Shown here: positions 1 to 64,000 of the stretch, one piece after another | How the letters are laid out: the number at the start of each line of letters is the position of its first letter | Numbering within the stretch: the stretch's first letter is position 1 | Assembly: GCF_027213715.1 (NCBI RefSeq) | Contig: NZ_JAPWGM010000001.1 | Span: 806,001 to 870,000, forward strand | Source: Pedobacter punctiformis | GTDB lineage: Bacteria > Bacteroidota > Bacteroidia > Sphingobacteriales > Sphingobacteriaceae | Length of the DNA: 64,000 bases | Direction: 5' to 3' | Program-made: the position numbers and the translations under genes | The notes under the pieces: model-generated | Seen by the model: the letters and a program-made list of their open reading frames with translations, nothing else | What the model was told of the DNA's origin: nothing | Databases searched by the model: none

Positions 1-79
1 CACAAAGCAAGGTGGCTAATAAAAATTTATTGACTTCTGTTTGTGTTAAAAAATGACTGCTCTCGAAAAAACTTTCCAT
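1..79 (-). CDS. Possible start of a gene running off the left edge (partial)
   Basis: An ATG at base 79 on the minus strand opens a frame that stays open for 26 codons to the window edge; it begins MESFFESSHF and continues LTQTEVNKFLL. It lies downstream of the groL terminator, so it would need its own promoter; no clear TAnnTTTG box is seen between it and that terminator. The peptide is too short to assign a family, and a chance open frame of this length in AT-rich DNA is quite possible. Confidence 0.3.
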   Translation of the reverse strand, partial: MESFFESSHFLTQTEVNKFLLATLLC

Positions 80-197
80 ATTAATTGTATCGATTATGAA
101 AATTAGTAAAAATCAGGATATGTTACGCCATTTAATCCGGATAATTTAAAATGGAGAGAGAAAATGCCGACCGGCAAATGCTCCAACAGCTGTAAAA

Positions 198-232
198 CAA
201 AAATTCCCCTAAAGCTTTGGCCTTAGGGGAAT
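198..232 (-). terminator. Intrinsic terminator of groES-groEL
   Basis: A perfect 10-bp inverted repeat (ATTCCCCTAA at 203-212, TTAGGGGAAT at 223-232) with a 10-base loop. On the minus strand it is followed by a T-rich run, which reads as A-rich sequence at 192-203 on the plus strand. It sits about 30 bases past the groL stop codon. Confidence 0.9.
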
Positions 233-263
233 AATTTTATAATAAACCGTTAGGTTGTACGAA

Positions 264-1901
264 TTACATCATACCGCCCATACCGCCGCCGCCCATTGGA
301 GGCATTGATGAGGCACCACCTTCTTCTGGTTCGTCAGCTAAAACAACTTCTGTTGTTAATAACATAGCTGCAATTGAAGCTGCGTTTTCTAATGCTACAC
401 GACTTACTTTAGTTGGATCGATAACACCCGCACCAATTAAGTTTTCGTAAACATCAGTACGTGCATTATAACCGAAATCGGCTTTACCTTCTTTAACTTT
501 TTGAACGACGATAGAACCTTCAATACCTGCGTTTTCACAAATTTGACGTAATGGTTCTTCAATAGCACGGCGAATGATCTGAATACCTGTATTCTCATCT
601 TCGTTAGCACCTTTAAGGTTAGCTAAAGCTTCTACCGCACGGATGAAAGCAACACCACCACCTGCAACGATACCTTCTTCTACAGCCGCACGGGTTGCAT
701 GTAAAGCATCATCAACACGGTCTTTTTTCTCTTTCATTTCAACCTCACTAGCTGCACCAACATAAAGAACTGCAACACCGCCAGCTAATTTAGCTAAACG
801 CTCCTGTAATTTTTCTTTATCGTAATCAGATGTAGTGGTTTCAATTTGTGCTTTGATTTGACTAACACGAGATTTAATATCTTCTGAATTACCAGCACCA
901 TTGATTACTGTTGTATTGTCTTTATCAACAACAACTTTCTCAGCAGAACCTAAATAAGTTAAATCAGCGTTTTCTAGTTTGTAACCTCTTTCTTCTGAAA
1001 CAACGATACCACCAGTTAAAATTGCGATGTCTTCTAACATTGCTTTTCTTCTGTCACCAAAACCCGGAGCTTTAACCGCTACAACTTTCAATGAACCACG
1101 GATTTTGTTAACCACTAATGTAGCTAAAGCTTCACCATCTAAATCTTCAGAAATGATCACCAATGGTTTACCCGTTTGAACTGTTTTTTCTAAAACAGGC
1201 AACAATTCTTTCATGTTGCTGATTTTTTTGTCGTAGATTAAAATGTAAGGGCTATCTAATTCAGCTTCCATTTTATCTGCATTGGTTACAAAATACGGAG
1301 ATAAATAACCTCTGTCAAATTGCATACCTTCTACAGTTTTAACTTCTGTTTCAGTACCTTTTGCTTCTTCTACAGTAATAACACCATCTTTACCAACTTT
1401 GCTCATTGCTTCAGCAATTAAAGCGCCGATAACCTCATCGTTATTTGCTGAGATAGATGCAACTTGTTTAATTTTATTGTTGTCATCACCAACCGCCTGC
1501 GATTGAGATTTTAAGTTTTCTACAACTGCAGCAACTGCTTTGTCGATACCACGTTTTAAATCCATTGGATTTGCACCGGCAGCAACGTTTTTAATACCTG
1601 TTGTAATAATTGCCTGAGCTAAAACGGTTGCAGTAGTTGTACCATCACCAGCAATATCGGCTGTTTTTGAAGCTACTTCTTTAACCATTTGAGCACCCAT
1701 GTTTTCAACCGCATCTTTCAATTCGATTTCTTTAGCAACTGTAACACCATCCTTAGTAATGGCTGGAGAACCGAATTTTTTATCAATAATTACGTTACGT
1801 CCTTTTGGACCTAAAGTTACTTTTACTGCATTCGCAAGAATATCTACACCTCTTTTCAGGGCGTCACGAGCTTCTACGTTATATTTTACTTGTTTTGACA
1901 T
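264..1901 (-). CDS. groL: Chaperonin GroEL (60 kDa)
   Basis: ATP-driven folding chaperonin. It forms double seven-membered rings in the cytosol that enclose unfolded proteins under a GroES cap. The 545 residues are the usual length. The N-terminus [19 protein letters not shown], the ATP-site motif [11 protein letters not shown] near residue 87, the apical-domain block [10 protein letters not shown] and the Gly/Met tail ending GGGGMGGMM are all family hallmarks. The gene follows groS by 99 bases in the same direction and ends at a strong intrinsic terminator, so it is the last gene of a groES-groEL transcript. No CIRCE operator is visible upstream. Control is probably through the element upstream of groS. 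Identification is certain. Confidence 0.99.
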
Positions 1902-2000
1902 TTTTAAGGAATTATTTTAAAGTTTTCATGTTGGAAAGCTGAAACATTTCAACCCTCCGCTTTATATTATTGCAACGTTTAAGGTTACAACATTAGATTT

Positions 2001-2291
2001 TTACCCAACGATTGCGTAAATATCAGTTTCACGCATAATTAAGTAATCTTTACCTTCGATAGGAAGTTCTGTACCACCGTATTTACCATATAAAACTACG
2101 TCACCAACTTTAACACTTGGTTTTTTTCCTTCAGAATCTTCTTCAGAAACAGAAACTACAGTTCCTTTAGATGGTTTTTCTTTAGCAGTATCAGGAATAT
2201 ACAAACCTGATGCAGTTTTTTCTTCTGCCGCAGCCGGCTCCACTATTACTCTGTTCGAACTGCCAGCAATTGGTTTAAGGTTTAACGCCAT
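2001..2291 (-). CDS. groS: Co-chaperonin GroES (10 kDa)
   Basis: Heptameric lid of the GroEL chamber. The 96 residues are the normal length. The protein begins [19 protein letters not shown], contains the mobile-loop region ([21 protein letters not shown], broken here for length as [10 protein letters not shown] and [11 protein letters not shown]) and ends [12 protein letters not shown]-like as [13 protein letters not shown]. It is transcribed ahead of groL. The upstream region holds a 13-base element and a -7-like box at 2406-2445, giving a predicted 5' leader of about 110 bases. Confidence 0.98.
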
Positions 2292-2405
2292 AACTTTTAT
2301 TATTTTTTATTTTGATTTGAGTTTTTTACTAAACATACAATTAACACATTTTATGCCAAGTGCTTTTCAGGGACAAATTTGCACCTGTACTGTCAATTTT
2401 ATAAA

Positions 2406-2445
2406 CAAACCAAGAATCTTATTAAAAAATGGTGTCAGCTTGGCA
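2406..2445 (-). promoter_or_regulatory. Putative groES promoter with TGCCA-AGC-TGACA element
   Basis: On the minus strand the element TGCCAAGCTGACA (2433-2445) is followed after 19 bases by TTGGTTTG (2406-2413), close to the Bacteroidota -7 consensus TAnnTTTG. A sister element lies in the same arrangement upstream of miaB. The rest of the 311-base gap 2292-2602 holds only this site, an AT-rich leader and the secG terminator. The open frame on the plus strand at 2317-2613 overlaps these signals and is not taken as a gene. Confidence 0.5.
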
Positions 2446-2550
2446 GGCAGGATTTTGGTTTTTCGCCAGCACCAACCAAAATCAGTGTTTACGCCTGGAA
2501 TAAGTGATTGCTCAAAATTTGCAGAAACTGCATATACTTTGGGGTTTAAA

Positions 2551-2583
2551 CAAAAAAAGCTTTCCCTTTTGAGGAAAGCTTTT
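2551..2583 (-). terminator. Intrinsic terminator after secG
   Basis: An 11-bp perfect stem (AAAAGCTTTCC at 2555-2565, GGAAAGCTTTT at 2573-2583) with a 7-base loop, followed on the minus strand by a T run. It begins about 20 bases past the secG stop and separates the miaB-secG operon from groES-groEL. Confidence 0.88.
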
Positions 2584-2602
2584 CAATACCGACTGGGTAT
2601 AA

Positions 2603-2965
2603 TTATTTTTTAGTTGTATCTGTTGTTGCCGGAGCAGGTGCTGCCGGTTTAGTGTTGTTTAAAGAACCGCCACCAATTGCAGATGGTGTAGGTGTTTTAT
2701 TTAAACGCTCCTGAATTTCAGTATTACCTACCGCAGCAGAACCGCCAGTTTTAGCAATTGTAGTAATTGATAAGGTTAATACAACAATTGCCGCTAACAA
2801 TACCCACGATCCTTTTTCTAAAACATCGCCTGTACGTTGTACGCCAAACATATTGCTACCGCCGCCGCCTGTTGCCAAACCACCACCTTTAGGATTTTGT
2901 ATCAACACAAATAAGCCCAAGGCTACACATACAATAATTAATAAAATGATTAAAAAGGTTATCAT
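2603..2965 (-). CDS. secG: Preprotein translocase subunit SecG
   Basis: Small auxiliary subunit of the SecYEG protein-export channel in the inner membrane. The 120 residues begin with a hydrophobic helix (about residues 2-22), then the family motif NPKGGGLA followed by a glycine stretch and SNMFG, then a second membrane helix (about 52-72). The C-terminal 45 residues form a Pro/Ala/Thr-rich low-complexity tail, longer than in E. coli SecG but common in this phylum. It lies 13 bases after the TPR gene and is the last gene of the miaB operon, followed by a terminator. Confidence 0.95.
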   Translation of the reverse strand: MITFLIILLIIVCVALGLFVLIQNPKGGGLATGGGGSNMFGVQRTGDVLEKGSWVLLAAIVVLTLSITTIAKTGGSAAVGNTEIQERLNKTPTPSAIGGGSLNNTKPAAPAPATTDTTKK

Positions 2966-2978
2966 GGTTAAATATATT

Positions 2979-4037
2979 TTAAAATTTCTTTTCTATAGAT
3001 TGGATAAGGTCGGCAAAGTAACGGCTTTTTTCTGGATATTTCAAACTTAATTTTTTATAAGTATCTATGGCTTTGTGGTAAAGCATTTGCTCGATATAAA
3101 TTTTAGCTAAAGTTTCCGAAACAAGGTCGTAATGATCTTCTGCACTCTTTTTGGCTTTATTTTCGTTATCAATCTGCTCTGGTTTAGGTGGCTTAATGGT
3201 TGGGTCTTCTTTTAAAAACTTATCAATAATCTCTGCTCCCTTTGCATCTTTCAGTTCTGCTGTTGGATATTCGGCTAAATGATCGGCAACTTCAAATGGC
3301 GTTTGAATGTGAAAAATATGCTCTACATACTGTTGTTGAAACTCAGCGCCTCCGCTTTGTTTTTGTACAGGTGGTTGCTGTTTTTCTAAACCTGGTTTTG
3401 GTTGCGCATAAGGCTGAAAAATTTGTTCATGCTCTTTGCGGGTTTTGGCCAGCCACCATAAAAAAGTATACGGAAGCTGATCGTCATCGTACCTGGAAAC
3501 AAAATTTATTTCAGGTTCATCTGGTACAACCGTTTCAATTTCCGGTGCTTCAGCAATTACATCTGTGCTTAATTTTTGTTCAAAAGCAAAGAAATCCGTT
3601 GCCACTACACTTTCTACAAACGTATCTTCCAGAGGAGGACTATCCATTAAATGCTGGTCTGTTCCCGGCAAATTGTTGGGTGTTTCGATATGGATATTTC
3701 GAGTGAGGTCAGTTTTAGCTACCGAAGGCTCAATAATATCCTGATCAAGTTCTCTTATTTCTTCAAAAACCTCCTCTTCATTATTTTCTTCAACCAAAAT
3801 ATCTTCCTGCTCTGAAACATCGCTGTCAGCAGTAGTTTGAAGAATGGAATATAAAATGTTTCGGTTGCTGTATAAAGCAGCTTTGGAAATAAACTGAGCA
3901 TCGGCTTTAGCCAAAAGCACATGTATTACCTGTGCATAAGGATATTGCACCAGCATTTCCTGCAACATAGGCACATGCTCCGGCCTTACCTTTTCAGGTT
4001 TTGCTATTAAATTTGCCAGTAGCTGTTTGTTATCCAT
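2979..4037 (-). CDS. TPR-containing protein of unknown function
   Basis: A 352-residue protein without a signal peptide. The first 70 residues are helical (starting MDNKQLLANLIAKPEKVRPE). The middle (about 75-280) is acidic and low in complexity, with a Gln/Pro-rich patch. The C-terminus (about 300-345) carries a tetratricopeptide-like pair including ALAKIY-like LAKIYIEQMLYHKAIDTYKKL. It sits between lptE and secG in one orientation, an arrangement I recall from other Bacteroidota, which suggests a role near the envelope or secretion. No enzymatic motif is visible. The acidic linker and TPRs point to a protein-interaction role, which is inference. Confidence 0.8.
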   Translation of the reverse strand: MDNKQLLANLIAKPEKVRPEHVPMLQEMLVQYPYAQVIHVLLAKADAQFISKAALYSNRNILYSILQTTADSDVSEQEDILVEENNEEEVFEEIRELDQDIIEPSVAKTDLTRNIHIETPNNLPGTDQHLMDSPPLEDTFVESVVATDFFAFEQKLSTDVIAEAPEIETVVPDEPEINFVSRYDDDQLPYTFLWWLAKTRKEHEQIFQPYAQPKPGLEKQQPPVQKQSGGAEFQQQYVEHIFHIQTPFEVADHLAEYPTAELKDAKGAEIIDKFLKEDPTIKPPKPEQIDNENKAKKSAEDHYDLVSETLAKIYIEQMLYHKAIDTYKKLSLKYPEKSRYFADLIQSIEKKF

Positions 4038-4092
4038 TATTGAGGTTTGCTGCTAAGTTAGAAATGTAAGTGGTTTTTTCCAAAAGTTTCTA

Positions 4093-4123
4093 CCTTGATG
4101 AGGATGCTATCCTAAGCATCAGG
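4093..4123 (-). other. Intercistronic hairpin between lptE and the TPR gene
   Basis: An imperfect stem-loop: CCTTGATG then AGGAT at the left, loop GCT, then ATCCT and CATCAGG at the right. It has no T run directly after it on the minus strand, so it looks more like an mRNA stability or processing structure inside the operon than a terminator. Confidence 0.35.
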
Positions 4124-4184
4124 CTGTAAGTTTTTCTCTAAATAAATTTCAGACGAAGAATTATTCCTTTAAAAAATTGCAACC

Positions 4185-4694
4185 CTACCATTGTGCAAAG
4201 GCACGGTTAAACACATCGTCCGTTAGTTGCTTGTTAATGGTTTCTATTGCGGCAGGCAATAAGGATTGAATAGGTGCACCGTTAAGGAAATCATAATAAC
4301 GGGTAAAACTTTCTTCAAAGCTTTCTTTCTCATGATCTTTAATGGTATTGGTATATTTGACAGAAACCGTAATGGTTAACCTGTTGGCCGCAGCTGTTGG
4401 GGTGCTGTTTGATTGTAATGCAGTAGGTTTAATTTCATAACCGGTAATACGTCCTTCAAATATAGCCTGACCTTCGGTTGGTACAATACTTAAACGGGTT
4501 TGGTTACGGATTTTGGTTTTTACAGCTTCGGTAAACTGATTGCTCAGTCCCGGCACCACCAATGGCGCATTATTTTCGAAAACTCTAACGGTTACCGTTT
4601 TCATATCCGGAGGGATAGACGCCCCGCTAAATTTATAAGAACAAGAATAACTTAGAGCAGCAATAATCAGTAATCCAAATAGTTTAATCTTCAT
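4185..4694 (-). CDS. lptE: LPS-assembly lipoprotein, LptE family
   Basis: Outer-membrane lipoprotein of 169 residues. In the known system LptE plugs the LptD barrel that places lipopolysaccharide in the outer leaflet. The N-terminus is a lipoprotein signal (MKIKLFGLLIIAALSYSC, with the lipobox cysteine at residue 18). It is followed by SYKFSGASIPPDMKTVTV, the usual start of the Bacteroidota LptE family, and by beta-rich sequence with a conserved FxGRITGYEIKP segment. It follows the sigma-54-type regulator gene by 33 bases. Symbol assigned by family resemblance; sequence similarity to E. coli LptE would be low. Confidence 0.85.
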   Translation of the reverse strand: MKIKLFGLLIIAALSYSCSYKFSGASIPPDMKTVTVRVFENNAPLVVPGLSNQFTEAVKTKIRNQTRLSIVPTEGQAIFEGRITGYEIKPTALQSNSTPTAAANRLTITVSVKYTNTIKDHEKESFEESFTRYYDFLNGAPIQSLLPAAIETINKQLTDDVFNRAFAQW

Positions 4695-4727
4695 AATGAT
4701 AAAGGAAATTTTCGTAGTTAAACGACC

Positions 4728-5969
4728 TTATAAATTTAATTCTTTAATTTTTCTGTAGAGGGTACGTTCAGATATTCCCAATTCCTGAGCGGCAAATTTA
4801 CGCTTGCCTTTATGCTTTTTCAATGCTTTTTTTATCAGATCGGATTCTTTATCAACCAATGACAATGATTCTTCCACTTCTTCTGCATCATGCGCATAAT
4901 TGTAATCCGCATTATTATTGCTGTTGTTATTCGGCGTTGCATGCTGAATGGTAAAGGCGTGTTCCTGTCCGGCGGGTAACTCCACATCTCTGTAAAGCTG
5001 GTTAATATATTGAGGATTATCAGCCAAAACTGTTGCGGTGTTTCCCCCATGCTGAATAATTTCGGCAACCAGTTTTTTAAGTTCTACCATATCCTTTTTC
5101 ATATCAAACAAAACTTTATACAAAATATCTCTTTCTGTAAAATCTTCTTTTGATGATGAATTAATCGCCATTGGCAAATTGCTGCCGGCTTCGTTCGGAA
5201 TATAGTTTAAGATGGCTTGTCCGGTTACGTTACGATCTTTTTCAAGCACACAAATTTGCTCAGCAATATTTTTTAACTGGCGCACATTACCCGGCCAGCT
5301 GTAGTTTGTTAAAATCTGTATGGCTTCTGGTTCCAGGTTTAACCCCGGACTCCGGTATTTATCGCTAAAATCGGCAGAAAATTTCCTGAATAACAGGTAA
5401 ATATCTTCTTTACGTTCTTTTAACGCCGGAATACGCAAAGGAACTGTATTTAACCTGTAGTATAAATCTTCGCGAAACTTCCCGCTTTTTACGCGGTTAT
5501 ATACATCAACGTTGGTTGCTGCAATAATACGAACATCCGTTTTTTGAACTTTAGAAGAGCCTACACGCAGGTATTCGCCACTTTCTAAAATCCTCAGTAA
5601 ACGGGCCTGGGTACCCAATGGTAATTCTGCTACCTCATCTAAAAATATTGTTCCACCGTTTGCAACTTCAAAATAACCTTTACGTGCTTCATGTGCACCG
5701 GTAAACGACCCTTTTTCGTGTCCAAACAATTCAGAATCAATTGTTCCTTCAGGAATGGCACCGCAATTTACTGCAATAAAAGCACCATGTTTGCGGGCAC
5801 TTAACTGATGAATAATTTGCGAGAAAACTTCTTTACCGCTACCACTTTCGCCTGTAATTAACACCGACATATCTGTTGGCGCTACCTGACCGGCAATATC
5901 TATAGCGCGGTTAAGCAATGGCGAATTACCAATAATGCCGAACCGCTGTTTAATATTTTGTGTATCCAT
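4728..5969 (-). CDS. Sigma-54-type enhancer-binding regulator (AAA+ / Fis HTH)
   Basis: A 413-residue transcription activator that would remodel RNA polymerase bearing sigma-54. It starts almost directly with the AAA+ domain: Walker A GESGSGKE near residue 40, the loop that contacts sigma-54 as GSFTGA (the common form is GAFTGA), Walker B GGTIFLDEVAEL, and the arginine-finger region near FREDLYYRLN. There is no N-terminal receiver, GAF or PAS domain, so activity is not obviously switched by phosphorylation or a ligand. An Asn-rich linker (about residues 345-365) precedes a Fis-type helix-turn-helix ending AAQELGISERTLYRKIKEL. It lies 49 bases after miaB and 33 before lptE. Confidence 0.93.
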   Translation of the reverse strand: MDTQNIKQRFGIIGNSPLLNRAIDIAGQVAPTDMSVLITGESGSGKEVFSQIIHQLSARKHGAFIAVNCGAIPEGTIDSELFGHEKGSFTGAHEARKGYFEVANGGTIFLDEVAELPLGTQARLLRILESGEYLRVGSSKVQKTDVRIIAATNVDVYNRVKSGKFREDLYYRLNTVPLRIPALKERKEDIYLLFRKFSADFSDKYRSPGLNLEPEAIQILTNYSWPGNVRQLKNIAEQICVLEKDRNVTGQAILNYIPNEAGSNLPMAINSSSKEDFTERDILYKVLFDMKKDMVELKKLVAEIIQHGGNTATVLADNPQYINQLYRDVELPAGQEHAFTIQHATPNNNSNNNADYNYAHDAEEVEESLSLVDKESDLIKKALKKHKGKRKFAAQELGISERTLYRKIKELNL

Positions 5970-6018
5970 TTATTCCGTTTTCAATAGGTAAAGTGTTTAG
6001 CAATCCTAATGTTTTCTA

Positions 6019-7434
6019 CTATACAATCTTTCCGATCAGCGTGGCTGAAGTACATTTTTCTATGTAAACATTTGCATACTGACCAGGTTTTACGCCATCA
6101 ATTACAGGAAAAATGGCCATCGCACCACTATCTCCCCTTCCGCAATAATCTTTATCTGACTTTTTTGATGTTCCTTCAATTAAAACTCTAACCGTTTTAC
6201 CTACCCACTCCTTCAAACGCATTAATGAGTGGGCTTGTTGTTTAGCTAAAATTTCGGCTAAACGACGTTTTTTAACTTCTTCAGGAATATCATCTTCCAG
6301 TTTTCTGGCTGCTAAAGTTCCGGGTCTTTCCGAATAAGTGAAATTATAAGCAAAGTCATATTGTACATAATCCATCATGCTTAATGTTTCTTCGTGTTCT
6401 TCTTCTGTTTCGGTGCAAAAACCCGCAATAATATCGGTAGAAATGGCGCAACCCGGGATAATTTTACGGATGGCATCAATGCGGTTGATGTACCACTCTC
6501 GGGTGTAAGTACGGTTCATGAGTTCCAATACACGGGTATTACCTGATTGAACCGGTAAGTGAATGTAATTACAAATGTTATCGTATTTTGCTATGGTATA
6601 TAAAACCTCATCGGTAATATCTTTAGGATGTGAAGTAGAGAAACGTACACGCAAATCAGGGCTAACCAAAGCGGTTTGTTCTAATAAATGGGCAAAATTT
6701 ACGGTTTCTGTACCATCTTCTGATGTCCAGGTGTAAGAATCTACATTTTGACCTAAAAGTGTAACCTCACGGTAACCGGCATCAAATAAACTCTGAGCTT
6801 CTGCAATAATTGAATGTGCATCTCTGCTGCGCTCGCGACCACGGGTAAAGGGCACTACACAGAAAGAACACATGTTGTTGCAGCCACGGGTAATGGAAAT
6901 AAATGCAGTAATTCCGTTGCTGTTTAAACGAACGGGGCTAATATCTGCATAAGTTTCTTCACGTGATAAAAGTACATTTACCGCTTTATGTCCGGTTTCT
7001 ACCTGTTCAATTAAGTTAGGTAAATCCCGGTAAGCATCCGGACCCACTACCACATCAACCAAACGTTCTTCTTCTAAAAATTTAGATTTTAAACGTTCTG
7101 CCATACAACCCAAAACTCCAACGATTAATTTAGGATTACGCCGTTTTTCAACCCCAAACTGCGATAGGCGATTTCTAACCCGTGTTTCTGCATTCTCGCG
7201 AATGGAGCATGTATTGATAAAAATAACATCAGCCTGATGATAATCATTGGTGGTTTCAAATCCTGTTTCTGATAGAATGGAGGCTACAATTTCGCTATCC
7301 GCAAAATTCATCGCACAACCATAACTCTCAATATATAATTTACGTCCATCGGCTTTTTCCGGGGTATCTAAAATTAAAGCTTCACCCTGCCGAGCCTCAT
7401 CGTGTGTCTTATCCTGTACTTGTAAATCAATCAT
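6019..7434 (-). CDS. miaB: tRNA-2-methylthio-N6-dimethylallyladenosine synthase MiaB
   Basis: Radical-SAM methylthiotransferase that adds the 2-methylthio group to i6A37 of tRNAs reading UNN codons. The 471 residues hold an N-terminal MTTase domain with cysteines in ESYGCAMN (Cys40), NTCSIREN and GVLGCMAE that bind the auxiliary cluster. The radical-SAM triad follows in [19 protein letters not shown], and there is a C-terminal TRAM domain (about 400-465). It heads the minus-strand operon that runs through the regulator, lptE, the TPR gene and secG. The upstream promoter carries the 13-base element shared with groES. Confidence 0.97.
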
Positions 7435-7457
7435 TATTTAAAAAGATTTTGGGATTG

Positions 7458-7496
7458 CAAAAATACATAAATAAAATTAAAAATGACAGTTTGACA
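7458..7496 (-). promoter_or_regulatory. Putative miaB promoter with TGTCA-AAC-TGTCA element
   Basis: On the minus strand TGTCAAACTGTCA (7484-7496) is followed after 18 bases by TATTTTTG (7458-7465), an exact match to TAnnTTTG. The same layout is found upstream of groES. The -7 box lies 24 bases before the miaB start codon. Confidence 0.6.
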
Positions 7497-7530
7497 TGTT
7501 TGGGCCTGATCATTACTTAAAACTGACGAT

Positions 7531-7538
7531 TAACTTTG
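7531..7538 (+). promoter_or_regulatory. -7 promoter box of the AsmA-like gene pair
   Basis: TAACTTTG matches the Bacteroidota -7 consensus TAnnTTTG, 72 bases before the ATG at 7611. No good -33 TTTG is placed 19 bases upstream. It is divergent from the miaB promoter. Confidence 0.4.
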
Positions 7539-7610
7539 TTTTTCGGAGAAAATTGTTTTAAAAACCTTTTCTACCAGAATCTGTTTTATAGCGATAAACA
7601 AATCAGACAA

Positions 7611-9395
7611 ATGACAAATAAGAGAAAAAAATTATGGCTTTGGATTACCGGAATAACAGGTGCTTTAATTTTAATTGTCTCGGTAGCGGCCATAATTTTA
7701 TCTGCTACATGGAAACCATTACTGACTGAAAAAATTAAGGCTGGTGTTTACAATGGCTCTCACCATCTTTATAAAATTGATTTCAAAAATATTAACCTGA
7801 ATATAATTACCGGAAGTTTAGCCTTGCACGAGGTTACGCTTACACCCGACTCTGCAGTATTTGACAGTTTAAAAATGAAAGGGTTAGCGCCACCTAATCT
7901 TTTTCTGCTCAAGCTTAAAAAGTTACAGATTTCACGTGTGGGTATTTTAACCGCTTATTTTAAAAAACATGCTGAAGTGGGTTCTATTGTACTGGAAAAA
8001 CCCTCCATAAACATGATTTTTAACAAAGTACCCAAGAAACCGGATGCTGTTGAACCTGAAAAAACATTATACGATCAAATATCCGGTACATTAAAAGCCA
8101 TCCACGTTAAAAATATAAAAATTGTAGATGCTGATTTCGACTACATCAATAAAAGTACTTCAAAAACGACTATCAATTCTATAAAGCATCTTAATGTAAA
8201 CATCAAAGATTTTCTGCTGGATTCTCTTTCTCAAAGCGATACCACCCGATTTTATTACACGAAGGATATTTCTTTTGAAATTGCAGGATATAAGTCTTTA
8301 ACCAAGGATAAAATGTACACCATGAAAGTAGATACCATTAGTGGTTCTGCTGCTTCAAAAAAGATTAATATCAAGGGGTTTAAATTAATTCCGATGTATC
8401 CGGAGTTAGCTTTTGCCCGGAAATATAACGTGCAGAAAGACCGTTATAATTTAGCTTTTGACCGGATTGAATTTGCAGGTGTAGATTTTACAGGCCTTAG
8501 TAATGATCAAAAAATATATGCCAAATCGTTAAAAATTGGTCCGGCTAAAGTAGAAGTATTCATGAGCAGGGAGTCTCCTCCGCCACCAGGTTTGGATAAA
8601 GGCCGGAATTTTCCGCACATGGCCTTAAAAAGATTAAACATTCAAACTTTAATAGATACGGTTAAAATTAGAAACATTGATGTTAAATATGGCGAATACA
8701 ATCCGGCAAGTAAGAAAATTGGTTCCGTAGAATTTAAAAATCTAACGGGTAATATTCTCAATGTAACTAACGACAGTACCCAGCTGACTAAAAACAATTA
8801 TGCCCATGCAGATTTAAATAGTTTGCTGATGGGATCGGGTAAGTTGAATGTAAAAATAGATTTTAATTTAACGGCAAATAATGGCGCCTTCGGTTATAGC
8901 GGAAGTTTGGGCGCTTTTAATTTCAAACAGTTAAATCCATTATCGGTTGCATTGGGTCTTGTGGAAATAGAAAGCGGCCAGGTACAACATATAGATTTTA
9001 AAGCCAATGGAAATTTACACAGTGCAACAGGTTCGATAAATATGCTTTACACCAATTTAAAGGTTAAACTCCTGTCGGATAATATTGATGGCGAAGGCAC
9101 CAAAGAAAAAGGTTTATTGTCATTCCTTGCAAATTCTATTTTGGTAAAAGATCAGAATCCGACCAGGGGTGAGGCACCAAGAACAGCCACAATGACCAAT
9201 ACAAGGATCAATTCGGCCTCTTTCTTTAATTTGATGTGGAAGACTATTTTTACCGGCATCAGAGACATTACCGGTGTTGGAATTGTTCCGGTAAAAGATC
9301 CGGTAAAACAGCAAAAGGTAATTGCTAAAAAAATAAGGGAACAAAAAAGAGCCGATAGAAAAGCAGCAAGGCAGGCAAAAAGAGATAAAAACTAG
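7611..9395 (+). CDS. AsmA-like membrane-anchored protein (first paralogue)
   Basis: A 594-residue protein with one N-terminal transmembrane helix (about residues 8-31) after a basic start MTNKRKKLWLW, a long beta-rich periplasmic body, and a strongly basic tail (last 25 residues mostly Lys/Arg/Ala). The layout and repeats such as ...GSLALHEVTLTPD and SGKLNVKIDFNL resemble AsmA/DUF748-type proteins, which are linked to lipid transport or outer-membrane assembly. That functional link is inference. I chose ATG 7611 because an upstream in-frame start at 7536 would overlap the -7 box and add an atypical N-terminus. It is paralogous to the next gene along its whole length. Confidence 0.75.
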   Translation: MTNKRKKLWLWITGITGALILIVSVAAIILSATWKPLLTEKIKAGVYNGSHHLYKIDFKNINLNIITGSLALHEVTLTPDSAVFDSLKMKGLAPPNLFLLKLKKLQISRVGILTAYFKKHAEVGSIVLEKPSINMIFNKVPKKPDAVEPEKTLYDQISGTLKAIHVKNIKIVDADFDYINKSTSKTTINSIKHLNVNIKDFLLDSLSQSDTTRFYYTKDISFEIAGYKSLTKDKMYTMKVDTISGSAASKKINIKGFKLIPMYPELAFARKYNVQKDRYNLAFDRIEFAGVDFTGLSNDQKIYAKSLKIGPAKVEVFMSRESPPPPGLDKGRNFPHMALKRLNIQTLIDTVKIRNIDVKYGEYNPASKKIGSVEFKNLTGNILNVTNDSTQLTKNNYAHADLNSLLMGSGKLNVKIDFNLTANNGAFGYSGSLGAFNFKQLNPLSVALGLVEIESGQVQHIDFKANGNLHSATGSINMLYTNLKVKLLSDNIDGEGTKEKGLLSFLANSILVKDQNPTRGEAPRTATMTNTRINSASFFNLMWKTIFTGIRDITGVGIVPVKDPVKQQKVIAKKIREQKRADRKAARQAKRDKN

Positions 9396-9458
9396 CAACA
9401 CATCTTTAACAAATACGTTTATAAATGTATATTGCTAATCAAATCCCATACTTTTTAA

Positions 9459-11276
9459 ATGCCAGAGAAAAAAAGATACCGATATAAAGTAATAAAATGG
9501 ATTGGAGCTGTGCTACTAATCCTTTTTATCATACTGGCCGGGATAGCATGGTATTTAAATTATAAATCTAAACCTGCCATCAGCGAACAAATTAAATCTT
9601 TGATTTACAAATCAACTGATCGTTTGTATACCATTAGTTTTACCAATATTACAACCAATATTTTAACAGGGCATGCGGTATTAAGAAATGTAAAAATAAC
9701 ACCTGATACCAATCGTTATCACCAGCTGATAGCCTTAAAAAGAGCACCCAATAACTTATACGAGGTTTCGCTAAAGAAATTGGTAATCAAAAATTTCCAC
9801 CCTTTTACTGTATACCGTGAGCATAAGCTACAAATTGACGAAGTACTTTTTGATAAGCCCGATGTTTCCATGATGAACAAGCAGTTCGATTTTAATGAAA
9901 ACCGTCCGCCGAGACCCATACAATCGCCTTATACTTTCATTAGTAAACTGCTTAAAGAATTCAGCATTCAAACCATATTATTTAAAGATGCCAGCTTTAA
10001 ATACATCAATAAAAACCTGCCCAAGGCAGAAATATTTTCTATAAAAGACCTCAACATCACACTAACTGATTTATTAATCGATTCTACTTCAGCGCAGGAT
10101 CCTAAACGTTTATACCTGTTAAAAGATGTGCTGATTAATTTAAACGATTATACCTATCCTACTCCGGATAAAATGTACGATATTAAGTTAAGCCAGCTGG
10201 ATTTCAGGGCCTCGACAGGAAAATTAAGGATCAAAAAATTTGCTTTAGTGCCCTTATATGATGAAATGAAATTTGGATCTGTTGCAGGCTATGCGAAAGA
10301 TCGTTTCAACATCCAAATGAGCGATATTCTTTTAAACGGTATAGATTTACCTTTATACATTAAAAAACAGGAATTAAGGGCTAAGGAAATGGCTATTGCC
10401 AACGGCTTTGTATCTGTTTTTAATAACCGCAACCTTCCAAAACGGGAAAAAGAAAATAGAATCGGCCGCTTTCCACACCAACTTCTTCAAAAGTTGGAAG
10501 CCCCAATCTTGGTCGAAAAAATCATTTTAAAAGAAATAAATATAAATTACTCTGTATTTGATGACCAAAGCAAACAAAAAGGAAGAATTTCGTTCGATCA
10601 TACCTCAGGTACCATTACCAATGCCACCAATATAGAAAAGGTGAAGGCAGTACAGCCAATTATGGAATCTAAACTGAGTACCTATTTAATGGGACAGGGC
10701 AAGCTGGATGTTGATTTTAAGTTTGATTTGCAGGCAAAAAATGGAGCTTTCTCTTACGCAGGCGTATTGCACAGCACCAATGCCAGAACGCTAAACCAAA
10801 TTACCAGACCACTGGGCCTGGTACAAATTAACCGGGGCTATGTAGATAAACTTGATTTTAATTTCAGCGCAAATGATTCTACCTCAAAGGGAAAGGTAAA
10901 TTTTTCATACTACGATCTTTCTGTTGCCTTAATGCGAAATGACCCTGAAAAAGGTCATTTGGTTAAACGTGGCTTTCTTTCCTTTTTAGCAAATGCTTTA
11001 ATTATTAATTCGGAGAATCCTGACCGGAACGGCAAATTTATTTCTGCTGATGTAGTGTACAGTCGTCCTGCAAATACCTCATTTTTTAATCTGATCTGGA
11101 GAAGTCTTTTTATTGGCATTAAGCATAGTGTTGGCCTTACCGAAGAAAAGCAGAATGAAGTACGGGAGCATATTGCAAAGTTTAAAGCCATAAAAGCGAG
11201 TCGTAAAGAACGGAAGCAAAAAAGGATCGAACGCAGAAGACAAAGAGCGCAGGAAGAAAGAGAAGAAAAGCGTTAG
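9459..11276 (+). CDS. AsmA-like membrane-anchored protein (second paralogue)
   Basis: A 605-residue protein with the same plan as its upstream neighbour: basic start, one membrane helix (about 14-36), beta-rich periplasmic region and a very basic C-terminus (RKERKQKRIERRRQRAQEE). Matching blocks include ITTNILTGHAVLRNVKITPD against the neighbour's LNIITGSLALHEVTLTPD, and GFLSFLANALIINSENP against GLLSFLANSILVKDQNP. The gap between the genes is 63 bases, so they are probably one transcript produced by tandem duplication. Function is unknown; an envelope role is inferred from topology and fold resemblance only. Confidence 0.75.
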   Translation: MPEKKRYRYKVIKWIGAVLLILFIILAGIAWYLNYKSKPAISEQIKSLIYKSTDRLYTISFTNITTNILTGHAVLRNVKITPDTNRYHQLIALKRAPNNLYEVSLKKLVIKNFHPFTVYREHKLQIDEVLFDKPDVSMMNKQFDFNENRPPRPIQSPYTFISKLLKEFSIQTILFKDASFKYINKNLPKAEIFSIKDLNITLTDLLIDSTSAQDPKRLYLLKDVLINLNDYTYPTPDKMYDIKLSQLDFRASTGKLRIKKFALVPLYDEMKFGSVAGYAKDRFNIQMSDILLNGIDLPLYIKKQELRAKEMAIANGFVSVFNNRNLPKREKENRIGRFPHQLLQKLEAPILVEKIILKEININYSVFDDQSKQKGRISFDHTSGTITNATNIEKVKAVQPIMESKLSTYLMGQGKLDVDFKFDLQAKNGAFSYAGVLHSTNARTLNQITRPLGLVQINRGYVDKLDFNFSANDSTSKGKVNFSYYDLSVALMRNDPEKGHLVKRGFLSFLANALIINSENPDRNGKFISADVVYSRPANTSFFNLIWRSLFIGIKHSVGLTEEKQNEVREHIAKFKAIKASRKERKQKRIERRRQRAQEEREEKR

Positions 11277-11326
11277 GCTTAATTAATTACTTTATTATAT
11301 TTACCTAACTATATTAAACTCACATT

Positions 11327-11884
11327 ATGATCATTGCCATCGTTATTATCGGACTCCTTTTCATCATTGGTATTGTTATCTATAACTCGCTTATTGGTAA
11401 GAAAAACCAGGTAACCAACGCCTTTTCTGCCATAGATGTAATGCTTAAAAAGCGTTTCGATTTAATTCCAAATCTTGTAGAAGTGGTCAAACAATACACC
11501 ACTTACGAACAGAGTACCCTGACTAAAATTGTAGAACTGAGGGCAAAAGCAACCTCAGGAAACATTAGCGATACCGAACGTGCTACACTTGATGCACAAT
11601 TAAGCAGCAGCATTAAAGGTTTAATGGTTAATGTTGAGAATTATCCGGATTTAAAAGCAAACGAGAATTTTATTAACCTGCAAAGTACCTGGACAGAAAG
11701 CGAAGAGCAAATTGCAGCGGCAAGAAGAGCCTACAATGCTTCGGTTACCGATTACAATAATGCAATTATGATGTTTCCTGGAAGTATTTTTGCCGGAATG
11801 TTAAATTTTCAGCCGGTAACGGTACTTGCTACGGCAGAAGAAGAACGTAAAAACATTAGTGCGAAGGATCTTTTTAACAGTTAA
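11327..11884 (+). CDS. lemA: LemA family protein
   Basis: A 185-residue membrane protein. One N-terminal helix (residues 2-20) is followed by a long helical domain with the LemA signature KKNQVTNAFSAIDVMLKKRFDLIPNLVE (given here in part: NAFSAIDVML, KRFDLIPNLV) and FAGMLNFQPV near the end. The biochemical role of the family is not settled. It ends in a TAATG overlap with the next gene, so the two are translationally coupled, and LemA genes commonly pair with a DUF3137 gene. Confidence 0.92.
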   Translation: MIIAIVIIGLLFIIGIVIYNSLIGKKNQVTNAFSAIDVMLKKRFDLIPNLVEVVKQYTTYEQSTLTKIVELRAKATSGNISDTERATLDAQLSSSIKGLMVNVENYPDLKANENFINLQSTWTESEEQIAAARRAYNASVTDYNNAIMMFPGSIFAGMLNFQPVTVLATAEEERKNISAKDLFNS

Positions 11885-12840
11885 TGCAGGCTGAATTTGA
11901 AAATAACGCCGCCTTTCAAAGTGTACTGGCAACGTTAGAAGTTGAGCGCAAAAAAATTGCTTCTACAAAAACCAAAGGTTATATTTTTATTGGAAGTGGA
12001 ATAGCATTTGGGATTCTGGGTGCAGTATTAGGTATTCCAATGCCCTCCATACTGATTGGTTTGGGCGGTGTTATTTATGGAGGAATTTTACTTTACCGCA
12101 TCACGGAGCAATCGCGGGCCTACGCAGGTGCTTTTAAGCGTGATGTGATTGGCTCTGCATTAAAATCTTTAGATCAAAGCCTCACCATTGAACCATATAG
12201 CGGAATAGTGGATGATGAATTTGTTTCTTCACAGCTTTTTACAACTAATCCTGACCGTTATCATACTGAAGACCTGGTTAGTGGACAGGCCGGGAAAACC
12301 AGATTTTATTTTGCCGAGGTGCACGCGGAATATAAAACAGAAGAACAAACCAAAGACGGTCGTCGTGTAAACTGGCACGAAATATTCAAGGGAATTATTT
12401 TTGTAGCCGATTTTAACAAAAATTTTAACGGTGTAACGGTTGTTAGGCCTAAAGGAATTACTGCGGCCTTTGGTGTGTGGTTTTCTAAAAACATCTTTTC
12501 CTTTGGTGATAAGGATGCGATCTTACTCGAAAACCCCGAGTTTAACAAAACGTTTGTAACTTATGGTAATGATCAGGTAGAGGCCCGCTATATTTTAACC
12601 CCGGCTATGATGGACAGAATATTTTCTCTGAACCGAAAAAGCGCAAGTGCGATTTCATTATCCTTTATAAACTCACGAATGTATATTGCATTCCCGCTGC
12701 AAAGGAATTATTTTGAAGCGCCTGTTTTCAAAACTTTATTAAATCCGGCACTTTTAAATGAAGATATTTCTGTAATCCGGTTTATGTATGATATTGTAAA
12801 TGAGCTGGATTTAAATACCCGCATTTGGGGTAAAAATTAA
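11884..12840 (+). CDS. DUF3137 family membrane protein
   Basis: A 318-residue protein with two adjacent hydrophobic segments (about residues 33-75), then a soluble domain with typical DUF3137 blocks such as IVDDEFVSSQLF, WHEIFKGIIFVADFNKNF and FVTYGNDQVEARYILTPAMM. Its start codon overlaps the lemA stop (TAATG). Function unknown; pairing with LemA suggests a joint membrane function. It is followed by the convergent signalling island. Confidence 0.85.
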   Translation: MQAEFENNAAFQSVLATLEVERKKIASTKTKGYIFIGSGIAFGILGAVLGIPMPSILIGLGGVIYGGILLYRITEQSRAYAGAFKRDVIGSALKSLDQSLTIEPYSGIVDDEFVSSQLFTTNPDRYHTEDLVSGQAGKTRFYFAEVHAEYKTEEQTKDGRRVNWHEIFKGIIFVADFNKNFNGVTVVRPKGITAAFGVWFSKNIFSFGDKDAILLENPEFNKTFVTYGNDQVEARYILTPAMMDRIFSLNRKSASAISLSFINSRMYIAFPLQRNYFEAPVFKTLLNPALLNEDISVIRFMYDIVNELDLNTRIWGKN

Positions 12841-12853
12841 AATGAAATAATAG

Positions 12854-13222
12854 CTAGCTCAGGTGTTTTTTCACAATTTCTTCCAGGGCCGAAATATCAA
12901 ATGGTTTAGACAGGTAGCTATCTGCACCGGCTTCGCTGGCAAGTGATGAAATATCATTATTTGCTGAAAAATAAATAACAGGAATGTGTTTTAAGTCGGG
13001 GTGCCTTTTAAGTGCTTTTGTAGCCTGAATACCACCTAAATCGGGTAGCCAGTTATCCATAAAAATAATATCAGGCATATATTCTGCCACTTGCTGCTCA
13101 ATATTTTTGGCGCTTTCAGAGGTTTTAATTTCATACCCTGCATCTTCCAGAATGAAGGTACAAAGATCCAGGATATCCTTATTATCATCAAAAATAAATA
13201 TTCTCTTAGTTACCATTTCCAT
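12854..13222 (-). CDS. Single-domain response regulator
   Basis: A 122-residue CheY-like receiver domain with no output domain. Acidic pair Asp12-Asp13, predicted phosphorylation site Asp56 (in IIFMDNWLPD), the switch position as Ser in YFSAN, and the conserved lysine in SKPF. The last gene of a minus-strand signalling group, 25 bases after the CheB gene. It is likely a phosphate sink or partner for the neighbouring hybrid kinases, which is inference from position. Confidence 0.92.
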   Translation of the reverse strand: MEMVTKRIFIFDDNKDILDLCTFILEDAGYEIKTSESAKNIEQQVAEYMPDIIFMDNWLPDLGGIQATKALKRHPDLKHIPVIYFSANNDISSLASEAGADSYLSKPFDISALEEIVKKHLS

Positions 13223-13247
13223 TTAATTTTGAAGGGCAGTTGTAAGC

Positions 13248-13832
13248 CTAATCAATTAATTTATTTATAAAATCTGCCATTTCAGTGGCATCCAAAACAA
13301 CACTGTCTTCAATGTTTGTTACGGCTTGTAATGGCATATAAGGCATCAGCGCTGTATCCGGGTTTTGTATAACCACTTTCCCCCCAAAATTGTTTACCGC
13401 TTTTAAGCCTTCTACCCCATCAGCGTTAGAACCTGATAATAAAATACAAACCAGGCCGCTTTTAAAAACCTCAGCTGCAGATTGAAAGGTTACATCTATT
13501 GACGGGCGGGAGTAATTAATTTTTTCAGAGTAATCTAAAGAAAAGGTTTTGTCTTCTTCAATCAATAAATGATAATCAGCGGGTGCAATATAAACCTTAC
13601 CTGCCAGTATCCTTTCTTTTTCTTCTACTTCTGCAACCCTCAGCGTTGTTCTGCTTTGTAATAAATCACTTAGTAAAGATTCATTTCCTGATTTACGATG
13701 GGTAACTAAAATAATCGGAAAATTAAGGTCAGCATTAAGCCCGGGAAAAATTTCCAGCAAAACGTCTAAACTACCGGCCGAACCACCAATAATTAAGGCA
13801 TTGCACTTAGCTGACGTTATAGTTTCCGCCAT
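13248..13832 (-). CDS. cheB: CheB-type protein-glutamate methylesterase (catalytic domain only)
   Basis: A 194-residue methylesterase/deamidase domain that in the classical system removes methyl groups from chemoreceptors. The catalytic triad is complete: Ser18 in IGGSAGS, His45 in VTHRKS and Asp138 in GSNADG. The regulatory receiver domain found in E. coli CheB is absent. It overlaps the CheR gene by 16 bases, so the two are co-translated. No chemoreceptor, CheA or CheW is in the window, and the substrate is therefore unknown. Confidence 0.92.
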   Translation of the reverse strand: MAETITSAKCNALIIGGSAGSLDVLLEIFPGLNADLNFPIILVTHRKSGNESLLSDLLQSRTTLRVAEVEEKERILAGKVYIAPADYHLLIEEDKTFSLDYSEKINYSRPSIDVTFQSAAEVFKSGLVCILLSGSNADGVEGLKAVNNFGGKVVIQNPDTALMPYMPLQAVTNIEDSVVLDATEMADFINKLID

Positions 13833-14635
13833 ATTTTCTCTGTTTTAATTCGCCTGTATTCTTTTGCTCTTGGCCAAAAATCCAAACTTTCCTTGCTTCC
13901 CAAAGCCAAATAGCCTAGTTTTTCGATGCTGCTATCAAATAAATTAAATACTTTATGCTGCAAATCCTTATCAAAATAAATCAGTACGTTTCTGCACAAT
14001 ATAAGCTGAAATTCATTAAATGAGTGATCGGATACCAGATTATGTGTAGAAAAAATCATTTTTCCGCTTAAAGACTCATCAAATTTAGCCAAAGAATAGT
14101 TGGCGGTATAATAAGTAGAAAAATCTTTAGACCCGTCTGATTGCAAATAGTTTTCTGAATATTGTTTAAGGTAATTTAACGGGAACATCCCTTTTTTTGC
14201 TTTCTCCAAAACCAAAGGGTTAATATCTGTTGCATAAATCAATGATTTGTGCAACAGGTTAAGTTCTTTTAATACAATAGCAAGCGAATAAGCCTCTTCT
14301 CCGGTTGAGCAGCCTGCAACCCAGATCCTGATAAACGGATACGTGCCTAATACCGGCAAAACCTCATTACGTAAAGCCCGGTAAAAAGAAGGGTCGCGAA
14401 ACATCTCCGTCACATTAACCGTAATTTCTTCTAAAAAACGTTTAAAATATTGTTTATCTGATTTTATTGTATACCTAAACTCCGCAAAGCTTACAAAATT
14501 ATCCAAAGCATAGAGCCTGGATATTCTGCGTTTGATAGAGGCATGTGAATATTCCAGAAAATCATAACCATGATTTTCTAAAACATCGTTAAGCAGTATC
14601 TCCAGCTGTTCGTTATCTATTGCTTCGTTAATCAC
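13817..14635 (-). CDS. cheR: CheR-type protein-glutamate methyltransferase
   Basis: A 272-residue SAM-dependent methyltransferase. The N-terminal helical domain includes SHASIKRRISRLYAL. The SAM-binding motif IWVAGCSTGEEAYSLAIVL lies near residue 105, and the later motif LILCRNVLIYFDKD is typical of CheR. It lacks the C-terminal VXXXB pentapeptide-binding extras or TPRs. It forms an overlapping pair with the CheB gene and follows a receiver gene by 2 bases. It probably modifies a protein of the adjacent sensory complex, but no receptor is seen. Confidence 0.93.
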   Translation of the reverse strand: MINEAIDNEQLEILLNDVLENHGYDFLEYSHASIKRRISRLYALDNFVSFAEFRYTIKSDKQYFKRFLEEITVNVTEMFRDPSFYRALRNEVLPVLGTYPFIRIWVAGCSTGEEAYSLAIVLKELNLLHKSLIYATDINPLVLEKAKKGMFPLNYLKQYSENYLQSDGSKDFSTYYTANYSLAKFDESLSGKMIFSTHNLVSDHSFNEFQLILCRNVLIYFDKDLQHKVFNLFDSSIEKLGYLALGSKESLDFWPRAKEYRRIKTEKIWRKL

Positions 14636-14637
14636 TT

Positions 14638-15009
14638 CTATGTTGTAACTTCTTCTATCTGAACCAATAATTCATCCACATTTATAGGCTTAGATACATA
14701 CCCGGAAGCTCCAGCGCTTAAACATCTTTCTTTATCGCCAACCATAGCCTGCGCAGTAACCGCAAGCACCGGAATATTTTGCATTTTTTCTGATTTTTTC
14801 ATAACCGAAATCGCCTGATAGCCATCCATATCCGGCATCATCATATCCATTAAAACAACAGCAATTGCGGCGTTTTCTTCCAGAATGGCAAATCCATCCT
14901 TTGCACTGGTTGAAGATAAACAATCGAAACCCTTTGCTTTTAAAACAGCTTTAAGTGCGAAAATGTTTCGATTATCATCATCTATAATAAGTATTGTTTT
15001 TTTTAACAT
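14638..15009 (-). CDS. Single-domain response regulator
   Basis: A 123-residue CheY-like receiver: acidic cluster Asp10-12, phospho-acceptor Asp55 in VVLMDMMMPDMDGY, switch Thr in AVTAQ and Lys in SKPI. It closely resembles the third receiver domain of the adjacent hybrid kinase (both contain DDD.RNIF and VVLMDMMMP), suggesting it arose by duplication of that domain. It is 15 bases after the hybrid kinase and 2 bases before cheR. Confidence 0.93.
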   Translation of the reverse strand: MLKKTILIIDDDNRNIFALKAVLKAKGFDCLSSTSAKDGFAILEENAAIAVVLMDMMMPDMDGYQAISVMKKSEKMQNIPVLAVTAQAMVGDKERCLSAGASGYVSKPINVDELLVQIEEVTT

Positions 15010-15024
15010 GTTAATTTAAGGGCA

Positions 15025-18000
15025 TTAAGATTTATGATGATTTTCGTATAACCAAACACGTAAAAGAGAAACCAGCTGATCCATATCTACCGGTTTGCTG
15101 ATGTAATCAGATGCACCCGCAGCAATACACTTTTCGCGGTCGCCCATCATGGCTTTAGCGGTTACAGCTAAAATTGGCAGGTTCCGGTACTTAATATTCT
15201 GTCGTATCGCAGTGGTGGTTTCATAACCATCTAACTCGGGCATCATCATGTCCATTAATACTACATCAACCTTTTTATTTTCATTTAGCAGTTTAAGGGC
15301 TTCTTTTCCGTCTATAGCCGTTAAAACTTTCATTTGATGCTGCTCCAGCATTTTTGTTAAAGAGAAAATATTCCGCACATCATCATCAGCAACCAACACG
15401 GTTTTATCTTTCAAAACATCCTGCAATTCCGAAAACTTTTTTGGTGTTTTGTTTGCATCCTTATTTTTTTCTTCCACAAGGTGAAGAAATAAACCAGCTT
15501 CATCTAAAATCCTTTGATAAGAATGCGCCGTTTTTACTACGATAGAATCTGCATATTGTTTAATTCTATTTTCTTCTCCTTTTGAAAGATTTTTACCTGT
15601 GAAAATAATAATCGGTAAATTTTCCAATCCGGGTGTTTTCTTTACAACTTCTAATGTTTCGTAGGCATGTTTATCCGGAATACCCATATCTAATATTACA
15701 CAGTTAACTTCTGGTTTGTGTAAGGCAGAAACACTTTCATTTACCTGATTAACAATTTCTGTTTGAATATTAAAGTTGCCCAGGAAATAACTTAGTGCTT
15801 TTGCATGTTGCTCATTTTCTTCTACAATGAGTACTTTTTTAGGGTGACGGCTTAAAGCATGCTCCAGTTTAGAGAAAATCTCCTGCATGTGCTCGAAAGC
15901 AAAAGGCTTATTTATAAAATCAACGGCTCCCTTTAATAAACTTTCTTTTTTAACCTGCAAAGAAGACATAATATGAACCGGAATAGGCCGCGTAGCCGGA
16001 TCAGATTTTAACTCTTCCATAACCTGCCATCCATCTTTAACCGGCAGTTGAATATCCAATAAGATGGCAACAGGTTTAAATGCTTTTGCCATTTCTATAC
16101 CTACGTCGCCACGCACCGCTACCAAACCTTTATAATTCCGTTTTCGGGTAAAATCGAGCAATGTTTTTGCAAAAGGCGTATCATCTTCCACAATTAGAAT
16201 TACTTTATCATCCGGCTGAATGTTATCCCGGTCGTCTTCAATTTCCTGAGGAATGTTGGAAACGGTCAAATCTTTCACTTTTTTCGGTAAAACCTCAAGT
16301 GTTTCCTGCGGTTTTTCTACAGCAATTTCTTCAAAGCCTTTATTTTTATCGATTGGCAAGGTTAATGTAAAAATACTTCCCGTACCTTCTTCACTTTTTA
16401 AATCGATATACCCGCCCAGTAACTTAGCCAATTCGCGGCTGATGGAAAGCCCCAGACCAGTACCTCCAAATTTACGTCTGGTTGACCCGTCAGCTTGCTG
16501 AAAAGCTTCAAATACCATTGCTTGTTTTTCTGCTGCAATACCTACTCCCGTATCTGTTACCTTAAAAACAAGTGCATTAAGTTTCTCATTTTTGGTAACG
16601 TTTAATGTAACCGAGCCCTGAGTGGTAAATTTAACTGCGTTGGAAAGCAGATTTTTTAAAATTTGCTCCAACCGCATTTTATCGGTATGGAAATATTCAG
16701 GAACATCTGCAGCGGTATCGATAATTAATTCCAGGTTTTTATCCTTTGCCACCGGATTAAATAAAGAGCGCATACCACTGGTTATCTCCTCAATTTTAAT
16801 ATTAGCCCTGTCGAGCTCCATTTTTCCGGCTTCAATTTTCGAAAGATCAAGGATCTCGTCGATTAAACTCAAAAGCCCCTGACCTGAACTTTGAATCACT
16901 TCGGCATATTCCTGATACTCCCGATCCATCTTTTCATTTTCTGCCATTAATCTGGATAAAAGTAAAATGGAATTTAATGGGGTACGCAACTCATGAGACA
17001 TATTGGCCAAAAACTCTGATTTGTACCGGGTACTTAATTCTAAAGCTTCGGCTTTCTGCTGAATTTCAATATTTCGTTCTTCAATCAGTTCATTTTTTTC
17101 TTCCAGCAAACTGCTTCGCTCTTCCAGTTCCTGGTTACTTTGTAATAACTCTTCCTGCTGCACCCTAAGTTCTTCTTCTGATGCTTGTAATTTTTGCGAT
17201 TGGGCTTCCAATTCAGCATTCATGCCCTCAAGTTCATTGTGCTGCACTTGTAACTCTTCCGATTGTGCCTGGGTTTCTTCCAATAATTGCTGTAATTTTT
17301 GTCGGTTTTGGGCACCCAACAGCGCTGTTCCAACATCAGACAAAATTAGATTTAAGAAGTGTAACTCTAATTGGCTATAGTGCCCGATGGTACCCAATTC
17401 CATTCCACCAATAGAAATTCCATTTCTGATAATAGGCAGAACGATTAATTGTGCAGGTTTAATTTTTCCAGATGCAAAGCTGATGGTTAAATCATTTTGC
17501 GGTACCTCGTCCAGCAAAATTTGTTTACCCGATTTAACAACCTGGCCAATAAGCCCCTGACCAATTTCTAATACTTCATCTAAACTTTGTTTTTGTAAAG
17601 CGTATTTGCCCTTTAAATGCAGGTATCCATCATCTTTAAATAAATAAATGGCCCCCATCTGGCTTTTTGTATATGCCGCCAGAAATTCTATGATATCATC
17701 TGCCAAATGGAAAACGTCTTTTTCGCCAACCATTTTTACGTTTAAATTGGCTACGCCAGTTTGTAGCCATTCGTTTTCTTCAAGCGTATCAAAAGATTTT
17801 TTTAAAGACAAGGACATATTGTTAAGCGACTCGGAAAGTTCGCCTAAATCATCTCCGGAAACACTGTCCAGCAGCACACCATAATTACCTTTTGAAATTT
17901 GAGCAGCAATTTCTTTTATGGCGGTAATTCTTGTATCCATTTCCCGTTTCTTATCTTCCAGCTCTTGTTGTAATTTAACCCGTTCATCAAAATCGACAGA

Positions 18001-18603
18001 AACCTTTCTATAAAAAAATAGGGTAATCAATATGGCTAAAATGGCGGCAATTAAAATTAAAACCGGAGTATAAGCTGTTAGTTTATTTAATTCGACGGTT
18101 CGTTGTTCCAGCAATCTTTTTTCTTCGGCTACCATCCGTTTCACAATTACCCTGGCCTGATCCATGTAGGTTTTGCCCTGAAATAAAACAGTTGGATCTA
18201 CTACGCCTCCAAGTGATTTAATTTCGACCGTTGATCTTAAAATATCCATCCGGCGTCCCATAATATCGCGTAATGCAGCAATATTCTTCTGCTGAACAGG
18301 GTTATCTTTGGTATTTACGGCTACGCGATTTAAAATTGCTGTGGCGGTATCGCTGGCACCGATATAAGGATCCAGAAAAACTTTATTCCCAGTCAAAAGA
18401 TATCCTCTTTGTCCGGTTTCAGCATCTTTTAATATAGAAATGATATTTTCTGAGTTAAGGATAATTTCATCACTGTGCTTAACCAGATCTGTATTCTTAA
18501 TCAGGTTTTTAATGCTTACATAGGATGCAAGCGAACTGATAAAAAGGATGATAAGCGACAAGCCGAGACCTAAACGCAAATTGTTTTTAAGAGTTGTTTT
18601 CAT
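15025..18603 (-). CDS. Hybrid sensor histidine kinase with CHASE3, HAMP, GAF and three receivers
   Basis: A 1192-residue membrane sensor. Order: membrane helix (about 10-30), CHASE3-type periplasmic domain (about 35-170, with ILKDAETGQRGYLLTG), second helix (about 176-197), HAMP, GAF (about 285-435), a long Gln/Glu-rich coiled coil (435-525), HisKA with phospho-His537 in NMSHELRTP, HATPase (about 640-765, DTGVGIA and GGTGLGLSIS), and three receivers (from about 795, 925 and 1068). Receivers one and three have intact acidic pockets. Receiver two has EEN at the metal site but keeps its Asp (CVILDMGIPD). It is the large upstream gene of the receiver / cheR / cheB / receiver group. Confidence 0.95.
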   Translation of the reverse strand: MKTTLKNNLRLGLGLSLIILFISSLASYVSIKNLIKNTDLVKHSDEIILNSENIISILKDAETGQRGYLLTGNKVFLDPYIGASDTATAILNRVAVNTKDNPVQQKNIAALRDIMGRRMDILRSTVEIKSLGGVVDPTVLFQGKTYMDQARVIVKRMVAEEKRLLEQRTVELNKLTAYTPVLILIAAILAILITLFFYRKVSVDFDERVKLQQELEDKKREMDTRITAIKEIAAQISKGNYGVLLDSVSGDDLGELSESLNNMSLSLKKSFDTLEENEWLQTGVANLNVKMVGEKDVFHLADDIIEFLAAYTKSQMGAIYLFKDDGYLHLKGKYALQKQSLDEVLEIGQGLIGQVVKSGKQILLDEVPQNDLTISFASGKIKPAQLIVLPIIRNGISIGGMELGTIGHYSQLELHFLNLILSDVGTALLGAQNRQKLQQLLEETQAQSEELQVQHNELEGMNAELEAQSQKLQASEEELRVQQEELLQSNQELEERSSLLEEKNELIEERNIEIQQKAEALELSTRYKSEFLANMSHELRTPLNSILLLSRLMAENEKMDREYQEYAEVIQSSGQGLLSLIDEILDLSKIEAGKMELDRANIKIEEITSGMRSLFNPVAKDKNLELIIDTAADVPEYFHTDKMRLEQILKNLLSNAVKFTTQGSVTLNVTKNEKLNALVFKVTDTGVGIAAEKQAMVFEAFQQADGSTRRKFGGTGLGLSISRELAKLLGGYIDLKSEEGTGSIFTLTLPIDKNKGFEEIAVEKPQETLEVLPKKVKDLTVSNIPQEIEDDRDNIQPDDKVILIVEDDTPFAKTLLDFTRKRNYKGLVAVRGDVGIEMAKAFKPVAILLDIQLPVKDGWQVMEELKSDPATRPIPVHIMSSLQVKKESLLKGAVDFINKPFAFEHMQEIFSKLEHALSRHPKKVLIVEENEQHAKALSYFLGNFNIQTEIVNQVNESVSALHKPEVNCVILDMGIPDKHAYETLEVVKKTPGLENLPIIIFTGKNLSKGEENRIKQYADSIVVKTAHSYQRILDEAGLFLHLVEEKNKDANKTPKKFSELQDVLKDKTVLVADDDVRNIFSLTKMLEQHQMKVLTAIDGKEALKLLNENKKVDVVLMDMMMPELDGYETTTAIRQNIKYRNLPILAVTAKAMMGDREKCIAAGASDYISKPVDMDQLVSLLRVWLYENHHKS

Positions 18604-18654
18604 TAAAGATAATATGCTTTTGAGATGTAATAAATTTGGTTAAACAGATTTTAT

Positions 18655-19806
18655 TTAACCTTCAACCGTTGCTTCCTGCTGTGTTTTTAAAATTGTCTCT
18701 TCCGCTGTTGGAATGATAAAATAAAACTCAGACCCCTCGTCCGGTACGCTGTTAACACCAACAATACCTCCATGTCTTTTAATAATTTCCGAACAGATGT
18801 ACAAACCTATTCCCAAACCATTAAAACGGTTGCTGTTTTCTTCTACCCGATAAAATTTTTCGAATATTTTATGCTGTTGTTCTTTCGAAATCCCAATGCC
18901 AAAATCCTTTACTGATAAATATAACTTACCATCTTTAATATTGGTAGTTACATTTACCTGGTTAGTGCCCGGAGCATACTTAATCGCATTGGTAATAAAA
19001 TTAATTACGACCTGTTCAAGACGCATTTCATCACCATAAATGGTTTCGCTGGTTTTGCCAAGCTTGGTGATTTTGAAATCAGGATTGGATTGCTGCAACA
19101 TTTCAATGGCGTTGCTCACCATATTATCGACGCAAAAGTTTTGCATATTAAACTTAAGTTTGCCACTTTCTATTTTAGAAATGTCCAGCAAATCAACAAT
19201 AAGTTCGTTTAGTTTTTCCAGCTGAATGCTTGCCTTCTCTAAATGCTTTTGAGCTGTTGTTTTATCATCTTTATTCAAACTGCGTTGCAACAGCTGAATA
19301 TATCCTTTTACACTGGTTAGTGGTGTTTTTAATTCGTGACTGGCAATACTGATAAATTCATCTTTTTTGTGTTCTGCTTCCTTTCTGAATTCAATTTCTT
19401 CCAGCAACTTTTCCTGTACTTCATTAAGCTTTCTGCTTTGCTCATAAATGCGGTAAAAAGTTTTTATTTTCAATAAAAGCACATTAATATCAACAGGTTT
19501 GGTGATGTAATCCAATCCTCCGCTCATGTACCCTTTGGTAATAAACTTTAGCTCAGTGTTTACAGCAGACAGGAATATAATTGCAGTATCTTTGGCTTTG
19601 CTAAAACCAGAAATAGCCTCAGCAACTTCAAAGCCATCCATATCGGGCATTTGAACATCAAGAATAATTAAGACGTAATTATTTTTAAGAACCTTTTTAA
19701 GGGCCTCCTCGCCTGACGAAGCCGTATCGACCTCAAAATTGTGCGCCTGGAGTACTTTCTGCAAAGAAATCAGGTTTTCAGGCCTGTCATCAACAATGAG
19801 GATCAT
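18655..19806 (-). CDS. Response-regulator / histidine-kinase fusion (REC-HisKA-HATPase)
   Basis: A 383-residue soluble protein. An N-terminal receiver (Asp6, Asp7, phospho-acceptor Asp50 in IILDVQMPDMDGF, KPVD at 103-106) is joined by a helical linker to HisKA (phospho-His157 in IASHELKTP) and a HATPase domain with FGIGISKEQ and GLGIGLYICSEI. With a receiver in front of the kinase it can take phosphate from, or report to, another kinase. It lies 51 bases upstream of the large hybrid kinase in the same direction and is probably the first gene of the signalling transcript. Confidence 0.93.
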   Translation of the reverse strand: MILIVDDRPENLISLQKVLQAHNFEVDTASSGEEALKKVLKNNYVLIILDVQMPDMDGFEVAEAISGFSKAKDTAIIFLSAVNTELKFITKGYMSGGLDYITKPVDINVLLLKIKTFYRIYEQSRKLNEVQEKLLEEIEFRKEAEHKKDEFISIASHELKTPLTSVKGYIQLLQRSLNKDDKTTAQKHLEKASIQLEKLNELIVDLLDISKIESGKLKFNMQNFCVDNMVSNAIEMLQQSNPDFKITKLGKTSETIYGDEMRLEQVVINFITNAIKYAPGTNQVNVTTNIKDGKLYLSVKDFGIGISKEQQHKIFEKFYRVEENSNRFNGLGIGLYICSEIIKRHGGIVGVNSVPDEGSEFYFIIPTAEETILKTQQEATVEG

Positions 19807-19846
19807 GTTTATTAAACAAATAAGAATCTTGGGATGTGATTTAATT

Positions 19847-19878
19847 CAGTTGCGGGAAATATAAATCTCCCGCAACTG
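19847..19878 (-). other. Strong hairpin downstream of the ypfJ-like gene
   Basis: A perfect 11-bp stem (CAGTTGCGGGA at 19847-19857, TCCCGCAACTG at 19868-19878) with a 10-base loop, 37 bases past the metallopeptidase stop. No T run follows on either strand, so it may be a weak terminator or an mRNA 3' end structure. Confidence 0.55.
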
Positions 19879-19914
19879 TAAACAAACAGTGTTGTTTTAA
19901 AAAAGTTTTGCCTT

Positions 19915-20760
19915 TTATAAATTATTTGAATTAAAGGTGTCGCCTTGTCTGATATCTCCGGTTTCAAAACCTTTTTTAAACCAGTACATACGTTGTTGGG
20001 ATGTGCCGTGTGTAAAGGAATCTGGTTTAACATCTCCGGTAGCTTCTCTCTGCAGTTTATCATCACCAATTGCATTGGCTGCAGTTAAAGCTTCTTCAAT
20101 GTCACCAGCATCTAATCTAAAATCTTTTAAGTTTTGAGCATTATGCGCCCAAAGGCCTGCAAAAAAATCGGCTTGTAATTCTAATTTAACTGATAAACGA
20201 TTGTATTCGGCTTCGCTTACGCGACCACGGGCCTGATCTAATTTTTCTGAAATGCCTAATAAGTTTTGAACATGGTGACCAACTTCATGTGCTATAACAT
20301 AAGCCTGAGCGAAATCTCCGGCGGCCCCAAAACGGCTTTTTAGTTCATCGTAAAACGATAAGTCAATATAAACTTTATGATCGCCCGGGCAATAAAATGG
20401 CCCAACTGCGGCACTAGCATTACCACAAGCGGTTTGAACTCCCTCTCTGAAAAGTCTCAGTTTTGGCTGTTCGTATTGTTTACCCAATGCCTGAAATTCT
20501 TTATCCCAAACCTGTTCAGTGGATTCTAGTACACCTGACACAAATTTTGCCTGCGCATCATTTTCAGGAACCCCCTGCTTAACCTCTGTATTATTATCTG
20601 CAGAAAGTGGCATCTGGCTTACCAAACCCGTTAAGTCTTTTCCAAAAAACAGACCTAAAACTACGATTATAATACCTATACCACCACCTACAGCCGTGCG
20701 GCCACCGCCACCGCTTCTTCCGTCTTCTACATTATTACTTCCTTTGCCAAACCATTGCAT
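19915..20760 (-). CDS. Neutral zinc metallopeptidase, YpfJ / KPN_02809 family
   Basis: A 281-residue membrane-anchored protein with a Gly-rich cytoplasmic start (MQWFGKGSNNVED), one transmembrane helix (about 23-43) and a periplasmic zinc-peptidase domain. The metal motif HEVGH is at residues 158-162 in YVIAHEVGHHVQN, and the third ligand region is in ELQADFFAGLWAH. GNASAAVGPFYCPGDHKVYIDLSF (in part: GPFYCPGDHKVYID) is the family signature. Substrates are not known. It is a monocistronic gene by layout. Confidence 0.9.
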   Translation of the reverse strand: MQWFGKGSNNVEDGRSGGGGRTAVGGGIGIIIVVLGLFFGKDLTGLVSQMPLSADNNTEVKQGVPENDAQAKFVSGVLESTEQVWDKEFQALGKQYEQPKLRLFREGVQTACGNASAAVGPFYCPGDHKVYIDLSFYDELKSRFGAAGDFAQAYVIAHEVGHHVQNLLGISEKLDQARGRVSEAEYNRLSVKLELQADFFAGLWAHNAQNLKDFRLDAGDIEEALTAANAIGDDKLQREATGDVKPDSFTHGTSQQRMYWFKKGFETGDIRQGDTFNSNNL

Positions 20761-20870
20761 ATCTAAATCATTTTAATTTACTGAATAAAATTTTATCAGG
20801 AATTGTTATACTAAAGTATAAATTATTTTTGTTGAAAAAATGAATATTATTCTTTTGAGTTTATACTCAA

Positions 20871-20898
20871 AGAAAAGGCCAGACTTTATGCCTGACCT
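20871..20898 (-). terminator. Intrinsic terminator of gltX
   Basis: On the minus strand a 7-bp stem with one G-U pair (AGGTCAG / CTGGCCT) and a 9-base loop, followed by TTTTCTTT. It begins 20 bases past the gltX stop codon. Confidence 0.7.
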
Positions 20899-20917
20899 GC
20901 TTTTATCCTATTTAAGT

Positions 20918-22432
20918 TTAGCTGTTAAAAACTGTAATTGCCTTTTCAATTCTGTTTTTAGTTTCTCCGGCACCGAATAAAACAGCAATATCAAATACGC
21001 CCGGTCCAAATTTACCACCAACCAACATAATTCTGAATGGCAACATTAATTCTCCTGGTTTAAACCCTTTTTCTTCTGCCAATGCTTTAAAAGCGAGTTC
21101 AGCAGATGTGGCATCTGATAAATTCTGATTCAACCCTTCAGCATAAGCCGTAAAAAATGCGGCTTTCTCCTCCGTCCATTTTGGTTTAACTGCGGCTTCA
21201 TCATACGTTGCCGGTGAAGTAAAGAAATAGCTGCTTTGTGCAACAAAATCAGTTAATAAAGTACAACGGTCTTTAATTAAATCAATAACCGTATTTAAAA
21301 ATGTATTGTCTTTAACTTCTATATTATTTTCAGCTAATAACTGTTTAACCGTTGATTGAAGTTTATCTGCTGATGCATTTTTAATCCATTCGTGGTTATA
21401 CCATTTTGCCTTTTCGAAATCGAATTTAGCTCCCGCTTTACTAATTCTTTCAATAGAGAATTTTTCTTCCAGTTCGGCCAGGCTAAAAATTTCCTGCTCC
21501 GTACCATCATTCCAGCCCAATAAAGCAAGCATATTAATAAAGGCTTCCGGCAGGAAACCCATTTCTTTAAATCCTTTAGTTACATCGCCGGTTTTTGGAT
21601 CTGTCCAGTTCATTGCATAAACCGGAAAACCTAAACGGTCGCCATCCCGTTTACTGAGCTTACCATGTCCATCAGGTTTTAAAATTAACGGAAGATGCGC
21701 CCACTGTGGCATTTCACTTTCCCAGCCCAAGTATTTCCAAAGTAAAATATGGATCGGTGCCGATGGCAACCACTCTTCTCCTCTAAAAGCATGGGTAATT
21801 TCCATGGCTTTATCATCAACCACAACAGCCAGGTGATAGGTTGGCATTCCATCCGCTTTAAGCAAAACTTTATCATCAACCAAAGAGGTTTCAAAGCTCA
21901 CATCACCACGAATAAGATCGTTAAAATGCACATTTTCGTTTTCAGGAACTTTTATCCGGATTACATGTGGCGTTTTAGCTGCTAAAAGTTCTTCAACTTC
22001 ATTTATGGTCAGGGTTAAAGAGTTGCGCATGTCCATTCTTGACGCCTGCCCATATTGGAAATTTGGTATTTCTTTACGTTTAGCCTCTAAATCTTCAGGA
22101 GTATCAAAAGCATAATAGGCATAACCATCGTGAATAAGCTGTTCAGCAAATTTTCTATAACCTGGTTTGCGCTCACTTTGACGGTATGGGCCATAAATGC
22201 CTGGGTTAACCGGGCTTTCATCGGGCGTAATGCCGCACCAGTTTAAACAATCAGCAATATATTGTTCAGCGCCTTCAACAAAACGATTCTGATCGGTATC
22301 TTCTACACGTAAAACGAAAGTTCCGTTGTGCTTTCTGGCAAATAAATAATTAAACAGGGCGGTACGAACACCTCCTAAATGCAAGCCTCCTGTTGGGCTT
22401 GGGGCAAATCTAACTCTAACTTTTTTATCCAT
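20918..22432 (-). CDS. gltX: Glutamate--tRNA ligase
   Basis: Class I aminoacyl-tRNA synthetase that charges tRNA-Glu. The 504 residues contain the HIGH-type motif as HLGG in APSPTGGLHLGGVRTALF and the KMSKS-type motif as KLSKRDG near residue 258. The anticodon-binding helical domain occupies the C-terminal third. I chose ATG 22432 (MDKKVRVRFAPSPTG); an in-frame ATG six codons upstream adds MFNNPI, which is atypical. A -7 box (TATCTTTG) is present on the minus strand at 22508-22515. No amidotransferase genes are near, so misacylation use cannot be judged. Confidence 0.97.
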   Translation of the reverse strand: MDKKVRVRFAPSPTGGLHLGGVRTALFNYLFARKHNGTFVLRVEDTDQNRFVEGAEQYIADCLNWCGITPDESPVNPGIYGPYRQSERKPGYRKFAEQLIHDGYAYYAFDTPEDLEAKRKEIPNFQYGQASRMDMRNSLTLTINEVEELLAAKTPHVIRIKVPENENVHFNDLIRGDVSFETSLVDDKVLLKADGMPTYHLAVVVDDKAMEITHAFRGEEWLPSAPIHILLWKYLGWESEMPQWAHLPLILKPDGHGKLSKRDGDRLGFPVYAMNWTDPKTGDVTKGFKEMGFLPEAFINMLALLGWNDGTEQEIFSLAELEEKFSIERISKAGAKFDFEKAKWYNHEWIKNASADKLQSTVKQLLAENNIEVKDNTFLNTVIDLIKDRCTLLTDFVAQSSYFFTSPATYDEAAVKPKWTEEKAAFFTAYAEGLNQNLSDATSAELAFKALAEEKGFKPGELMLPFRIMLVGGKFGPGVFDIAVLFGAGETKNRIEKAITVFNS

Positions 22433-22507
22433 GATTGGGTTGTTGAACAATAAGTGATGATAATAAGTGCTAAAACACCTGCATCATCCACATATCGCGT
22501 AGCGGTA

Positions 22508-22515
22508 CAAAGATA
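22508..22515 (-). promoter_or_regulatory. -7 promoter box of gltX
   Basis: TATCTTTG on the minus strand matches TAnnTTTG and lies 76 bases before the gltX start. A clear -33 TTTG is not placed at 19 bases. Confidence 0.45.
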
Positions 22516-22565
22516 TGTTTTTTATGATTTTTTCGTTTTGTTATTGTATTTTGGCAAACCAAAGC

Positions 22566-23771
22566 ATGAACCCTTACGAAAAAAAACGCCGCTGGAAATT
22601 TTTCCTCCTTTTTTTTGCCATACTAATCGGCATAGCATCAGTATTTTACACTGATTCTTTTGTTAAAAAAATGGAGCGTGAAGAAGCCGATCAATTTCAC
22701 CTTTGGGTAAGAATACAGGAACGATCGATGTTATTATACGATAATGATGATTTTCGAACGATTGTTGAAACCGTTAGAAAAAACACCAAAACACCCGTTA
22801 TCATGGTCGATTCTGCCGGAAGTATCAGTTCCTTTTTTGGGCTCGACAGCACAAAAACTAATTATCCTACGGATTCAAAATTAACTTACGATAGTTTATA
22901 TTTTGTCCATCAGCTGGCAAAAATGAAAGCACAGCACTATCCGGATGAGATGAATATAATTGGCCGGAAATTTAAAGCCTATTATCGCGATTCCTTTATT
23001 TTAACCCAGTTAAGATACTTTCCATACATTCAAATGGGGGTGATTTTCCTTTTCCTGTTAACGGCTTATGCCGCGTTCAGTTCCTCGCGGAGAGCAGAAC
23101 AAGACCATGTTTGGGTTGGTTTAGCAAAAGAAACGGCGCACCAGCTGGGTACACCAATATCTTCATTAATGGCCTGGACAGAGCTCATGAAATCTAAATT
23201 TGATGCTGAAGATGATCCATTGATTGCCGAAATGGAAAATGACATTAAGCGACTGGAAATTATTACTGACCGTTTTTCTAAAATTGGTTCCAAACCCATT
23301 CTGGAAGACCATACCGTTTATATTGTCATCAGTAATTTTATTAGCTATTTCAAAGTAAGAACATCGGATAAAGTGAAATTTTCAATTACCGGGGATGAGC
23401 AGGTTCGGGCAATGTTAAATGTTCCGTTATTTGACTGGGTAATTGAAAACCTGCTTAAAAATGCGGCCAATGCCATCGAAAATGAGGGTTCTATTTCGGT
23501 TAATATTATTGAAAATTTAGCCAAAGAGCAGGTTTTTATTGATGTGACCGATACCGGAAAAGGGATTCCAAGATCTAAGTTTGATGCGGTATTTCAACCG
23601 GGCTACACGACCCGGAAACGCGGCTGGGGCCTGGGTTTATCTTTAACCAAACGTATTGTTGAGAATTATCACAGTGGAGAAATTTTTGTAAAGGAATCAG
23701 AAATTGGGAAAGGCACAACATTTAGAATTATATTAAAAAGTAGTTTAACATATGAACCGACCACTGCCTAA
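22566..23771 (+). CDS. Sensor histidine kinase (orphan)
   Basis: A 401-residue membrane kinase. Helix one (about 9-28) and helix two (about 160-180) flank a short periplasmic sensor region. A dimerisation domain follows, with the phospho-His in AKETAHQLGTPISSL, and a HATPase with LLKNAANAI, VTDTGKGI and GWGLGLSL. The start at 22566 (MNPYEKKRRW) gives a normal positive-inside N-terminus; the longer in-frame extension begins in the gltX promoter region. No response regulator is adjacent. The gene overlaps the next one by 20 bases and so is co-translated with it. Confidence 0.92.
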   Translation: MNPYEKKRRWKFFLLFFAILIGIASVFYTDSFVKKMEREEADQFHLWVRIQERSMLLYDNDDFRTIVETVRKNTKTPVIMVDSAGSISSFFGLDSTKTNYPTDSKLTYDSLYFVHQLAKMKAQHYPDEMNIIGRKFKAYYRDSFILTQLRYFPYIQMGVIFLFLLTAYAAFSSSRRAEQDHVWVGLAKETAHQLGTPISSLMAWTELMKSKFDAEDDPLIAEMENDIKRLEIITDRFSKIGSKPILEDHTVYIVISNFISYFKVRTSDKVKFSITGDEQVRAMLNVPLFDWVIENLLKNAANAIENEGSISVNIIENLAKEQVFIDVTDTGKGIPRSKFDAVFQPGYTTRKRGWGLGLSLTKRIVENYHSGEIFVKESEIGKGTTFRIILKSSLTYEPTTA

Positions 23772-24261
23772 CGAATACCCGGCTTGGGGAGAAACTTATA
23801 TCGGAAAAGTTGACGGAGACATTTTCCAGGTTTTGAATGATCAGATTACCAGCATTCCTGACCTATTTAGAAACAATGCTGGCAAAGAAAATTATGCCTA
23901 TGCTGAAGGCAAATGGACTTTAAAAGAAATGTTGGGACATATTATAGATACGGAACGTATTTTGGTGTATCGACTGACTTGTTTCGCCAGAAATGATCAA
24001 CAACCTTTACCTGGTTTTGAAGAAGATGATTATGTGATTAATGCCCGTTTTCATCAAAGGGAATTAGAAGATCTTCTTGAAGAATTTGTGGCACTGCGTA
24101 AAGCAAATCTTTATCTTTTTAAATCTTTAAATGAGGTAGAATTGAATAGAAAAGGAACTGCATCGAACAGAGAAATCAATGTAAAATCCATTTTATTTAT
24201 CGTTGCAGGTCACATTATTCATCACGTAAGCATATTAAAAGAGCGTTATCATGTGGTTTAA
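23752..24261 (+). CDS. DinB-superfamily (DinB_2) protein
   Basis: A 169-residue four-helix protein with the metal-binding histidine pattern of the DinB/YfiT fold: His in LGHIIDTERI and two more in AGHIIHHVSILKERY. Members bind a divalent metal, and several act as thiol-dependent transferases; the substrate here is unknown. Overlaps the kinase gene by 20 bases and the thioesterase gene by 11 bases, so the three form a tight operon. Confidence 0.88.
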   Translation: MNRPLPNEYPAWGETYIGKVDGDIFQVLNDQITSIPDLFRNNAGKENYAYAEGKWTLKEMLGHIIDTERILVYRLTCFARNDQQPLPGFEEDDYVINARFHQRELEDLLEEFVALRKANLYLFKSLNEVELNRKGTASNREINVKSILFIVAGHIIHHVSILKERYHVV

Positions 24262-24682
24262 AAAGTATACGCCTGAAGAATTAAACAACTGGCCCAAAAA
24301 TAACATCGGCGGAACGCTGGACATCAGGTATACTGAAATAACGGAGGATTCTATTTCGGGTACAATGCCTGTTGATGAGCGTACGCATCAGCCCTTCGGG
24401 ATTTTGCATGGTGGCGCCTCAGTAGTGCTTGCTGAAAGTTTGGGTAGCATTGCTTCTTTTATGTGCATTGACCCGGAGAAATACCTTGCAGTTGGTTTAG
24501 AAGTAAATGCAAACCACCTGCGTCCGGTTAAAAGCGGATTGGTTACAGGCGTTTGTAAACCATTGCATATTGGTTCTAAAACGCACGTTTGGGAAATAAA
24601 AATTTACAATGATCGTGGCAAAATGAGTTGCATTAGTCGTTTAACGGTTGCGGTAATTAACAATATCCAAAAAGGCCAATAA
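24251..24682 (+). CDS. Hotdog-fold acyl-CoA thioesterase (PaaI/MenI-like)
   Basis: A 143-residue hotdog thioesterase that hydrolyses acyl-CoA thioesters. The active-site region HQPFGILHGGASVVLAESLGS has the conserved HGG with a downstream glutamate; NHLRPVKSGLVTG is also typical. It resembles the MenI/YbdB-type DHNA-CoA or enterobactin-linked thioesterases, but no menaquinone gene is nearby. Its start overlaps the DinB-like gene by 11 bases. Confidence 0.88.
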   Translation: MWFKKYTPEELNNWPKNNIGGTLDIRYTEITEDSISGTMPVDERTHQPFGILHGGASVVLAESLGSIASFMCIDPEKYLAVGLEVNANHLRPVKSGLVTGVCKPLHIGSKTHVWEIKIYNDRGKMSCISRLTVAVINNIQKGQ

Positions 24683-24687
24683 TTTTC

Positions 24688-24725
24688 GGATATTTATTAC
24701 ATTTAAGTTAATCTACTAAATATCC
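24688..24725. repeat. Short inverted repeat before a lipoprotein gene
   Basis: GGATATTT (24688-24695) and AAATATCC (24718-24725) form a perfect 8-bp inverted repeat 22 bases apart, enclosing TACATTTA, a near -7 box, just upstream of the lipoprotein ATG at 24733. It could be an operator; the evidence is weak. Confidence 0.3.
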
Positions 24726-24732
24726 TCCTATT

Positions 24733-25170
24733 ATGAAAAGTGTCCTTCTTATTTTATCTATTGCATTAATTTGGAGCTGTAATCCAAAAACATCAAGCAA
24801 AACTCCATCTCAGGATACCGTTGTGGTCGCAAAAACTCCGGCAATAGGTGGGGCAAAAGACGAACATGGCTGTTTAATAGCAGCCGGCTATACCTGGTCT
24901 GTTCTTAAAAATGAATGCATCCGAACTTTTGAACAAAACAAGCTTCTGCCTGTAGAAAATAAGGAAAGCTATATTTTAGCAGCTTATTTTTTATTTAACA
25001 GCGACCAGACCAAAGCTGAATTATTTCTTCCGAAGGAAAAGCAAAGCATCATTTTGGAAAGAAGCGGAACTGAAGGAAATTACATCTGGAAAAAAGACGA
25101 CTTACAAATCTTTGGCTGGAAAGGTTATGCCTTAAGCAAAAATGGTAAGGTGATTTACCATAGCGAATAA
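24733..25170 (+). CDS. Small predicted lipoprotein, function unknown
   Basis: 145 residues with a lipoprotein signal peptide (MKSVLLILSIALIWSC; Cys16 as the lipidation site). After it come a Thr/Ser/Pro-rich linker, then EHGCLIAAGYTWSVLKNECIR with two cysteines that could pair. The C-terminal half is beta-rich and reads like a small sensory or inhibitor-type fold. No known catalytic motif. Expected location is the inner leaflet of the outer membrane. Confidence 0.75.
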   Translation: MKSVLLILSIALIWSCNPKTSSKTPSQDTVVVAKTPAIGGAKDEHGCLIAAGYTWSVLKNECIRTFEQNKLLPVENKESYILAAYFLFNSDQTKAELFLPKEKQSIILERSGTEGNYIWKKDDLQIFGWKGYALSKNGKVIYHSE

Positions 25171-25207
25171 AATAAAAAAGCCTGTTCCTAACTACTTGAA
25201 ACAGGCT
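25171..25207 (-). terminator. Intrinsic terminator of the DUF6249-like gene
   Basis: An 8-bp stem (AGCCTGTT at 25179-25186, AACAGGCT at 25200-25207) followed on the minus strand by TTTTTTATTTTATT. It is placed between two convergent genes and serves mainly the minus-strand gene. Confidence 0.75.
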
Positions 25208-25225
25208 AACAACTAAACTAAATTT

Positions 25226-25585
25226 TTATTGTTGTTTATCAAGCCATCTTTTTTCAAAAACGTAAGATAATACAAGACCTAAACCGCCAAATATTCCAAT
25301 TGCTCCAAAATAAATGGCTACTGCTTGTCCTTTTTGACCGTATTCCAGCTCTGGACCTAAAACACCGCGAACCGTAAATAATGCGACAATAAGACCTAAA
25401 CCAATACCGATTAGCAGTAAACCAAACTTTAAACTTAAAAAAGGTTGGGGGGCTGATTTGGATAATCCCGGATCAATGCCACGCTCAATCATGGCCATTT
25501 TTTCTTTGTTTGATAAATAACGTATTCCAAATATCATGGCGAATGCTCCTAAAAACATTGTTATCGCGACTAATTCTCCTGGCAT
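25226..25585 (-). CDS. Small three-helix membrane protein (DUF6249-like)
   Basis: A 119-residue membrane protein. Hydrophobic segments are at about 5-23, 51-72 and 88-107, with the motif NKEKMAMIERGIDP between the first two. That motif is shared by the Bacteroidota DUF6249 proteins, often found near ECF sigma genes. No catalytic feature is visible. It is transcribed alone. Confidence 0.75.
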   Translation of the reverse strand: MPGELVAITMFLGAFAMIFGIRYLSNKEKMAMIERGIDPGLSKSAPQPFLSLKFGLLLIGIGLGLIVALFTVRGVLGPELEYGQKGQAVAIYFGAIGIFGGLGLVLSYVFEKRWLDKQQ

Positions 25586-25721
25586 AATTATAATTTTTAA
25601 TGTTAATATTATTTTAATTTCTTTGAACCGTGTTCTGTGTATTATGACAACATGATTTTTAATCAGGTTACACCCTTACTAAAAAAAGTTTTTAATAGCT
25701 TTATCGCATTAAAAAAAGAAA

Positions 25722-26288
25722 TTGCAAAATCAGCTTAAAAATATCCCTGTCTTTTCTATGCTCAGCAATTCTTCTTTATTGCTTCTGGCTCCTCATTTTA
25801 AAATAATAGAGATGCAAAAGGGTGATGTATTAATTAAAGCGGATAATACAGAAGCATACTTTTATATTATTGACGAAGGTATTGCCCGTGCATATTCGCA
25901 TGGAGAAAATCAGCAGATTACCTTTTGGTTTGGTCAAAAAGGCGATGCTTTATTTTCTTACAACAGCTATATTAATGGCAAACCGGGGTACGAAAACATT
26001 GAACTTTTAGAAGATTGCCGCTTATTCAGGATTAAAACGAAAGATTTACTCTCTTTATATTCTACTCATATTGAGATTGCCAACTGGGGCAGAAAAATTG
26101 CCGAAAAGGAATTAATCGCTACAGAAAAACGGTTAATAGACCGCCTGTTTAAAACGGCAACGGAACGTTATCTGGAGTTTCTGCACCAATCTCCTCAACT
26201 GGCCAAAAAGGTTGCGTTAAAACACATTGCCTCTTATTTAGGGGTTACCCAGGTTACTTTAAGCAGAATAAGAGCCGATATTAAATGA
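25722..26288 (+). CDS. Crp/Fnr-family transcriptional regulator
   Basis: A 188-residue regulator: N-terminal cyclic-nucleotide-binding-type beta barrel (about 10-115, with MQKGDVLIKADNT) and a C-terminal winged helix ending HIASYLGVTQVTLSRIRADIK. The barrel lacks the arginine-serine signature needed for cAMP binding in Crp and has no cysteine cluster like Fnr, so its ligand, if any, is unknown. The start is a TTG at 25722; the next ATG is 12 codons in and would cut the barrel. A weak -7 box (TAGCTTTA, 25696-25703) precedes it. Confidence 0.9.
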   Translation: MQNQLKNIPVFSMLSNSSLLLLAPHFKIIEMQKGDVLIKADNTEAYFYIIDEGIARAYSHGENQQITFWFGQKGDALFSYNSYINGKPGYENIELLEDCRLFRIKTKDLLSLYSTHIEIANWGRKIAEKELIATEKRLIDRLFKTATERYLEFLHQSPQLAKKVALKHIASYLGVTQVTLSRIRADIK

Positions 26289-26311
26289 ATCATTTTTTAA
26301 CATTTGTAAAA

Positions 26312-26340
26312 TTGAATGCAACTTCCCAGGCCTACCTTTG
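26312..26340 (+). promoter_or_regulatory. Promoter of the SMR transporter gene
   Basis: TTG at 26312-26314, an 18-base spacer and TACCTTTG at 26333-26340: a very good Bacteroidota promoter. Transcription would begin near 26345, 13 bases before the ATG at 26358. Confidence 0.75.
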
Positions 26341-26357
26341 CATCAAATAACAAAAAC

Positions 26358-26678
26358 ATGAACTGGATTATATTAATTATTGCGGGATTATTTGAGGTTG
26401 GTTTCACTACTTGTTTAAAATTATCAAACAACTTTACAAACTTAAAATGGAGCCTTGGTTTTTTTATAGCCATTACCCTAAGCTTCGTTTTACTTAATAA
26501 AGCGGCGCAAACCTTGCCAATGGGTACTGCATATGCCGTTTGGACGGGCATTGGAGCGGTAGGAACCGTAATTATCGGGATTGTTTATTTTAATGAGCCA
26601 GCTACCTTTTGGCGTATCTTTTTTATCTGCACCCTTATTGCATCTATAGCCGGATTAAAGTTTTTTGCATCTCATTAA
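26358..26678 (+). CDS. SMR-family multidrug efflux transporter (EmrE/SugE type)
   Basis: 106 residues with four transmembrane helices, the typical size for a small multidrug resistance exporter that works as a dimer driven by protons. The essential membrane glutamate is present in IIAGLFEVGFTTCLKLS (Glu13), and the fold motif GTAYAVWTGIGAVGTVIIG is conserved. This sequence looks more like the SugE/Gdx guanidinium-exporter branch than EmrE, but that call is uncertain. ATG 26358 was chosen because an extended frame would overlap the promoter. Confidence 0.92.
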   Translation: MNWIILIIAGLFEVGFTTCLKLSNNFTNLKWSLGFFIAITLSFVLLNKAAQTLPMGTAYAVWTGIGAVGTVIIGIVYFNEPATFWRIFFICTLIASIAGLKFFASH

Positions 26679-26725
26679 GATAAATCTGTAACCTGTTTGC
26701 CCCTGATGTTGTCTTACCACTAAGC

Positions 26726-27307
26726 ATGGTGCAAAAATTTACTGATTTAGAGTTGATACAAAATATATTGAACGGCCAGACCGAACAGTATGCTTTGCTG
26801 GTAAAACAACACCAGCGCTTTGTATTTACCCTGGCTTTAAGATTTGCAAAAAACAGAGAAGATGCTGAAGAAATTGCGCAGGATTGTTTTGTTAAAGCCT
26901 ATAAAGCTTTGGGTACATTTAAACAAACCTCAAAATTTAGTACCTGGCTGTATACAATTACCTATACAACCGCAATGACTTTTTTAAGGAAAAAACGTTT
27001 AGATACTTCTTCTATCAGTGATGAAGAGACTTTTATCCAATTAGAAAATCATACTTCGGCGTTTAATGCAAATGTTTATGAACAACAAAACAGCCATGTG
27101 TTTTTAAATGAAGCCATTAACATGTTGCTGCCAGACGATGCGGTAATTATTTCCTTATTTTACAAAGGTGAACAAAGTCTTGAGGAGATAGGAGAAGCGT
27201 TGAACATGGAGCCGAATACCATTAAAGTAAAATTGCACAGGGCCAGACAAAGGCTTAAAGAAAAATTGCAATATTTGTTAAAAGATGAAGTAAAGGAGTT
27301 ACTATGA
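26726..27307 (+). CDS. ECF RNA polymerase sigma factor
   Basis: A 193-residue sigma-70 family factor of the extracytoplasmic-function type. Region 2 (about 20-90) includes FAKNREDAEEIAQDCFVKAYKAL and SKFSTWLYTITYTTAMTFLRK (each given within the length limit in parts); region 4 (about 130-185) includes YKGEQSLEEIGEALNMEP and KVKLHRARQRLKEKL. It overlaps the next gene by 4 bases (ATGA), a classic sigma / anti-sigma arrangement. Confidence 0.94.
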   Translation: MVQKFTDLELIQNILNGQTEQYALLVKQHQRFVFTLALRFAKNREDAEEIAQDCFVKAYKALGTFKQTSKFSTWLYTITYTTAMTFLRKKRLDTSSISDEETFIQLENHTSAFNANVYEQQNSHVFLNEAINMLLPDDAVIISLFYKGEQSLEEIGEALNMEPNTIKVKLHRARQRLKEKLQYLLKDEVKELL

Positions 27308-27792
27308 ATACAATAGAACAACAGCTTTGGGATTATATTGATGGAAACCTCAATGACGACCAAATCAAAAACATCCGAAAAAAAATTGAATCCGATCATT
27401 CAGTTCAACTGCAATATGAAGAATTGCTGAAGCTTAATGCTGCTTTTTCTGAAATGGAGCTTGATGAACCGTCTATGTCTTTTACCCGTAATGTGATGGA
27501 AGATGTTGCAATTCTTCCGGCTCCGGTAGCGTTGAAAACGAAGGTTGATCAAAGAATTATTTATAGCATTGCGGGGTTTTTCGGTCTGGCCCTTGTTGTA
27601 GTGTTTGGTTATATTTTATACAATTCTACCTTTAGCTTTAAGGAAATAGATTTTAACTTTAAGATTGATTTAAAGTTTAATCAGTTTTTAGATTCAACCG
27701 GAATTTATATCTTTTTATTTGCAGATTTAATTATTGGATTGGTTTTTCTGGATTATATTATAAGGAAAAAAACTGCAGATAAAGCCAGTTAA
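27304..27792 (+). CDS. Probable membrane anti-sigma factor
   Basis: 162 residues. A cytoplasmic N-terminal part (about 1-90) begins MNTIEQQLWDYIDGNLNDDQ, resembling an anti-sigma domain. There are two membrane helices (about 93-113 and 133-152) with a short loop between. Position directly after, and overlapping, an ECF sigma gene supports the anti-sigma assignment. It lacks a zinc-binding HxxxCxxC motif, so it is not a ZAS-type anti-sigma factor. The signal is unknown. Confidence 0.75.
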   Translation: MNTIEQQLWDYIDGNLNDDQIKNIRKKIESDHSVQLQYEELLKLNAAFSEMELDEPSMSFTRNVMEDVAILPAPVALKTKVDQRIIYSIAGFFGLALVVVFGYILYNSTFSFKEIDFNFKIDLKFNQFLDSTGIYIFLFADLIIGLVFLDYIIRKKTADKAS

Positions 27793-27822
27793 ATAAATAA
27801 AAAACCTTTTTGTTATCAAAAA

Positions 27823-27854
27823 AAAGGGCTGCTTTCTTGCGATAGCAGCCCTTT
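27823..27854. terminator. Bidirectional intrinsic terminator
   Basis: An 11-bp perfect stem (AAAGGGCTGCT at 27823-27833, AGCAGCCCTTT at 27844-27854) with a 10-base loop, T-rich on both outgoing strands. It lies between the anti-sigma gene and the convergent cold-shock gene and can serve both. Confidence 0.9.
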
Positions 27855-27874
27855 CTTGTAAATATGATAATAAA

Positions 27875-28066
27875 TTAAATTACTTTCACATTAACGGCGT
27901 TTAAGCCTTTTTTACCGTTAGCAACTTCGTACTGTACTTTGTCGTTTTCACGGATTTCGTCGATAAGACCTGTTGAATGAACAAAAATTTCGCTATCGCC
28001 ATTCGCAGGGATAATAAAGCCAAAACCTTTAGTTACATTGAAGAATTTTACTGTGCCTTCTTGCAT
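27875..28066 (-). CDS. Cold-shock domain protein (CspA family)
   Basis: A 63-residue single cold-shock domain, an RNA/DNA chaperone. The RNA-binding motifs are KGFGFIIP (RNP1-like) and EIFVHSTG (RNP2-like), and it starts MQEGTVKFFNVTKGFGF. It has a good promoter and a bidirectional terminator, so it is a one-gene unit. Confidence 0.96.
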   Translation of the reverse strand: MQEGTVKFFNVTKGFGFIIPANGDSEIFVHSTGLIDEIRENDKVQYEVANGKKGLNAVNVKVI

Positions 28067-28092
28067 TGTATTAAATATTAAAAATTAAGTGT

Positions 28093-28122
28093 GCAAGGTA
28101 AGTTTTATATTTTAAAATCAAA
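28093..28122 (-). promoter_or_regulatory. Promoter of the cold-shock gene
   Basis: On the minus strand TTTG (28119-28122), an 18-base spacer and TACCTTGC (28093-28100), one base off the TAnnTTTG consensus. The leader would be about 20 bases, short for a cold-shock mRNA. Confidence 0.55.
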
Positions 28123-28174
28123 ATATTTTTTAACATTATTTTAACGTTAATACTTTGTAAACAGCGGGTTACTG

Positions 28175-29095
28175 TTACTTTTTAATTGCTTTACCTACAA
28201 TGTTTAACGTAATTTCGCTGTTGTGTGCTATGCCCAATGTGGTTCCAGGTATAACCGTAAAAAGGTTCCTTAAATAAATATCTGCCACACCCTGAATGAT
28301 CTTTTTTCTGGGCGCCATATCCTCCGGCAATACACCATATACATTCTGCACTCTTATTGTTCCTTTTGCATCAACAACGGCTGAGCATTGATAGGCAAAA
28401 TCTTTATAAGCCCTGTTGATTACAATTTTATATTGCGGATACATATAATCGTAAGCTTCGGTACGTTTTAACAATTTATCTACAGTACTTAGTTTCTCCG
28501 CAGTAACGATTTTACTATTAGGTATAAACTGAACAGGGCTAGTTGCGGCGAATGCACTATCGCTATTTAAATTAACTTCCGCAGCACGCTTTTGGATAAA
28601 TAAAGTATCGGCCTTCGTTGTTTGTTGTAGTTTTTCTGCAAGTACTTTTAGCTTATCTTTAATGTAACGCTGCGCATAAAAGGTCATGTTCACATCCGAC
28701 CTTATATCGGCCGCAATTACTTTGCCATCTACCTGCACACGCTGAAAAACTAAACTATCCTTACTAATGTGTTTTACCTTAAAAAACTCTTCAGCAAAAT
28801 TGTAAACATTACCATGATCGTATTGCAGATAAAACTTTTGCATAATTTGTTTCTGCGGGCTCCAGGCCATCATCGTATCCTCAGCAGCGACCTCAATAAT
28901 CCAGGATGGTTTTTGCATAAAGCCATCCTTATTAAAAGAAAGACCATCGCTAAAACGGCGCTTTACCTCTTCATATCTGATTCCTTTAACGGGTGCAAAA
29001 GTAAAGTCTCTTAAAGTAGCATCGGTAGACTTTGTTTTATTATTGCAAGCCAGCAAGCTAAACAATGCTAAACACAGACACAAATTTCTTATCAT
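28175..29095 (-). CDS. Predicted lipoprotein, function unknown
   Basis: 306 residues beginning with a lipoprotein signal (MIRNLCLCLALFSLLAC, Cys17). The body is mixed alpha/beta. The last 90 residues (from about YPQYKIVINRAYKDF through EITLNIVG) include a beta-strand pattern that recalls a small sensor or TonB-C-like fold, with VVDAKGTIRVQNVYG. No catalytic motif was recognised. It is probably exported and attached to the outer membrane, and possibly Bacteroidota-specific. Confidence 0.7.
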   Translation of the reverse strand: MIRNLCLCLALFSLLACNNKTKSTDATLRDFTFAPVKGIRYEEVKRRFSDGLSFNKDGFMQKPSWIIEVAAEDTMMAWSPQKQIMQKFYLQYDHGNVYNFAEEFFKVKHISKDSLVFQRVQVDGKVIAADIRSDVNMTFYAQRYIKDKLKVLAEKLQQTTKADTLFIQKRAAEVNLNSDSAFAATSPVQFIPNSKIVTAEKLSTVDKLLKRTEAYDYMYPQYKIVINRAYKDFAYQCSAVVDAKGTIRVQNVYGVLPEDMAPRKKIIQGVADIYLRNLFTVIPGTTLGIAHNSEITLNIVGKAIKK

Positions 29096-29135
29096 ACAGG
29101 TATAACGTCGTAAATTAAATTTTGCGCTAAAATAA

Positions 29136-29993
29136 TTATTTCTTCTTAACCAGTATTACATTGGCTACTTTCCTTTCGCCTTCATGATCCCAATTTTTAT
29201 TATCCGTGGGATAGTTAATAACACCTGCGTTATTTATCCATAAAGTTGTAGAACCTCCACCATCAAAATTTATAGCACTTGTACAGCCCAGCCAACGCAT
29301 TAATTTGGTCAGTTCAAATAAACTCATACCTGCCGAATTTTCATTCCGGCCATCAACAGTTAACAAAATGATTCTTCCGTTTGGCTTTACACCTACACAG
29401 GTTCTGGGGTGACGAAGCCTGTTAAACGCAGTGGTATCTAAATCTTCTTTTATTCCGTTTAAAAAAAGTAAGGGACCATTAAGCAATACATTTTGTTCGG
29501 TTAATTTATTCTCCCAATCTGTGGTTACATCCCACTTCTTTATTGCAAGTTTACCGCTTTCAATAACTACTGCAGCTTGCTGATGTCTTGCCCGGTTTCC
29601 ACTTTTTTCCAGTCGGTTTTGATTTATAATTTTTCCGTTCAGCTTTACAAAATCAACTGAACCTCCATTTTTTACATCAAAGAAATTTCCGTTTATGGCT
29701 ACAATTGCAGAATCTCTTTTCCCAAAATTACTGGTAGTTATCAATTCTTTTTCTTCGGCATCAAGTGCGAAAACCGCCTTCCTCCCGGTATTTTTTACCT
29801 CTACAAAAGAGATATTTTCATTTGCTCCGAATAGGTTTTTATCCTTGAAATGATGGTTAAATAATAAAACCTTTCTGGCTATTCTTGTTTTTTGCCACTT
29901 CGTTTTCTGCACCAGTATAGAATCCTGGTTTTGGGCAAAACCTGTTAAGCTAAGCGCAAGTAATACAGTAAAAAATGAAATTTGTTTAAGCAT
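29136..29993 (-). CDS. Phosphodiester glycosidase family protein (NAGPA-like)
   Basis: A 285-residue exported protein. After a signal peptide (MLKQISFFTVLLALSLTGFAQ) comes a domain of the phosphodiester glycosidase / NAGPA family: DSAIVAINGNFFDVKNGGSVD, GPLLFLNG, HPRTCVGVKPNGRIILLTVDG and NFDGGGSTTLWI (each a family block). Family members cleave GlcNAc-1-phosphodiester links, as in exopolysaccharide or wall-polymer turnover. The in-frame ATG at 30011 adds only MLNRHS; 29993 gives a standard signal peptide. Confidence 0.85.
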   Translation of the reverse strand: MLKQISFFTVLLALSLTGFAQNQDSILVQKTKWQKTRIARKVLLFNHHFKDKNLFGANENISFVEVKNTGRKAVFALDAEEKELITTSNFGKRDSAIVAINGNFFDVKNGGSVDFVKLNGKIINQNRLEKSGNRARHQQAAVVIESGKLAIKKWDVTTDWENKLTEQNVLLNGPLLFLNGIKEDLDTTAFNRLRHPRTCVGVKPNGRIILLTVDGRNENSAGMSLFELTKLMRWLGCTSAINFDGGGSTTLWINNAGVINYPTDNKNWDHEGERKVANVILVKKK

Positions 29994-30020
29994 GGAATGT
30001 CTGTTTAACATAAAGGTAAA

Positions 30021-30054
30021 AAAACGGAGCAGCCAATTAAGACTGCTCCGTTTT
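30021..30054 (-). terminator. Intrinsic terminator of the zinc metalloprotease gene
   Basis: A 12-bp perfect stem (AAAACGGAGCAG at 30021-30032, CTGCTCCGTTTT at 30043-30054) with a 10-base loop, T-rich on the minus strand after the hairpin. It lies 22 bases past the stop of the protease gene. Confidence 0.9.
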
Positions 30055-30076
30055 ATAATCTTGAATCACAAAGAAT

Positions 30077-32593
30077 TTACTTTTTAGGATCTAAGATGTC
30101 TTTAATTCTAACACTCAAATCATCGTAATGCGCTTTGGTTATTGCATCACCTGCAGCCGATCTGGCTTTAATTGTTGTCAATAAAGTTTTAAGCTCAGCC
30201 CTAACTAAAGGTCTGATATCTGATAAACTTACATTAATAGGAGTTAAACCATAATTTGCCGCTGCCTCAACCGGAAAACCTGGCGGAAGATCAGCATTAT
30301 CGGTCATTAAATAACCCAACCGATCTACATAAGCCCGTTGTAAATTACGTTTAAAAGCATCGGCTCTGCCGGCTGCAAAAACGGATGTATTTAGATCGGC
30401 AAATAAATCTGGTAATGTATAAGCTTTAGCTGTTCCATTTTTGGTCTCGTTGTCTAATAAACGGGCAATTCGTGGTGCAGATAAAAGATTTACCAGCGTG
30501 TTTGCCTGAACCGATTTAATGCGGTTTAACAATGTACCGTTATCAAATTTGCTTAACTGATCGTTATTAATTAACCAAAGCGGCGTAGTAAATAACTGTT
30601 GACCAAAAAAGGTAACGGCTTCTTTTTGTTTGGCTTTCGGTAAATATGCATAAACCGGGCCTGCCTGGTCATAAGTTTTAAAGTTTTCACTCATTCCACC
30701 TACATTGGTTAGTACATGCCCCATATAACGGTTATACTGACCAACAATTTCCGTATATATCTCTTTTAAATCACTGTAATCTTTCCCTTTTTGAAAAGTC
30801 CATTTCTCCACGTTAGGAAGAATACGCTTTAAATTTTCAATACCATACGTACTGGCTTTCATGGCATTATCACCCAAGTCTTCACTCTGTAAACGTGGAT
30901 CTAAAGATGTACCCTGGCGGCCATAGAAATAAAGTGGATTGCCTGCATTTTTAAGTACCCATTGATTTAAAACTTCTCTTTCCTGTTCAGCAGTTTTATC
31001 TCCGGGAATCCAGGAATAGCCCCATTTAATTGCCCATTTATCGTATTCGCCAATTTGAGGATATAATTTAGTTACGCCATCACCAGGCTGCGCAATGTAG
31101 TTAAAACGGGCATAATCCATAATTGATGGTGCGGTACCATGTTTATCGGTAAATGCTTTTGAACGTAAAGAATCAACCGGGTAAGCATAGCTTGAGCCAA
31201 AGTTGTGCGGTAAGCCTAATGTATGACCGATTTCATGTGAAGAAACAAAGCGGATTAATTCACCCATTTGTGTATCACTAAACTTTGCTTTGCGTACCTC
31301 AGGATTAATTGCTGCGGTTTGTACAAAGTACCAGTTGCGCAATAAGTTCATTACGTTGTGGTACCAGCCAATATGAGTTTCCAAAATTTGTCCGGTGCGT
31401 GGGTCGCTAACATGCGGTCCGTAAGCATTTGCAATATCTGACGCAAAATAGCGAACAACAGAATATCTTGAATCCTCTACACTAAATTCAGGATCTTGCT
31501 GTGGTGTAGGCGCTTCTTTACCGATGATTGCATTTTTAAATCCTGCTGCTTCAAAAGCAACCTGCCAGTCATTAATGCCCTGAATTAGGTATGGCACCCA
31601 TTTTTTTGGGGTTGCCGGGTCAATATAAATTATAATTGGCTTTACCGGCTCTACCAGTTCGCCACGCTTATAAGCATTGGTATCTTTTGGAACTAAATTC
31701 CACCTGTGAATATATGCAGTACGTTCTGCTTTTTGTGCATCGGTTCCGTAATCAATTTGCGACTGACCAAAGTATCCTACACGGCTATCCATGATTCTGG
31801 CTTTTACAGGAACTCTTGGCAATAAAAGCATAGAGGTATTAAACTCAAAAGTAACGGCACCATTGCTGTTATCCGTTGGAGATTCTGCTGCACGATAAGT
31901 TTTTGCAGTTTTAACCTCTACATTAATCGGAAATGTTTTTACCGTATCAATATAAGAACGACCTGCATCGTATGTGGTAATTTTATAGGCCTTACGGATT
32001 GCATCAGTTGCACCAATAGCCATAATGTCTCCATTATAAAAATCCGTCACATCAATTACCACACCTGTAGTATCTTTATTATACGATTTAATTTCGAAAT
32101 TTGCCAAAATTTGGGCCAGGTTTGAGTTTTGTACAGATTCATACATATCGCTGTTTGCATCTGCTTTTGTAGCATAACTCGGTATGCGAATATATACTTG
32201 TTTACCTCTGCGTTCCCATTTCCAAACTTGTTCATTTAATTGCTCACCCCCATATTGCTGATTGCCCACTTTAACTCCAACCGGCGATTTAGCCAGGCGT
32301 GTTACCACAAGCATTTCGCGGTTTAATAAGGAGTCAGGAATCTCAAAATACCATTTGTCATCAACCTTATGTGTTTTAAATAACCCATTGGTTGTTCTGG
32401 CTTTAGCCGTTATAATTTCTGAGTAAGGTTTTATTCCTTCTTTTTTAGCCGCAGGAGCAGCTGATGCCGGAGCCGCAGCTGGTGTTTTACCTGACTGGGT
32501 TTTTGATTTTTTTTGAGCGTTTGCCACATTGGAACCGACCATACCAAAAGCGACAATACCTGCTACCGCAAGTACTTTAATCTTTTTATTCAT
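30077..32593 (-). CDS. Exported zinc-dependent metalloprotease (DUF5117/DUF5118 type)
   Basis: An 838-residue exported protease. A signal peptide (about 1-26) is followed by an Ala/Pro-rich linker. DUF5118 and DUF5117-like segments fill the N-terminal half (motifs GLFKTHKVDDKWYFEIPDSL in part, and EQVWKWERRGKQVYIRIPSY). The zinc motif HEIGH is at residues 453-457 (SSHEIGHTLGLPHNFG, the extended metzincin-like HExxHxxGxxH). A C-terminal region of unknown function completes it. Such proteins are common in Bacteroidota as periplasmic or secreted peptidases. Substrate unknown; no T9SS C-terminal domain was recognised. Confidence 0.93.
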   Translation of the reverse strand: MNKKIKVLAVAGIVAFGMVGSNVANAQKKSKTQSGKTPAAAPASAAPAAKKEGIKPYSEIITAKARTTNGLFKTHKVDDKWYFEIPDSLLNREMLVVTRLAKSPVGVKVGNQQYGGEQLNEQVWKWERRGKQVYIRIPSYATKADANSDMYESVQNSNLAQILANFEIKSYNKDTTGVVIDVTDFYNGDIMAIGATDAIRKAYKITTYDAGRSYIDTVKTFPINVEVKTAKTYRAAESPTDNSNGAVTFEFNTSMLLLPRVPVKARIMDSRVGYFGQSQIDYGTDAQKAERTAYIHRWNLVPKDTNAYKRGELVEPVKPIIIYIDPATPKKWVPYLIQGINDWQVAFEAAGFKNAIIGKEAPTPQQDPEFSVEDSRYSVVRYFASDIANAYGPHVSDPRTGQILETHIGWYHNVMNLLRNWYFVQTAAINPEVRKAKFSDTQMGELIRFVSSHEIGHTLGLPHNFGSSYAYPVDSLRSKAFTDKHGTAPSIMDYARFNYIAQPGDGVTKLYPQIGEYDKWAIKWGYSWIPGDKTAEQEREVLNQWVLKNAGNPLYFYGRQGTSLDPRLQSEDLGDNAMKASTYGIENLKRILPNVEKWTFQKGKDYSDLKEIYTEIVGQYNRYMGHVLTNVGGMSENFKTYDQAGPVYAYLPKAKQKEAVTFFGQQLFTTPLWLINNDQLSKFDNGTLLNRIKSVQANTLVNLLSAPRIARLLDNETKNGTAKAYTLPDLFADLNTSVFAAGRADAFKRNLQRAYVDRLGYLMTDNADLPPGFPVEAAANYGLTPINVSLSDIRPLVRAELKTLLTTIKARSAAGDAITKAHYDDLSVRIKDILDPKK

Positions 32594-32691
32594 ATATGCT
32601 TAAAATGGTTTATTTTGCTTGATAATAAGAGCCTAAAGGTAAATGCTTGTTACAGGGATTTTTTTTTGTAACTAGAAAATTACCACGAGGC

Positions 32692-33939
32692 TTATATTCG
32701 TTGTTCAAGCTTAACCACTTTAAAGAATATTTTATTATCACGATAAATCTCCAGTATAATATTACGTTCTGATTTTGACTTAAAAAGATTAGTCAGATCA
32801 TTTAAGGTATAAACATCAACAGGGCTGAAATTCACACTTAAAATCTCATCATCCTGACATAATCCCGCCTTTTCGGCAGGCGAGTCTTCGTCAATTTCTC
32901 CAATAATAACCTTTTTATATTTATTCTGATCAAGATAGATTACCATCCCAACCATATCGTGTTCAAATGGTTGTTTGCTATAGCTATTAGGCTTAATGCA
33001 GATAAAATTTTCACGGTAGTTGAATTGAATATCAAACTTACGCAACACATCTGCCCCAATATTACCATTACGGCTGGTTAAATCTATTTTTTCAGAAATA
33101 GATTTAAAATCCGGAAAACCCGCCACAACATTCTTAAATGTATATTTTCCAATATAGAGTTCTTTTATTCGGCCGATATAACCTTTAATCTGGCCGCTAA
33201 GCGTCATCCCTAAATTGGCTTTAATTTTAACATCCGGTTTTGGAAATTCGCCGCCGTTTAACATTTCCATGGATAAAGCATGACTGGCTCCTGTATCCAT
33301 TAAAAACTTAGTCTTCACCCGTCCTTCGGGTAAACCCACCTCAGCAGTAACATAGGGTTTCAGGTTTTCTATTTCAATCGGAATCTTCGTTCCTCGGTAT
33401 TTAATCTTCGCATCAGGATCGTAAAAAATAATTCTATTCTCACTATAACGAACATCAACCACGAAGCTGTTAAAAAAGCTGAAACCAATAATGCCGTATA
33501 TTTTTAACCCTAAATGACCCGATAAATTAAAAAGATCCTCTTTTAAAATGGCTGTTGGAATTCTTGAAATTGTAGCTGCGCCAATTTTAACACTGATGCT
33601 TTGAGACACAAATGCTTCAACGGTTTCTAAACCCAAACCAGAAACTTTTATTTTACGTAATGCATTAAAATTTAAAGAGTCGATGATTGATGGATCAGTA
33701 ATAATCATCGGACCTACACCGGTATCTAAAACAAAATTATAAGGGCCTTTTCCATTAACAAATAAAGGAATGATAATCAGATTTTTAATACTTTTAAAGC
33801 TCAGCGATTCCCTTGTTCGTTTATTCGGGAAACTAAATTCCTGCCCATAAGTATGGCTAAAAAAAAGTAAAAATAAGCTGGCGCAAAGTGTTAATTTACG
33901 AAGGGTAAATGGGAGGATCAGCTTATATTTGGTTAACAT
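32692..33939 (-). CDS. Retropepsin-like aspartyl protease with PDZ domain
   Basis: 415 residues. A signal peptide (about 1-32) precedes two aspartyl-protease repeats, each with a DTG active-site motif (FVLDTGVGPMIITD near residue 70 and FLMDTGASHALS near 215), giving a complete two-aspartate site in one chain. A C-terminal PDZ domain (about 320-410) has EIDEDSPAEKAGLCQDDEIL. It is predicted to be exported. The arrangement is seen in other Bacteroidota proteins but substrates are unknown. Confidence 0.88.
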   Translation of the reverse strand: MLTKYKLILPFTLRKLTLCASLFLLFFSHTYGQEFSFPNKRTRESLSFKSIKNLIIIPLFVNGKGPYNFVLDTGVGPMIITDPSIIDSLNFNALRKIKVSGLGLETVEAFVSQSISVKIGAATISRIPTAILKEDLFNLSGHLGLKIYGIIGFSFFNSFVVDVRYSENRIIFYDPDAKIKYRGTKIPIEIENLKPYVTAEVGLPEGRVKTKFLMDTGASHALSMEMLNGGEFPKPDVKIKANLGMTLSGQIKGYIGRIKELYIGKYTFKNVVAGFPDFKSISEKIDLTSRNGNIGADVLRKFDIQFNYRENFICIKPNSYSKQPFEHDMVGMVIYLDQNKYKKVIIGEIDEDSPAEKAGLCQDDEILSVNFSPVDVYTLNDLTNLFKSKSERNIILEIYRDNKIFFKVVKLEQRI

Positions 33940-33989
33940 TAAATTAAATTTAATAATTTAGTTTGTAATATCACGTACATCAACGAAAC

Positions 33990-35318
33990 ATGATTCAAGC
34001 CATCCGTTCAAAATTTTTACAAACTGCGCCATTATTAATAATTGCCCTGCTTTGGAGCTGCTCTGCAGATAAAATCATTTCCCATAAAGTAGCCCGTCAA
34101 TTCAAAAATTCTGAAGTAATTAAGCAGTACAATGTGGGCTTTGCTCTATATAATATTGGTCATAAAAAAATGCTTTTTCAAAAAGATGCTGACAAATATT
34201 TTACACCGGCATCCAATACTAAATTATACACGTTTTATGCAAGCTTAAAGATGCTCCCCGGGTCCATTCCTGCCTTAAAATATATTGAACAGGGTGATTC
34301 TTTAATCTTTTGGGGAACAGGCGACCCCTCATTTTTGCAAACTGAATTAAAAGATAAAACCGTTTATAATTTCCTTTCCGGCTCTAATAAAAGTTTATTT
34401 TTTGCTCCAGGCAGATATTCCGGTAATTTTTTTGGCAGTGGCTGGTCTTGGGATGATTATAACGACTACTATCAGGCAGAAATTAACGAATTGCCTATTT
34501 TTGATAACACTGTTTGGGTAAAGGCAACTGGCAACGGACGGTTTTCTGTCTCTCCTAAAAATTTCTGGAGTTGTTTTACTGCAGACAGCACCAAAACAAG
34601 CGATGACTTTTTTGTGAAAAGAAAGTACAATACCAATGAATTTGTCTATAATTCGGCAACCCCAAAAGCAAATTATAATCAACAGATCCCATTTAAAGTG
34701 AGTACTGCAACCACGCTAAGTTTACTTGCCGATACGCTGCATAAAACGGTTGGCCTCATTAATTTGAAAATACCAAAGAATGTTAAAACCATTTATAGTG
34801 CCAACCGGGATTCAGTGTTAAGGCATATGCTTCAACCTAGTGATAATTTTATTGCTGAACAGTTGTTGCTTCTTTGTTCGGATCAAATTAGCGATACTTT
34901 AAGTACTGAAAAAGCAATTGACTATGTACTTAAAAACTACCTTTCTTCACTTCCGGATAAACCGAGATGGGTAGACGGTTCAGGACTATCGAGAATGAAT
35001 TTATTTACGCCAAGAGATATGGTTAAACTTTTGGATCTAATTTACGAAGAGATTAAAGACGAGAAAAAGCTATTTTCTATGCTGGCTGCTGGTGGGCAAA
35101 GCGGAACACTGAAATATGCTTATCCCAAAACAAATAATCCTTTTGTATTTGCAAAAACGGGATCGTTAACGGGTATTCACAATCAAAGTGGTTATGTTAT
35201 TACTAAAAAAGGGAATACTTATATTTATTCTTTTATGAACAACAACTTTGTACTGCCTACTGCTGATGTTAAGAAAGAAATGGTTAGAATAGTCACTTAT
35301 ATTCACGATAATTTTTAA
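33990..35318 (+). CDS. dacB: D-alanyl-D-alanine carboxypeptidase / endopeptidase (PBP4, S13)
   Basis: A periplasmic low-molecular-mass penicillin-binding protein that trims or cleaves peptidoglycan cross-links. 442 residues with the three active-site motifs: SxxK as ASNTKLYTFYASL, SxN as PSDNFIAEQLL, and KTG as FAKTGSLTG. An N-terminal lipoprotein-like signal (IIALLWSCS, Cys near residue 24) suggests membrane anchoring. The domain between SxxK and SxN is shorter than in E. coli PBP4. It is the first gene of a plus-strand run with esterase, GH18 and PLP-enzyme genes. Confidence 0.92.
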   Translation: MIQAIRSKFLQTAPLLIIALLWSCSADKIISHKVARQFKNSEVIKQYNVGFALYNIGHKKMLFQKDADKYFTPASNTKLYTFYASLKMLPGSIPALKYIEQGDSLIFWGTGDPSFLQTELKDKTVYNFLSGSNKSLFFAPGRYSGNFFGSGWSWDDYNDYYQAEINELPIFDNTVWVKATGNGRFSVSPKNFWSCFTADSTKTSDDFFVKRKYNTNEFVYNSATPKANYNQQIPFKVSTATTLSLLADTLHKTVGLINLKIPKNVKTIYSANRDSVLRHMLQPSDNFIAEQLLLLCSDQISDTLSTEKAIDYVLKNYLSSLPDKPRWVDGSGLSRMNLFTPRDMVKLLDLIYEEIKDEKKLFSMLAAGGQSGTLKYAYPKTNNPFVFAKTGSLTGIHNQSGYVITKKGNTYIYSFMNNNFVLPTADVKKEMVRIVTYIHDNF

Positions 35319-35335
35319 GCAGATTAGTCTTAAAT

Positions 35336-36139
35336 ATGAAAGCACTTTTTACGATTGTGATTGCCTTTTTTTGTTTTTCTGCTCTGGCGCAAAAGCAAAT
35401 CATCTTTAATTCTAAAAATTTGCCTCAGGCCGATACAACCTGGGTTTTCGCCCCAAAAAAGTTGAATAAAAAACAGAAAGTGCCCACTGTAATTTTACTG
35501 CATGGATATGGAGGAAATTATAAACAGTGGAATAAGATTATGAATGCCCAAAAATATGCTGATGAATATGGGTATATTTTAATTTGTCCTGATGGTTTAT
35601 TTAAAAGCTGGTACTTAAACAGTCCGGCTAAAACTGACTGGCAATATGAAACTTTCTTTTTTGACGAATTATTGCCAAAAATAAAATCAGATTTTCCAAT
35701 AGACACTACAAACTTATTTATTACCGGATTGAGTATGGGTGGGCATGGTGCCCTGTGGCTTTTCTTAAAACAACCAGATCAGTTTAAAAGTGCTGGCAGC
35801 ACCAGTGGAGGGATCAATCTTCGTGATGCAATTGGTAAATTTGGTGTTCCTGAACTTTTGGGCAATCCGGACAAAGACAGCAACATCTGGTCAGATTATT
35901 CAGTAATAAAAAACATTGACAAACTTAGTGGCAATAAAAAGGAGATCATTTTCGACTGCGGATCTTCCGATTTCTTTTATCAATCCAATAATGCCTTAAA
36001 GCAAAAGTGCGACAGTCTAAAAATTAATGCGACTTACACCTCTCAGCCGGGATCTCATAATGCATCTTATTGGAAGAAATCTATTAAGCAACAGTTCGAA
36101 TTTTTTAAAACACAAGTTTCATCTATACCCAAAAGTTAA
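35336..36139 (+). CDS. Exported alpha/beta-hydrolase esterase (esterase D-like)
   Basis: A 267-residue hydrolase with a signal peptide (about 1-18). The nucleophile elbow is GLSMGGHGAL (Ser near residue 137), the oxyanion region HGYGGNY, and a late His in PGSHNASYW completes the triad, with an Asp in FDCGSSDFF. Similar to esterase D / S-formylglutathione hydrolase-like and feruloyl-esterase-like proteins. A secreted form suggests acyl-ester removal from a polymer; the substrate is unknown. It lies 17 bases after dacB. Confidence 0.87.
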   Translation: MKALFTIVIAFFCFSALAQKQIIFNSKNLPQADTTWVFAPKKLNKKQKVPTVILLHGYGGNYKQWNKIMNAQKYADEYGYILICPDGLFKSWYLNSPAKTDWQYETFFFDELLPKIKSDFPIDTTNLFITGLSMGGHGALWLFLKQPDQFKSAGSTSGGINLRDAIGKFGVPELLGNPDKDSNIWSDYSVIKNIDKLSGNKKEIIFDCGSSDFFYQSNNALKQKCDSLKINATYTSQPGSHNASYWKKSIKQQFEFFKTQVSSIPKS

Positions 36140-36170
36140 TTGTATGTAATCTAATCAAACACCAACTTCT

Positions 36171-37202
36171 ATGAAAAAAATCTATCTTTTATTCAGCATG
36201 TCTACTTTGCTGTTTATCGTTTCCTGTAAAAAAGATGCTGTTTTAGAACCAGACAAACCAACGACTCCAGAAGTTTCCACCACACCTTACGTTCCAGATA
36301 ACAGCTTCAAAATCGTGTCTTACTTTCCAAGTTACCGCGATCCTGAAGGTGTAAATATTTCAAAATATAAAATGCTGACGCATTTGTTTTATGCTTTTCT
36401 TAATCCAAATCCCGACGGATCTTTAGCAACGCTGGAGCAGCCTGCCCGTTTCAATCTGGTGATGCAAAGAGCAAAGGCAAACGGAGTTAAAACAGGCATT
36501 TCAGTTTCGGGCACCAAAAGCATTTTCGTAACCATGGCCAGTGCGGCTACTTCAAGAAATCTTTTCGTTAAGAATGTACTTGCTTTTGCCAAAACGAACA
36601 ATTTGGATGGTGTAGATATGGATTGGGAATACCCGAGCACAAGTGACGGATCTGCCGACAACTATGTTTTGCTAATGAAAGAATTATCAGATTCGCTGCA
36701 TAAATATCATAAATTTTTAAGTGCTGCGATTACACCGGGTGTTTATGCAGGCAGCATTAGGGACGGTTTAAAAAATGAGGTGTTTCCAGCGGTAGATTTC
36801 TTTAATATTATGGTTTATGATGGTGTTGGCTGGGATAAAAATGATCCTGTTCAGCATGCGTCGTATGATATGGCTACATACAGCATGAATTACTGGCTAA
36901 ATACGCGGGGCATGCCTAAAGAAAAAGCCGTTTTAGGAATTCCTGCATATGGTAAAAATGCGGCTAACAGTTCAAAAGCTTATCGTGATTTTGTTGCAAT
37001 AAATGCAAATACAGCTTTGGATTCGGCTTCGATTGCCGGGGTAAAATATTATTTTAATGGAACAACAACAACGAAGAAAAAAGCTAAACTTGCAAAAGAT
37101 GTTGGCAATGGCATTATGTTTTGGGAGTTCTATCACGATGATAACGGAACAAAATCAATCATAAAAGCCGCCAACGATACGCTGGGCAGAAGTTATAACT
37201 AA
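36171..37202 (+). CDS. GH18-family glycosidase (chitinase-like lipoprotein)
   Basis: A 343-residue glycoside hydrolase family 18 protein with a lipoprotein signal (LLFIVSCKKD, Cys near residue 19). The catalytic DxxDxDxE motif is intact in NLDGVDMDWEYPS, with Glu as proton donor; the barrel strand motif FFNIMVYDGVGWD is also typical. GH18 enzymes cut chitin or GlcNAc-containing glycans, including host or peptidoglycan-type chains. It is located between an esterase and a PLP enzyme, near a SusC/SusD locus. Confidence 0.93.
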   Translation: MKKIYLLFSMSTLLFIVSCKKDAVLEPDKPTTPEVSTTPYVPDNSFKIVSYFPSYRDPEGVNISKYKMLTHLFYAFLNPNPDGSLATLEQPARFNLVMQRAKANGVKTGISVSGTKSIFVTMASAATSRNLFVKNVLAFAKTNNLDGVDMDWEYPSTSDGSADNYVLLMKELSDSLHKYHKFLSAAITPGVYAGSIRDGLKNEVFPAVDFFNIMVYDGVGWDKNDPVQHASYDMATYSMNYWLNTRGMPKEKAVLGIPAYGKNAANSSKAYRDFVAINANTALDSASIAGVKYYFNGTTTTKKKAKLAKDVGNGIMFWEFYHDDNGTKSIIKAANDTLGRSYN

Positions 37203-37204
37203 AA

Positions 37205-38260
37205 ATGAAATCAGAATTCAGATCAATTTATAAACCCTTTTCTAATCAAATTAATATTGAAGAAAAATCTTACCTCTACTTTGGGGGTACCGCTTATCTG
37301 GGCATTCCTCAAAATAAGGATTTTATAGATTTATTTATTGAAGGCATTAAAAAATTTGGATTAAACAATGGTACCAGCCGCAATAACAACATTCAGCTTG
37401 GTATTTACAACGATGCGGAACGTGCCGCAGCCCAAAGGTATGGCGCTGAGCACGCTCTCATTACCTCAAGTGGTTATCTTGCAGCCCAGCTTGTTGTAAA
37501 AGCGTTGAGTAAAGCAGGAAAAGTAATTTATGCTCCTGCAACGCACCCGTCACTCTGGCTGGAAAATGAACAGTTTTTGAATAAATCTTTTTCCGCATGG
37601 GCAGAAGAAACCGTCAGCTTTATCAATCAATCCAAACAGAAAAATTGGGTATTGATCAGCAATTCAATGAACAATCTTTTTCCTGAGATTTATAATTTTA
37701 ATTTTTTAAAACAAGTTAGTCAGGATAAAGAAATTATTTTAATTGCAGATGATTCTCATGGAATTGGAGTTGTTAATAATGGTTTAAGTGCTTTTTCTAC
37801 CTTACCCAGACAAAAAAATATTCAATGCGTACTTGTTGCATCTATGGCCAAAGGCCTGGGTGTAGATGCGGGTTTGGTTTTAAGTTCTGAAGAAATTATT
37901 AACCAACTTAAACAAACCAATGAATTTTCGGGTGCATCGCCGGGTGCCGCAGCAGGTTTGTACGCCTTTATGGGCGCAGAAGAAATATATCGAAAAGCAT
38001 GGATCAGGCTACAGGAAAATATAAACTTATTCGGTTCTGCCTTAAGCCCGTTATGGAAATTTGAGCCGGGTTTTCCTGCATTCCAGATTAATGATCCTGA
38101 TTTAGCAAATAAACTTCTTCCGCAACAGATTTTAGTTTCATCCTTTCCCTATCCGGGCGTAAACGATGCGCCGGTAAATCGTATTATTTTAAGCAGTTGG
38201 CACACGGAGGAAGATATAAATCATTTAATCGAAGTGCTAAATCAAAACCAGGCCATTTAA
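37205..38260 (+). CDS. PLP-dependent aminotransferase-fold enzyme (BioF / alpha-oxoamine synthase-like)
   Basis: A 351-residue PLP enzyme of fold type I. The cofactor aspartate lies in IADDSHGIGVVNNG. The Schiff-base lysine region is VASMAKGLGVDAG, and SSGYLAAQ is the phosphate-binding loop. It resembles 8-amino-7-oxononanoate and 2-amino-3-ketobutyrate synthases, but is shorter than them and lacks other biotin genes nearby. It begins 2 bases after the GH18 stop, so it is in the same transcript. Its acyl donor and amino acid are unknown. Confidence 0.88.
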   Translation: MKSEFRSIYKPFSNQINIEEKSYLYFGGTAYLGIPQNKDFIDLFIEGIKKFGLNNGTSRNNNIQLGIYNDAERAAAQRYGAEHALITSSGYLAAQLVVKALSKAGKVIYAPATHPSLWLENEQFLNKSFSAWAEETVSFINQSKQKNWVLISNSMNNLFPEIYNFNFLKQVSQDKEIILIADDSHGIGVVNNGLSAFSTLPRQKNIQCVLVASMAKGLGVDAGLVLSSEEIINQLKQTNEFSGASPGAAAGLYAFMGAEEIYRKAWIRLQENINLFGSALSPLWKFEPGFPAFQINDPDLANKLLPQQILVSSFPYPGVNDAPVNRIILSSWHTEEDINHLIEVLNQNQAI

Positions 38261-38316
38261 TTATTCACAATTGATAAAATTAACCCTATATTTATTTTCA
38301 GCTAACATTAACCAAA

Positions 38317-38324
38317 TAGTTTTG
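38317..38324 (+). promoter_or_regulatory. -7 box before the ECF sigma gene
   Basis: TAGTTTTG matches TAnnTTTG; the GTG start codon lies 10 bases downstream of its last base. No good TTTG at -33. Confidence 0.35.
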
Positions 38325-38334
38325 AGCCAACAAC

Positions 38335-38883
38335 GTGTCAAACTATATCCAAAATATAAAAGAGGGAGATCATATATCTTTTGAAATAGTTTTTAAGCTA
38401 TGGCATAAGAAGATTTTTGCCTATTTTTTTAAAAAAACGGCATCCGAAGATCAGGCCCAGGAGTTAACACAGCTCGCTTTTATCAAACTTTGGCGCTTTA
38501 AACATACCTTATCTGAAGAACTTGCCTTAGACCTGCAGTTATTTAAGATTGCTAAAACAACTTTACTGGACTATTTTAAAAAACTGGCTAATGAAGAACG
38601 TAATCTTAATGTTTACTATCAGGAGGTCCAAACAGAAGCCACGCAGCAAAGTGAGGTTTTTGAATACAAACAGCAGTTGGAAGTTGCCTTAAACTGTTTG
38701 CCCCCTACCCGCAAAAAGGTTTTTCTGCTTAACCGTCTCCACGGTTACAGTTATAAAGAAATTTCTGAACAACTTTCAATTTCTCCCCGTACGGTAGAAA
38801 AACACATCTCCCTGGCCATGAAACAACTAAATGGCTACGCTTATCTTCCTGCAATTATTTTTCTGGTCGATTTTCTGAATTAA
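38335..38883 (+). CDS. ECF RNA polymerase sigma factor (FecI-like)
   Basis: A 182-residue sigma factor that would activate the SusC/SusD operon downstream. Region 2 (about 20-85) holds KKTASEDQAQELTQLAFIKLW. Region 4 (about 120-175) holds LPPTRKKVFLLNRLHGYSYKEIS and EQLSISPRTVEKHISLAMKQL (each given in parts). It uses a GTG start (38335). Located just before fecR-type, susC and susD genes, the normal order of ECF/FecR-controlled TonB-dependent uptake loci. Confidence 0.93.
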   Translation: MSNYIQNIKEGDHISFEIVFKLWHKKIFAYFFKKTASEDQAQELTQLAFIKLWRFKHTLSEELALDLQLFKIAKTTLLDYFKKLANEERNLNVYYQEVQTEATQQSEVFEYKQQLEVALNCLPPTRKKVFLLNRLHGYSYKEISEQLSISPRTVEKHISLAMKQLNGYAYLPAIIFLVDFLN

Positions 38884-38942
38884 TTTAAAATTTATTTTTT
38901 TTCCATTACGGGTTTATGCCCGGTTCAATCGTATTAATAAGT

Positions 38943-39965
38943 ATGAGTATATCTGATGAGTTATTGGATAAATATTTAAAAGGACAATGCAGCCCGGAAG
39001 AAAAACTTTTGGTGCTTCAGTATTTGGATAAAATTGATGAATTACCCGAGCATTTGTTAAGCAAAAACGAATGGGATAATACTACAGATGCAATAATAGA
39101 TGATGCCAAAACAGAAGAAATGTTTAATGTGGTTAATAAACATACCACGGTAAAGGTTTCGAAATTAAAATGGTTAAAAATCTCTGCTGTTGCCGCAGTA
39201 TTTTTGGCTGTTTTAACCTTTGGATTTTTGAAGATAAAGCAGAATCAGCCAAAAGCAGATTTTGCCCGACATATAAGTTTAGATCAAAACAAAAAGAGTG
39301 CTATTAATTGGAAATCGGTTATGAATTACACAGACCACACTCAATTATTAACCTTACCGGACCAATCTACAGTGCAACTATACCCGGGTGGAGAACTGAG
39401 GTATGCCCTTCCTTTTATAAAAACCAAAAGAGAAGTTTACCTGAATGGAAAAAGCTTTTTTCAGGTGACGAAAGATAAAAAACATCCCTTTGTAGTTTAT
39501 GCAAAGGGAGTATCGACTACTGCCTTGGGGACCTCGTTTACCATTACCGCATTAGAAAAAAGCAAGGAAATTAAAGTAGAGCTTCATACCGGAAAGGTTT
39601 GGGTTAAAAACATAGATTCTACATTACATGTTTTGCCGTTCAGTAAAATTTTAATGCCGGGGAATGAGCTGGTTTATAATCAAGCCATAAATAAAGTGAA
39701 AGTAACTGATGTAAAACTTTTGGTTAAACAAGCAGACCCGGTTAAAGAATTAAATTTTACGCAGGCCTCCTTAGTTAATGTTTTTGCTCAACTACAACAG
39801 CATTACAAAATAAAAATCATCTATAACCCTGCTGATTTACAGGAAATGTCGTTTACCGGAAATTTAAAATTAACGCTGTCAATAGATGCCATACTAGAAG
39901 AAATAGCTGAATTAAATAAACTAAACAAAATCAAAACAACCGAAGGTTACCTGATTAGAAAATAA
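38943..39965 (+). CDS. FecR-type transmembrane anti-sigma factor with DUF4974
   Basis: A 340-residue protein: a short cytoplasmic anti-sigma region (about 1-70), one membrane helix (about 75-95), a periplasmic FecR domain (about 120-215, with LPDQSTVQLYPGGELRYALPF in part) and a C-terminal DUF4974/STN-like domain (about 255-335) with FTQASLVNVFAQLQQHYKIK. It passes the signal from the TonB-dependent receptor to the ECF sigma factor. I chose ATG 38943 (MSISDELLDKYLKG) over the longer 38916 start because it gives the normal N-terminus. Confidence 0.93.
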   Translation: MSISDELLDKYLKGQCSPEEKLLVLQYLDKIDELPEHLLSKNEWDNTTDAIIDDAKTEEMFNVVNKHTTVKVSKLKWLKISAVAAVFLAVLTFGFLKIKQNQPKADFARHISLDQNKKSAINWKSVMNYTDHTQLLTLPDQSTVQLYPGGELRYALPFIKTKREVYLNGKSFFQVTKDKKHPFVVYAKGVSTTALGTSFTITALEKSKEIKVELHTGKVWVKNIDSTLHVLPFSKILMPGNELVYNQAINKVKVTDVKLLVKQADPVKELNFTQASLVNVFAQLQQHYKIKIIYNPADLQEMSFTGNLKLTLSIDAILEEIAELNKLNKIKTTEGYLIRK

Positions 39966-40056
39966 AACCATATCCATATTACAATGAACTTAACTCGTCA
40001 AAAAAGCGTGAAAGGGAATGCTTTTGCCAAAAAACAACCAAATAAAACAATATAAT

Positions 40057-43000
40057 ATGCTTAGAAAACTTACTACACACTTGTTCATTTGCCTGTTTCT
40101 GATATCAGTTGCGGCAAAGACCCGGGCTCAAACATCAGAGATTACCGGAATTGTAAAAGATGAAACCGGGCAACCATTGTTAGGTGCTTCCATACTTTTA
40201 CTCAATACCAAAACCAATGAAAAGAAGGGAATAATGGTCAATACGGAGGGCAAATTTATCATTAGTGGCCTTTCTGCAAATGTTCCTTACAGCATTAGTG
40301 CTTCTTATATTGGTTATACCACCAAAACCATTGATAATTACGTATTAAAAGCCGGCGAACAGGCTACTTTACTGATTCAGCTTAATCCGGCTTCTGCATC
40401 GTTAACAGATGTTGTGGTAGTAGGTTACGGCAGTCAGAAAAAGAAAGATGTAACCACTTCAATTGCCAGCATTAAGGCTTCGGATCTTGAAAATCAACCT
40501 ATAAATAATGCCGCCGAAGCTATGGTTGGTAAAATGGCCGGGGTTCAGGTTTCGCAGGGCTCAGGAACTCCTGGTGGTGCGTTAGCCATTAAAGTACGTG
40601 GTGTAGGTACCATTACAGCTGGTTCTAATCCGCTATATGTAATTGATGGTGTCCCAATTTCTAATGATAACATCAATACTTTAAACACGAATGATATTGC
40701 TTCAATTGAGGTCCTTAAGGATGCTTCCTCAGCTGCTATTTATGGATCAAGGGGATCAAATGGTGTGGTTTTAATCACAACAAAACAAGGTAAAAGCGGC
40801 AAGGCCACCATTAGCGCAAATAGCTACGCGGGCTGGCAAACACTTGGGCATAAAATTGATATGATGGATGCCTATCAGTATGCGCAAATGACGCTGGAAT
40901 CCAGAAATAATACTTATGCCGATCAGATGGATCAGATTAACAGAAAAAATATTTCTCTGGGTTTACCCATCGTTAATTACAGTCCAAATGATAACAACAG
41001 TACCCGGTTGGTTAATGCCGGTATTAACTCTACCAGCGCCCTTATTCCTTTAGAGATTTTTCCTTATTTGCAAGGGCAACAGGGTTTAACCAATACAGAC
41101 TGGCAAAATGAGATTTTTAGAACGGCTCCTATTCAAAGTCATTCAGTGTCTGCTTCCGGTGGAGGCGAAAATCTGAAATATTATGCTTCTATGGAGTATT
41201 TTGATCAGGATGGTATTATTTTAAATAGTGGTTTTAAGCGTTATAGCGGCAGGTTAAATCTGGAAGGGAACAGAGGTGTATTCAGGTATGGCGTAAATTT
41301 AAGCCCATCTTCCATTAAAGAAAACAGGGTAAATGCCAATGGTGCATATAGCACTAATGGAGGGGGTATTGTGTCTTCAGCATTACATTATTCGCCAATA
41401 TTTCCAGTTTACAATACAGACGGGACTTATAGTTTTGCTCAAAACTCATGGAGTCCGGGAACCATAACTACATTGCCTGGAGGCGCTACCCAAACAGGTA
41501 ACGGCGAAACACAGGCCTGGAATCCTGTTGCGCTTGCAATGCTTCAAAAAGACGATGTCCGGTCAAACCGGTTAACTGGTAGTGCCTTTGTAGAAGCCTC
41601 AATTCTTAAAGAACTAAAATATAAAATTCAACTAGGTATTGATTTGTTCAATAGCTCAGAGGATACTTTTCGTCCTTCCATTATACCGCAATCTAATTTC
41701 GCGGATAACCGCTTATCAGATGCCTCGGGATCATCAAGAACCATAAGAGAAAGTAACTGGCTGCTTGAACAGACTTTAAATTACAATAAAAGCTTTGGCG
41801 ACCATAACATTAATGCCTTATTGGGATGGTCGACCCAAAAAGATGATTTAAGTGGAAACTATGCGCTGGCTACAAAAGGTTTTATCAGTGATCAGGTAGA
41901 ATATTTGAATGCGGGTATTGTAACCAGCGGAACTTCAACCAGACAACAATGGAGTCTGGCATCGGGCATTGCAAGGTTACAGTATAGCTATAAAGGAAAA
42001 TACCTTTTTACTGGTTCGGTAAGGGCTGATGGATCTTCAAAATTTGGAACAAACAATAAATGGGGTTACTTTCCATCTGCATCAATTGGCTGGAGACTTT
42101 CAGAAGAAGATTTTCTTAAGAATTCTAAATCTGTTTCTGATTTAAAACTTAGAGCCAGTTATGGTTTAACCGGAAATTTTAACATTCCAAATTATGCCGC
42201 TCAGGGATATGTTGGCAATTATGCTTATGTTTTTGGAGGCTCAACTCCTGGTGTAGTTAACGGAGCGGCACCATTAACACAACCAAATGATGATTTAAGA
42301 TGGGAGAAAACGGCACAGTTAAATATAGGTTTCGATGCTGCTTTTTTCAGAAACCAGCTTACCCTTTCTGTTGATGTTTACAACAGTAACACAAACGATT
42401 TATTGTTAAACGTTCCCGTTCCTTTATCAACGGGGTTCTCAACTGAACTTAAAAACATTGGAAAAGTAAATAATAAAGGTATTGACATCAATTTAGGCAC
42501 CCAGCAACAATTTGGGGCTGTAAAATGGACCGCCAATGCAAACTTCTCTAAAAACAAAAACAAGGTCGTTGAGCTTGGTTCTGGTGTTAACGAATTTATC
42601 AGAACAGGATCAGTTGCAAACGCTTACTTTTTAACAAGAGTTGGCGAACCAATCGGATCTTATTATTTACCTGTTGTTTTGGGAGTATTTAAGAATCAGG
42701 CAGAAGTTAATGCCTACCCGCATTATACAGATACACCGGGCAGTTTTGACTTAAATACGGCTAAACCGGGAGATTTCAAATTTAAAGATGTAGATGGCGA
42801 CGGTGCAATTGATTTAACAAAAGACCGGGAAATCGTTGGAAATTACCTGCCTAAATTTACTTATGGTTTTTCAACAGCTGCCGAATATAAGGGCATTGAT
42901 TTAAATGTAGCATTGCAGGGCGTTTATGGTAACAAAATTTTGAATCTTTCCCGCAGGTATTTTGCCAATAAAGAAGGAAATATGAATAACATGATCAGCT

Positions 43001-43353
43001 CATTAGACAGATGGGTATCAGAAAGCAATCCAGGAAGCGGACAAGATGTTAGAGCCAACCGTGTAGCAAAGGGAAGTAACGGAACAACTTCAACCTGGCA
43101 TGTGGAAGATGGTTCTTACCTGAGAATCCGGAACATTGCTGTGGGTTATACATTTCCAGCAGATTTAGTAAAGAAAATTGCTTTAACCAAAGTAAGATTA
43201 TATGTTGCCATGCAAAATCCTTTCACCTTTACTAAATATACAGGTTACAATCCGGAGGTTACCAACCGGTCAGAAGCCACTACAAACGGAGAAGATTATG
43301 GCGTATATCCTACGGCCAAAACAACATCAATTGGATTGAACATTACTTTATAA
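40057..43353 (+). CDS. SusC/RagA-type TonB-dependent outer-membrane receptor
   Basis: A 1098-residue outer-membrane beta-barrel transporter for a polysaccharide or other large substrate. Signal peptide (about 1-27), CarboxypepD_reg-like domain (about 30-115; EITGIVKDETGQPLLGASI), TonB-box region VVVVGYGSQKKKDVT, plug (about 125-240; SIEVLKDASSAAIYGSRG), then the barrel ending GVYPTAKTTSIGLNITL. No N-terminal STN signalling domain is present although a FecR gene precedes it. ATG 40057 was chosen as it starts the signal peptide. Followed after 10 bases by susD. Confidence 0.96.
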   Translation: MLRKLTTHLFICLFLISVAAKTRAQTSEITGIVKDETGQPLLGASILLLNTKTNEKKGIMVNTEGKFIISGLSANVPYSISASYIGYTTKTIDNYVLKAGEQATLLIQLNPASASLTDVVVVGYGSQKKKDVTTSIASIKASDLENQPINNAAEAMVGKMAGVQVSQGSGTPGGALAIKVRGVGTITAGSNPLYVIDGVPISNDNINTLNTNDIASIEVLKDASSAAIYGSRGSNGVVLITTKQGKSGKATISANSYAGWQTLGHKIDMMDAYQYAQMTLESRNNTYADQMDQINRKNISLGLPIVNYSPNDNNSTRLVNAGINSTSALIPLEIFPYLQGQQGLTNTDWQNEIFRTAPIQSHSVSASGGGENLKYYASMEYFDQDGIILNSGFKRYSGRLNLEGNRGVFRYGVNLSPSSIKENRVNANGAYSTNGGGIVSSALHYSPIFPVYNTDGTYSFAQNSWSPGTITTLPGGATQTGNGETQAWNPVALAMLQKDDVRSNRLTGSAFVEASILKELKYKIQLGIDLFNSSEDTFRPSIIPQSNFADNRLSDASGSSRTIRESNWLLEQTLNYNKSFGDHNINALLGWSTQKDDLSGNYALATKGFISDQVEYLNAGIVTSGTSTRQQWSLASGIARLQYSYKGKYLFTGSVRADGSSKFGTNNKWGYFPSASIGWRLSEEDFLKNSKSVSDLKLRASYGLTGNFNIPNYAAQGYVGNYAYVFGGSTPGVVNGAAPLTQPNDDLRWEKTAQLNIGFDAAFFRNQLTLSVDVYNSNTNDLLLNVPVPLSTGFSTELKNIGKVNNKGIDINLGTQQQFGAVKWTANANFSKNKNKVVELGSGVNEFIRTGSVANAYFLTRVGEPIGSYYLPVVLGVFKNQAEVNAYPHYTDTPGSFDLNTAKPGDFKFKDVDGDGAIDLTKDREIVGNYLPKFTYGFSTAAEYKGIDLNVALQGVYGNKILNLSRRYFANKEGNMNNMISSLDRWVSESNPGSGQDVRANRVAKGSNGTTSTWHVEDGSYLRIRNIAVGYTFPADLVKKIALTKVRLYVAMQNPFTFTKYTGYNPEVTNRSEATTNGEDYGVYPTAKTTSIGLNITL

Positions 43354-43363
43354 AATTAAGACC

Positions 43364-44734
43364 ATGAAAAAATACATTATACCAATTATAATCTGTGGCT
43401 TAATTGTCACAGCATCATCCTGCAAAAAATTTCTGGATTTAAAGCCATTGGATTCCTACACCGAGAATACTTTTTATGTTGACGAAAAAGGCTTGCAAGG
43501 CGGTTTAGTTAGTTGCTACGATGCGCTTCAAACAGATAGTCTTTATGGAAATAATTTCTTAACACTCGGCGAAATCAGAGGTGATAACGTTACAGATAAC
43601 GACCCTGGATCTGGTGCAGGCGTTCGCAATTCAATCGAAGTTTTTTCGGAAACTTCTGCAAATAATATTTTAGCAACGTCGTGGCAAGGGCACTATAAAG
43701 CAATTTACCGGAGCAATATTATTCTGGACAGAGCGCCGGGCATTAGCATGAATGAAACAACTAAAAATCAAATCATTGGACAGGCAAAATTTATAAGGGC
43801 ACTAAGCTATTTTAATTTAACCCGCTTATGGGGTAATGTTCCTTTAGTGCTTACTGTGCAAAAAACGGAGCAAGCACGGGAAAATGTACGTGCAACTTCA
43901 GAGCAAGTGTATCAACAGATCATAAATGACCTGACCGATGCGGCGTCAAAACTACCCCCAACCTGGGCTGATGCTCAACGTAGCCGTGCAACAAGTTATG
44001 CCGCCTCTGCATTATTGGCTAAAGTGTATTTGTACCAAAAGAAATATGATTTGGTGGTTTCTACTTTACAGCCTCTCGTAACTTCAATTTATGCAGGAAC
44101 GGTATTATCTGTAGTTCCTCAAACGACAACTTTCCCTAATGGTCTTAAAACCAGTAAAGACGTTATTTTTGCAGTATTATACTTAAACGGAGGGGTTAAA
44201 GAGTCTGTAAATCCAGATAATCGTTACAGAAATAACAATAATACAAACACCATAACCATTTCGCAGAGTTTATTTGAAGCTTCTGATAATCGTAAAGCAT
44301 TGGTTGCATTAACGGGTACTGGTGTTCGCCCGGGAAAATTCAATAGCCCTGCATCACCTGCAACTGAAATTAGCGGAGACTTTCCTATCCTTCGCTGTGC
44401 AGATGTATTGCTTATGTATGCCGAAGCATTAAATGAAGTAGCTTACGGAAATACTGAAGCTTTTAAAGCACTTAATGCGGTTCGTACTAATGCAGCAGCA
44501 TCTATAAAAACACCGGCCATGCTTACTTCACAAGCTGATTTTAGAACAGCGGTGTATTTAGAGCGTCGCTTAGAACTGGCTTTAGAAGCAGATCGTTGGT
44601 TTGACATTGTTAGAACTAACCAAATGGCAACTATTTTCCCTGGGATTCCGGCTTTCAGAAGCATATACCCTGTTCCACAGGCAGAAATTGATAATGTTAA
44701 CAATAAAACTGGCTGGCAAAATACAGGTTACTAA
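43364..44734 (+). CDS. SusD/RagB-family substrate-binding lipoprotein
   Basis: 456 residues. The lipoprotein signal (GLIVTASSCKKFLDLKPL, Cys near residue 20) and the N-terminal SusD block SYTENTFYVDEKGLQGGLVS are followed by TPR-like helices and a C-terminal block ending ALEADRWFDIVRTNQ and NPVPQ-like IYPVPQAEID. It covers the SusC channel and binds substrate at the surface. It closes the sigma-FecR-SusC-SusD operon, followed by a strong terminator. The substrate is not indicated by its sequence. Confidence 0.95.
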   Translation: MKKYIIPIIICGLIVTASSCKKFLDLKPLDSYTENTFYVDEKGLQGGLVSCYDALQTDSLYGNNFLTLGEIRGDNVTDNDPGSGAGVRNSIEVFSETSANNILATSWQGHYKAIYRSNIILDRAPGISMNETTKNQIIGQAKFIRALSYFNLTRLWGNVPLVLTVQKTEQARENVRATSEQVYQQIINDLTDAASKLPPTWADAQRSRATSYAASALLAKVYLYQKKYDLVVSTLQPLVTSIYAGTVLSVVPQTTTFPNGLKTSKDVIFAVLYLNGGVKESVNPDNRYRNNNNTNTITISQSLFEASDNRKALVALTGTGVRPGKFNSPASPATEISGDFPILRCADVLLMYAEALNEVAYGNTEAFKALNAVRTNAAASIKTPAMLTSQADFRTAVYLERRLELALEADRWFDIVRTNQMATIFPGIPAFRSIYPVPQAEIDNVNNKTGWQNTGY

Positions 44735-44750
44735 AATTGTTAATAAGTTT

Positions 44751-44784
44751 AGGCCGTTACTATTTGGTAACGGCCTTTTCTTTT
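44751..44784 (+). terminator. Intrinsic terminator of the SusC/SusD operon
   Basis: A 10-bp perfect stem (AGGCCGTTAC at 44751-44760, GTAACGGCCT at 44767-44776), loop of 6 bases, then TTTTCTTTT. A strong factor-independent terminator 16 bases past the susD stop. Confidence 0.93.
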
Positions 44785-44812
44785 AAGCCTTTAAGGTTCA
44801 TCATTCTACATT

Positions 44813-46060
44813 ATGAAAATATATTGCTTACTGCTTTTCAGTTTAGTTATTTCGCTAAACTCATTGGCACAAAATAAACCTCAAAAGGGCTACCAGCTGC
44901 AAAGCACTAGTAACGCCGTTCAATATAAAAACTATTATCTGCTTACTTTATTTCAAAAAGACCCCGCAGTAAAAAAGTTGCTCCAAAATGATGCTGAACT
45001 TAGCAATTTCCTTAAAAATAAAAGAGCCAAAATTACAGCAGCCATAACAAACTGTACAAATGATATTGGTTGTTTTACCAATGTTATTAAGTTTAGTGAT
45101 GATGAAATTGATCTGGTGGGTAAACATCTGGCGGATTTGTATAAGCAACAAAATGAACTAGGCCTGCTGGTTAAAAATCATCTGATCGCATCCGGTTGTT
45201 ATGCCCTTTATGAAAATTTAGCGTCAAAAGAAATACTGCAAAAAGCCTGGGTGCAAGATGCCAAAGCAATTAATTACGCCATAAATGTTTATGTTGAAGG
45301 GCAAAAACCCAATTATCCAAAAATAGATTCTATTGGCTTTAATGTGAAGGATAAAAGCTATGCTGAGCTGGTAAACACAAATGCCTTATTAAGTCTGGAT
45401 GCTAAAAATACTTTATTTTTTGAGCCTGCTTTGCAATTTGCATTGGTAGCCCTTGAAATTAATGAAAGAAATGATGCAGCAGATTACGAACCCATGATAA
45501 GCACCGTAAATAAAGCTGCGCTTTTAGCCATCAGAAAAACAAATTTTTCTGCTTACAAATATAGTTTAATATTAGTACCAGGTGAAGGGCCGGAAGAAGA
45601 AGCTACTGCATTAAGTGCCGGAGGCATGTTGCGTTGCAGACTTGCCGCCGAACAATTTAGAAAAGGTTTGGCGCCATTTATTATGGTTTCCGGAGGAAGA
45701 GTCCATCCTTTTAAAACCAAATATAGCGAGGCTTTTGAAATGAAAGTATTTTTGATGAAAAATCTGCAAATCCCGGAAAGCGCTATTATTATGGAACCTC
45801 ACGCCAGGCATACAACTACAAATTTACGCAATGCGGCAAGGCTTATTTTCAGGTATAATATGCCTGTGGAGAAACCTGGTCTTATAATCACTGTTAAATC
45901 GCAAAGCACGTACATTAGCGACGTGATGTTACAACGATGCACTAAAGAACTGGGTTATGAGCCTTATAGAAATGGCAAACGCTTATCAGATACGGCACTT
46001 GAATTTTATCCAGATGCGATGTCGCTGCAAATCGATTTTGACGAACCCCTTGACCCTTAA
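44813..46060 (+). CDS. Exported DUF218 / YdcF-like protein
   Basis: 415 residues with a signal peptide (about 1-19). The N-terminal half is helical, including two cysteines in ITNCTNDIGCF. The C-terminal half (about 240-400) is a DUF218 domain: LVPGEGPEEEATALSAGGMLR, FIMVSGGRVHP and MEPHARHTTTNLRNAARL, like YdcF and SanA-type proteins. These are envelope proteins with an SAM-binding-like Rossmann fold of unclear function. The N-terminal half is an extra relative to YdcF. Confidence 0.85.
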   Translation: MKIYCLLLFSLVISLNSLAQNKPQKGYQLQSTSNAVQYKNYYLLTLFQKDPAVKKLLQNDAELSNFLKNKRAKITAAITNCTNDIGCFTNVIKFSDDEIDLVGKHLADLYKQQNELGLLVKNHLIASGCYALYENLASKEILQKAWVQDAKAINYAINVYVEGQKPNYPKIDSIGFNVKDKSYAELVNTNALLSLDAKNTLFFEPALQFALVALEINERNDAADYEPMISTVNKAALLAIRKTNFSAYKYSLILVPGEGPEEEATALSAGGMLRCRLAAEQFRKGLAPFIMVSGGRVHPFKTKYSEAFEMKVFLMKNLQIPESAIIMEPHARHTTTNLRNAARLIFRYNMPVEKPGLIITVKSQSTYISDVMLQRCTKELGYEPYRNGKRLSDTALEFYPDAMSLQIDFDEPLDP

Positions 46061-46107
46061 TTAATCTTAAATTAAATTTTACGGATATATTTTTCAATAT
46101 TTATACC

Positions 46108-46176
46108 ATGAAGTCATTAGAAAACATTGCTTCTGATAGCTTCGCTACCATTGAAAATCAAATTATATTCCCATGA
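46108..46176 (+). CDS. Possible 22-residue leader ORF
   Basis: ATG at 46108 encodes 22 residues (starts MKSLENIASDSFATIE) and its TGA overlaps the ATG of the histidine phosphatase gene by one base pattern (CCATGA). A coupled leader peptide is possible. It has no recognised motif, and an AT-rich chance ORF cannot be excluded. Confidence 0.25.
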   Translation: MKSLENIASDSFATIENQIIFP

Positions 46177-46688
46177 AAAAGCTTTTATTATTCCTTTCGA
46201 TCACGCTCCTGTTTACTCGGTTTACAATTGCACAAACAACCGAAGTTTGGATTGTAAGACATGCTGAAAAGGATAAAACGAATCCCTCTGATAAAAATCC
46301 GGGTTTATCTGAAGAAGGAAAAATAAGGGCCGGTGATTTAAATACTTTCCTGAAAAAAGAAAAATTGGATGCCGCTTTCAGTACTCCATTTAACAGAACA
46401 CATCAAACTTTAGATTCTTTAATTGCTAAAAATAAAATAACCGTAACGGATTATAATGTAACAGAGCCAAAGGATTTGGTTGAAAACATCAAAAAGAATT
46501 TTGCTGGCAAAACCGTTATTGTAGCAGGTCATTCGAATACCGTTTTAGAACTTATTGAAGCCTTTGGTGGCAAAAGACCAAAAGAAGAATTAACCGATGA
46601 TGATTATGACTATATCTTTCATCTAACTTTAAAAGGAGACAAAGCAAGGGTTAAGATGGATCAGTATGGCAGACCGCATCATTTATAA
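46173..46688 (+). CDS. Exported histidine phosphatase (SixA-like)
   Basis: A 171-residue histidine phosphatase superfamily enzyme. A signal peptide (about 1-21) precedes the catalytic motif VWIVRHAEKDK (RHA-type, His about residue 30), and the second catalytic His is in VAGHSNTVLELIEA. Because it is exported it would act on periplasmic phosphoesters rather than on phospho-signalling proteins. Its stop overlaps the convergent VanX-like gene by 6 bases. Confidence 0.9.
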   Translation: MKKLLLFLSITLLFTRFTIAQTTEVWIVRHAEKDKTNPSDKNPGLSEEGKIRAGDLNTFLKKEKLDAAFSTPFNRTHQTLDSLIAKNKITVTDYNVTEPKDLVENIKKNFAGKTVIVAGHSNTVLELIEAFGGKRPKEELTDDDYDYIFHLTLKGDKARVKMDQYGRPHHL

Positions 46689-47384
46689 TTTTTCAAATGG
46701 AATATCCATTAAATTATAATTCTGCCAGCCATTAAAATCAAAATGCCACCATTCATTAGACAGCACTTTGAAGCCATGTTTTTGCATTGCTGTGATTAAA
46801 AAATTCCGGTTCCTTTTTAGTTCAGGACTTACATTTTCGTAATTAGCTGCTGCTGCTGCCGCAAAGCTGTCGTATGAGGTGGGCATAGCAATTTCTTCGC
46901 CTGTTTTTAGGTTAATCAGAGTTAAATCGACTGCACAGCCGCGGTTGTGTTTCGAGCCCTTATTTGGGTTTGCCACAAAATTTTTATCGCTTGCCTTTTT
47001 ATAAAAGGCTACTGTAATGGCATAAGGACGGTAGCCATCAAAAATTTTCAAGCCATACCCTTTTTTATTTAAATCTCTCTGAATTCTTTTTAAGGATTCT
47101 ACAACTGGTTTCCTGGCAAAAGCCCTCGCCTGATTATACATTACCTGTTGCATAAAATTATCATTGGTCGCGTAACGAATATCCAATTTTATATCGGGAA
47201 TAGACTTCGTAATTTCCACCAACTCATTGTTGGGGTTGGTTTTAACAGAGGCTAAATATTGATTATAAGAACTTACAACAACAAGTTTTTGAATAGGCTT
47301 AGGTCGCCCCTGTGCAAAGGTTATTATTGGAAAGAACAGTGTAAGCAGCAAGATTTTCATAAAAGAAAAAGAATATACGCCCAT
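46683..47384 (-). CDS. D-alanyl-D-alanine dipeptidase (VanX / M15D)
   Basis: A 233-residue zinc dipeptidase that hydrolyses D-Ala-D-Ala. The zinc site is present: GSKHNRGCAVDLTL (His and Asp) and the late EWWHFDF (Glu catalytic, His ligand); the DGYRPYAITVAF block is family-typical. A signal peptide places it in the periplasm, perhaps recycling peptidoglycan D-Ala-D-Ala. The start at 47384 shares its A with the ald stop (TAATG); an internal ATG at 47360 gives a tighter signal peptide and is an alternative. Last gene of the porX group. Confidence 0.9.
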   Translation of the reverse strand: MGVYSFSFMKILLLTLFFPIITFAQGRPKPIQKLVVVSSYNQYLASVKTNPNNELVEITKSIPDIKLDIRYATNDNFMQQVMYNQARAFARKPVVESLKRIQRDLNKKGYGLKIFDGYRPYAITVAFYKKASDKNFVANPNKGSKHNRGCAVDLTLINLKTGEEIAMPTSYDSFAAAAAANYENVSPELKRNRNFLITAMQKHGFKVLSNEWWHFDFNGWQNYNLMDIPFEKL

Positions 47385-48613
47385 TATTGATTTGATACGA
47401 CTAACAATTCCAAGTCTTTAAAGGGCAGGTTAAACATATCAGCAAGGTCTTTATTGGTTACGTTGCCCTGGTAAATGTATAAAGCCTCCCGAATCCCCGG
47501 ATTATTCCAGATCATATTTACTAAACCTCCTGAATCGCCGATTTCCAATAATATTGGAGCAAAGATATTTGTAAGTGCGTAAGATGCCGTTCTGGGAACC
47601 CTTGAAGCAATATTAGGTACACAATAATGAATTACATCGTACTTTCTAAAAACCGGATTGGTATGGTTCGTTACCTCGGAGGTTTCAAAACATCCACCCT
47701 GATCAATGCTTACATCAATCACAACAGAATGTGGTTTCATTCGGGCAACCGTTTCTTCCATTACAATACAAGGACTTCTGCCATGGCTTGCTCTAATGGC
47801 TCCAATCACCACATCGCAGGTTACTATTGCTTTATTTAAAACAATGGGCTGCATAACAGAAGTAAACACCCGGCTATTGCCTAAATTATTTTGTAATCTG
47901 CGTAAGCGATAAATAGAACTATCAAAAACTTTAACCTCTGCACCTAAAGCAAGCGCTGTTCTGGCGGCATATTCGCCTACTGTTCCGGCACCTAAAATTA
48001 CGATTTCGGTTGGCGGCACTCCGGTAAATCCGCCAAGCATTAAGCCTTTTCCTCCGGTTACATTACTCAGGTATTCAGCCGCAATTAATATGGATGTTGA
48101 ACCCACAATTTCACTCATTGCCCTCACTACACTCAATACATTGCCTTCATCCCGCAAGTGCTCAAAACATAAAGCATTAATTTTTTTATGCATCAGCGCC
48201 TTCAGGTAATCCTGTTTTAAGGTTCCGGTTTGTAAAGAAGAAATTAAGGTTTGCCCCTTATGCATCATGGCAATTTCTTCGAGCATAGGCGGCGCAATTT
48301 TAACCAGGATATCGGAATCAAAAACTTCCTTTTTATCGTAGGCAATTTTAGCCCCCTGTTCGGCATATTCGCTATCCGTAAAATTAGCAGCAATGCCAGC
48401 TCCGCTTTCCAATATAACCCGGTGTCCGTTATTAACCAATAGCGCTACAGATAAAGGCGTTAGTGCAATCCGGTTTTCCTGAAAAGAAATTTCTTTAGGG
48501 ATACCTATATTAAGATGATTTTTTTTGTTTTTGGTTTCCAGTGTCGCTTCCTGAGTTTGAAGTAAACCCTGACGAGCTATATCGGCCATTCCTTCTCTTA
48601 ATCCTGTAGCCAT
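47384..48613 (-). CDS. ald: Alanine dehydrogenase
   Basis: NAD-dependent alanine dehydrogenase converting L-alanine to pyruvate and ammonia. 409 residues: the family block IGIPKEISFQENRIALTPLSV near residue 40, catalytic His in CFEHLRDEGN, and the Rossmann motif VILGAGTVGEYAAR near 205. An extended 35-residue N-terminus before the IGIPKE block is usual in Bacteroidota Ald. Position next to a D-Ala-D-Ala dipeptidase suggests the pair feed alanine from wall turnover to central metabolism; an alanine racemase would also be needed and is not here. Confidence 0.94.
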   Translation of the reverse strand: MATGLREGMADIARQGLLQTQEATLETKNKKNHLNIGIPKEISFQENRIALTPLSVALLVNNGHRVILESGAGIAANFTDSEYAEQGAKIAYDKKEVFDSDILVKIAPPMLEEIAMMHKGQTLISSLQTGTLKQDYLKALMHKKINALCFEHLRDEGNVLSVVRAMSEIVGSTSILIAAEYLSNVTGGKGLMLGGFTGVPPTEIVILGAGTVGEYAARTALALGAEVKVFDSSIYRLRRLQNNLGNSRVFTSVMQPIVLNKAIVTCDVVIGAIRASHGRSPCIVMEETVARMKPHSVVIDVSIDQGGCFETSEVTNHTNPVFRKYDVIHYCVPNIASRVPRTASYALTNIFAPILLEIGDSGGLVNMIWNNPGIREALYIYQGNVTNKDLADMFNLPFKDLELLVVSNQ

Positions 48614-48709
48614 GATTGAGTAATGTTCTTTTAGTTTTTAGGTTGATGAAGATACGGAAATTCTCCTAAAATTTGGATAACTAAATAGCAATCAACCTAA
48701 TGTTAACAA

Positions 48710-49126
48710 TTAAATTGACGAAAAGACGATAGTCCTGTGACTTTCATCAATAATTGCAATTTGTATTTTAATAAAATGATCAGTCAATAACTCTTCTACC
48801 CTTTCCGGCCATTCGATTAAGCAAATTCCATTGCCATAAAAATATTCTTCATAACCTAAATCGTAGGCTTCCTGAATATCCTTTATTCTGTAAAAATCAA
48901 AATGGTATACCGGGCCATCAGCGCCTTCGTATTCATTTACAATTGAATATGTCGGGCTCGAAACTACCTCCTTTACCCCCAAAACTTCACAAAAAGCTTT
49001 TATAAATGTGGTTTTGCCGGCCCCCATGTCACCCTCAAAGATGAATGTCTTTTGATTGCCTGCAAAATTTAAGAGTTGACGTGCAACTTTTGGTAAATCT
49101 GCCAGGCTTTTAACTTCTAGTTTCAT
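48710..49126 (-). CDS. tsaE: tRNA threonylcarbamoyladenosine biosynthesis ATPase TsaE
   Basis: A 138-residue P-loop ATPase of the TsaB-TsaD-TsaE complex that makes t6A37 in ANN-decoding tRNAs. Walker A GDMGAGKTTFIKAF near residue 35, then SSPTYSIVNEYEG and YHFDFYRI, both family hallmarks. It follows porX by 169 bases (a gap holding a palindromic repeat) and precedes ald by 96 bases; this order is seen in other Bacteroidota. Confidence 0.95.
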   Translation of the reverse strand: MKLEVKSLADLPKVARQLLNFAGNQKTFIFEGDMGAGKTTFIKAFCEVLGVKEVVSSPTYSIVNEYEGADGPVYHFDFYRIKDIQEAYDLGYEEYFYGNGICLIEWPERVEELLTDHFIKIQIAIIDESHRTIVFSSI

Positions 49127-49155
49127 TTAAAAAAATATTCACAAAAATAAAAAAG

Positions 49156-49289
49156 TTAACCACGGAAATAATAGAAAAGACTTTTTAATTCCATATTACT
49201 CCATGCTTCGCTGGCAAATTAATTAGCTGGCAAAAGAAAAACACAGATTAAAATTTTAATCTGTGTTCATCTGTAAAATATGTGGTTAA
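49156..49289. repeat. MITE-like palindromic element behind porX
   Basis: The 134-base stretch is bracketed by TTAACCAC (49156-49163) and GTGGTTAA (49282-49289), an inverted repeat. Near one end it holds a 28-bp perfect palindrome (49240-49267) and a direct repeat GCTGGCAAA (49210-49218 and 49226-49234). It resembles short palindromic repeat remnants I associate with Bacteroidota intergenic regions. Its minus-strand T run makes it serve as the porX terminator. Confidence 0.55.
49235..49267 (-). terminator. Terminator of porX formed by the 28-bp palindrome
   Basis: The perfect palindrome at 49240-49267 (arms AACACAGATTAAAA and its complement) is followed on the minus strand by TTTTCTTTTG. It is located about 30 bases past the porX stop. 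Confidence 0.75.
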
Positions 49290-49295
49290 ATAAGC

Positions 49296-50852
49296 CTAGT
49301 TTCTCGGCGAATAGGTTACTACCGGAATAATCATTTCTTCCAGCGAAATTCCTCCATGCTGAAAGGTTTCGTTATAATAATTTACAAATTGATTGTAATT
49401 GTTCGGGTAAACGAAATAACTATCTTCCCTTGCAAAAATATAACTGCTGCTGATGTTAATTTTTGGCAACAAGGCATCATGTGGGTTTTTAATCAGGAAA
49501 ACGTCTTTAGCATTAAAATTCAGATTCCGGCCTTGTTTATACCTCAAATTGGTATTCGTACTTCTATCTCCAATTACCTTAACCGGCTTTTTAACACGAA
49601 TGGTTCCGTGATCTGTAGTGATAATTACTTTAACTTTTTTCTGAGAGATTTTCTTCAATAAATCGAATAAAGGAGAATGTTCAAACCATGATAAAGTTAA
49701 CGAACGGTAAGCGGCGTCATCATTGGCCAGCTCCCGAATCATTTGCATATCCGTACGGGCATGACTCAGCATATCAACAAAGTTGAAAACAATTGCATTA
49801 AAATCATTTTTTAGCAGGTTATTAGTTTGATCAACCAAATCTTTACCCTGCTCAAAGGTTAAAATTTTATTATAACTGAACTTACAATCTTTTCTCAGGC
49901 TACGCTTAATATTATCAGCCAGAAAAGCTTCTTCGTGCATATTTTTTCCACCTTCATCATCGTCATTTTGCCACAAGCCTGGGAAACGTTTCTCCATATC
50001 CAAAGGCATCAAACCAGAAAAAATTGCATTACGGGCATATTGTGTTGCCGTAGGCAAAATACTGGTATACATATCCTCTTCATCAATACGGAAATACTCG
50101 GAAATTAATGGGTTTATAATTTTCCACTGATCATAGCGCAGATTATCAATCAAAATAAAAAACACTGGCGTCGTTTCATTAATATGCGGAAATGCTTTTT
50201 TCTTTAATAGCTCATTAGAAAGCAACGGCGCCTTATCTTTTTCCTTAATCCAATTTAAATAATGCTCTTCAATAAATTTAGAAAACTGTGTATTGGCCTC
50301 TTGTTTTTGCATGGTTAAAATCTCATGCATTTGTGGATCATCTAACTTTTCAAGCTCCAGCTCCCAGAAAACAATTTTTTTATAAACCTCAACCCACTCT
50401 TCATAACTCAGCTTATCGCCTAGGGTCATACCCAAACGTCTAAAATCCTGCTGATAAGCCATAGACGTTTTTTCACTTACCAAACGTTTATTATCAATCA
50501 GTTTTTTAATGGTCAATAAAACCTGTTTTGGGTTTACAGGCTTAATCAGGTAGTCATCAATTTTGCTCCCAATAGCATCTTCCATCAAATTCTCTTCCTC
50601 GCTTTTGGTAATCAAAACCACGGGAACGTCGGGATTTAAGTTTTTAATAGCAGAAAGCGTTTCAATACCACTCATTCCCGGCATATTTTCATCTAAAAAA
50701 ACAAGATCAAAATGTGTTTTGCCAAAGGCTTCGAGCGCATCATTACCGTTAGTAAAAGTGGTTACGTTGTAACCTTTATCATTCAGTAATAATATATGAG
50801 GTTTTAACAGGTCGATTTCATCATCAGCCCATAAAATTTTAGTTTCTTGCAT
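49296..50852 (-). CDS. porX: PorX-type response regulator with PglZ domain (T9SS regulator)
   Basis: A 518-residue regulator of the type IX secretion system in Bacteroidota. N-terminal receiver (about 1-120): Asp10, Asp11, phospho-acceptor Asp54 in VFLDENMPGMSG, KPVNP at the lysine. A helical linker (about 125-215) leads to a C-terminal PglZ / alkaline-phosphatase-like domain with FILIDNLRYDQW, LPTATQYARNAIFSGLMP, TTDHGTIRV and FQHGGISLEEMI. There is no DNA-binding domain; known PorX works with sigma factors and hydrolyses small signalling nucleotides. No T9SS structural gene is in the window. Confidence 0.95.
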   Translation of the reverse strand: MQETKILWADDEIDLLKPHILLLNDKGYNVTTFTNGNDALEAFGKTHFDLVFLDENMPGMSGIETLSAIKNLNPDVPVVLITKSEEENLMEDAIGSKIDDYLIKPVNPKQVLLTIKKLIDNKRLVSEKTSMAYQQDFRRLGMTLGDKLSYEEWVEVYKKIVFWELELEKLDDPQMHEILTMQKQEANTQFSKFIEEHYLNWIKEKDKAPLLSNELLKKKAFPHINETTPVFFILIDNLRYDQWKIINPLISEYFRIDEEDMYTSILPTATQYARNAIFSGLMPLDMEKRFPGLWQNDDDEGGKNMHEEAFLADNIKRSLRKDCKFSYNKILTFEQGKDLVDQTNNLLKNDFNAIVFNFVDMLSHARTDMQMIRELANDDAAYRSLTLSWFEHSPLFDLLKKISQKKVKVIITTDHGTIRVKKPVKVIGDRSTNTNLRYKQGRNLNFNAKDVFLIKNPHDALLPKINISSSYIFAREDSYFVYPNNYNQFVNYYNETFQHGGISLEEMIIPVVTYSPRN

Positions 50853-50963
50853 GTTTTTGTAAAAATAGGTGATTATTGCCGTTATATATTTACAGGCAAA
50901 TCAAAGTATAAATAAAAATAGCAATTTTTGTACCGTATCTGTCTATTTAACTATTTTTAACGA

Positions 50964-52187
50964 TTGAATAAGAAGAAAATAATAAATGATCCGGTTTACG
51001 GATTCATAAGCATTCCGTCTGAATTGGTTTACGATGTAATCTCACATCCGTATTTTCAGCGTTTGCGCTATATTAAGCAGCTGGGCATGACTCATCTGGT
51101 TTATCCGGGTGCGCTGCATACGCGTTTTCATCACGCCTTGGGGGCTATGCATTTGATGGGACTGGCTTTAGAAATATTAAGAAGCAAAGGCCATTCCATA
51201 ACTGCCGGAGAAGAAGAAGCAGCCATTTTAGCCATTTTACTACACGACATCGGTCATGGTCCTTTTTCGCATGCACTTGAACATTCTTTAGTTACCGGTA
51301 TAAAACACGAAGACATTTCTGCCAGACTGATGCAGGAGTTGAATGAGCATTTTGGAGGAAGATTAACCCATGCGATTGAAGTTTTTAATGGCACCTATCC
51401 TAAAAAGTTTCTTCATCAGTTAATTTCCGGTCAGTTGGATTTGGACAGAATGGACTATTTAAACCGGGACAGCTTTTTTACCGGAGTAAGCGAAGGGGTA
51501 ATCAGTTTCGACAGAATCATTAAGATGTTTAATGTATACGATGATGATTTGGTTATTGAAGAAAAAGGAATTTACTCCATCGAAAAATTTTTAATTGCCC
51601 GCAGATTGATGTATTGGCAGGTTTACCTTCATAAAACGGTAATTTCAGGAGAAATGCTGTTGGTTAAACTTCTTGAAAGAGCTAAACAATTATCAGTTGG
51701 CGGCGAAGACCTTTTTGCTTCCCCATCTTTAAATCATTTCCTCAAAAACAATATTAACGAAGACGATTTCTTTAAAGATCAGATTCATTTAGAGCATTTT
51801 ACTAATTTAGATGATCAGGATATTTACGCCGCAGTAAAAGTTTGGGTTAAACATCCGGATAAGATTTTATCTACGCTGTGCCGAATGCTGACTTCAAGAA
51901 ACTTATACAAGGTAGAGATGGGAAATGAAATGGCTGATGAGGACCGGATTCAGTTTTTGCAAAATGCAGCTGTTAATTTGCTTGAGATTCGTCCGGAAGA
52001 AGCCCGTTATTTCGTCTTTACCGAGTCGATTAAAAACAGAGCTTACAATGCCGGAGTTGGAAATATTAAAATTTTAATGAAAAATAACGATATTGTAGAT
52101 ATTGCAAAAGCTTCGGACTTATCCAATCTGGAATCGCTGCAAAAAACGGTAGAGAAATACATTCTTTGCTACCCTAGAGGGATTTAA
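50964..52187 (+). CDS. HD-superfamily phosphohydrolase
   Basis: A 407-residue hydrolase of the HD domain class. Metal-binding HD motifs are in LHTRFHHALGAMHLMG and ILLHDIGHGPFSHALEHSL, with a further RMDYLNRDSFFTG. Similar proteins are dNTP or nucleotide phosphohydrolases (YwfO / dGTPase-like); the substrate here is not known. The start is TTG 50964 (MNKKKIINDPVYGFI), preceded by an A-rich region. It is divergent from porX and precedes the lipid A genes. Confidence 0.88.
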   Translation: MNKKKIINDPVYGFISIPSELVYDVISHPYFQRLRYIKQLGMTHLVYPGALHTRFHHALGAMHLMGLALEILRSKGHSITAGEEEAAILAILLHDIGHGPFSHALEHSLVTGIKHEDISARLMQELNEHFGGRLTHAIEVFNGTYPKKFLHQLISGQLDLDRMDYLNRDSFFTGVSEGVISFDRIIKMFNVYDDDLVIEEKGIYSIEKFLIARRLMYWQVYLHKTVISGEMLLVKLLERAKQLSVGGEDLFASPSLNHFLKNNINEDDFFKDQIHLEHFTNLDDQDIYAAVKVWVKHPDKILSTLCRMLTSRNLYKVEMGNEMADEDRIQFLQNAAVNLLEIRPEEARYFVFTESIKNRAYNAGVGNIKILMKNNDIVDIAKASDLSNLESLQKTVEKYILCYPRGI

Positions 52188-52274
52188 GCCTTTTTAACAA
52201 AATATTTAACTTTAACTGCCGTTTTTAGTCTTATTATTGTGTAAAATATACACTTATTAACCTTAACAGGTTTT

Positions 52275-52305
52275 TTTGTTCATATCAATTTAACATTTAC
52301 CTTTG
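52275..52305 (+). promoter_or_regulatory. Promoter of lpxD (predicted leaderless transcript)
   Basis: TTTG (52275-52278), a 19-base spacer and TACCTTTG (52298-52305): an exact Bacteroidota promoter. The lpxD ATG begins at 52310, so the predicted transcription start is at or next to the start codon. Confidence 0.8.
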
Positions 52306-52309
52306 TACG

Positions 52310-53386
52310 ATGCAATTTACTGCCAAGCAGATAAGCGAGTTTTTGAATGGTTCCATTGATGGCAACCCGGATGTAGCTGTAACAGAACTCTCTAAGATAG
52401 AAGATGGGAAAGAAGGCTCTTTGTCTTTTCTTTCCAATCCTAAATATGAAAACTTCCTGTACTCTACGCAGGCATCTGTTGTTATTGTATCTAAGGATTT
52501 TAGCCCAACTCAGGAATATACAAGTACATTAATACGTGTTGATAATCCTTATAGTTCTTTTACCATTTTACTGGATAAATATAATGAAGCTATAAATGCT
52601 CAGACAGAACAATCGGGTATTGATAAACTGGCTTATGTAGATCCAACGGCTAAGATTGGCAAAAATGTATTTATTGGTGCTTTTTCTTACATTGCTGAAA
52701 ACGTTGAAATTGCGGACGGAACCAAGATAAAAACACAAATTTTTATTGGTGCTAATTCTAAAATTGGTGGTAACTGTACTTTTTTCCCGGGTGTTAAAAT
52801 TTATCACAATTCCATCATAGGAGATCGGGTGGTTATCCATTCTAACACCGTAATTGGCAGCGATGGTTTTGGCTTTGCTCCACAAAAAGATGGCACTTAC
52901 AATAAAATACCTCAAATCGGTAATGTAATTATTGAAGATGATGTTGAAATTGGTGCCAATACAACGGTTGACAGGGCAACAATGGGCTCTACAACCATTA
53001 AAAAAGGTGCAAAAATTGATAACCTGATTCAAATTGCACATAATGCCGAAATTGGCGAAAACACAGTTTTAGCTGCTCAATCTGGCGTATCCGGAAGTAC
53101 AAAAATTGGTGCAAATAGTGTAATTGGTGGCCAGGTAGGTATTGCGGGGCATTTAACCTTAGCAAAAGGCACTCAAATTGGTGCCCAGGCCGGAATTAAT
53201 TTTAATATAACAGAAGAAAATAAACAATGGCACGGTAGCCCTGCCCAACCTTTACGTAACTGGATGCGTGCCTCAGTAATTTTTAAACATCTGCCGGATG
53301 TAGAAAAAAGAATCAACGCACTTGAGGAAGAACTCAAAAAACTTACATCCGAGTTGGAAAAGAATACAATACACAATGAACGTTAG
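52310..53386 (+). CDS. lpxD: UDP-3-O-(3-hydroxyacyl)glucosamine N-acyltransferase LpxD
   Basis: Third step of lipid A synthesis: adds the second 3-hydroxyacyl chain to UDP-acyl-glucosamine. 358 residues: an N-terminal uridine-binding domain (about 1-100), left-handed beta-helix hexapeptide repeats (about 105-310) with VVIHSNTVIGSDGFGF and the catalytic His in IQIAHNAEIGENT, and a helical C-terminus. Overlaps lpxC-fabZ by 11 bases, so the lipid A genes are co-translated. Confidence 0.97.
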   Translation: MQFTAKQISEFLNGSIDGNPDVAVTELSKIEDGKEGSLSFLSNPKYENFLYSTQASVVIVSKDFSPTQEYTSTLIRVDNPYSSFTILLDKYNEAINAQTEQSGIDKLAYVDPTAKIGKNVFIGAFSYIAENVEIADGTKIKTQIFIGANSKIGGNCTFFPGVKIYHNSIIGDRVVIHSNTVIGSDGFGFAPQKDGTYNKIPQIGNVIIEDDVEIGANTTVDRATMGSTTIKKGAKIDNLIQIAHNAEIGENTVLAAQSGVSGSTKIGANSVIGGQVGIAGHLTLAKGTQIGAQAGINFNITEENKQWHGSPAQPLRNWMRASVIFKHLPDVEKRINALEEELKKLTSELEKNTIHNER

Positions 53387-54788
53387 ACAAAGAACGATTA
53401 AAAAAGAAACATCTGTATCCGGAGTTGGTTTACATACCGGGGCAAATGTTACCCTTACCTTTTGCCCGGCGCCAGAGAATCATGGCTTTAAATTTCAGCG
53501 TATTGATCTTGATGGGCATCCCATTATAGAGGCTGATGCGGATAACGTAACCGATACTTCACGCGGAACTACAATTACTCAAAATGGTGCCAGCGTAAGT
53601 ACCGTAGAGCACGTTATGGCTTCATTAGTAGGTATGGACCTTGACAACGTTTTAATTAAGCTTGATGGTCCTGAAACACCAATTATGGATGGAAGCTCTA
53701 TTCAGTTTATTGATTTACTGGAAGAAGTTGGCACTATTGAGCAAAACACCGACCGCGAGTATTTCACCATTCCACACAACATTACCTATACCGAAGCAGA
53801 TAGAAAAGTAGAAATCGTGGCCATGCCATTAGATGACTATCGTTTTACCTGCATGATCGATTATAATTCTCCTGTTTTGGGCAGTCAGCACGCTGGCATC
53901 AGCACCATTGCGGAGTTTAAAAAGGAAATTGCTTCCTGCCGCACATTCTGTTTCTTACACGAACTGGAATATCAGTTGCAACACAACTTAATTAAAGGCG
54001 GCGATTTAAATAATGCCATTGTTATTGTTGATAAAGAAGTAACCAAAGATGAGTTAAACCATCTTGCAAAATTATTTAACCGTGCCGATATTGATGTAGC
54101 TCCACAGGGTATATTAAACAACATGGAGTTGCGCTACCAAAATGAACCTGCCCGTCATAAACTACTGGATATGATTGGTGATTTAGCTTTGGTGGGTATG
54201 CACCTTAAAGGCCATATCATGGCTGCACGCCCGGGCCATGCGGCAAATGTTGCTTTTGCTAAAAAGATAAAAGCAGCAATTAAAAAAGAAAAAAACAAAA
54301 AAATACAAAAAGTGTACGATCCAAGCGCAAAACCATTGTACGACGTTGTTCAGATTATGGACATTTTGCCGCATCGTCAGCCATTTTTATTTGTAGATAA
54401 AATTTTAGAACTCTCAAAAAATCACGTAGTGGGCGTTAAAAACGTAACCATGAACGAAGAGTTTTTTAAGGGCCATTTCCCTGGTGCTCCGGTTTTTCCC
54501 GGGGTTATCCAAATAGAAGCCATGGCACAGGTAGGCGGAATTTTAGTTTTAAGTACCGTACCTGATCCAAGAAATTATTTAACTTACTTTTTAAAAATAG
54601 ACAACGTACGATTCAGAGCTCAGGTACTTCCCGGAGATACCATTGTTTTCCGTTGCGATTTATTAGAACCAATTAGAAGAGGTATTGCACAAATGAAAGG
54701 CGTGGGTATGGTTGGCGAAAAGATTGTTGTAGAGGCCGAAATGATGGCCCAAATTTCTAAAATAAAACAAACAGAACCTGCACAATAA
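53376..54788 (+). CDS. lpxC/fabZ: Bifunctional LpxC deacetylase / FabZ dehydratase
   Basis: A fusion of 470 residues. N-terminal LpxC (about 1-305) is a zinc deacetylase committed to lipid A: zinc ligands in STVEHVMASL and RHKLLDMIGDL, and the catalytic His in HLKGHIMAARPGH. C-terminal FabZ (about 325-465) is the hotdog 3-hydroxyacyl-ACP dehydratase of fatty acid synthesis: LPHRQPFLFVDKI and catalytic HFPGAPVFPGVIQIEAMAQ. The fusion is known in Bacteroidota and couples acyl-ACP supply to lipid A. ATG 53376 is chosen as the LpxC start. It overlaps lpxA in a TAATG. Confidence 0.97.
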   Translation: MNVRQRTIKKETSVSGVGLHTGANVTLTFCPAPENHGFKFQRIDLDGHPIIEADADNVTDTSRGTTITQNGASVSTVEHVMASLVGMDLDNVLIKLDGPETPIMDGSSIQFIDLLEEVGTIEQNTDREYFTIPHNITYTEADRKVEIVAMPLDDYRFTCMIDYNSPVLGSQHAGISTIAEFKKEIASCRTFCFLHELEYQLQHNLIKGGDLNNAIVIVDKEVTKDELNHLAKLFNRADIDVAPQGILNNMELRYQNEPARHKLLDMIGDLALVGMHLKGHIMAARPGHAANVAFAKKIKAAIKKEKNKKIQKVYDPSAKPLYDVVQIMDILPHRQPFLFVDKILELSKNHVVGVKNVTMNEEFFKGHFPGAPVFPGVIQIEAMAQVGGILVLSTVPDPRNYLTYFLKIDNVRFRAQVLPGDTIVFRCDLLEPIRRGIAQMKGVGMVGEKIVVEAEMMAQISKIKQTEPAQ

Positions 54789-55573
54789 TGATACAACCAT
54801 TAGCATATATACATCCTCAGGCCAAAATTGCCGAAAACGTAGTAATTGAGCCCTTTGTTGTAATACACAAAGATGTTGAGATTGGCGAGGGCACATGGAT
54901 TGGTTCTAACGTAACCATTATGGATGGCGCACGTATTGGTAAAAATTGCCGTATTTTTCCTGGCGCTGTGATTTCCGGCGAACCGCAGGATTTAAAATTT
55001 GCAGGTGAAGTAACTACAGCCGAAATTGGCGACAATACCACCATCAGAGAGTGTGTAACCATTAATCGTGGTACAAAAGATAAATGGAAAACAACAATTG
55101 GAAGCAACTGTTTAATTCAGGCGTATTCTCACATTGCGCACGATTGTGAAGTAGGCAATAATTGTATTTTCTCAAACAGCACAACCTTAGCCGGGCACAT
55201 CACTATTGGTAATAATGTGGTTTTGGCAGGTTTGGTTGCTATCCATCAGTTCGTTAAAGTAGGTTCTTATGCTTTTGTAACCGGTGGTTCATTGGTTCGT
55301 AAAGATGTCCCTCCTTATGTTAAAGCCGCCCGCGAGCCCCTTTCTTATGCAGGGATTAACTCGGTAGGTTTACGCAGAAGAGGCTTTACAAACGAGCAGA
55401 TTGACGAAATTCAGGAGATTTACCGTGTCCTTTTTGTAAAACACAACAATGTAACCAAAGCTTTGGATATGATTGAGGCCGAATTTAAGCCAACTGAAAT
55501 TCGGGATGAAATTGTAGATTTTATCCGCAATTCAAACCGTGGCGTAATGAAGGGCTTTGGCATGGGCAGCTAA
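54788..55573 (+). CDS. lpxA: UDP-N-acetylglucosamine acyltransferase LpxA
   Basis: First step of lipid A synthesis, acylating UDP-GlcNAc with 3-hydroxyacyl-ACP. 261 residues with hexapeptide repeats and the catalytic histidine in AYSHIAHDCEVGNNC, followed by the helical C-terminus with YVKAAREPLSYAGINSVGLRR (in part). It is coupled to lpxC-fabZ through TAATG. 19 bases separate it from the GNAT gene. Confidence 0.98.
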   Translation: MIQPLAYIHPQAKIAENVVIEPFVVIHKDVEIGEGTWIGSNVTIMDGARIGKNCRIFPGAVISGEPQDLKFAGEVTTAEIGDNTTIRECVTINRGTKDKWKTTIGSNCLIQAYSHIAHDCEVGNNCIFSNSTTLAGHITIGNNVVLAGLVAIHQFVKVGSYAFVTGGSLVRKDVPPYVKAAREPLSYAGINSVGLRRRGFTNEQIDEIQEIYRVLFVKHNNVTKALDMIEAEFKPTEIRDEIVDFIRNSNRGVMKGFGMGS

Positions 55574-55592
55574 TCCCTAAACTTTTATATTC

Positions 55593-56060
55593 ATGAGCAC
55601 TGTAACGCTAATCAGAACGGATTCAAATCATCCTGGCTTTAAAGACCTCGTTGTTTTGCTGGATAAAGATTTAAGCATTAGAGATGGCGAAGAACATGCT
55701 TTTTATGCACAGTTTAATAAGATAGACACCATAAAAGAAGTTGTTGTTGCTTATAAAAATGACATTCCGGTTGGCTGCGGCGCAATTAAACCTTTCTCGG
55801 AAACAACTGCTGAAGTTAAACGTATGTTTGTTCACCCTGATCACAGAAATAAGGGCATTGCAGCCATTGTATTAAACGAATTGGAAAGCTGGGCATTATC
55901 GCTTGGCTTTACGAGCTGTGTTTTAGAAACGGGTAAAAAACAACCGGAAGCAATTGGCTTGTACCAAAAAACAGGTTATAAAATCGTTCCTAACTACGGG
56001 CAATATATTGGTGTTGAGAACAGTGTTTGCATGTCTAAAACACTAAATGCCAAATCTTAA
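55593..56060 (+). CDS. GNAT-family N-acetyltransferase
   Basis: A 155-residue acyl-CoA N-acyltransferase. The acetyl-CoA pyrophosphate-binding motif is VHPDHRNKGIAAIVLNELE (the RxxGxxA pattern as RNKGIA). Substrate unknown. It follows lpxA by 19 bases and precedes the ABC ATPase by 4, so it is likely cotranscribed. Confidence 0.88.
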   Translation: MSTVTLIRTDSNHPGFKDLVVLLDKDLSIRDGEEHAFYAQFNKIDTIKEVVVAYKNDIPVGCGAIKPFSETTAEVKRMFVHPDHRNKGIAAIVLNELESWALSLGFTSCVLETGKKQPEAIGLYQKTGYKIVPNYGQYIGVENSVCMSKTLNAKS

Positions 56061-56064
56061 CTTT

Positions 56065-56679
56065 ATGAAGATCAGCCTGAATAATGTTGGCAGAAGATTT
56101 AATAAAGAGTGGATCTTTAAAAATCTGAGCACAGAATTCGTGACCGGAAAAAGTTATGCCATTTTAGGCCCAAACGGTTCAGGTAAATCTACTTTATTAA
56201 GTGTATTAACAGGAAGTTTAACCCCTTCAGAGGGCGAAATTACTTATCAGGCAGAAGAGAATATTCCTGTTGAAGATATTTATCAGCACATTAGCCTTGC
56301 AGCACCCTACCTTGAACTGGTTGAAACATTTACCCTAAAAGAAATCATTGATTTTCATTTTAAGTTTAAAAATTTTGCTGCCGGCGTAAATGCAAAGGAA
56401 TTAATTGCCATACTGGGTTTAGAAAAATCTGCGAACAAGGAAATCAAGTATTTTTCATCAGGAATGAAGCAAAGAACCAAACTTGCTCTTGCCTGTTGCG
56501 CCAACACCCCAATTTTATTTTTAGATGAACCAACCAGCAATTTAGACGTTCAGGGTGTAAATTGGTACCTGGAGCTCATTGAAAATTTTGCAAAAGACAG
56601 GTTAACAATAATTGGTTCAAATCAAATTCAGGAATACGATTTCTGCACAGAACAGCTTCAAATAGCTGATTATAAGTAA
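56065..56679 (+). CDS. Stand-alone ABC transporter ATP-binding protein
   Basis: A 204-residue ABC ATPase: Walker A GPNGSGKSTLLS, signature FSSGMKQRTKLALA, Walker B PILFLDEPTSNLDVQG and the H-loop region altered to SNQIQEYD, with Asn/Gln rather than the usual His. No permease gene is adjacent, so it may pair with a membrane protein encoded elsewhere. ATG 56065 was chosen; an in-frame ATG at 56047 would overlap the previous gene by 14 bases. Confidence 0.88.
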   Translation: MKISLNNVGRRFNKEWIFKNLSTEFVTGKSYAILGPNGSGKSTLLSVLTGSLTPSEGEITYQAEENIPVEDIYQHISLAAPYLELVETFTLKEIIDFHFKFKNFAAGVNAKELIAILGLEKSANKEIKYFSSGMKQRTKLALACCANTPILFLDEPTSNLDVQGVNWYLELIENFAKDRLTIIGSNQIQEYDFCTEQLQIADYK

Positions 56680-56758
56680 ATTAAATAAAAAATCTCTCTT
56701 CTTCTAAACGTCTATTTTGTCATACATTTGTATTATAAACAAATTTTTAAAAATTTAT

Positions 56759-56788
56759 TTTGTATTTAAAAAATAGTTCTTACCTTTG
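56759..56788 (+). promoter_or_regulatory. Promoter of the candidate non-coding RNA
   Basis: TTTG (56759-56762), an 18-base spacer and TACCTTTG (56781-56788): an excellent Bacteroidota promoter. A second, weaker TACATTTG is at 56723-56730. Confidence 0.75.
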
Positions 56789-56793
56789 CACCA

Positions 56794-56955
56794 CCAAAAA
56801 GAGAAACAATTAATTAATTCTCTTCGGGGAAACGAATTTATTTCTGCACTGCAGAATCAAAGATATAGCCGTAAAAGGCAAAAAATTTTTCATAGTTTAG
56901 TTTGAGGTTTAGGTTGATTATGCCTTTGGAGTGGTTCCCAAAGGCATTTCTTTTA
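56794..56955 (+). ncRNA. Candidate structured small RNA (6S-like or efp leader)
   Basis: A roughly 160-base unit in the 350-base gap between the ABC gene and efp. It begins after a strong promoter and ends in a strong intrinsic terminator (56920-56955). No credible ORF lies in it. Local inverted repeats are AGAGAA..TTCTCT near 56800-56823, TTCTGC..GCAGAA near 56843-56858 and GCC..GGC near 56869-56880, before the terminator stem. Size and isolation recall the 6S-type or unnamed Bacteroidota RNAs; the family is not identified. The rest of the gap holds the efp -7 box. Confidence 0.55.
56920..56955 (+). terminator. Intrinsic terminator before efp
   Basis: A 10-bp perfect stem (ATGCCTTTGG at 56920-56929, CCAAAGGCAT at 56938-56947), 8-base loop, then TTCTTTTAT. 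It closes the candidate small RNA and lies 75 bases before the first efp gene. Confidence 0.88.
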
Positions 56956-56979
56956 TATAAGCTTTTTTGTTAATTTTTT

Positions 56980-56987
56980 TACCTTTG
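56980..56987 (+). promoter_or_regulatory. -7 promoter box of the first efp
   Basis: TACCTTTG, an exact consensus match, downstream of the terminator and 42 bases before the efp ATG. The -33 element is weak. It gives efp its own start separate from the candidate RNA. Confidence 0.65.
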
Positions 56988-57029
56988 CCTTTCAAAAATC
57001 AGATCGAAAAAGATTATTTCTAACAAAAC

Positions 57030-57590
57030 ATGGCAAAAGCATCAGAAGTAAAAAGCGGAAATGTTCTTCGTTTTAACGGAGAGTTGGTCAGTGTAGAAGA
57101 GTATATCCACCGCACGCCTGGAAATTTAAGAGCCTTTTATCAGGCCCGCATGAGAAATGTGAAAACAGGCAAAATTGTCGAGTATCGTTTCCGTACAGAT
57201 GAAGAGGTTACCATTTGCCGCGTTGAAACAAATGACTATCAGTACTTATATGAAGATGGTGATTATCTAGTGGTGATGGACAATAACACTTTTGAGCAAT
57301 ACAATATTCCTAAACTCCTTTTCGGCTCCGCAGTAAAATTTCTTAAAGAAGGCATGAATGTAACCATCGCCTTTGAAAGCGAGGAGCCGATTGTTGCGCA
57401 ATTGCCCAACAGCGTTGAACTGGAAATTACCTATACAGAACCTGCTGTTAAAGGCGATACCTCAACCAGTGCGCAAAAATATGCTACTGTTGAAACAGGT
57501 GCCGAAATCAGGGTGCCCTTATTTATTAACCAGGGCGATAAAGTTAAGGTGGATACAAAAACCGGCGACTACATGGAACGTGTAAAATAA
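57030..57590 (+). CDS. efp: Elongation factor P, first copy (non-lysine loop tip)
   Basis: A 186-residue EF-P. This factor enters the E-site of ribosomes stalled at polyproline and promotes peptide bonds. All three beta-barrel domains are present (domain I to about 65, then NDYQYLYEDGDYLVVMDNNT, then domain III ending VDTKTGDYMERVK). At the domain I loop the tip position, Lys32 in the sister gene, is Asn32 here (HRTPGNLRAFYQ), with Arg34 two residues on. This copy therefore lacks the normal modification target. It is in tandem with the second efp. Confidence 0.95.
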   Translation: MAKASEVKSGNVLRFNGELVSVEEYIHRTPGNLRAFYQARMRNVKTGKIVEYRFRTDEEVTICRVETNDYQYLYEDGDYLVVMDNNTFEQYNIPKLLFGSAVKFLKEGMNVTIAFESEEPIVAQLPNSVELEITYTEPAVKGDTSTSAQKYATVETGAEIRVPLFINQGDKVKVDTKTGDYMERVK

Positions 57591-57614
57591 AAATTAAAAA
57601 TCATTGATATTCCT

Positions 57615-57642
57615 TGTCATTCTGAACGTAGTGAAGAATCTC
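57615..57642. repeat. Short REP-like repeat between the efp genes
   Basis: TGTCATTCTGAACGTAGTGA followed by AGAATCTC, with an internal inverted repeat ATTCT (57619-57623) and AGAAT (57635-57639). It resembles a short palindromic repeat I recall as frequent in Bacteroidota genomes, usually of the form TCATTCTGAGCGAAGCGA. Only one copy is seen in this window. Confidence 0.45.
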
Positions 57643-57774
57643 CAGAATTGTTGCAAAAAGAAACAACATGGCTTTCCAAATCCTTATAAACAGGCTATAA
57701 AAGTAAAAATCGATTCAAATTTATATTCTGCGTAACCTTCAAAAATCGTAGTGCTTTTTTATTAAAATAGTTTT

Positions 57775-57782
57775 TACCTTTG
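57775..57782 (+). promoter_or_regulatory. -7 promoter box of the second efp
   Basis: TACCTTTG, exact consensus, 51 bases before the ATG of the second efp. The -33 region is T-rich without a G. The gap 57591-57833 otherwise holds only the REP-like repeat. Confidence 0.6.
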
Positions 57783-57833
57783 CCATCACGAAAAATAAAG
57801 AACTATAAAAAATCCAATTCAGGATAACACAAT

Positions 57834-58394
57834 ATGGCAAAAGCATCAGAAATAAAAAATGGCAACATCCTGCGTATAAACGGGGAATTGGTTACTGTTG
57901 ACGAATGGAATCACCGCACACCGGGTAAAGGTGGCGCATTTTACACTGGTAAATTTCGTAACATTAAATCAGGCAGAATTGTTGAGGCTCGTATGAACAC
58001 CGATGAAGCTGTAGAAATCTGCAGAGTAGAAACCAACGATTATCAATATTTATACGAAGAAGGCGACTATTTAGTGGTGATGGACAACAACACCTACGAG
58101 CAGTTTAATGTCGATAAAGCTTTATTTGGTTCGGCTATTAAGTTTTTAAAAGAAGGCATGAATGTTTTAGTTTCCTTAGAAAGCGAAGAAGCTATTATGG
58201 CTCAATTACCAAACTTTGCTGAATTCGAAATTACTTATTCAGAACCTGCTGTTAAAGGCGATACTTCTACCAACGCATTAAAAGCGGCCACACTTGAAAA
58301 TGGTGTTGAGGTAAAAGTTCCAATGTTCGTTAATCAGGGCGATAAAATTAAAATCGATACCCGCACAGGTGACTATGTAGAGCGTGTAAAATAA
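57834..58394 (+). CDS. efp: Elongation factor P, second copy (Lys32 loop tip)
   Basis: A 186-residue EF-P paralogue of the previous gene, sharing long identical blocks such as MAKASE, ICRVETNDYQYLYE and AVKGDTST. Its domain I loop reads HRTPGKGGAFYTG with Lys32 at the tip, the position corresponding to E. coli Lys34, so this copy fits the canonical lysine class. No epmA, epmB or ymfI-type modification gene is near. It has its own -7 box, so the two genes may be expressed differently. Confidence 0.96.
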   Translation: MAKASEIKNGNILRINGELVTVDEWNHRTPGKGGAFYTGKFRNIKSGRIVEARMNTDEAVEICRVETNDYQYLYEEGDYLVVMDNNTYEQFNVDKALFGSAIKFLKEGMNVLVSLESEEAIMAQLPNFAEFEITYSEPAVKGDTSTNALKAATLENGVEVKVPMFVNQGDKIKIDTRTGDYVERVK

Positions 58395-58412
58395 TATTCT
58401 TTAACTAAGATT

Positions 58413-58447
58413 AAGCCTTTGAATTAACTTTCAGAGGCTTTTTTTAT
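58413..58447 (+). terminator. Intrinsic terminator after the second efp
   Basis: A 10-bp stem with one wobble pair (AAGCCTTTGA at 58413-58422, TCAGAGGCTT at 58431-58440), 8-base loop, then a run of seven or more T. Confidence 0.85.
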
Positions 58448-58550
58448 TTATTTTTTTCGATCCAAACGGAGTTTCGGATTTTCTCAATAAAAAATTTCTT
58501 GATTTTCGTGTTTTCCGTGACAATAATTCTCCTTTTTTGAAAGCAAAACA

Positions 58551-58558
58551 TAAATTTG
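58551..58558 (+). promoter_or_regulatory. -7 box of the cyclo-ligase gene (near-leaderless)
   Basis: TAAATTTG matches TAnnTTTG and ends 6 bases before the ATG at 58565. No TTTG is placed at the right -33 distance. Confidence 0.45.
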
Positions 58559-58564
58559 AGTTCT

Positions 58565-59125
58565 ATGTTAAAAGCAGAAATCAGAAAACAAGCTTTAAAA
58601 GAAAGATTATCTTTAAGTGATGAAGATTACAATCGCTTATGTAATCAGCTGTTAAATCAATTTAAAACCCTGGATTTCGACAAAATTAAAACGCTACATA
58701 TCTTTTTACCAATAATTGAGAAAAGGGAGCCAAATACCTTTGCCTTGATTGAATGGCTGCAGCAAAATTATCCTCAAATTAAAATCATTGTACCAAGAGC
58801 CGATTTTGAAACTTCTTTACTAACAAATCATGAATACATTGACTTTGATGATTTAAAGAAAAATCTTTACAACATTTTAGAACCGCAAAAAGGAAATGTT
58901 CATAACGGCGAAATAGACATGGTGATTATTCCTTTATTAGCGTTTGATAAGCGTGGTTACCGGGTTGGCTATGGAAAGGGTTTTTACGACCGGTTTTTAC
59001 AAAATGTAAATGCTCAAAAAATAGGCTTATCTTTGAGCCCGGCAACAGACAAAATAGATGATGTTCATGAAAATGACATTCGTTTAGATTTTTGCCTTAC
59101 GCCAACAGAAATAATTGCATTTTAA
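58565..59125 (+). CDS. 5-formyltetrahydrofolate cyclo-ligase
   Basis: ATP-dependent enzyme that turns 5-formyl-THF into 5,10-methenyl-THF and clears an inhibitory folate. 186 residues with the ATP/Mg motif region GYRVGYGKGFYDRFL and the start LKAEIRKQALKERLSL typical of the family. ATG 58565 was chosen over a TTG at 58556 that lies inside the promoter. It is followed after 7 bases by a 52-residue ORF. Confidence 0.94.
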   Translation: MLKAEIRKQALKERLSLSDEDYNRLCNQLLNQFKTLDFDKIKTLHIFLPIIEKREPNTFALIEWLQQNYPQIKIIVPRADFETSLLTNHEYIDFDDLKKNLYNILEPQKGNVHNGEIDMVIIPLLAFDKRGYRVGYGKGFYDRFLQNVNAQKIGLSLSPATDKIDDVHENDIRLDFCLTPTEIIAF

Positions 59126-59132
59126 CACAGTC

Positions 59133-59291
59133 ATGGAAAAAGAAATCGTCATTAAAACCGAAAAACAATACGAAGACAATATGATTGCGGTTTTCGAGCT
59201 ACAGGAAAAAGAGGAATTAACCGCTGAAGACTTAAAGCAAATTGAACTGATGTTAAAAGCCGGCGAAAAATACGAAGCGGAGCATTTGTAA
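59133..59291 (+). CDS. Small acidic protein of 52 residues, function unknown
   Basis: ATG 59133 to TAA 59289-59291 encodes 52 residues (MEKEIVIKTEKQ ... GEKYEAEHL), highly charged and predicted helical, with no cysteine or membrane segment. It lies 7 bases after the cyclo-ligase stop, so it is likely in the same transcript. Codon use looks like its neighbours. No family recognised. Confidence 0.6.
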   Translation: MEKEIVIKTEKQYEDNMIAVFELQEKEELTAEDLKQIELMLKAGEKYEAEHL

Positions 59292-59328
59292 GCTATTTCT
59301 ATTAATAACTCTATAGTAAGCCCTGAAT

Positions 59329-60282
59329 TTATTGCGCCTTCATAAAATCACTGACCAAATAAGCAATCAGTTTAGAAGTTAATTTATCTACCCGCCCATC
59401 CAGCATTCTCGATGCGCCTTCTGTTAAGTGCAGATAAGTATATTTTTTATTTCCGGCCAATATCAATTTCCGAATGTCGTTTACAGCAAATCCCGAAGGC
59501 GTTTCGGCACTTGAAAGCACATTTTGAATACAATCTAAATCGATCTCTAAACCTGGATGTTCGCTTAAGCCAGCCAATAAATCCTGATAATCCACCCCTT
59601 TTAAAACATCATCAAAAAATACGGCCTTTAATTTTGGGTTTTCTTCAATCTGATTTAAAATGGCTTCGTTGTTATAATTTTGATGTAAGCCAAAAATGCT
59701 GTACCTATTTAAAAATCCGTCATTTAATGCGTAAGAAAATCCATTACCACTGTGCCTGCCCTCAAGCGTTCGTAAATCAGCGTGTGCATCAATATTGAGC
59801 ACATCAATTGGTTTTTTTAAAGCAATGGAAGCGCCTTTAATAATTGGATAAGCATTATTATGCCCGCCACCAATTATAATGGGAACTTTTCCTGCAGCAA
59901 CAATTTTTTCTATAACAGGATAAACCAGGTCATCAATTTCCGATACTTTATCTCTTAAGCCCTCAACAGATCCCTCTTTAGGCTCTTCTATTTCAAAATG
60001 ACCTAAAACCAAAAGTTCATCACCGCGAAGAAATTTATTGCTTTGAATATTTAAAATGGCAACCAACCCGGGTTTCCAGGTTGATGCTGCCCCGGCAATG
60101 CCATAATTTGCCCTTACTCCAATATCTTCAGGAATGCCCAATAAAACAAATTTAGCAGCGGAAGATTTCATTTCATCCAGCGATTTTACCACCTGTACTT
60201 TTTCAGCAAGCTTAACCTCTCCCGCTCTGCGAATAAGAAGTTTATCGATATCTTCCTGCTTATAGAGTTTAAAACTATCCAT
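59329..60282 (-). CDS. hutG: Formimidoylglutamase-type ureohydrolase (arginase family)
   Basis: A 317-residue manganese enzyme of the arginase fold that would hydrolyse N-formimidoyl-L-glutamate to glutamate and formamide, the last step of one histidine degradation route. Metal ligands are seen in GGGHNNAYP, NIDAHADLR and EIDLDCIQN. The last is a departure from the usual DxDxxDP, with Cys at the third-ligand position. It overlaps hutI by 8 bases, which supports the assignment; other arginase-family roles cannot be ruled out from motifs alone. Confidence 0.85.
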   Translation of the reverse strand: MDSFKLYKQEDIDKLLIRRAGEVKLAEKVQVVKSLDEMKSSAAKFVLLGIPEDIGVRANYGIAGAASTWKPGLVAILNIQSNKFLRGDELLVLGHFEIEEPKEGSVEGLRDKVSEIDDLVYPVIEKIVAAGKVPIIIGGGHNNAYPIIKGASIALKKPIDVLNIDAHADLRTLEGRHSGNGFSYALNDGFLNRYSIFGLHQNYNNEAILNQIEENPKLKAVFFDDVLKGVDYQDLLAGLSEHPGLEIDLDCIQNVLSSAETPSGFAVNDIRKLILAGNKKYTYLHLTEGASRMLDGRVDKLTSKLIAYLVSDFMKAQ

Positions 60283-61513
60283 TGTAAATTTTCCCGTTTA
60301 AAATAACAGTTTCTATTTGGGGCTGTCCGAAACTATAAGGCAAGTAAGCCACAGATGACATGGGTTTGGTTATAAATAAATTTGCCTTTTTGCCAATGGC
60401 AATGCTTCCAAAATCTTCGCTAATCTCCATTGCTGCTGCACCGTTTATTGTAGCTGCATTTATAGCCTGCTCAGGCAATATTTTCATTTTTATACAAGCT
60501 AATGAAACTACAAAATTCATATTTCCTGACGGCGTTGATCCCGGGTTGTAATCTGTGGCCAAAGCAACAGGTAAATCTGCTGCAATTAGCCCTTTTGCAT
60601 TTGCAAACGGAATCCCCAGGTAAAACGAGCATGAAGGCAATAAGGTTACAATGGTATCAGAGTTTTTTAAACTATTAATTACATTTTCATCTGTTTCTTC
60701 AAGATGATCTACTGAAACTGCATCATTTTTTACTCCAACTTCCACTCCTCCTGAAACAGACAATTGATTTGCATGAATTTTAGGTTTAAGGCCATATTTT
60801 GCCCCAGCCTGTAAGATAAGATCAGTTTCTTCAACAGAGAAGAAACCTTTTTCACAAAAAACATCTATATAATCGGCAAGTTTTCCGGCAGCAATTTGGG
60901 GTAACATTTCATTAATAATTAAATCAATGTAGCCCTGATGATTTTCTTTGTATTCAGCTGGATAAGCATGGGCGGCTAAAAATGTCGCCTTAACCGGAAT
61001 AGGAAACTGTTGCTTTAAGCGGCGGATAACCCTCAACATTTTCAACTCGCTCTCGACAGTTAAACCATAACCGCTTTTAATTTCAATGGCCCCGGTTCCC
61101 ATCATAATCATTTGTTGTAAACGATTAGATGCACGCTTAAATAATTCGTCTTCTGTTGCTTGCTGCAATTTACGGGCAGAATTTAAAATCCCGCCACCAG
61201 CAGCAGCAATTTCTTCGTAGCTTTTGCCTTCAATTTTCATGGCAAACTCTTCTTCGCGTGAGGCTGCAAAAACAATATGGGTATGGCTATCGCACCAGGA
61301 AGGGAAAACGTATTTCTCCTGTACATCAATGGTAGGAAGGCTGGAAACAGCAGGCGGCATTTCGTCCATGCGTCCAAAATCTTTAATTAAATCGTTTTCG
61401 ATTAAAAGCCAGGCGTTTTCTAAAACAGGTAAACTGGCCATTTCATTTCCACGAATAACCAGTTTATCTTTAGGATGTAAGCCAACAAGGCCTTTAATAT
61501 TTACGATTAGCAT
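60275..61513 (-). CDS. hutI: Imidazolonepropionase
   Basis: A 412-residue amidohydrolase, step three of histidine degradation: 4-imidazolone-5-propionate to N-formimidoylglutamate. Metal site in WCDSHTHIVFAASREEEF, further His in ATFLAAHAYPAEY and KIHANQLSVSGG, and Asp in ALATDYNPGSTPSG. hutH and hutU are not in this window. It is followed by hutG with an 8-base overlap and preceded, 63 bases away, by the exonuclease gene. Confidence 0.95.
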   Translation of the reverse strand: MLIVNIKGLVGLHPKDKLVIRGNEMASLPVLENAWLLIENDLIKDFGRMDEMPPAVSSLPTIDVQEKYVFPSWCDSHTHIVFAASREEEFAMKIEGKSYEEIAAAGGGILNSARKLQQATEDELFKRASNRLQQMIMMGTGAIEIKSGYGLTVESELKMLRVIRRLKQQFPIPVKATFLAAHAYPAEYKENHQGYIDLIINEMLPQIAAGKLADYIDVFCEKGFFSVEETDLILQAGAKYGLKPKIHANQLSVSGGVEVGVKNDAVSVDHLEETDENVINSLKNSDTIVTLLPSCSFYLGIPFANAKGLIAADLPVALATDYNPGSTPSGNMNFVVSLACIKMKILPEQAINAATINGAAAMEISEDFGSIAIGKKANLFITKPMSSVAYLPYSFGQPQIETVILNGKIYNG

Positions 61514-61517
61514 TTTT

Positions 61518-61546
61518 GGTCAGTTAATTGATCAACTGGTTAACCG
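61518..61546. repeat. Imperfect 8-base tandem repeat before hutI
   Basis: Three degenerate 8-base units (CAGTTAAT, TGATCAAC, TGGTTAAC) in the 63-base gap between the exonuclease gene and hutI. It may be an operator or a degenerate short tandem repeat. It lies 5 bases upstream of the hutI start. Confidence 0.35.
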
Positions 61547-61576
61547 ATTTAAACAATTAACCTTTCTAATTAAATT

Positions 61577-62344
61577 TTATTCTAACTCCAATAAAACCGG
61601 ACAATGGTCAGAATGTATGGCATCGGCTAAAATTCTAACATTTTTTAAACGGCTCTCCATTGGTTTTGTTGCCAGATGATAATCGATACGCCAGCCCAGG
61701 TTTTTACCTCTTGAACCAGCCCTGTAACTCCACCAGGTATAATGATGCGGATCTTTATTAAAATGACGGAAAGCATCTATAAAGCCATTTTCTAAAAATA
61801 ACTGCATCCATTCCCGTTCTTCCGGTAAAAAACCTGAAGAATTTGCATTCGATTTCGGGTTATGGATATCTATTGGAGTATGGCAAATATTGTAATCGCC
61901 ACTTACAATTAAATTTGGAATTTCTTTACGCAGCTCTCCGATATAATCATCAAAGAAACGCATAAACTCGTATTTCTTAACCTGTCTTTCGTCTCCGCTA
62001 GAGCCCGAAGGCATGTACAAGCTCATTAAAGAAAAATCATCAAAGTCAGCCCTCAATATTCTTCCTTCTTTATCTATCCATTCTTCTCCGCAACCATACT
62101 CTACATGATTGGGTTTTACTCTGGTTAAAATGGCTACACCACTATACCCCTTTTTTTCTGCAGGAAACCAGTAATGATGGTAACCCAATTGCTCAATTAA
62201 AGCAATAATTTCAGGAATTTGCACCGGTAAGGCTTTAACTTCCTGCAGGCAAATCATATCAGCATTTGTTGCTTGTAACCAGCCGAAAAAGTTTTTGGTA
62301 CTTGCGGCACGAATGCCATTAACATTGTAAGAGATTATTTTCAT
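61577..62344 (-). CDS. xth: Exodeoxyribonuclease III
   Basis: A 255-residue AP endonuclease / 3'-5' exonuclease of base-excision repair. The metal and catalytic residues are in MKIISYNVNGIR, CLQEVKA, SGDYNICHTPIDIHNPK and the final SDHCPVLLEL. It lies 15 bases after the peptidylprolyl isomerase gene in the same direction. Confidence 0.96.
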   Translation of the reverse strand: MKIISYNVNGIRAASTKNFFGWLQATNADMICLQEVKALPVQIPEIIALIEQLGYHHYWFPAEKKGYSGVAILTRVKPNHVEYGCGEEWIDKEGRILRADFDDFSLMSLYMPSGSSGDERQVKKYEFMRFFDDYIGELRKEIPNLIVSGDYNICHTPIDIHNPKSNANSSGFLPEEREWMQLFLENGFIDAFRHFNKDPHHYTWWSYRAGSRGKNLGWRIDYHLATKPMESRLKNVRILADAIHSDHCPVLLELE

Positions 62345-62359
62345 TTAAATCATTCCGGC

Positions 62360-63064
62360 TTAAGATTTAATTAGGGTACCTTGCAAAAGCTGTTTTTCAA
62401 GCTTTTTAGCTTCTCTTTTTTTGAGTATTGTAATTTCCATTTTTACATCCTCTTTTGGTCTGTTGTTTTTATCCGTTGCCAAAACTGCAATTTTATCAAC
62501 TACATCTAAACCGGCAACAATTTCGCCATAAACGGTATAATTCCGGTCAAGGTGCGGTGTTCCACCAATGGTTTTATAAACCTGTCTTTGCCAGTCGGGG
62601 ATTTTAAATTTCAAGCGGTTTTGCTCCAGACTGTTCAATTGCTCATCTGTAAAAACCTTGCCCTGCACCAGATAAAACTGGCATCCGCTAGACTCTTTTC
62701 CAGGATTATTATCCCTTGCCGCAGCCAATACACCCTTTTTATGGAATAAGCTGTCCCGAAATTCAGCAGGAATTTTATACCCAACATCCCCATTACCTAA
62801 AAGTGAATCTGGTTTTACCGTTTTTGAATCGGGATCGCCACCTTGAATCATAAAGTCTTTAATTACCCTGTGAAATAGGGTTCCGTTATAAAAGCCTGAT
62901 TTGGTTAGCTTAAGGAAATTATCCCTGTGCAAAGGCGTTTCGTTATATAATTTAACAATACATTCTCCGTATTGCGTTTTTATTCTGACATACTGATTTT
63001 TAGGTTTTACAGCAAAAGCAGAAAGCACAGAAAATGTGCATAAGAACAATAATAATCGCTTCAT
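62360..63064 (-). CDS. Exported cyclophilin-type peptidylprolyl isomerase
   Basis: A 234-residue cyclophilin with a signal peptide (about 1-19), so it is a periplasmic foldase. Motifs FHRVIKDFMIQGGDP and SGCQFYLVQGK are the active-site blocks (Arg and Phe conserved); TVYGEIVAGLDVVDKI ends the fold. It starts a minus-strand run with xth and hutI/hutG. Confidence 0.94.
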   Translation of the reverse strand: MKRLLLFLCTFSVLSAFAVKPKNQYVRIKTQYGECIVKLYNETPLHRDNFLKLTKSGFYNGTLFHRVIKDFMIQGGDPDSKTVKPDSLLGNGDVGYKIPAEFRDSLFHKKGVLAAARDNNPGKESSGCQFYLVQGKVFTDEQLNSLEQNRLKFKIPDWQRQVYKTIGGTPHLDRNYTVYGEIVAGLDVVDKIAVLATDKNNRPKEDVKMEITILKKREAKKLEKQLLQGTLIKS

Positions 63065-63144
63065 TTTAATTGTGTTTTGGCTAAATTAAATTAAAAAATG
63101 AAATTCAGTAAATAAATAGCATACTTATTAGCTATTTTTTCACA

Positions 63145-63152
63145 TACCTTTG
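63145..63152 (+). promoter_or_regulatory. -7 box of the HYC_CC_PP-type gene (near-leaderless)
   Basis: TACCTTTG, an exact consensus, ends 5 bases before the ATG at 63158. The -33 region lacks a TTTG. Confidence 0.55.
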
Positions 63153-63157
63153 TATTA

Positions 63158-63559
63158 ATGAAAGTTAAACAAAAAATAGCACTGTCTATGGCTGTATTTT
63201 ATGCAGTTAGTGTTATTGGTTTGGCTGTGAGTTTGCATTTTTGTGGTGGAAAACTGGCTAATGTTCACTTCTTTAGCAGCGAAATTGCCTGTAAACTTTG
63301 CAAGGATATTCCGGTATCTAAAAAAGATGATGGCTGTTGCCAAAACACAGCCGTAAATGTTAAAGTAAAGGATAGCCACCAGAGTGAAGCGCAGTTGCAA
63401 ATGCCCAAGTTGTTTTCAATCCAGCTTTTTTTACATCCTCCGGTTTTAAACTTTCTCCAAAACATTACCCCGCAATTTTTTAGTAAAATTGCAAACAAGA
63501 CGCCGCCATTATCAACGCGGCTCTCCCTTCATATTTTCAATTGCATTTTTAGGAATTAG
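63158..63559 (+). CDS. Cys-rich HYC_CC_PP-family-like protein
   Basis: A 133-residue protein with an N-terminal hydrophobic signal or anchor (about 7-28), then LHFCGGKL, IACKLC and DDGCC, with conserved His and Cys groups and a Pro-Pro motif (FLHPPVLNF). That order (HxC, CC, PP) matches the family name used for such Bacteroidota proteins. They occur near heavy-metal-associated proteins, and the cysteines could bind copper or another soft metal. The next gene is an HMA protein, which fits. Function not established. Confidence 0.8.
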   Translation: MKVKQKIALSMAVFYAVSVIGLAVSLHFCGGKLANVHFFSSEIACKLCKDIPVSKKDDGCCQNTAVNVKVKDSHQSEAQLQMPKLFSIQLFLHPPVLNFLQNITPQFFSKIANKTPPLSTRLSLHIFNCIFRN

Positions 63560-63669
63560 GATTGTCAGATCAATCCATTTCGCTGAATAAATCAGCAATG
63601 TTTTGCTATACCGCTGTGAATAAATCACTTGCGTTATTGGCTTAAAATTTAATTCTAATTTCAAAAATC

Positions 63670-64000
63670 ATGAAAGCAATCAAAATACTTAGCATTTTTA
63701 TGCTGTTCTTTGCCGTAAAAGTATCGGCGCAACAAATTTCTACAGCAGATTTACAAGTAACAGGTTTAACCTGTTCAATGTGTTCAAATGCTACTGAAAA
63801 ATCATTGAAAACCCTCAATTTTATTGGTTCCATTAAAACTGATTTAAATAAAAACATCTTTGTTTTAACTTTTAAAAAAGGTGCAGATATCAATTTAGAT
63901 CTGGTTCGTAAAAAAGTACAGGATGCTGGTTTTTCGGTAGGAAATCTAACGGCCAATTTCAATTTTAACCAGGTTAAAGTTGATGATAAGGGACAAGCCA
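63670..64000 (+). CDS. Exported heavy-metal-associated (HMA) domain protein (partial, 3' cut)
   Basis: ATG 63670 opens a frame that runs off the right edge (at least 110 residues). A signal peptide (about 1-20, ending SAQQ) precedes an HMA domain with the metal motif GLTCSMC (CxxC) near residue 34. The fold is that of copper chaperones and CopZ-like domains. Export suggests periplasmic copper or related metal capture, often ahead of a TonB-dependent receptor or efflux gene. Its neighbour is the Cys-rich HYC_CC_PP-type gene. Confidence 0.88.
   Translation, partial: MKAIKILSIFMLFFAVKVSAQQISTADLQVTGLTCSMCSNATEKSLKTLNFIGSIKTDLNKNIFVLTFKKGADINLDLVRKKVQDAGFSVGNLTANFNFNQVKVDDKGQA

Follow-up and report, generated by a model that had tools for sequence, protein, structure and literature searches.

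A probable small regulatory RNA of Pedobacter, apparently derived from the tail of an efp gene and kept nearly unchanged even where the preceding gene has decayed

In Pedobacter, a genus of soil bacteria, the tail of efp, a gene for protein synthesis, appears, as judged by sequence comparison, to have turned into a small regulatory RNA, and this RNA stays nearly unchanged even where the gene that preceded it has decayed. The case considered here lies within a 64,000-nucleotide stretch of the 4.1 Mb genome of P. punctiformis, with that whole stretch described as the ‘window’. The reading that we favor, and hold to be moderately probable, is that the unit is a stand-alone small RNA gene which arose from the 3' untranslated region (3'UTR) of efpA, the first of two efp copies in the window, and which acts in trans on SusC-type mRNAs. 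The predicted RNA is best read as both real and unnamed, rather than as a 6S RNA or a leader of efp, and neither Rfam 15 nor the literature searched gave a name for it.

As proposed, the 3' part of the unit, that is, a 34-nt stretch plus a terminator (together, the ‘element’), would be the former efpA 3'UTR. Between the promoter and this 3'UTR the efp frame would no longer be present, both in the window's clade and, as a separate matter, in other lineages, so that promoter, short structured 5' part and element would together give rise to a stand-alone transcript. Three 5' hairpins would then protect the RNA, with the single-stranded stretch pairing over an mRNA start codon, i.e., with AUGAAAAA and the A/C-rich bases before it. 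Such pairing would block ribosome binding and repress translation, as for FopS and GibS in Bacteroides, with the mRNAs of SusC-type outer-membrane transporters the likeliest targets. The conserved terminator loop may in addition bind a protein, perhaps the RRM protein of this genome. What the sequences themselves show is the anatomy, the conservation, the compensatory changes, and an efp frame lost or decayed where the element persists; transcription, action in trans, the targets, a protein partner and the way in which efpA was displaced in the window's clade are inferred from these. The case bears on how small RNA genes arise.

Anatomy of the unit

The features referred to throughout are as follows, with positions those of the window.

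56047..56679, + strand: ABC-transporter ATPase gene, the usual upstream neighbour (Pfam ABC_tran, 90.4 bits)
56759..56788, + strand: promoter of Bacteroidota type, i.e., TTTG (56759-56762), an 18-base spacer and TACCTTTG (56781-56788), from the sequence
56792..56957, + strand: predicted small RNA of about 165 nt, its ends placed from promoter and terminator
56799..56824, + strand: hairpin 1, AAGAGA/TCTCTT (pairing in 40 copies)
56842..56856, + strand: hairpin 2, TTCTGC/GCAGAA (changes on both sides, 40 copies)
56868..56879, + strand: hairpin 3, GCC/GGC (changes on both sides, 40 copies)
56886..56919, + strand: proposed seed of 34 nt, nearly invariant and mostly single-stranded (conservation, likeness to the FopS consensus, pairing tests)
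56920..56957, + strand: intrinsic terminator with loop AGTGGTTC at 56930-56937 (terminator scan, loop identity)
56966..56987, + strand: separate efp promoter, a -7 box with a poorly spaced TTTG, from the sequence
57030..57590, + strand: efpA (EF-P by Pfam, EF-P tree and loci), here without the element as its 3'UTR
57834..58394, + strand: efpB, the second efp copy, in tandem with the first (EF-P by Pfam, EF-P tree)

From the ABC-ATPase stop (56679) to the efp start (57030) there is a gap of 350 bases which contains no ORF of at least 60 amino acids. A first-pass annotation of this DNA had described just such a gap, lacking a credible ORF and holding both a promoter of the form TTTG-18-TACCTTTG and an intrinsic terminator, and in these respects it is upheld: the promoter can be read in the sequence, and the terminator possesses a stem of 10 pairs along with a U-rich tail (56920-56947). 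The same annotation had efp starting separately. That stands to the extent that a second TACCTTTG follows the terminator, upstream of efp (56980-56987), but not as regards a well-spaced -33 box, which is missing as the nearest TTTG (56966-56969) is only 10 bases from this -7 box. A sigma-70-type scan does not list the window promoter, as is to be expected given that the promoter is of Bacteroidota type.

Terminator-like sites number 2 in 56400-57400 (both strands) versus 0.8 +- 0.9 in shuffles, which makes the terminator a modest signal when taken alone. When the RNA (56792-56956) is compared with 200 dinucleotide shuffles, its fold is more stable than those of 198 (z -2.6). A short peptide within the terminator, in the frame from the ATG at 56920, was considered as well and rejected: across the 110 related stretches introduced below the codon at this position is ATG in 49, GTG in 36, TTG in 12, GTA in 9 and GAG in 4, and thus no peptide start is kept.

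Conservation and distribution

Conservation within the genus is the decisive test of whether the unit is real. The unit is matched in 59 of 60 genomes of the genus, its own included, over nearly the whole query in 24 of them and, as best match, over the 3' half only in 35. A model of the 3' half (R1, from 17 sequences) was run against 300 genomes of the order, of which 137 match at E <= 0.01, with 109 of these being same-genus rows (own included) and 28 coming from other genera of the family, mostly weakly; no same-genus genome is found among the 20 listed of the 163 order genomes that do not match. Over a 395-genome spread of the phylum, 6 genomes match. In all 62 loci that were obtained without use of a seed pattern, i.e., as best matches of the genus, order and phylum searches, with some genomes represented twice, the seed is present, either intact or differing by one edit.

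Searching a named genome collection with an exact 30-base pattern from the conserved stretch yields 110 stretches, with Pedobacter appearing in 77 of the 80 titles listed. As the pattern, outside of which the terminator lies, recovers only genomes that keep the element, it cannot be read from these 110 that the element is always kept, and the unselected count instead is the above 59 of 60. Terminator identity is 99.7% among 42 stand-alone loci and 95.2% among 46 linked loci (as defined below). For comparison, third codon positions are 49% identical in the ABC gene (40 loci) and 57% identical in the first EF-P gene to follow downstream (34 loci), and identity is 19% for the spacer at 50-120 bases past the seed, a run of 70 bases on the far side of the terminator.

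Linkage to efp and loss of the efp frame

The element follows the stop codon of efp, as a 3'UTR, in 47 of the 110 stretches, and no intact efp precedes it in the other 63. Here the term linked is used in a strict sense, that is, to describe an efp stop found no more than 60 bases before the element. An ABC gene lies upstream in 99 of the 110, and from its stop to the element there are 653-806 bases in linked stretches (45 measured) versus 200-266 bases in 52 of the 54 not-linked stretches measured, with 593 and 613 bases seen in L190 and L226. Of the 63 not-linked stretches, 59 have an upstream -7-type box that can be recognised, and in 40 of the 110 the strict form TTTG-spacer-TAnnTTTG comes ahead of an element that lacks an efp end; L253 and L272 are cut off by a contig end. 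A looser classification gives 52, 40 and 18 unclassed, with six eroded efp ends counted as intact and L212 omitted.

The order ABC gene, efp, element is seen within the genus in L028-L030 and L032, and in other genera in L077, L081 and L084. In L078 efp is followed by the element, with no ABC gene seen within the stretch. In all of these loci the element begins 0-11 bases past the efp stop, and it is found behind efp also in L083, L085, L086, L087 and G060. An efp-linked element is present in at least five other genera of Sphingobacteriaceae (g2, g4, g5, g6 and g9), a number not to be taken as a rate as these loci were found by R1 score or by sampling. The leaders of the five linked loci L028-L032, i.e., with the efp promoter, align with the promoter box of the window. 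Elsewhere in the phylum, 121 efp places in 118 genomes were considered, from which 40 flanks, of 39 genomes, were taken and the stop recognised in 37. One of the 37 carries the element, that of G060, which is of the same family; neither efp copy of G062, also of this family, has it, nor do any of the 34 readable flanks from outside of the family.

On a tree of the ABC protein, the window's type, which makes up 45 of the 63 not-linked stretches (18 being others), forms one clade. The linked state needs 6 changes on this tree, at least 2 of them forced by well supported branches, the tree being that of one gene, made by a quick method from 99 of the 110 rows, with the 11 lacking that protein dropped. 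A second tree, consisting of 53 rows from other loci, needs 2 changes. L281, whose record title reads Flavobacteriaceae bacterium PS02338, is placed within Pedobacter by the ABC tree and is probably mislabelled.

Eroded ends of efp are seen outside of the window's clade, where 13 of the 18 not-linked loci align with an efp end plus the junction and in so doing beat 20 of 20 shuffles, with L214 the marginal one among the 13, being barely above its shuffles. The best score is 69 over 88 bases, in L281, and the longest span is 93, in L234. Alignment finds no efp relic in L190, L193, L226, L265 and L286. Nor is a relic found in the 43 testable loci of the window's type (mean score 22.0, shuffled 22.1), and the case for frame loss in the window's clade is consequently one made from position and outgroups.

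For the EF-P proteins, a tree rooted at its midpoint and built with 34 of them, taken from 28 chosen loci, separates two paralogues, with linked copies of the genus grouping with the window's first efp (efpA) and the second copy being efpB. The linked EF-P of L078, from another genus, is found on the efpB side. Given its placement in this tree, efpA persists in the window, downstream of the element and with a -7 box of its own, and its displacement in the window's clade would have come about by duplication plus loss. In L015, only efpB comes after the element, followed by a ligase gene.

We regard as evenly balanced a further claim, which is that efpA, as a housekeeping mRNA, had in its 3'UTR a trans-acting regulator that was more strongly selected for at this location than was the protein itself, with the frame having eroded several separate times and the RNA having been kept. 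If true, then Pedobacter would preserve successive stages, that is, an intact mRNA with a 3'UTR regulator, a pseudogene with intact ends, a stub, and a stand-alone gene whose 5' hairpins are newly evolved, these together being the stages by which a small RNA gene is born. As intact mRNA, decaying frames and stand-alone genes are found together in one genus, the decoupling of a regulatory 3'UTR from its frame is directly testable.

Small RNAs derived from 3'UTRs are familiar from elsewhere, CpxQ being one. RsaG is another (PMC11187230). Like these, the element in 47 of 110 stretches follows the efp stop and shares the terminator of that mRNA, which is not the case in the window itself. Different from these are the 63 of 110 stretches without an intact frame, where the promoter serves the RNA alone, and the efp relics in 13 of the 18 not-linked loci outside of the window's clade.

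Structure of the 5' part and the terminator loop

Folded singly, the 5' parts of 41 distinct stand-alone copies form small hairpins (mean z -1.95, with 37 of 41 below -1), three of which recur across these copies. RNAalifold does not find these 5' hairpins in a plain alignment of the 41, in which they are out of register. Pairs were counted instead in an alignment fitted to a structure model, one built from 19 of the 41 copies, and a search of 47 loci with that model matches 40, i.e., all but L027, L089 and the linked L028-L032. In the 40, 92.8% of cells of the 5' hairpins are paired and changes on both sides are seen in 9 of 15 pairs (44 cells), counts which lean toward the model as the alignment was fitted to it. 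Shuffles give 3.4 pairs and 8.8 cells, with 0 of 500 reaching what was observed, and slid structures give 2-7 pairs and 3-10 cells. The compensatory signal is carried by hairpins 2 and 3, in which 6 of 6 and 3 of 3 pairs, respectively, are altered on both sides, whereas hairpin 1 has 95.4% of its cells paired and zero pairs so altered. Conservation and compensatory changes among relatives, whose absence the first-pass annotation had named as a refutation, are thus both seen, and together they favor what was one of its readings, i.e., an independent small RNA of an unnamed Bacteroidota family, here as a predicted RNA.

A stretch of 26 bases (56856-56882) had also been seen to match second places in many genomes. 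In 9 of the 10 of these that were fetched, the second place is the start of one regulator gene, presumably of LacI type, and the match was dropped since it is by chance that hairpin 3 resembles the start of that gene.

The single-sequence fold pairs part of the seed. All 110 of the stretches have the same terminator loop, AGUGGUUC, whereas in other genera the loop differs. Within the terminator stem, pairs 2, 3, 4 and 8 are altered on both sides, though as the changes fall clade by clade these compensatory events are few. Neither seed pairing nor termination accounts for the invariance of the loop in the genus, which points to a further partner.

Likeness to FopS and GibS

No Rfam family matches in the window at its gathering score. 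The best match is to FopS (RF04319), at 23.4 bits versus a gathering score of 56, with an E value of 0.38 for 701 bases against 4227 families. Searching with FopS at E <= 0.01 finds nothing in this genome and, among 118 genomes of the phylum, a match in 2, neither over threshold. A FopS match in G412 (L146) was set aside, being antisense of a gene start. One of the 2 matches, L147 (G408:C18:28835-28913), comes from a more distant member of the class and has TTTTTCATAGG..AAGGTTTAAGG / TTTTTCATAGGATAAGGTTTAAGG before a terminator, a hint that RNAs made up of seed plus terminator may form a wider kind within the phylum.

FopS is present as 12-15 paralogous copies per Bacteroides genome (PMC11697453). 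Pairing over start codons is reported for both FopS and GibS, as is a block of translation in vitro by FopS-10 (PMC11697453, PMC7366714). The unit resembles both in possessing UUUUUCAU(A/G)GU..UUAG..AGGUU followed by an intrinsic terminator, in having a start-codon complement within its seed, and in having its own promoter of Bacteroidota type; as with FopS, too, a mostly single-stranded seed is followed by a terminator hairpin. Unlike in FopS, the seed is internal, that is, behind three hairpins or an efp frame rather than at the 5' end. There is, moreover, one strong copy plus two weak ones rather than 12-15 (R1 finds 3 places in this genome at E <= 0.01, the two weak ones at 6.6e-4 and 7.9e-3), and the element is linked by position to efp with a loop that is invariant within the genus. 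Given its score relative to the threshold, and its copy number, we do not file this RNA as FopS, though it may work like FopS. FopS is bound by the RRM protein RbpB, and the genome here encodes one RRM protein (63.3 bits), which by analogy would be the candidate partner. If true, the proposal would extend the start-codon-blocking RNAs of the FopS/GibS type from gut Bacteroides to a soil lineage.

Another small RNA that is independent and conserved within a genus of Bacteroidota, and that has predicted targets in trans, is Rfp18 of Flavobacterium (PMC9723704). In its case the predicted pairing is by way of the third stem-loop and is mainly with mRNAs of proteases.

Candidate targets

Read on its other strand, the 34-nt stretch gives ..CCTCAAACTAAACTATGAAAAA, a start-codon region, and the reverse complement of the seed reads as a translation start, ..ACTAAACTATGAAAAA; the seed, that is, contains the complement of AUGAAAAA. 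Pairing was calculated for a SusC set, consisting of 30 out of the 43 SusC-type genes of the genome, all 43 being over the family cut-off, with start codons chosen by rule, and for 59 genes of the window, one window SusC being common to both sets. The seed pairs with the 30 SusC starts at a mean duplex energy of -15.8, a value that 0 of 200 shuffled seeds reach (-12.8 +- 0.86), and with the 59 window genes at one of -13.7, which 0 of 200 shuffles reach (-12.35). SusC starts pair more strongly than do the window genes (p 0.009). The excess is absent 300 bases inside of SusC genes (19 of 100 shuffles as low) and upstream of these genes (49 of 100).

With TTTTTCAT removed the SusC excess is gone (22 of 100 shuffles as low), and with all but TTTTTCAT shuffled, a mean as low as that seen for the 30 SusC starts is obtained in 8 of 200. 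Much of the SusC excess, by these two tests, thus rests on complementarity to AUGAAAAA, which is common to many genes. The 14 window genes starting MK or MR also pair better (1 of 100 shuffles as low). One SusC, which is the best of 89 start regions, averages -24.5 together with five orthologues at 73-80% identity; shuffling of all but TTTTTCAT gives -17.8, with 0 of 200 shuffles reaching the observed average. Taken singly, one of those orthologues does not stand out (44 of 200). For eleven more distant places of that SusC the figure is 12 of 200, and its relatives at E 1e-200 are found in 16 of 60 genomes only. The target pattern CTAAACTATGAAA, allowing one mismatch, shows no excess (15 sites versus 17 for the reversed control), and a 22-base antisense with three mismatches has no site besides the RNA itself. 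Computational support for targets can be put as moderate, with action in trans appearing likely and SusC mRNAs being a best guess.

Other readings

Two readings from the first-pass annotation do not hold up well. A 6S RNA is a long rod with a central bubble. Though a length of about 165 nt, with promoter and terminator of its own, would suit a 6S-type RNA, what is conserved here is instead a series of three small hairpins, then a stretch that is for the most part single-stranded, then a terminator, and the suggested Rfam covariance search returned no 6S family, neither at gathering score in the window nor at E up to 10 in 56500-57200, giving, besides chance-level matches, just the weak one to FopS. 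A 6S-Flavo search of the whole genome likewise has no match, and decides nothing since its controls are silent as well. We find the 6S reading scarcely credible. That the unit attenuates efp as its leader might be supposed from its location in the window, between a promoter and efp and ending in a terminator; the element, however, is 3' of efp in 47 of 110 stretches, which contradicts a 5'UTR position, in L015 it precedes efpB only, and efp has its own -7 box past the terminator. This makes a leader very improbable.

It is unlikely, if less easily set aside, that the element is merely a well-kept terminator, i.e., one serving the stability or termination of efp mRNA, with stand-alone copies as residue. 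The terminator is indeed a good intrinsic one, it stands behind efp in 47 of 110 stretches, and a weaker copy is found behind an Hsp20 gene in the same genome (L069). Termination nevertheless needs neither a loop that is invariant in 110 of 110 nor a nearly invariant run of 34 nt, element and promoter persist without an intact efp between them, and in the window's clade there are compensatory changes in the 5' part. Somewhat different is the possibility, to us a doubtful one, that the RNA acts in trans on targets other than SusC, or that it sequesters a protein by way of the AGUGGUUC loop or the seed. Pairing evidence past the start codon is moderate only, seed pairing leaves conservation of the loop unexplained, and the core UGGUUC is kept in five paralogous hairpins of other genomes, all of which would fit with this possibility. 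Arguing instead for SusC-type targets, as in the reading that we favor, are the complement of AUGAAAAA in the seed, as in the FopS consensus, and the restriction of the pairing excess to start regions.

Related copies elsewhere

Copies of seed plus terminator, or portions thereof, are seen also at other places. Within the window's genome, the weak copy with E 6.6e-4 (L069, G000:C8:242463-242535) is just behind the Hsp20 gene (Pfam 73.6 bits), and the other, with E 7.9e-3 (L070, G000:C10:221312-221375), stands apart. In another genome, a stronger copy of 66 bits, with loop core TGTGGTTC, is found directly behind a tRNA-Met gene (L068, G061:C1:430959-431031). In L071-L074 and L076 there are terminators with loop core TGGTTC in which the seed has decayed, these being behind a small conserved gene that ends in ..HHQRKERI(H/R)L. 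In two genomes of genus g3 of the same family (L067, L080), a related stretch, TTTTTTTCATAAT..GGTTTAGTG, is found ahead of a hairpin.
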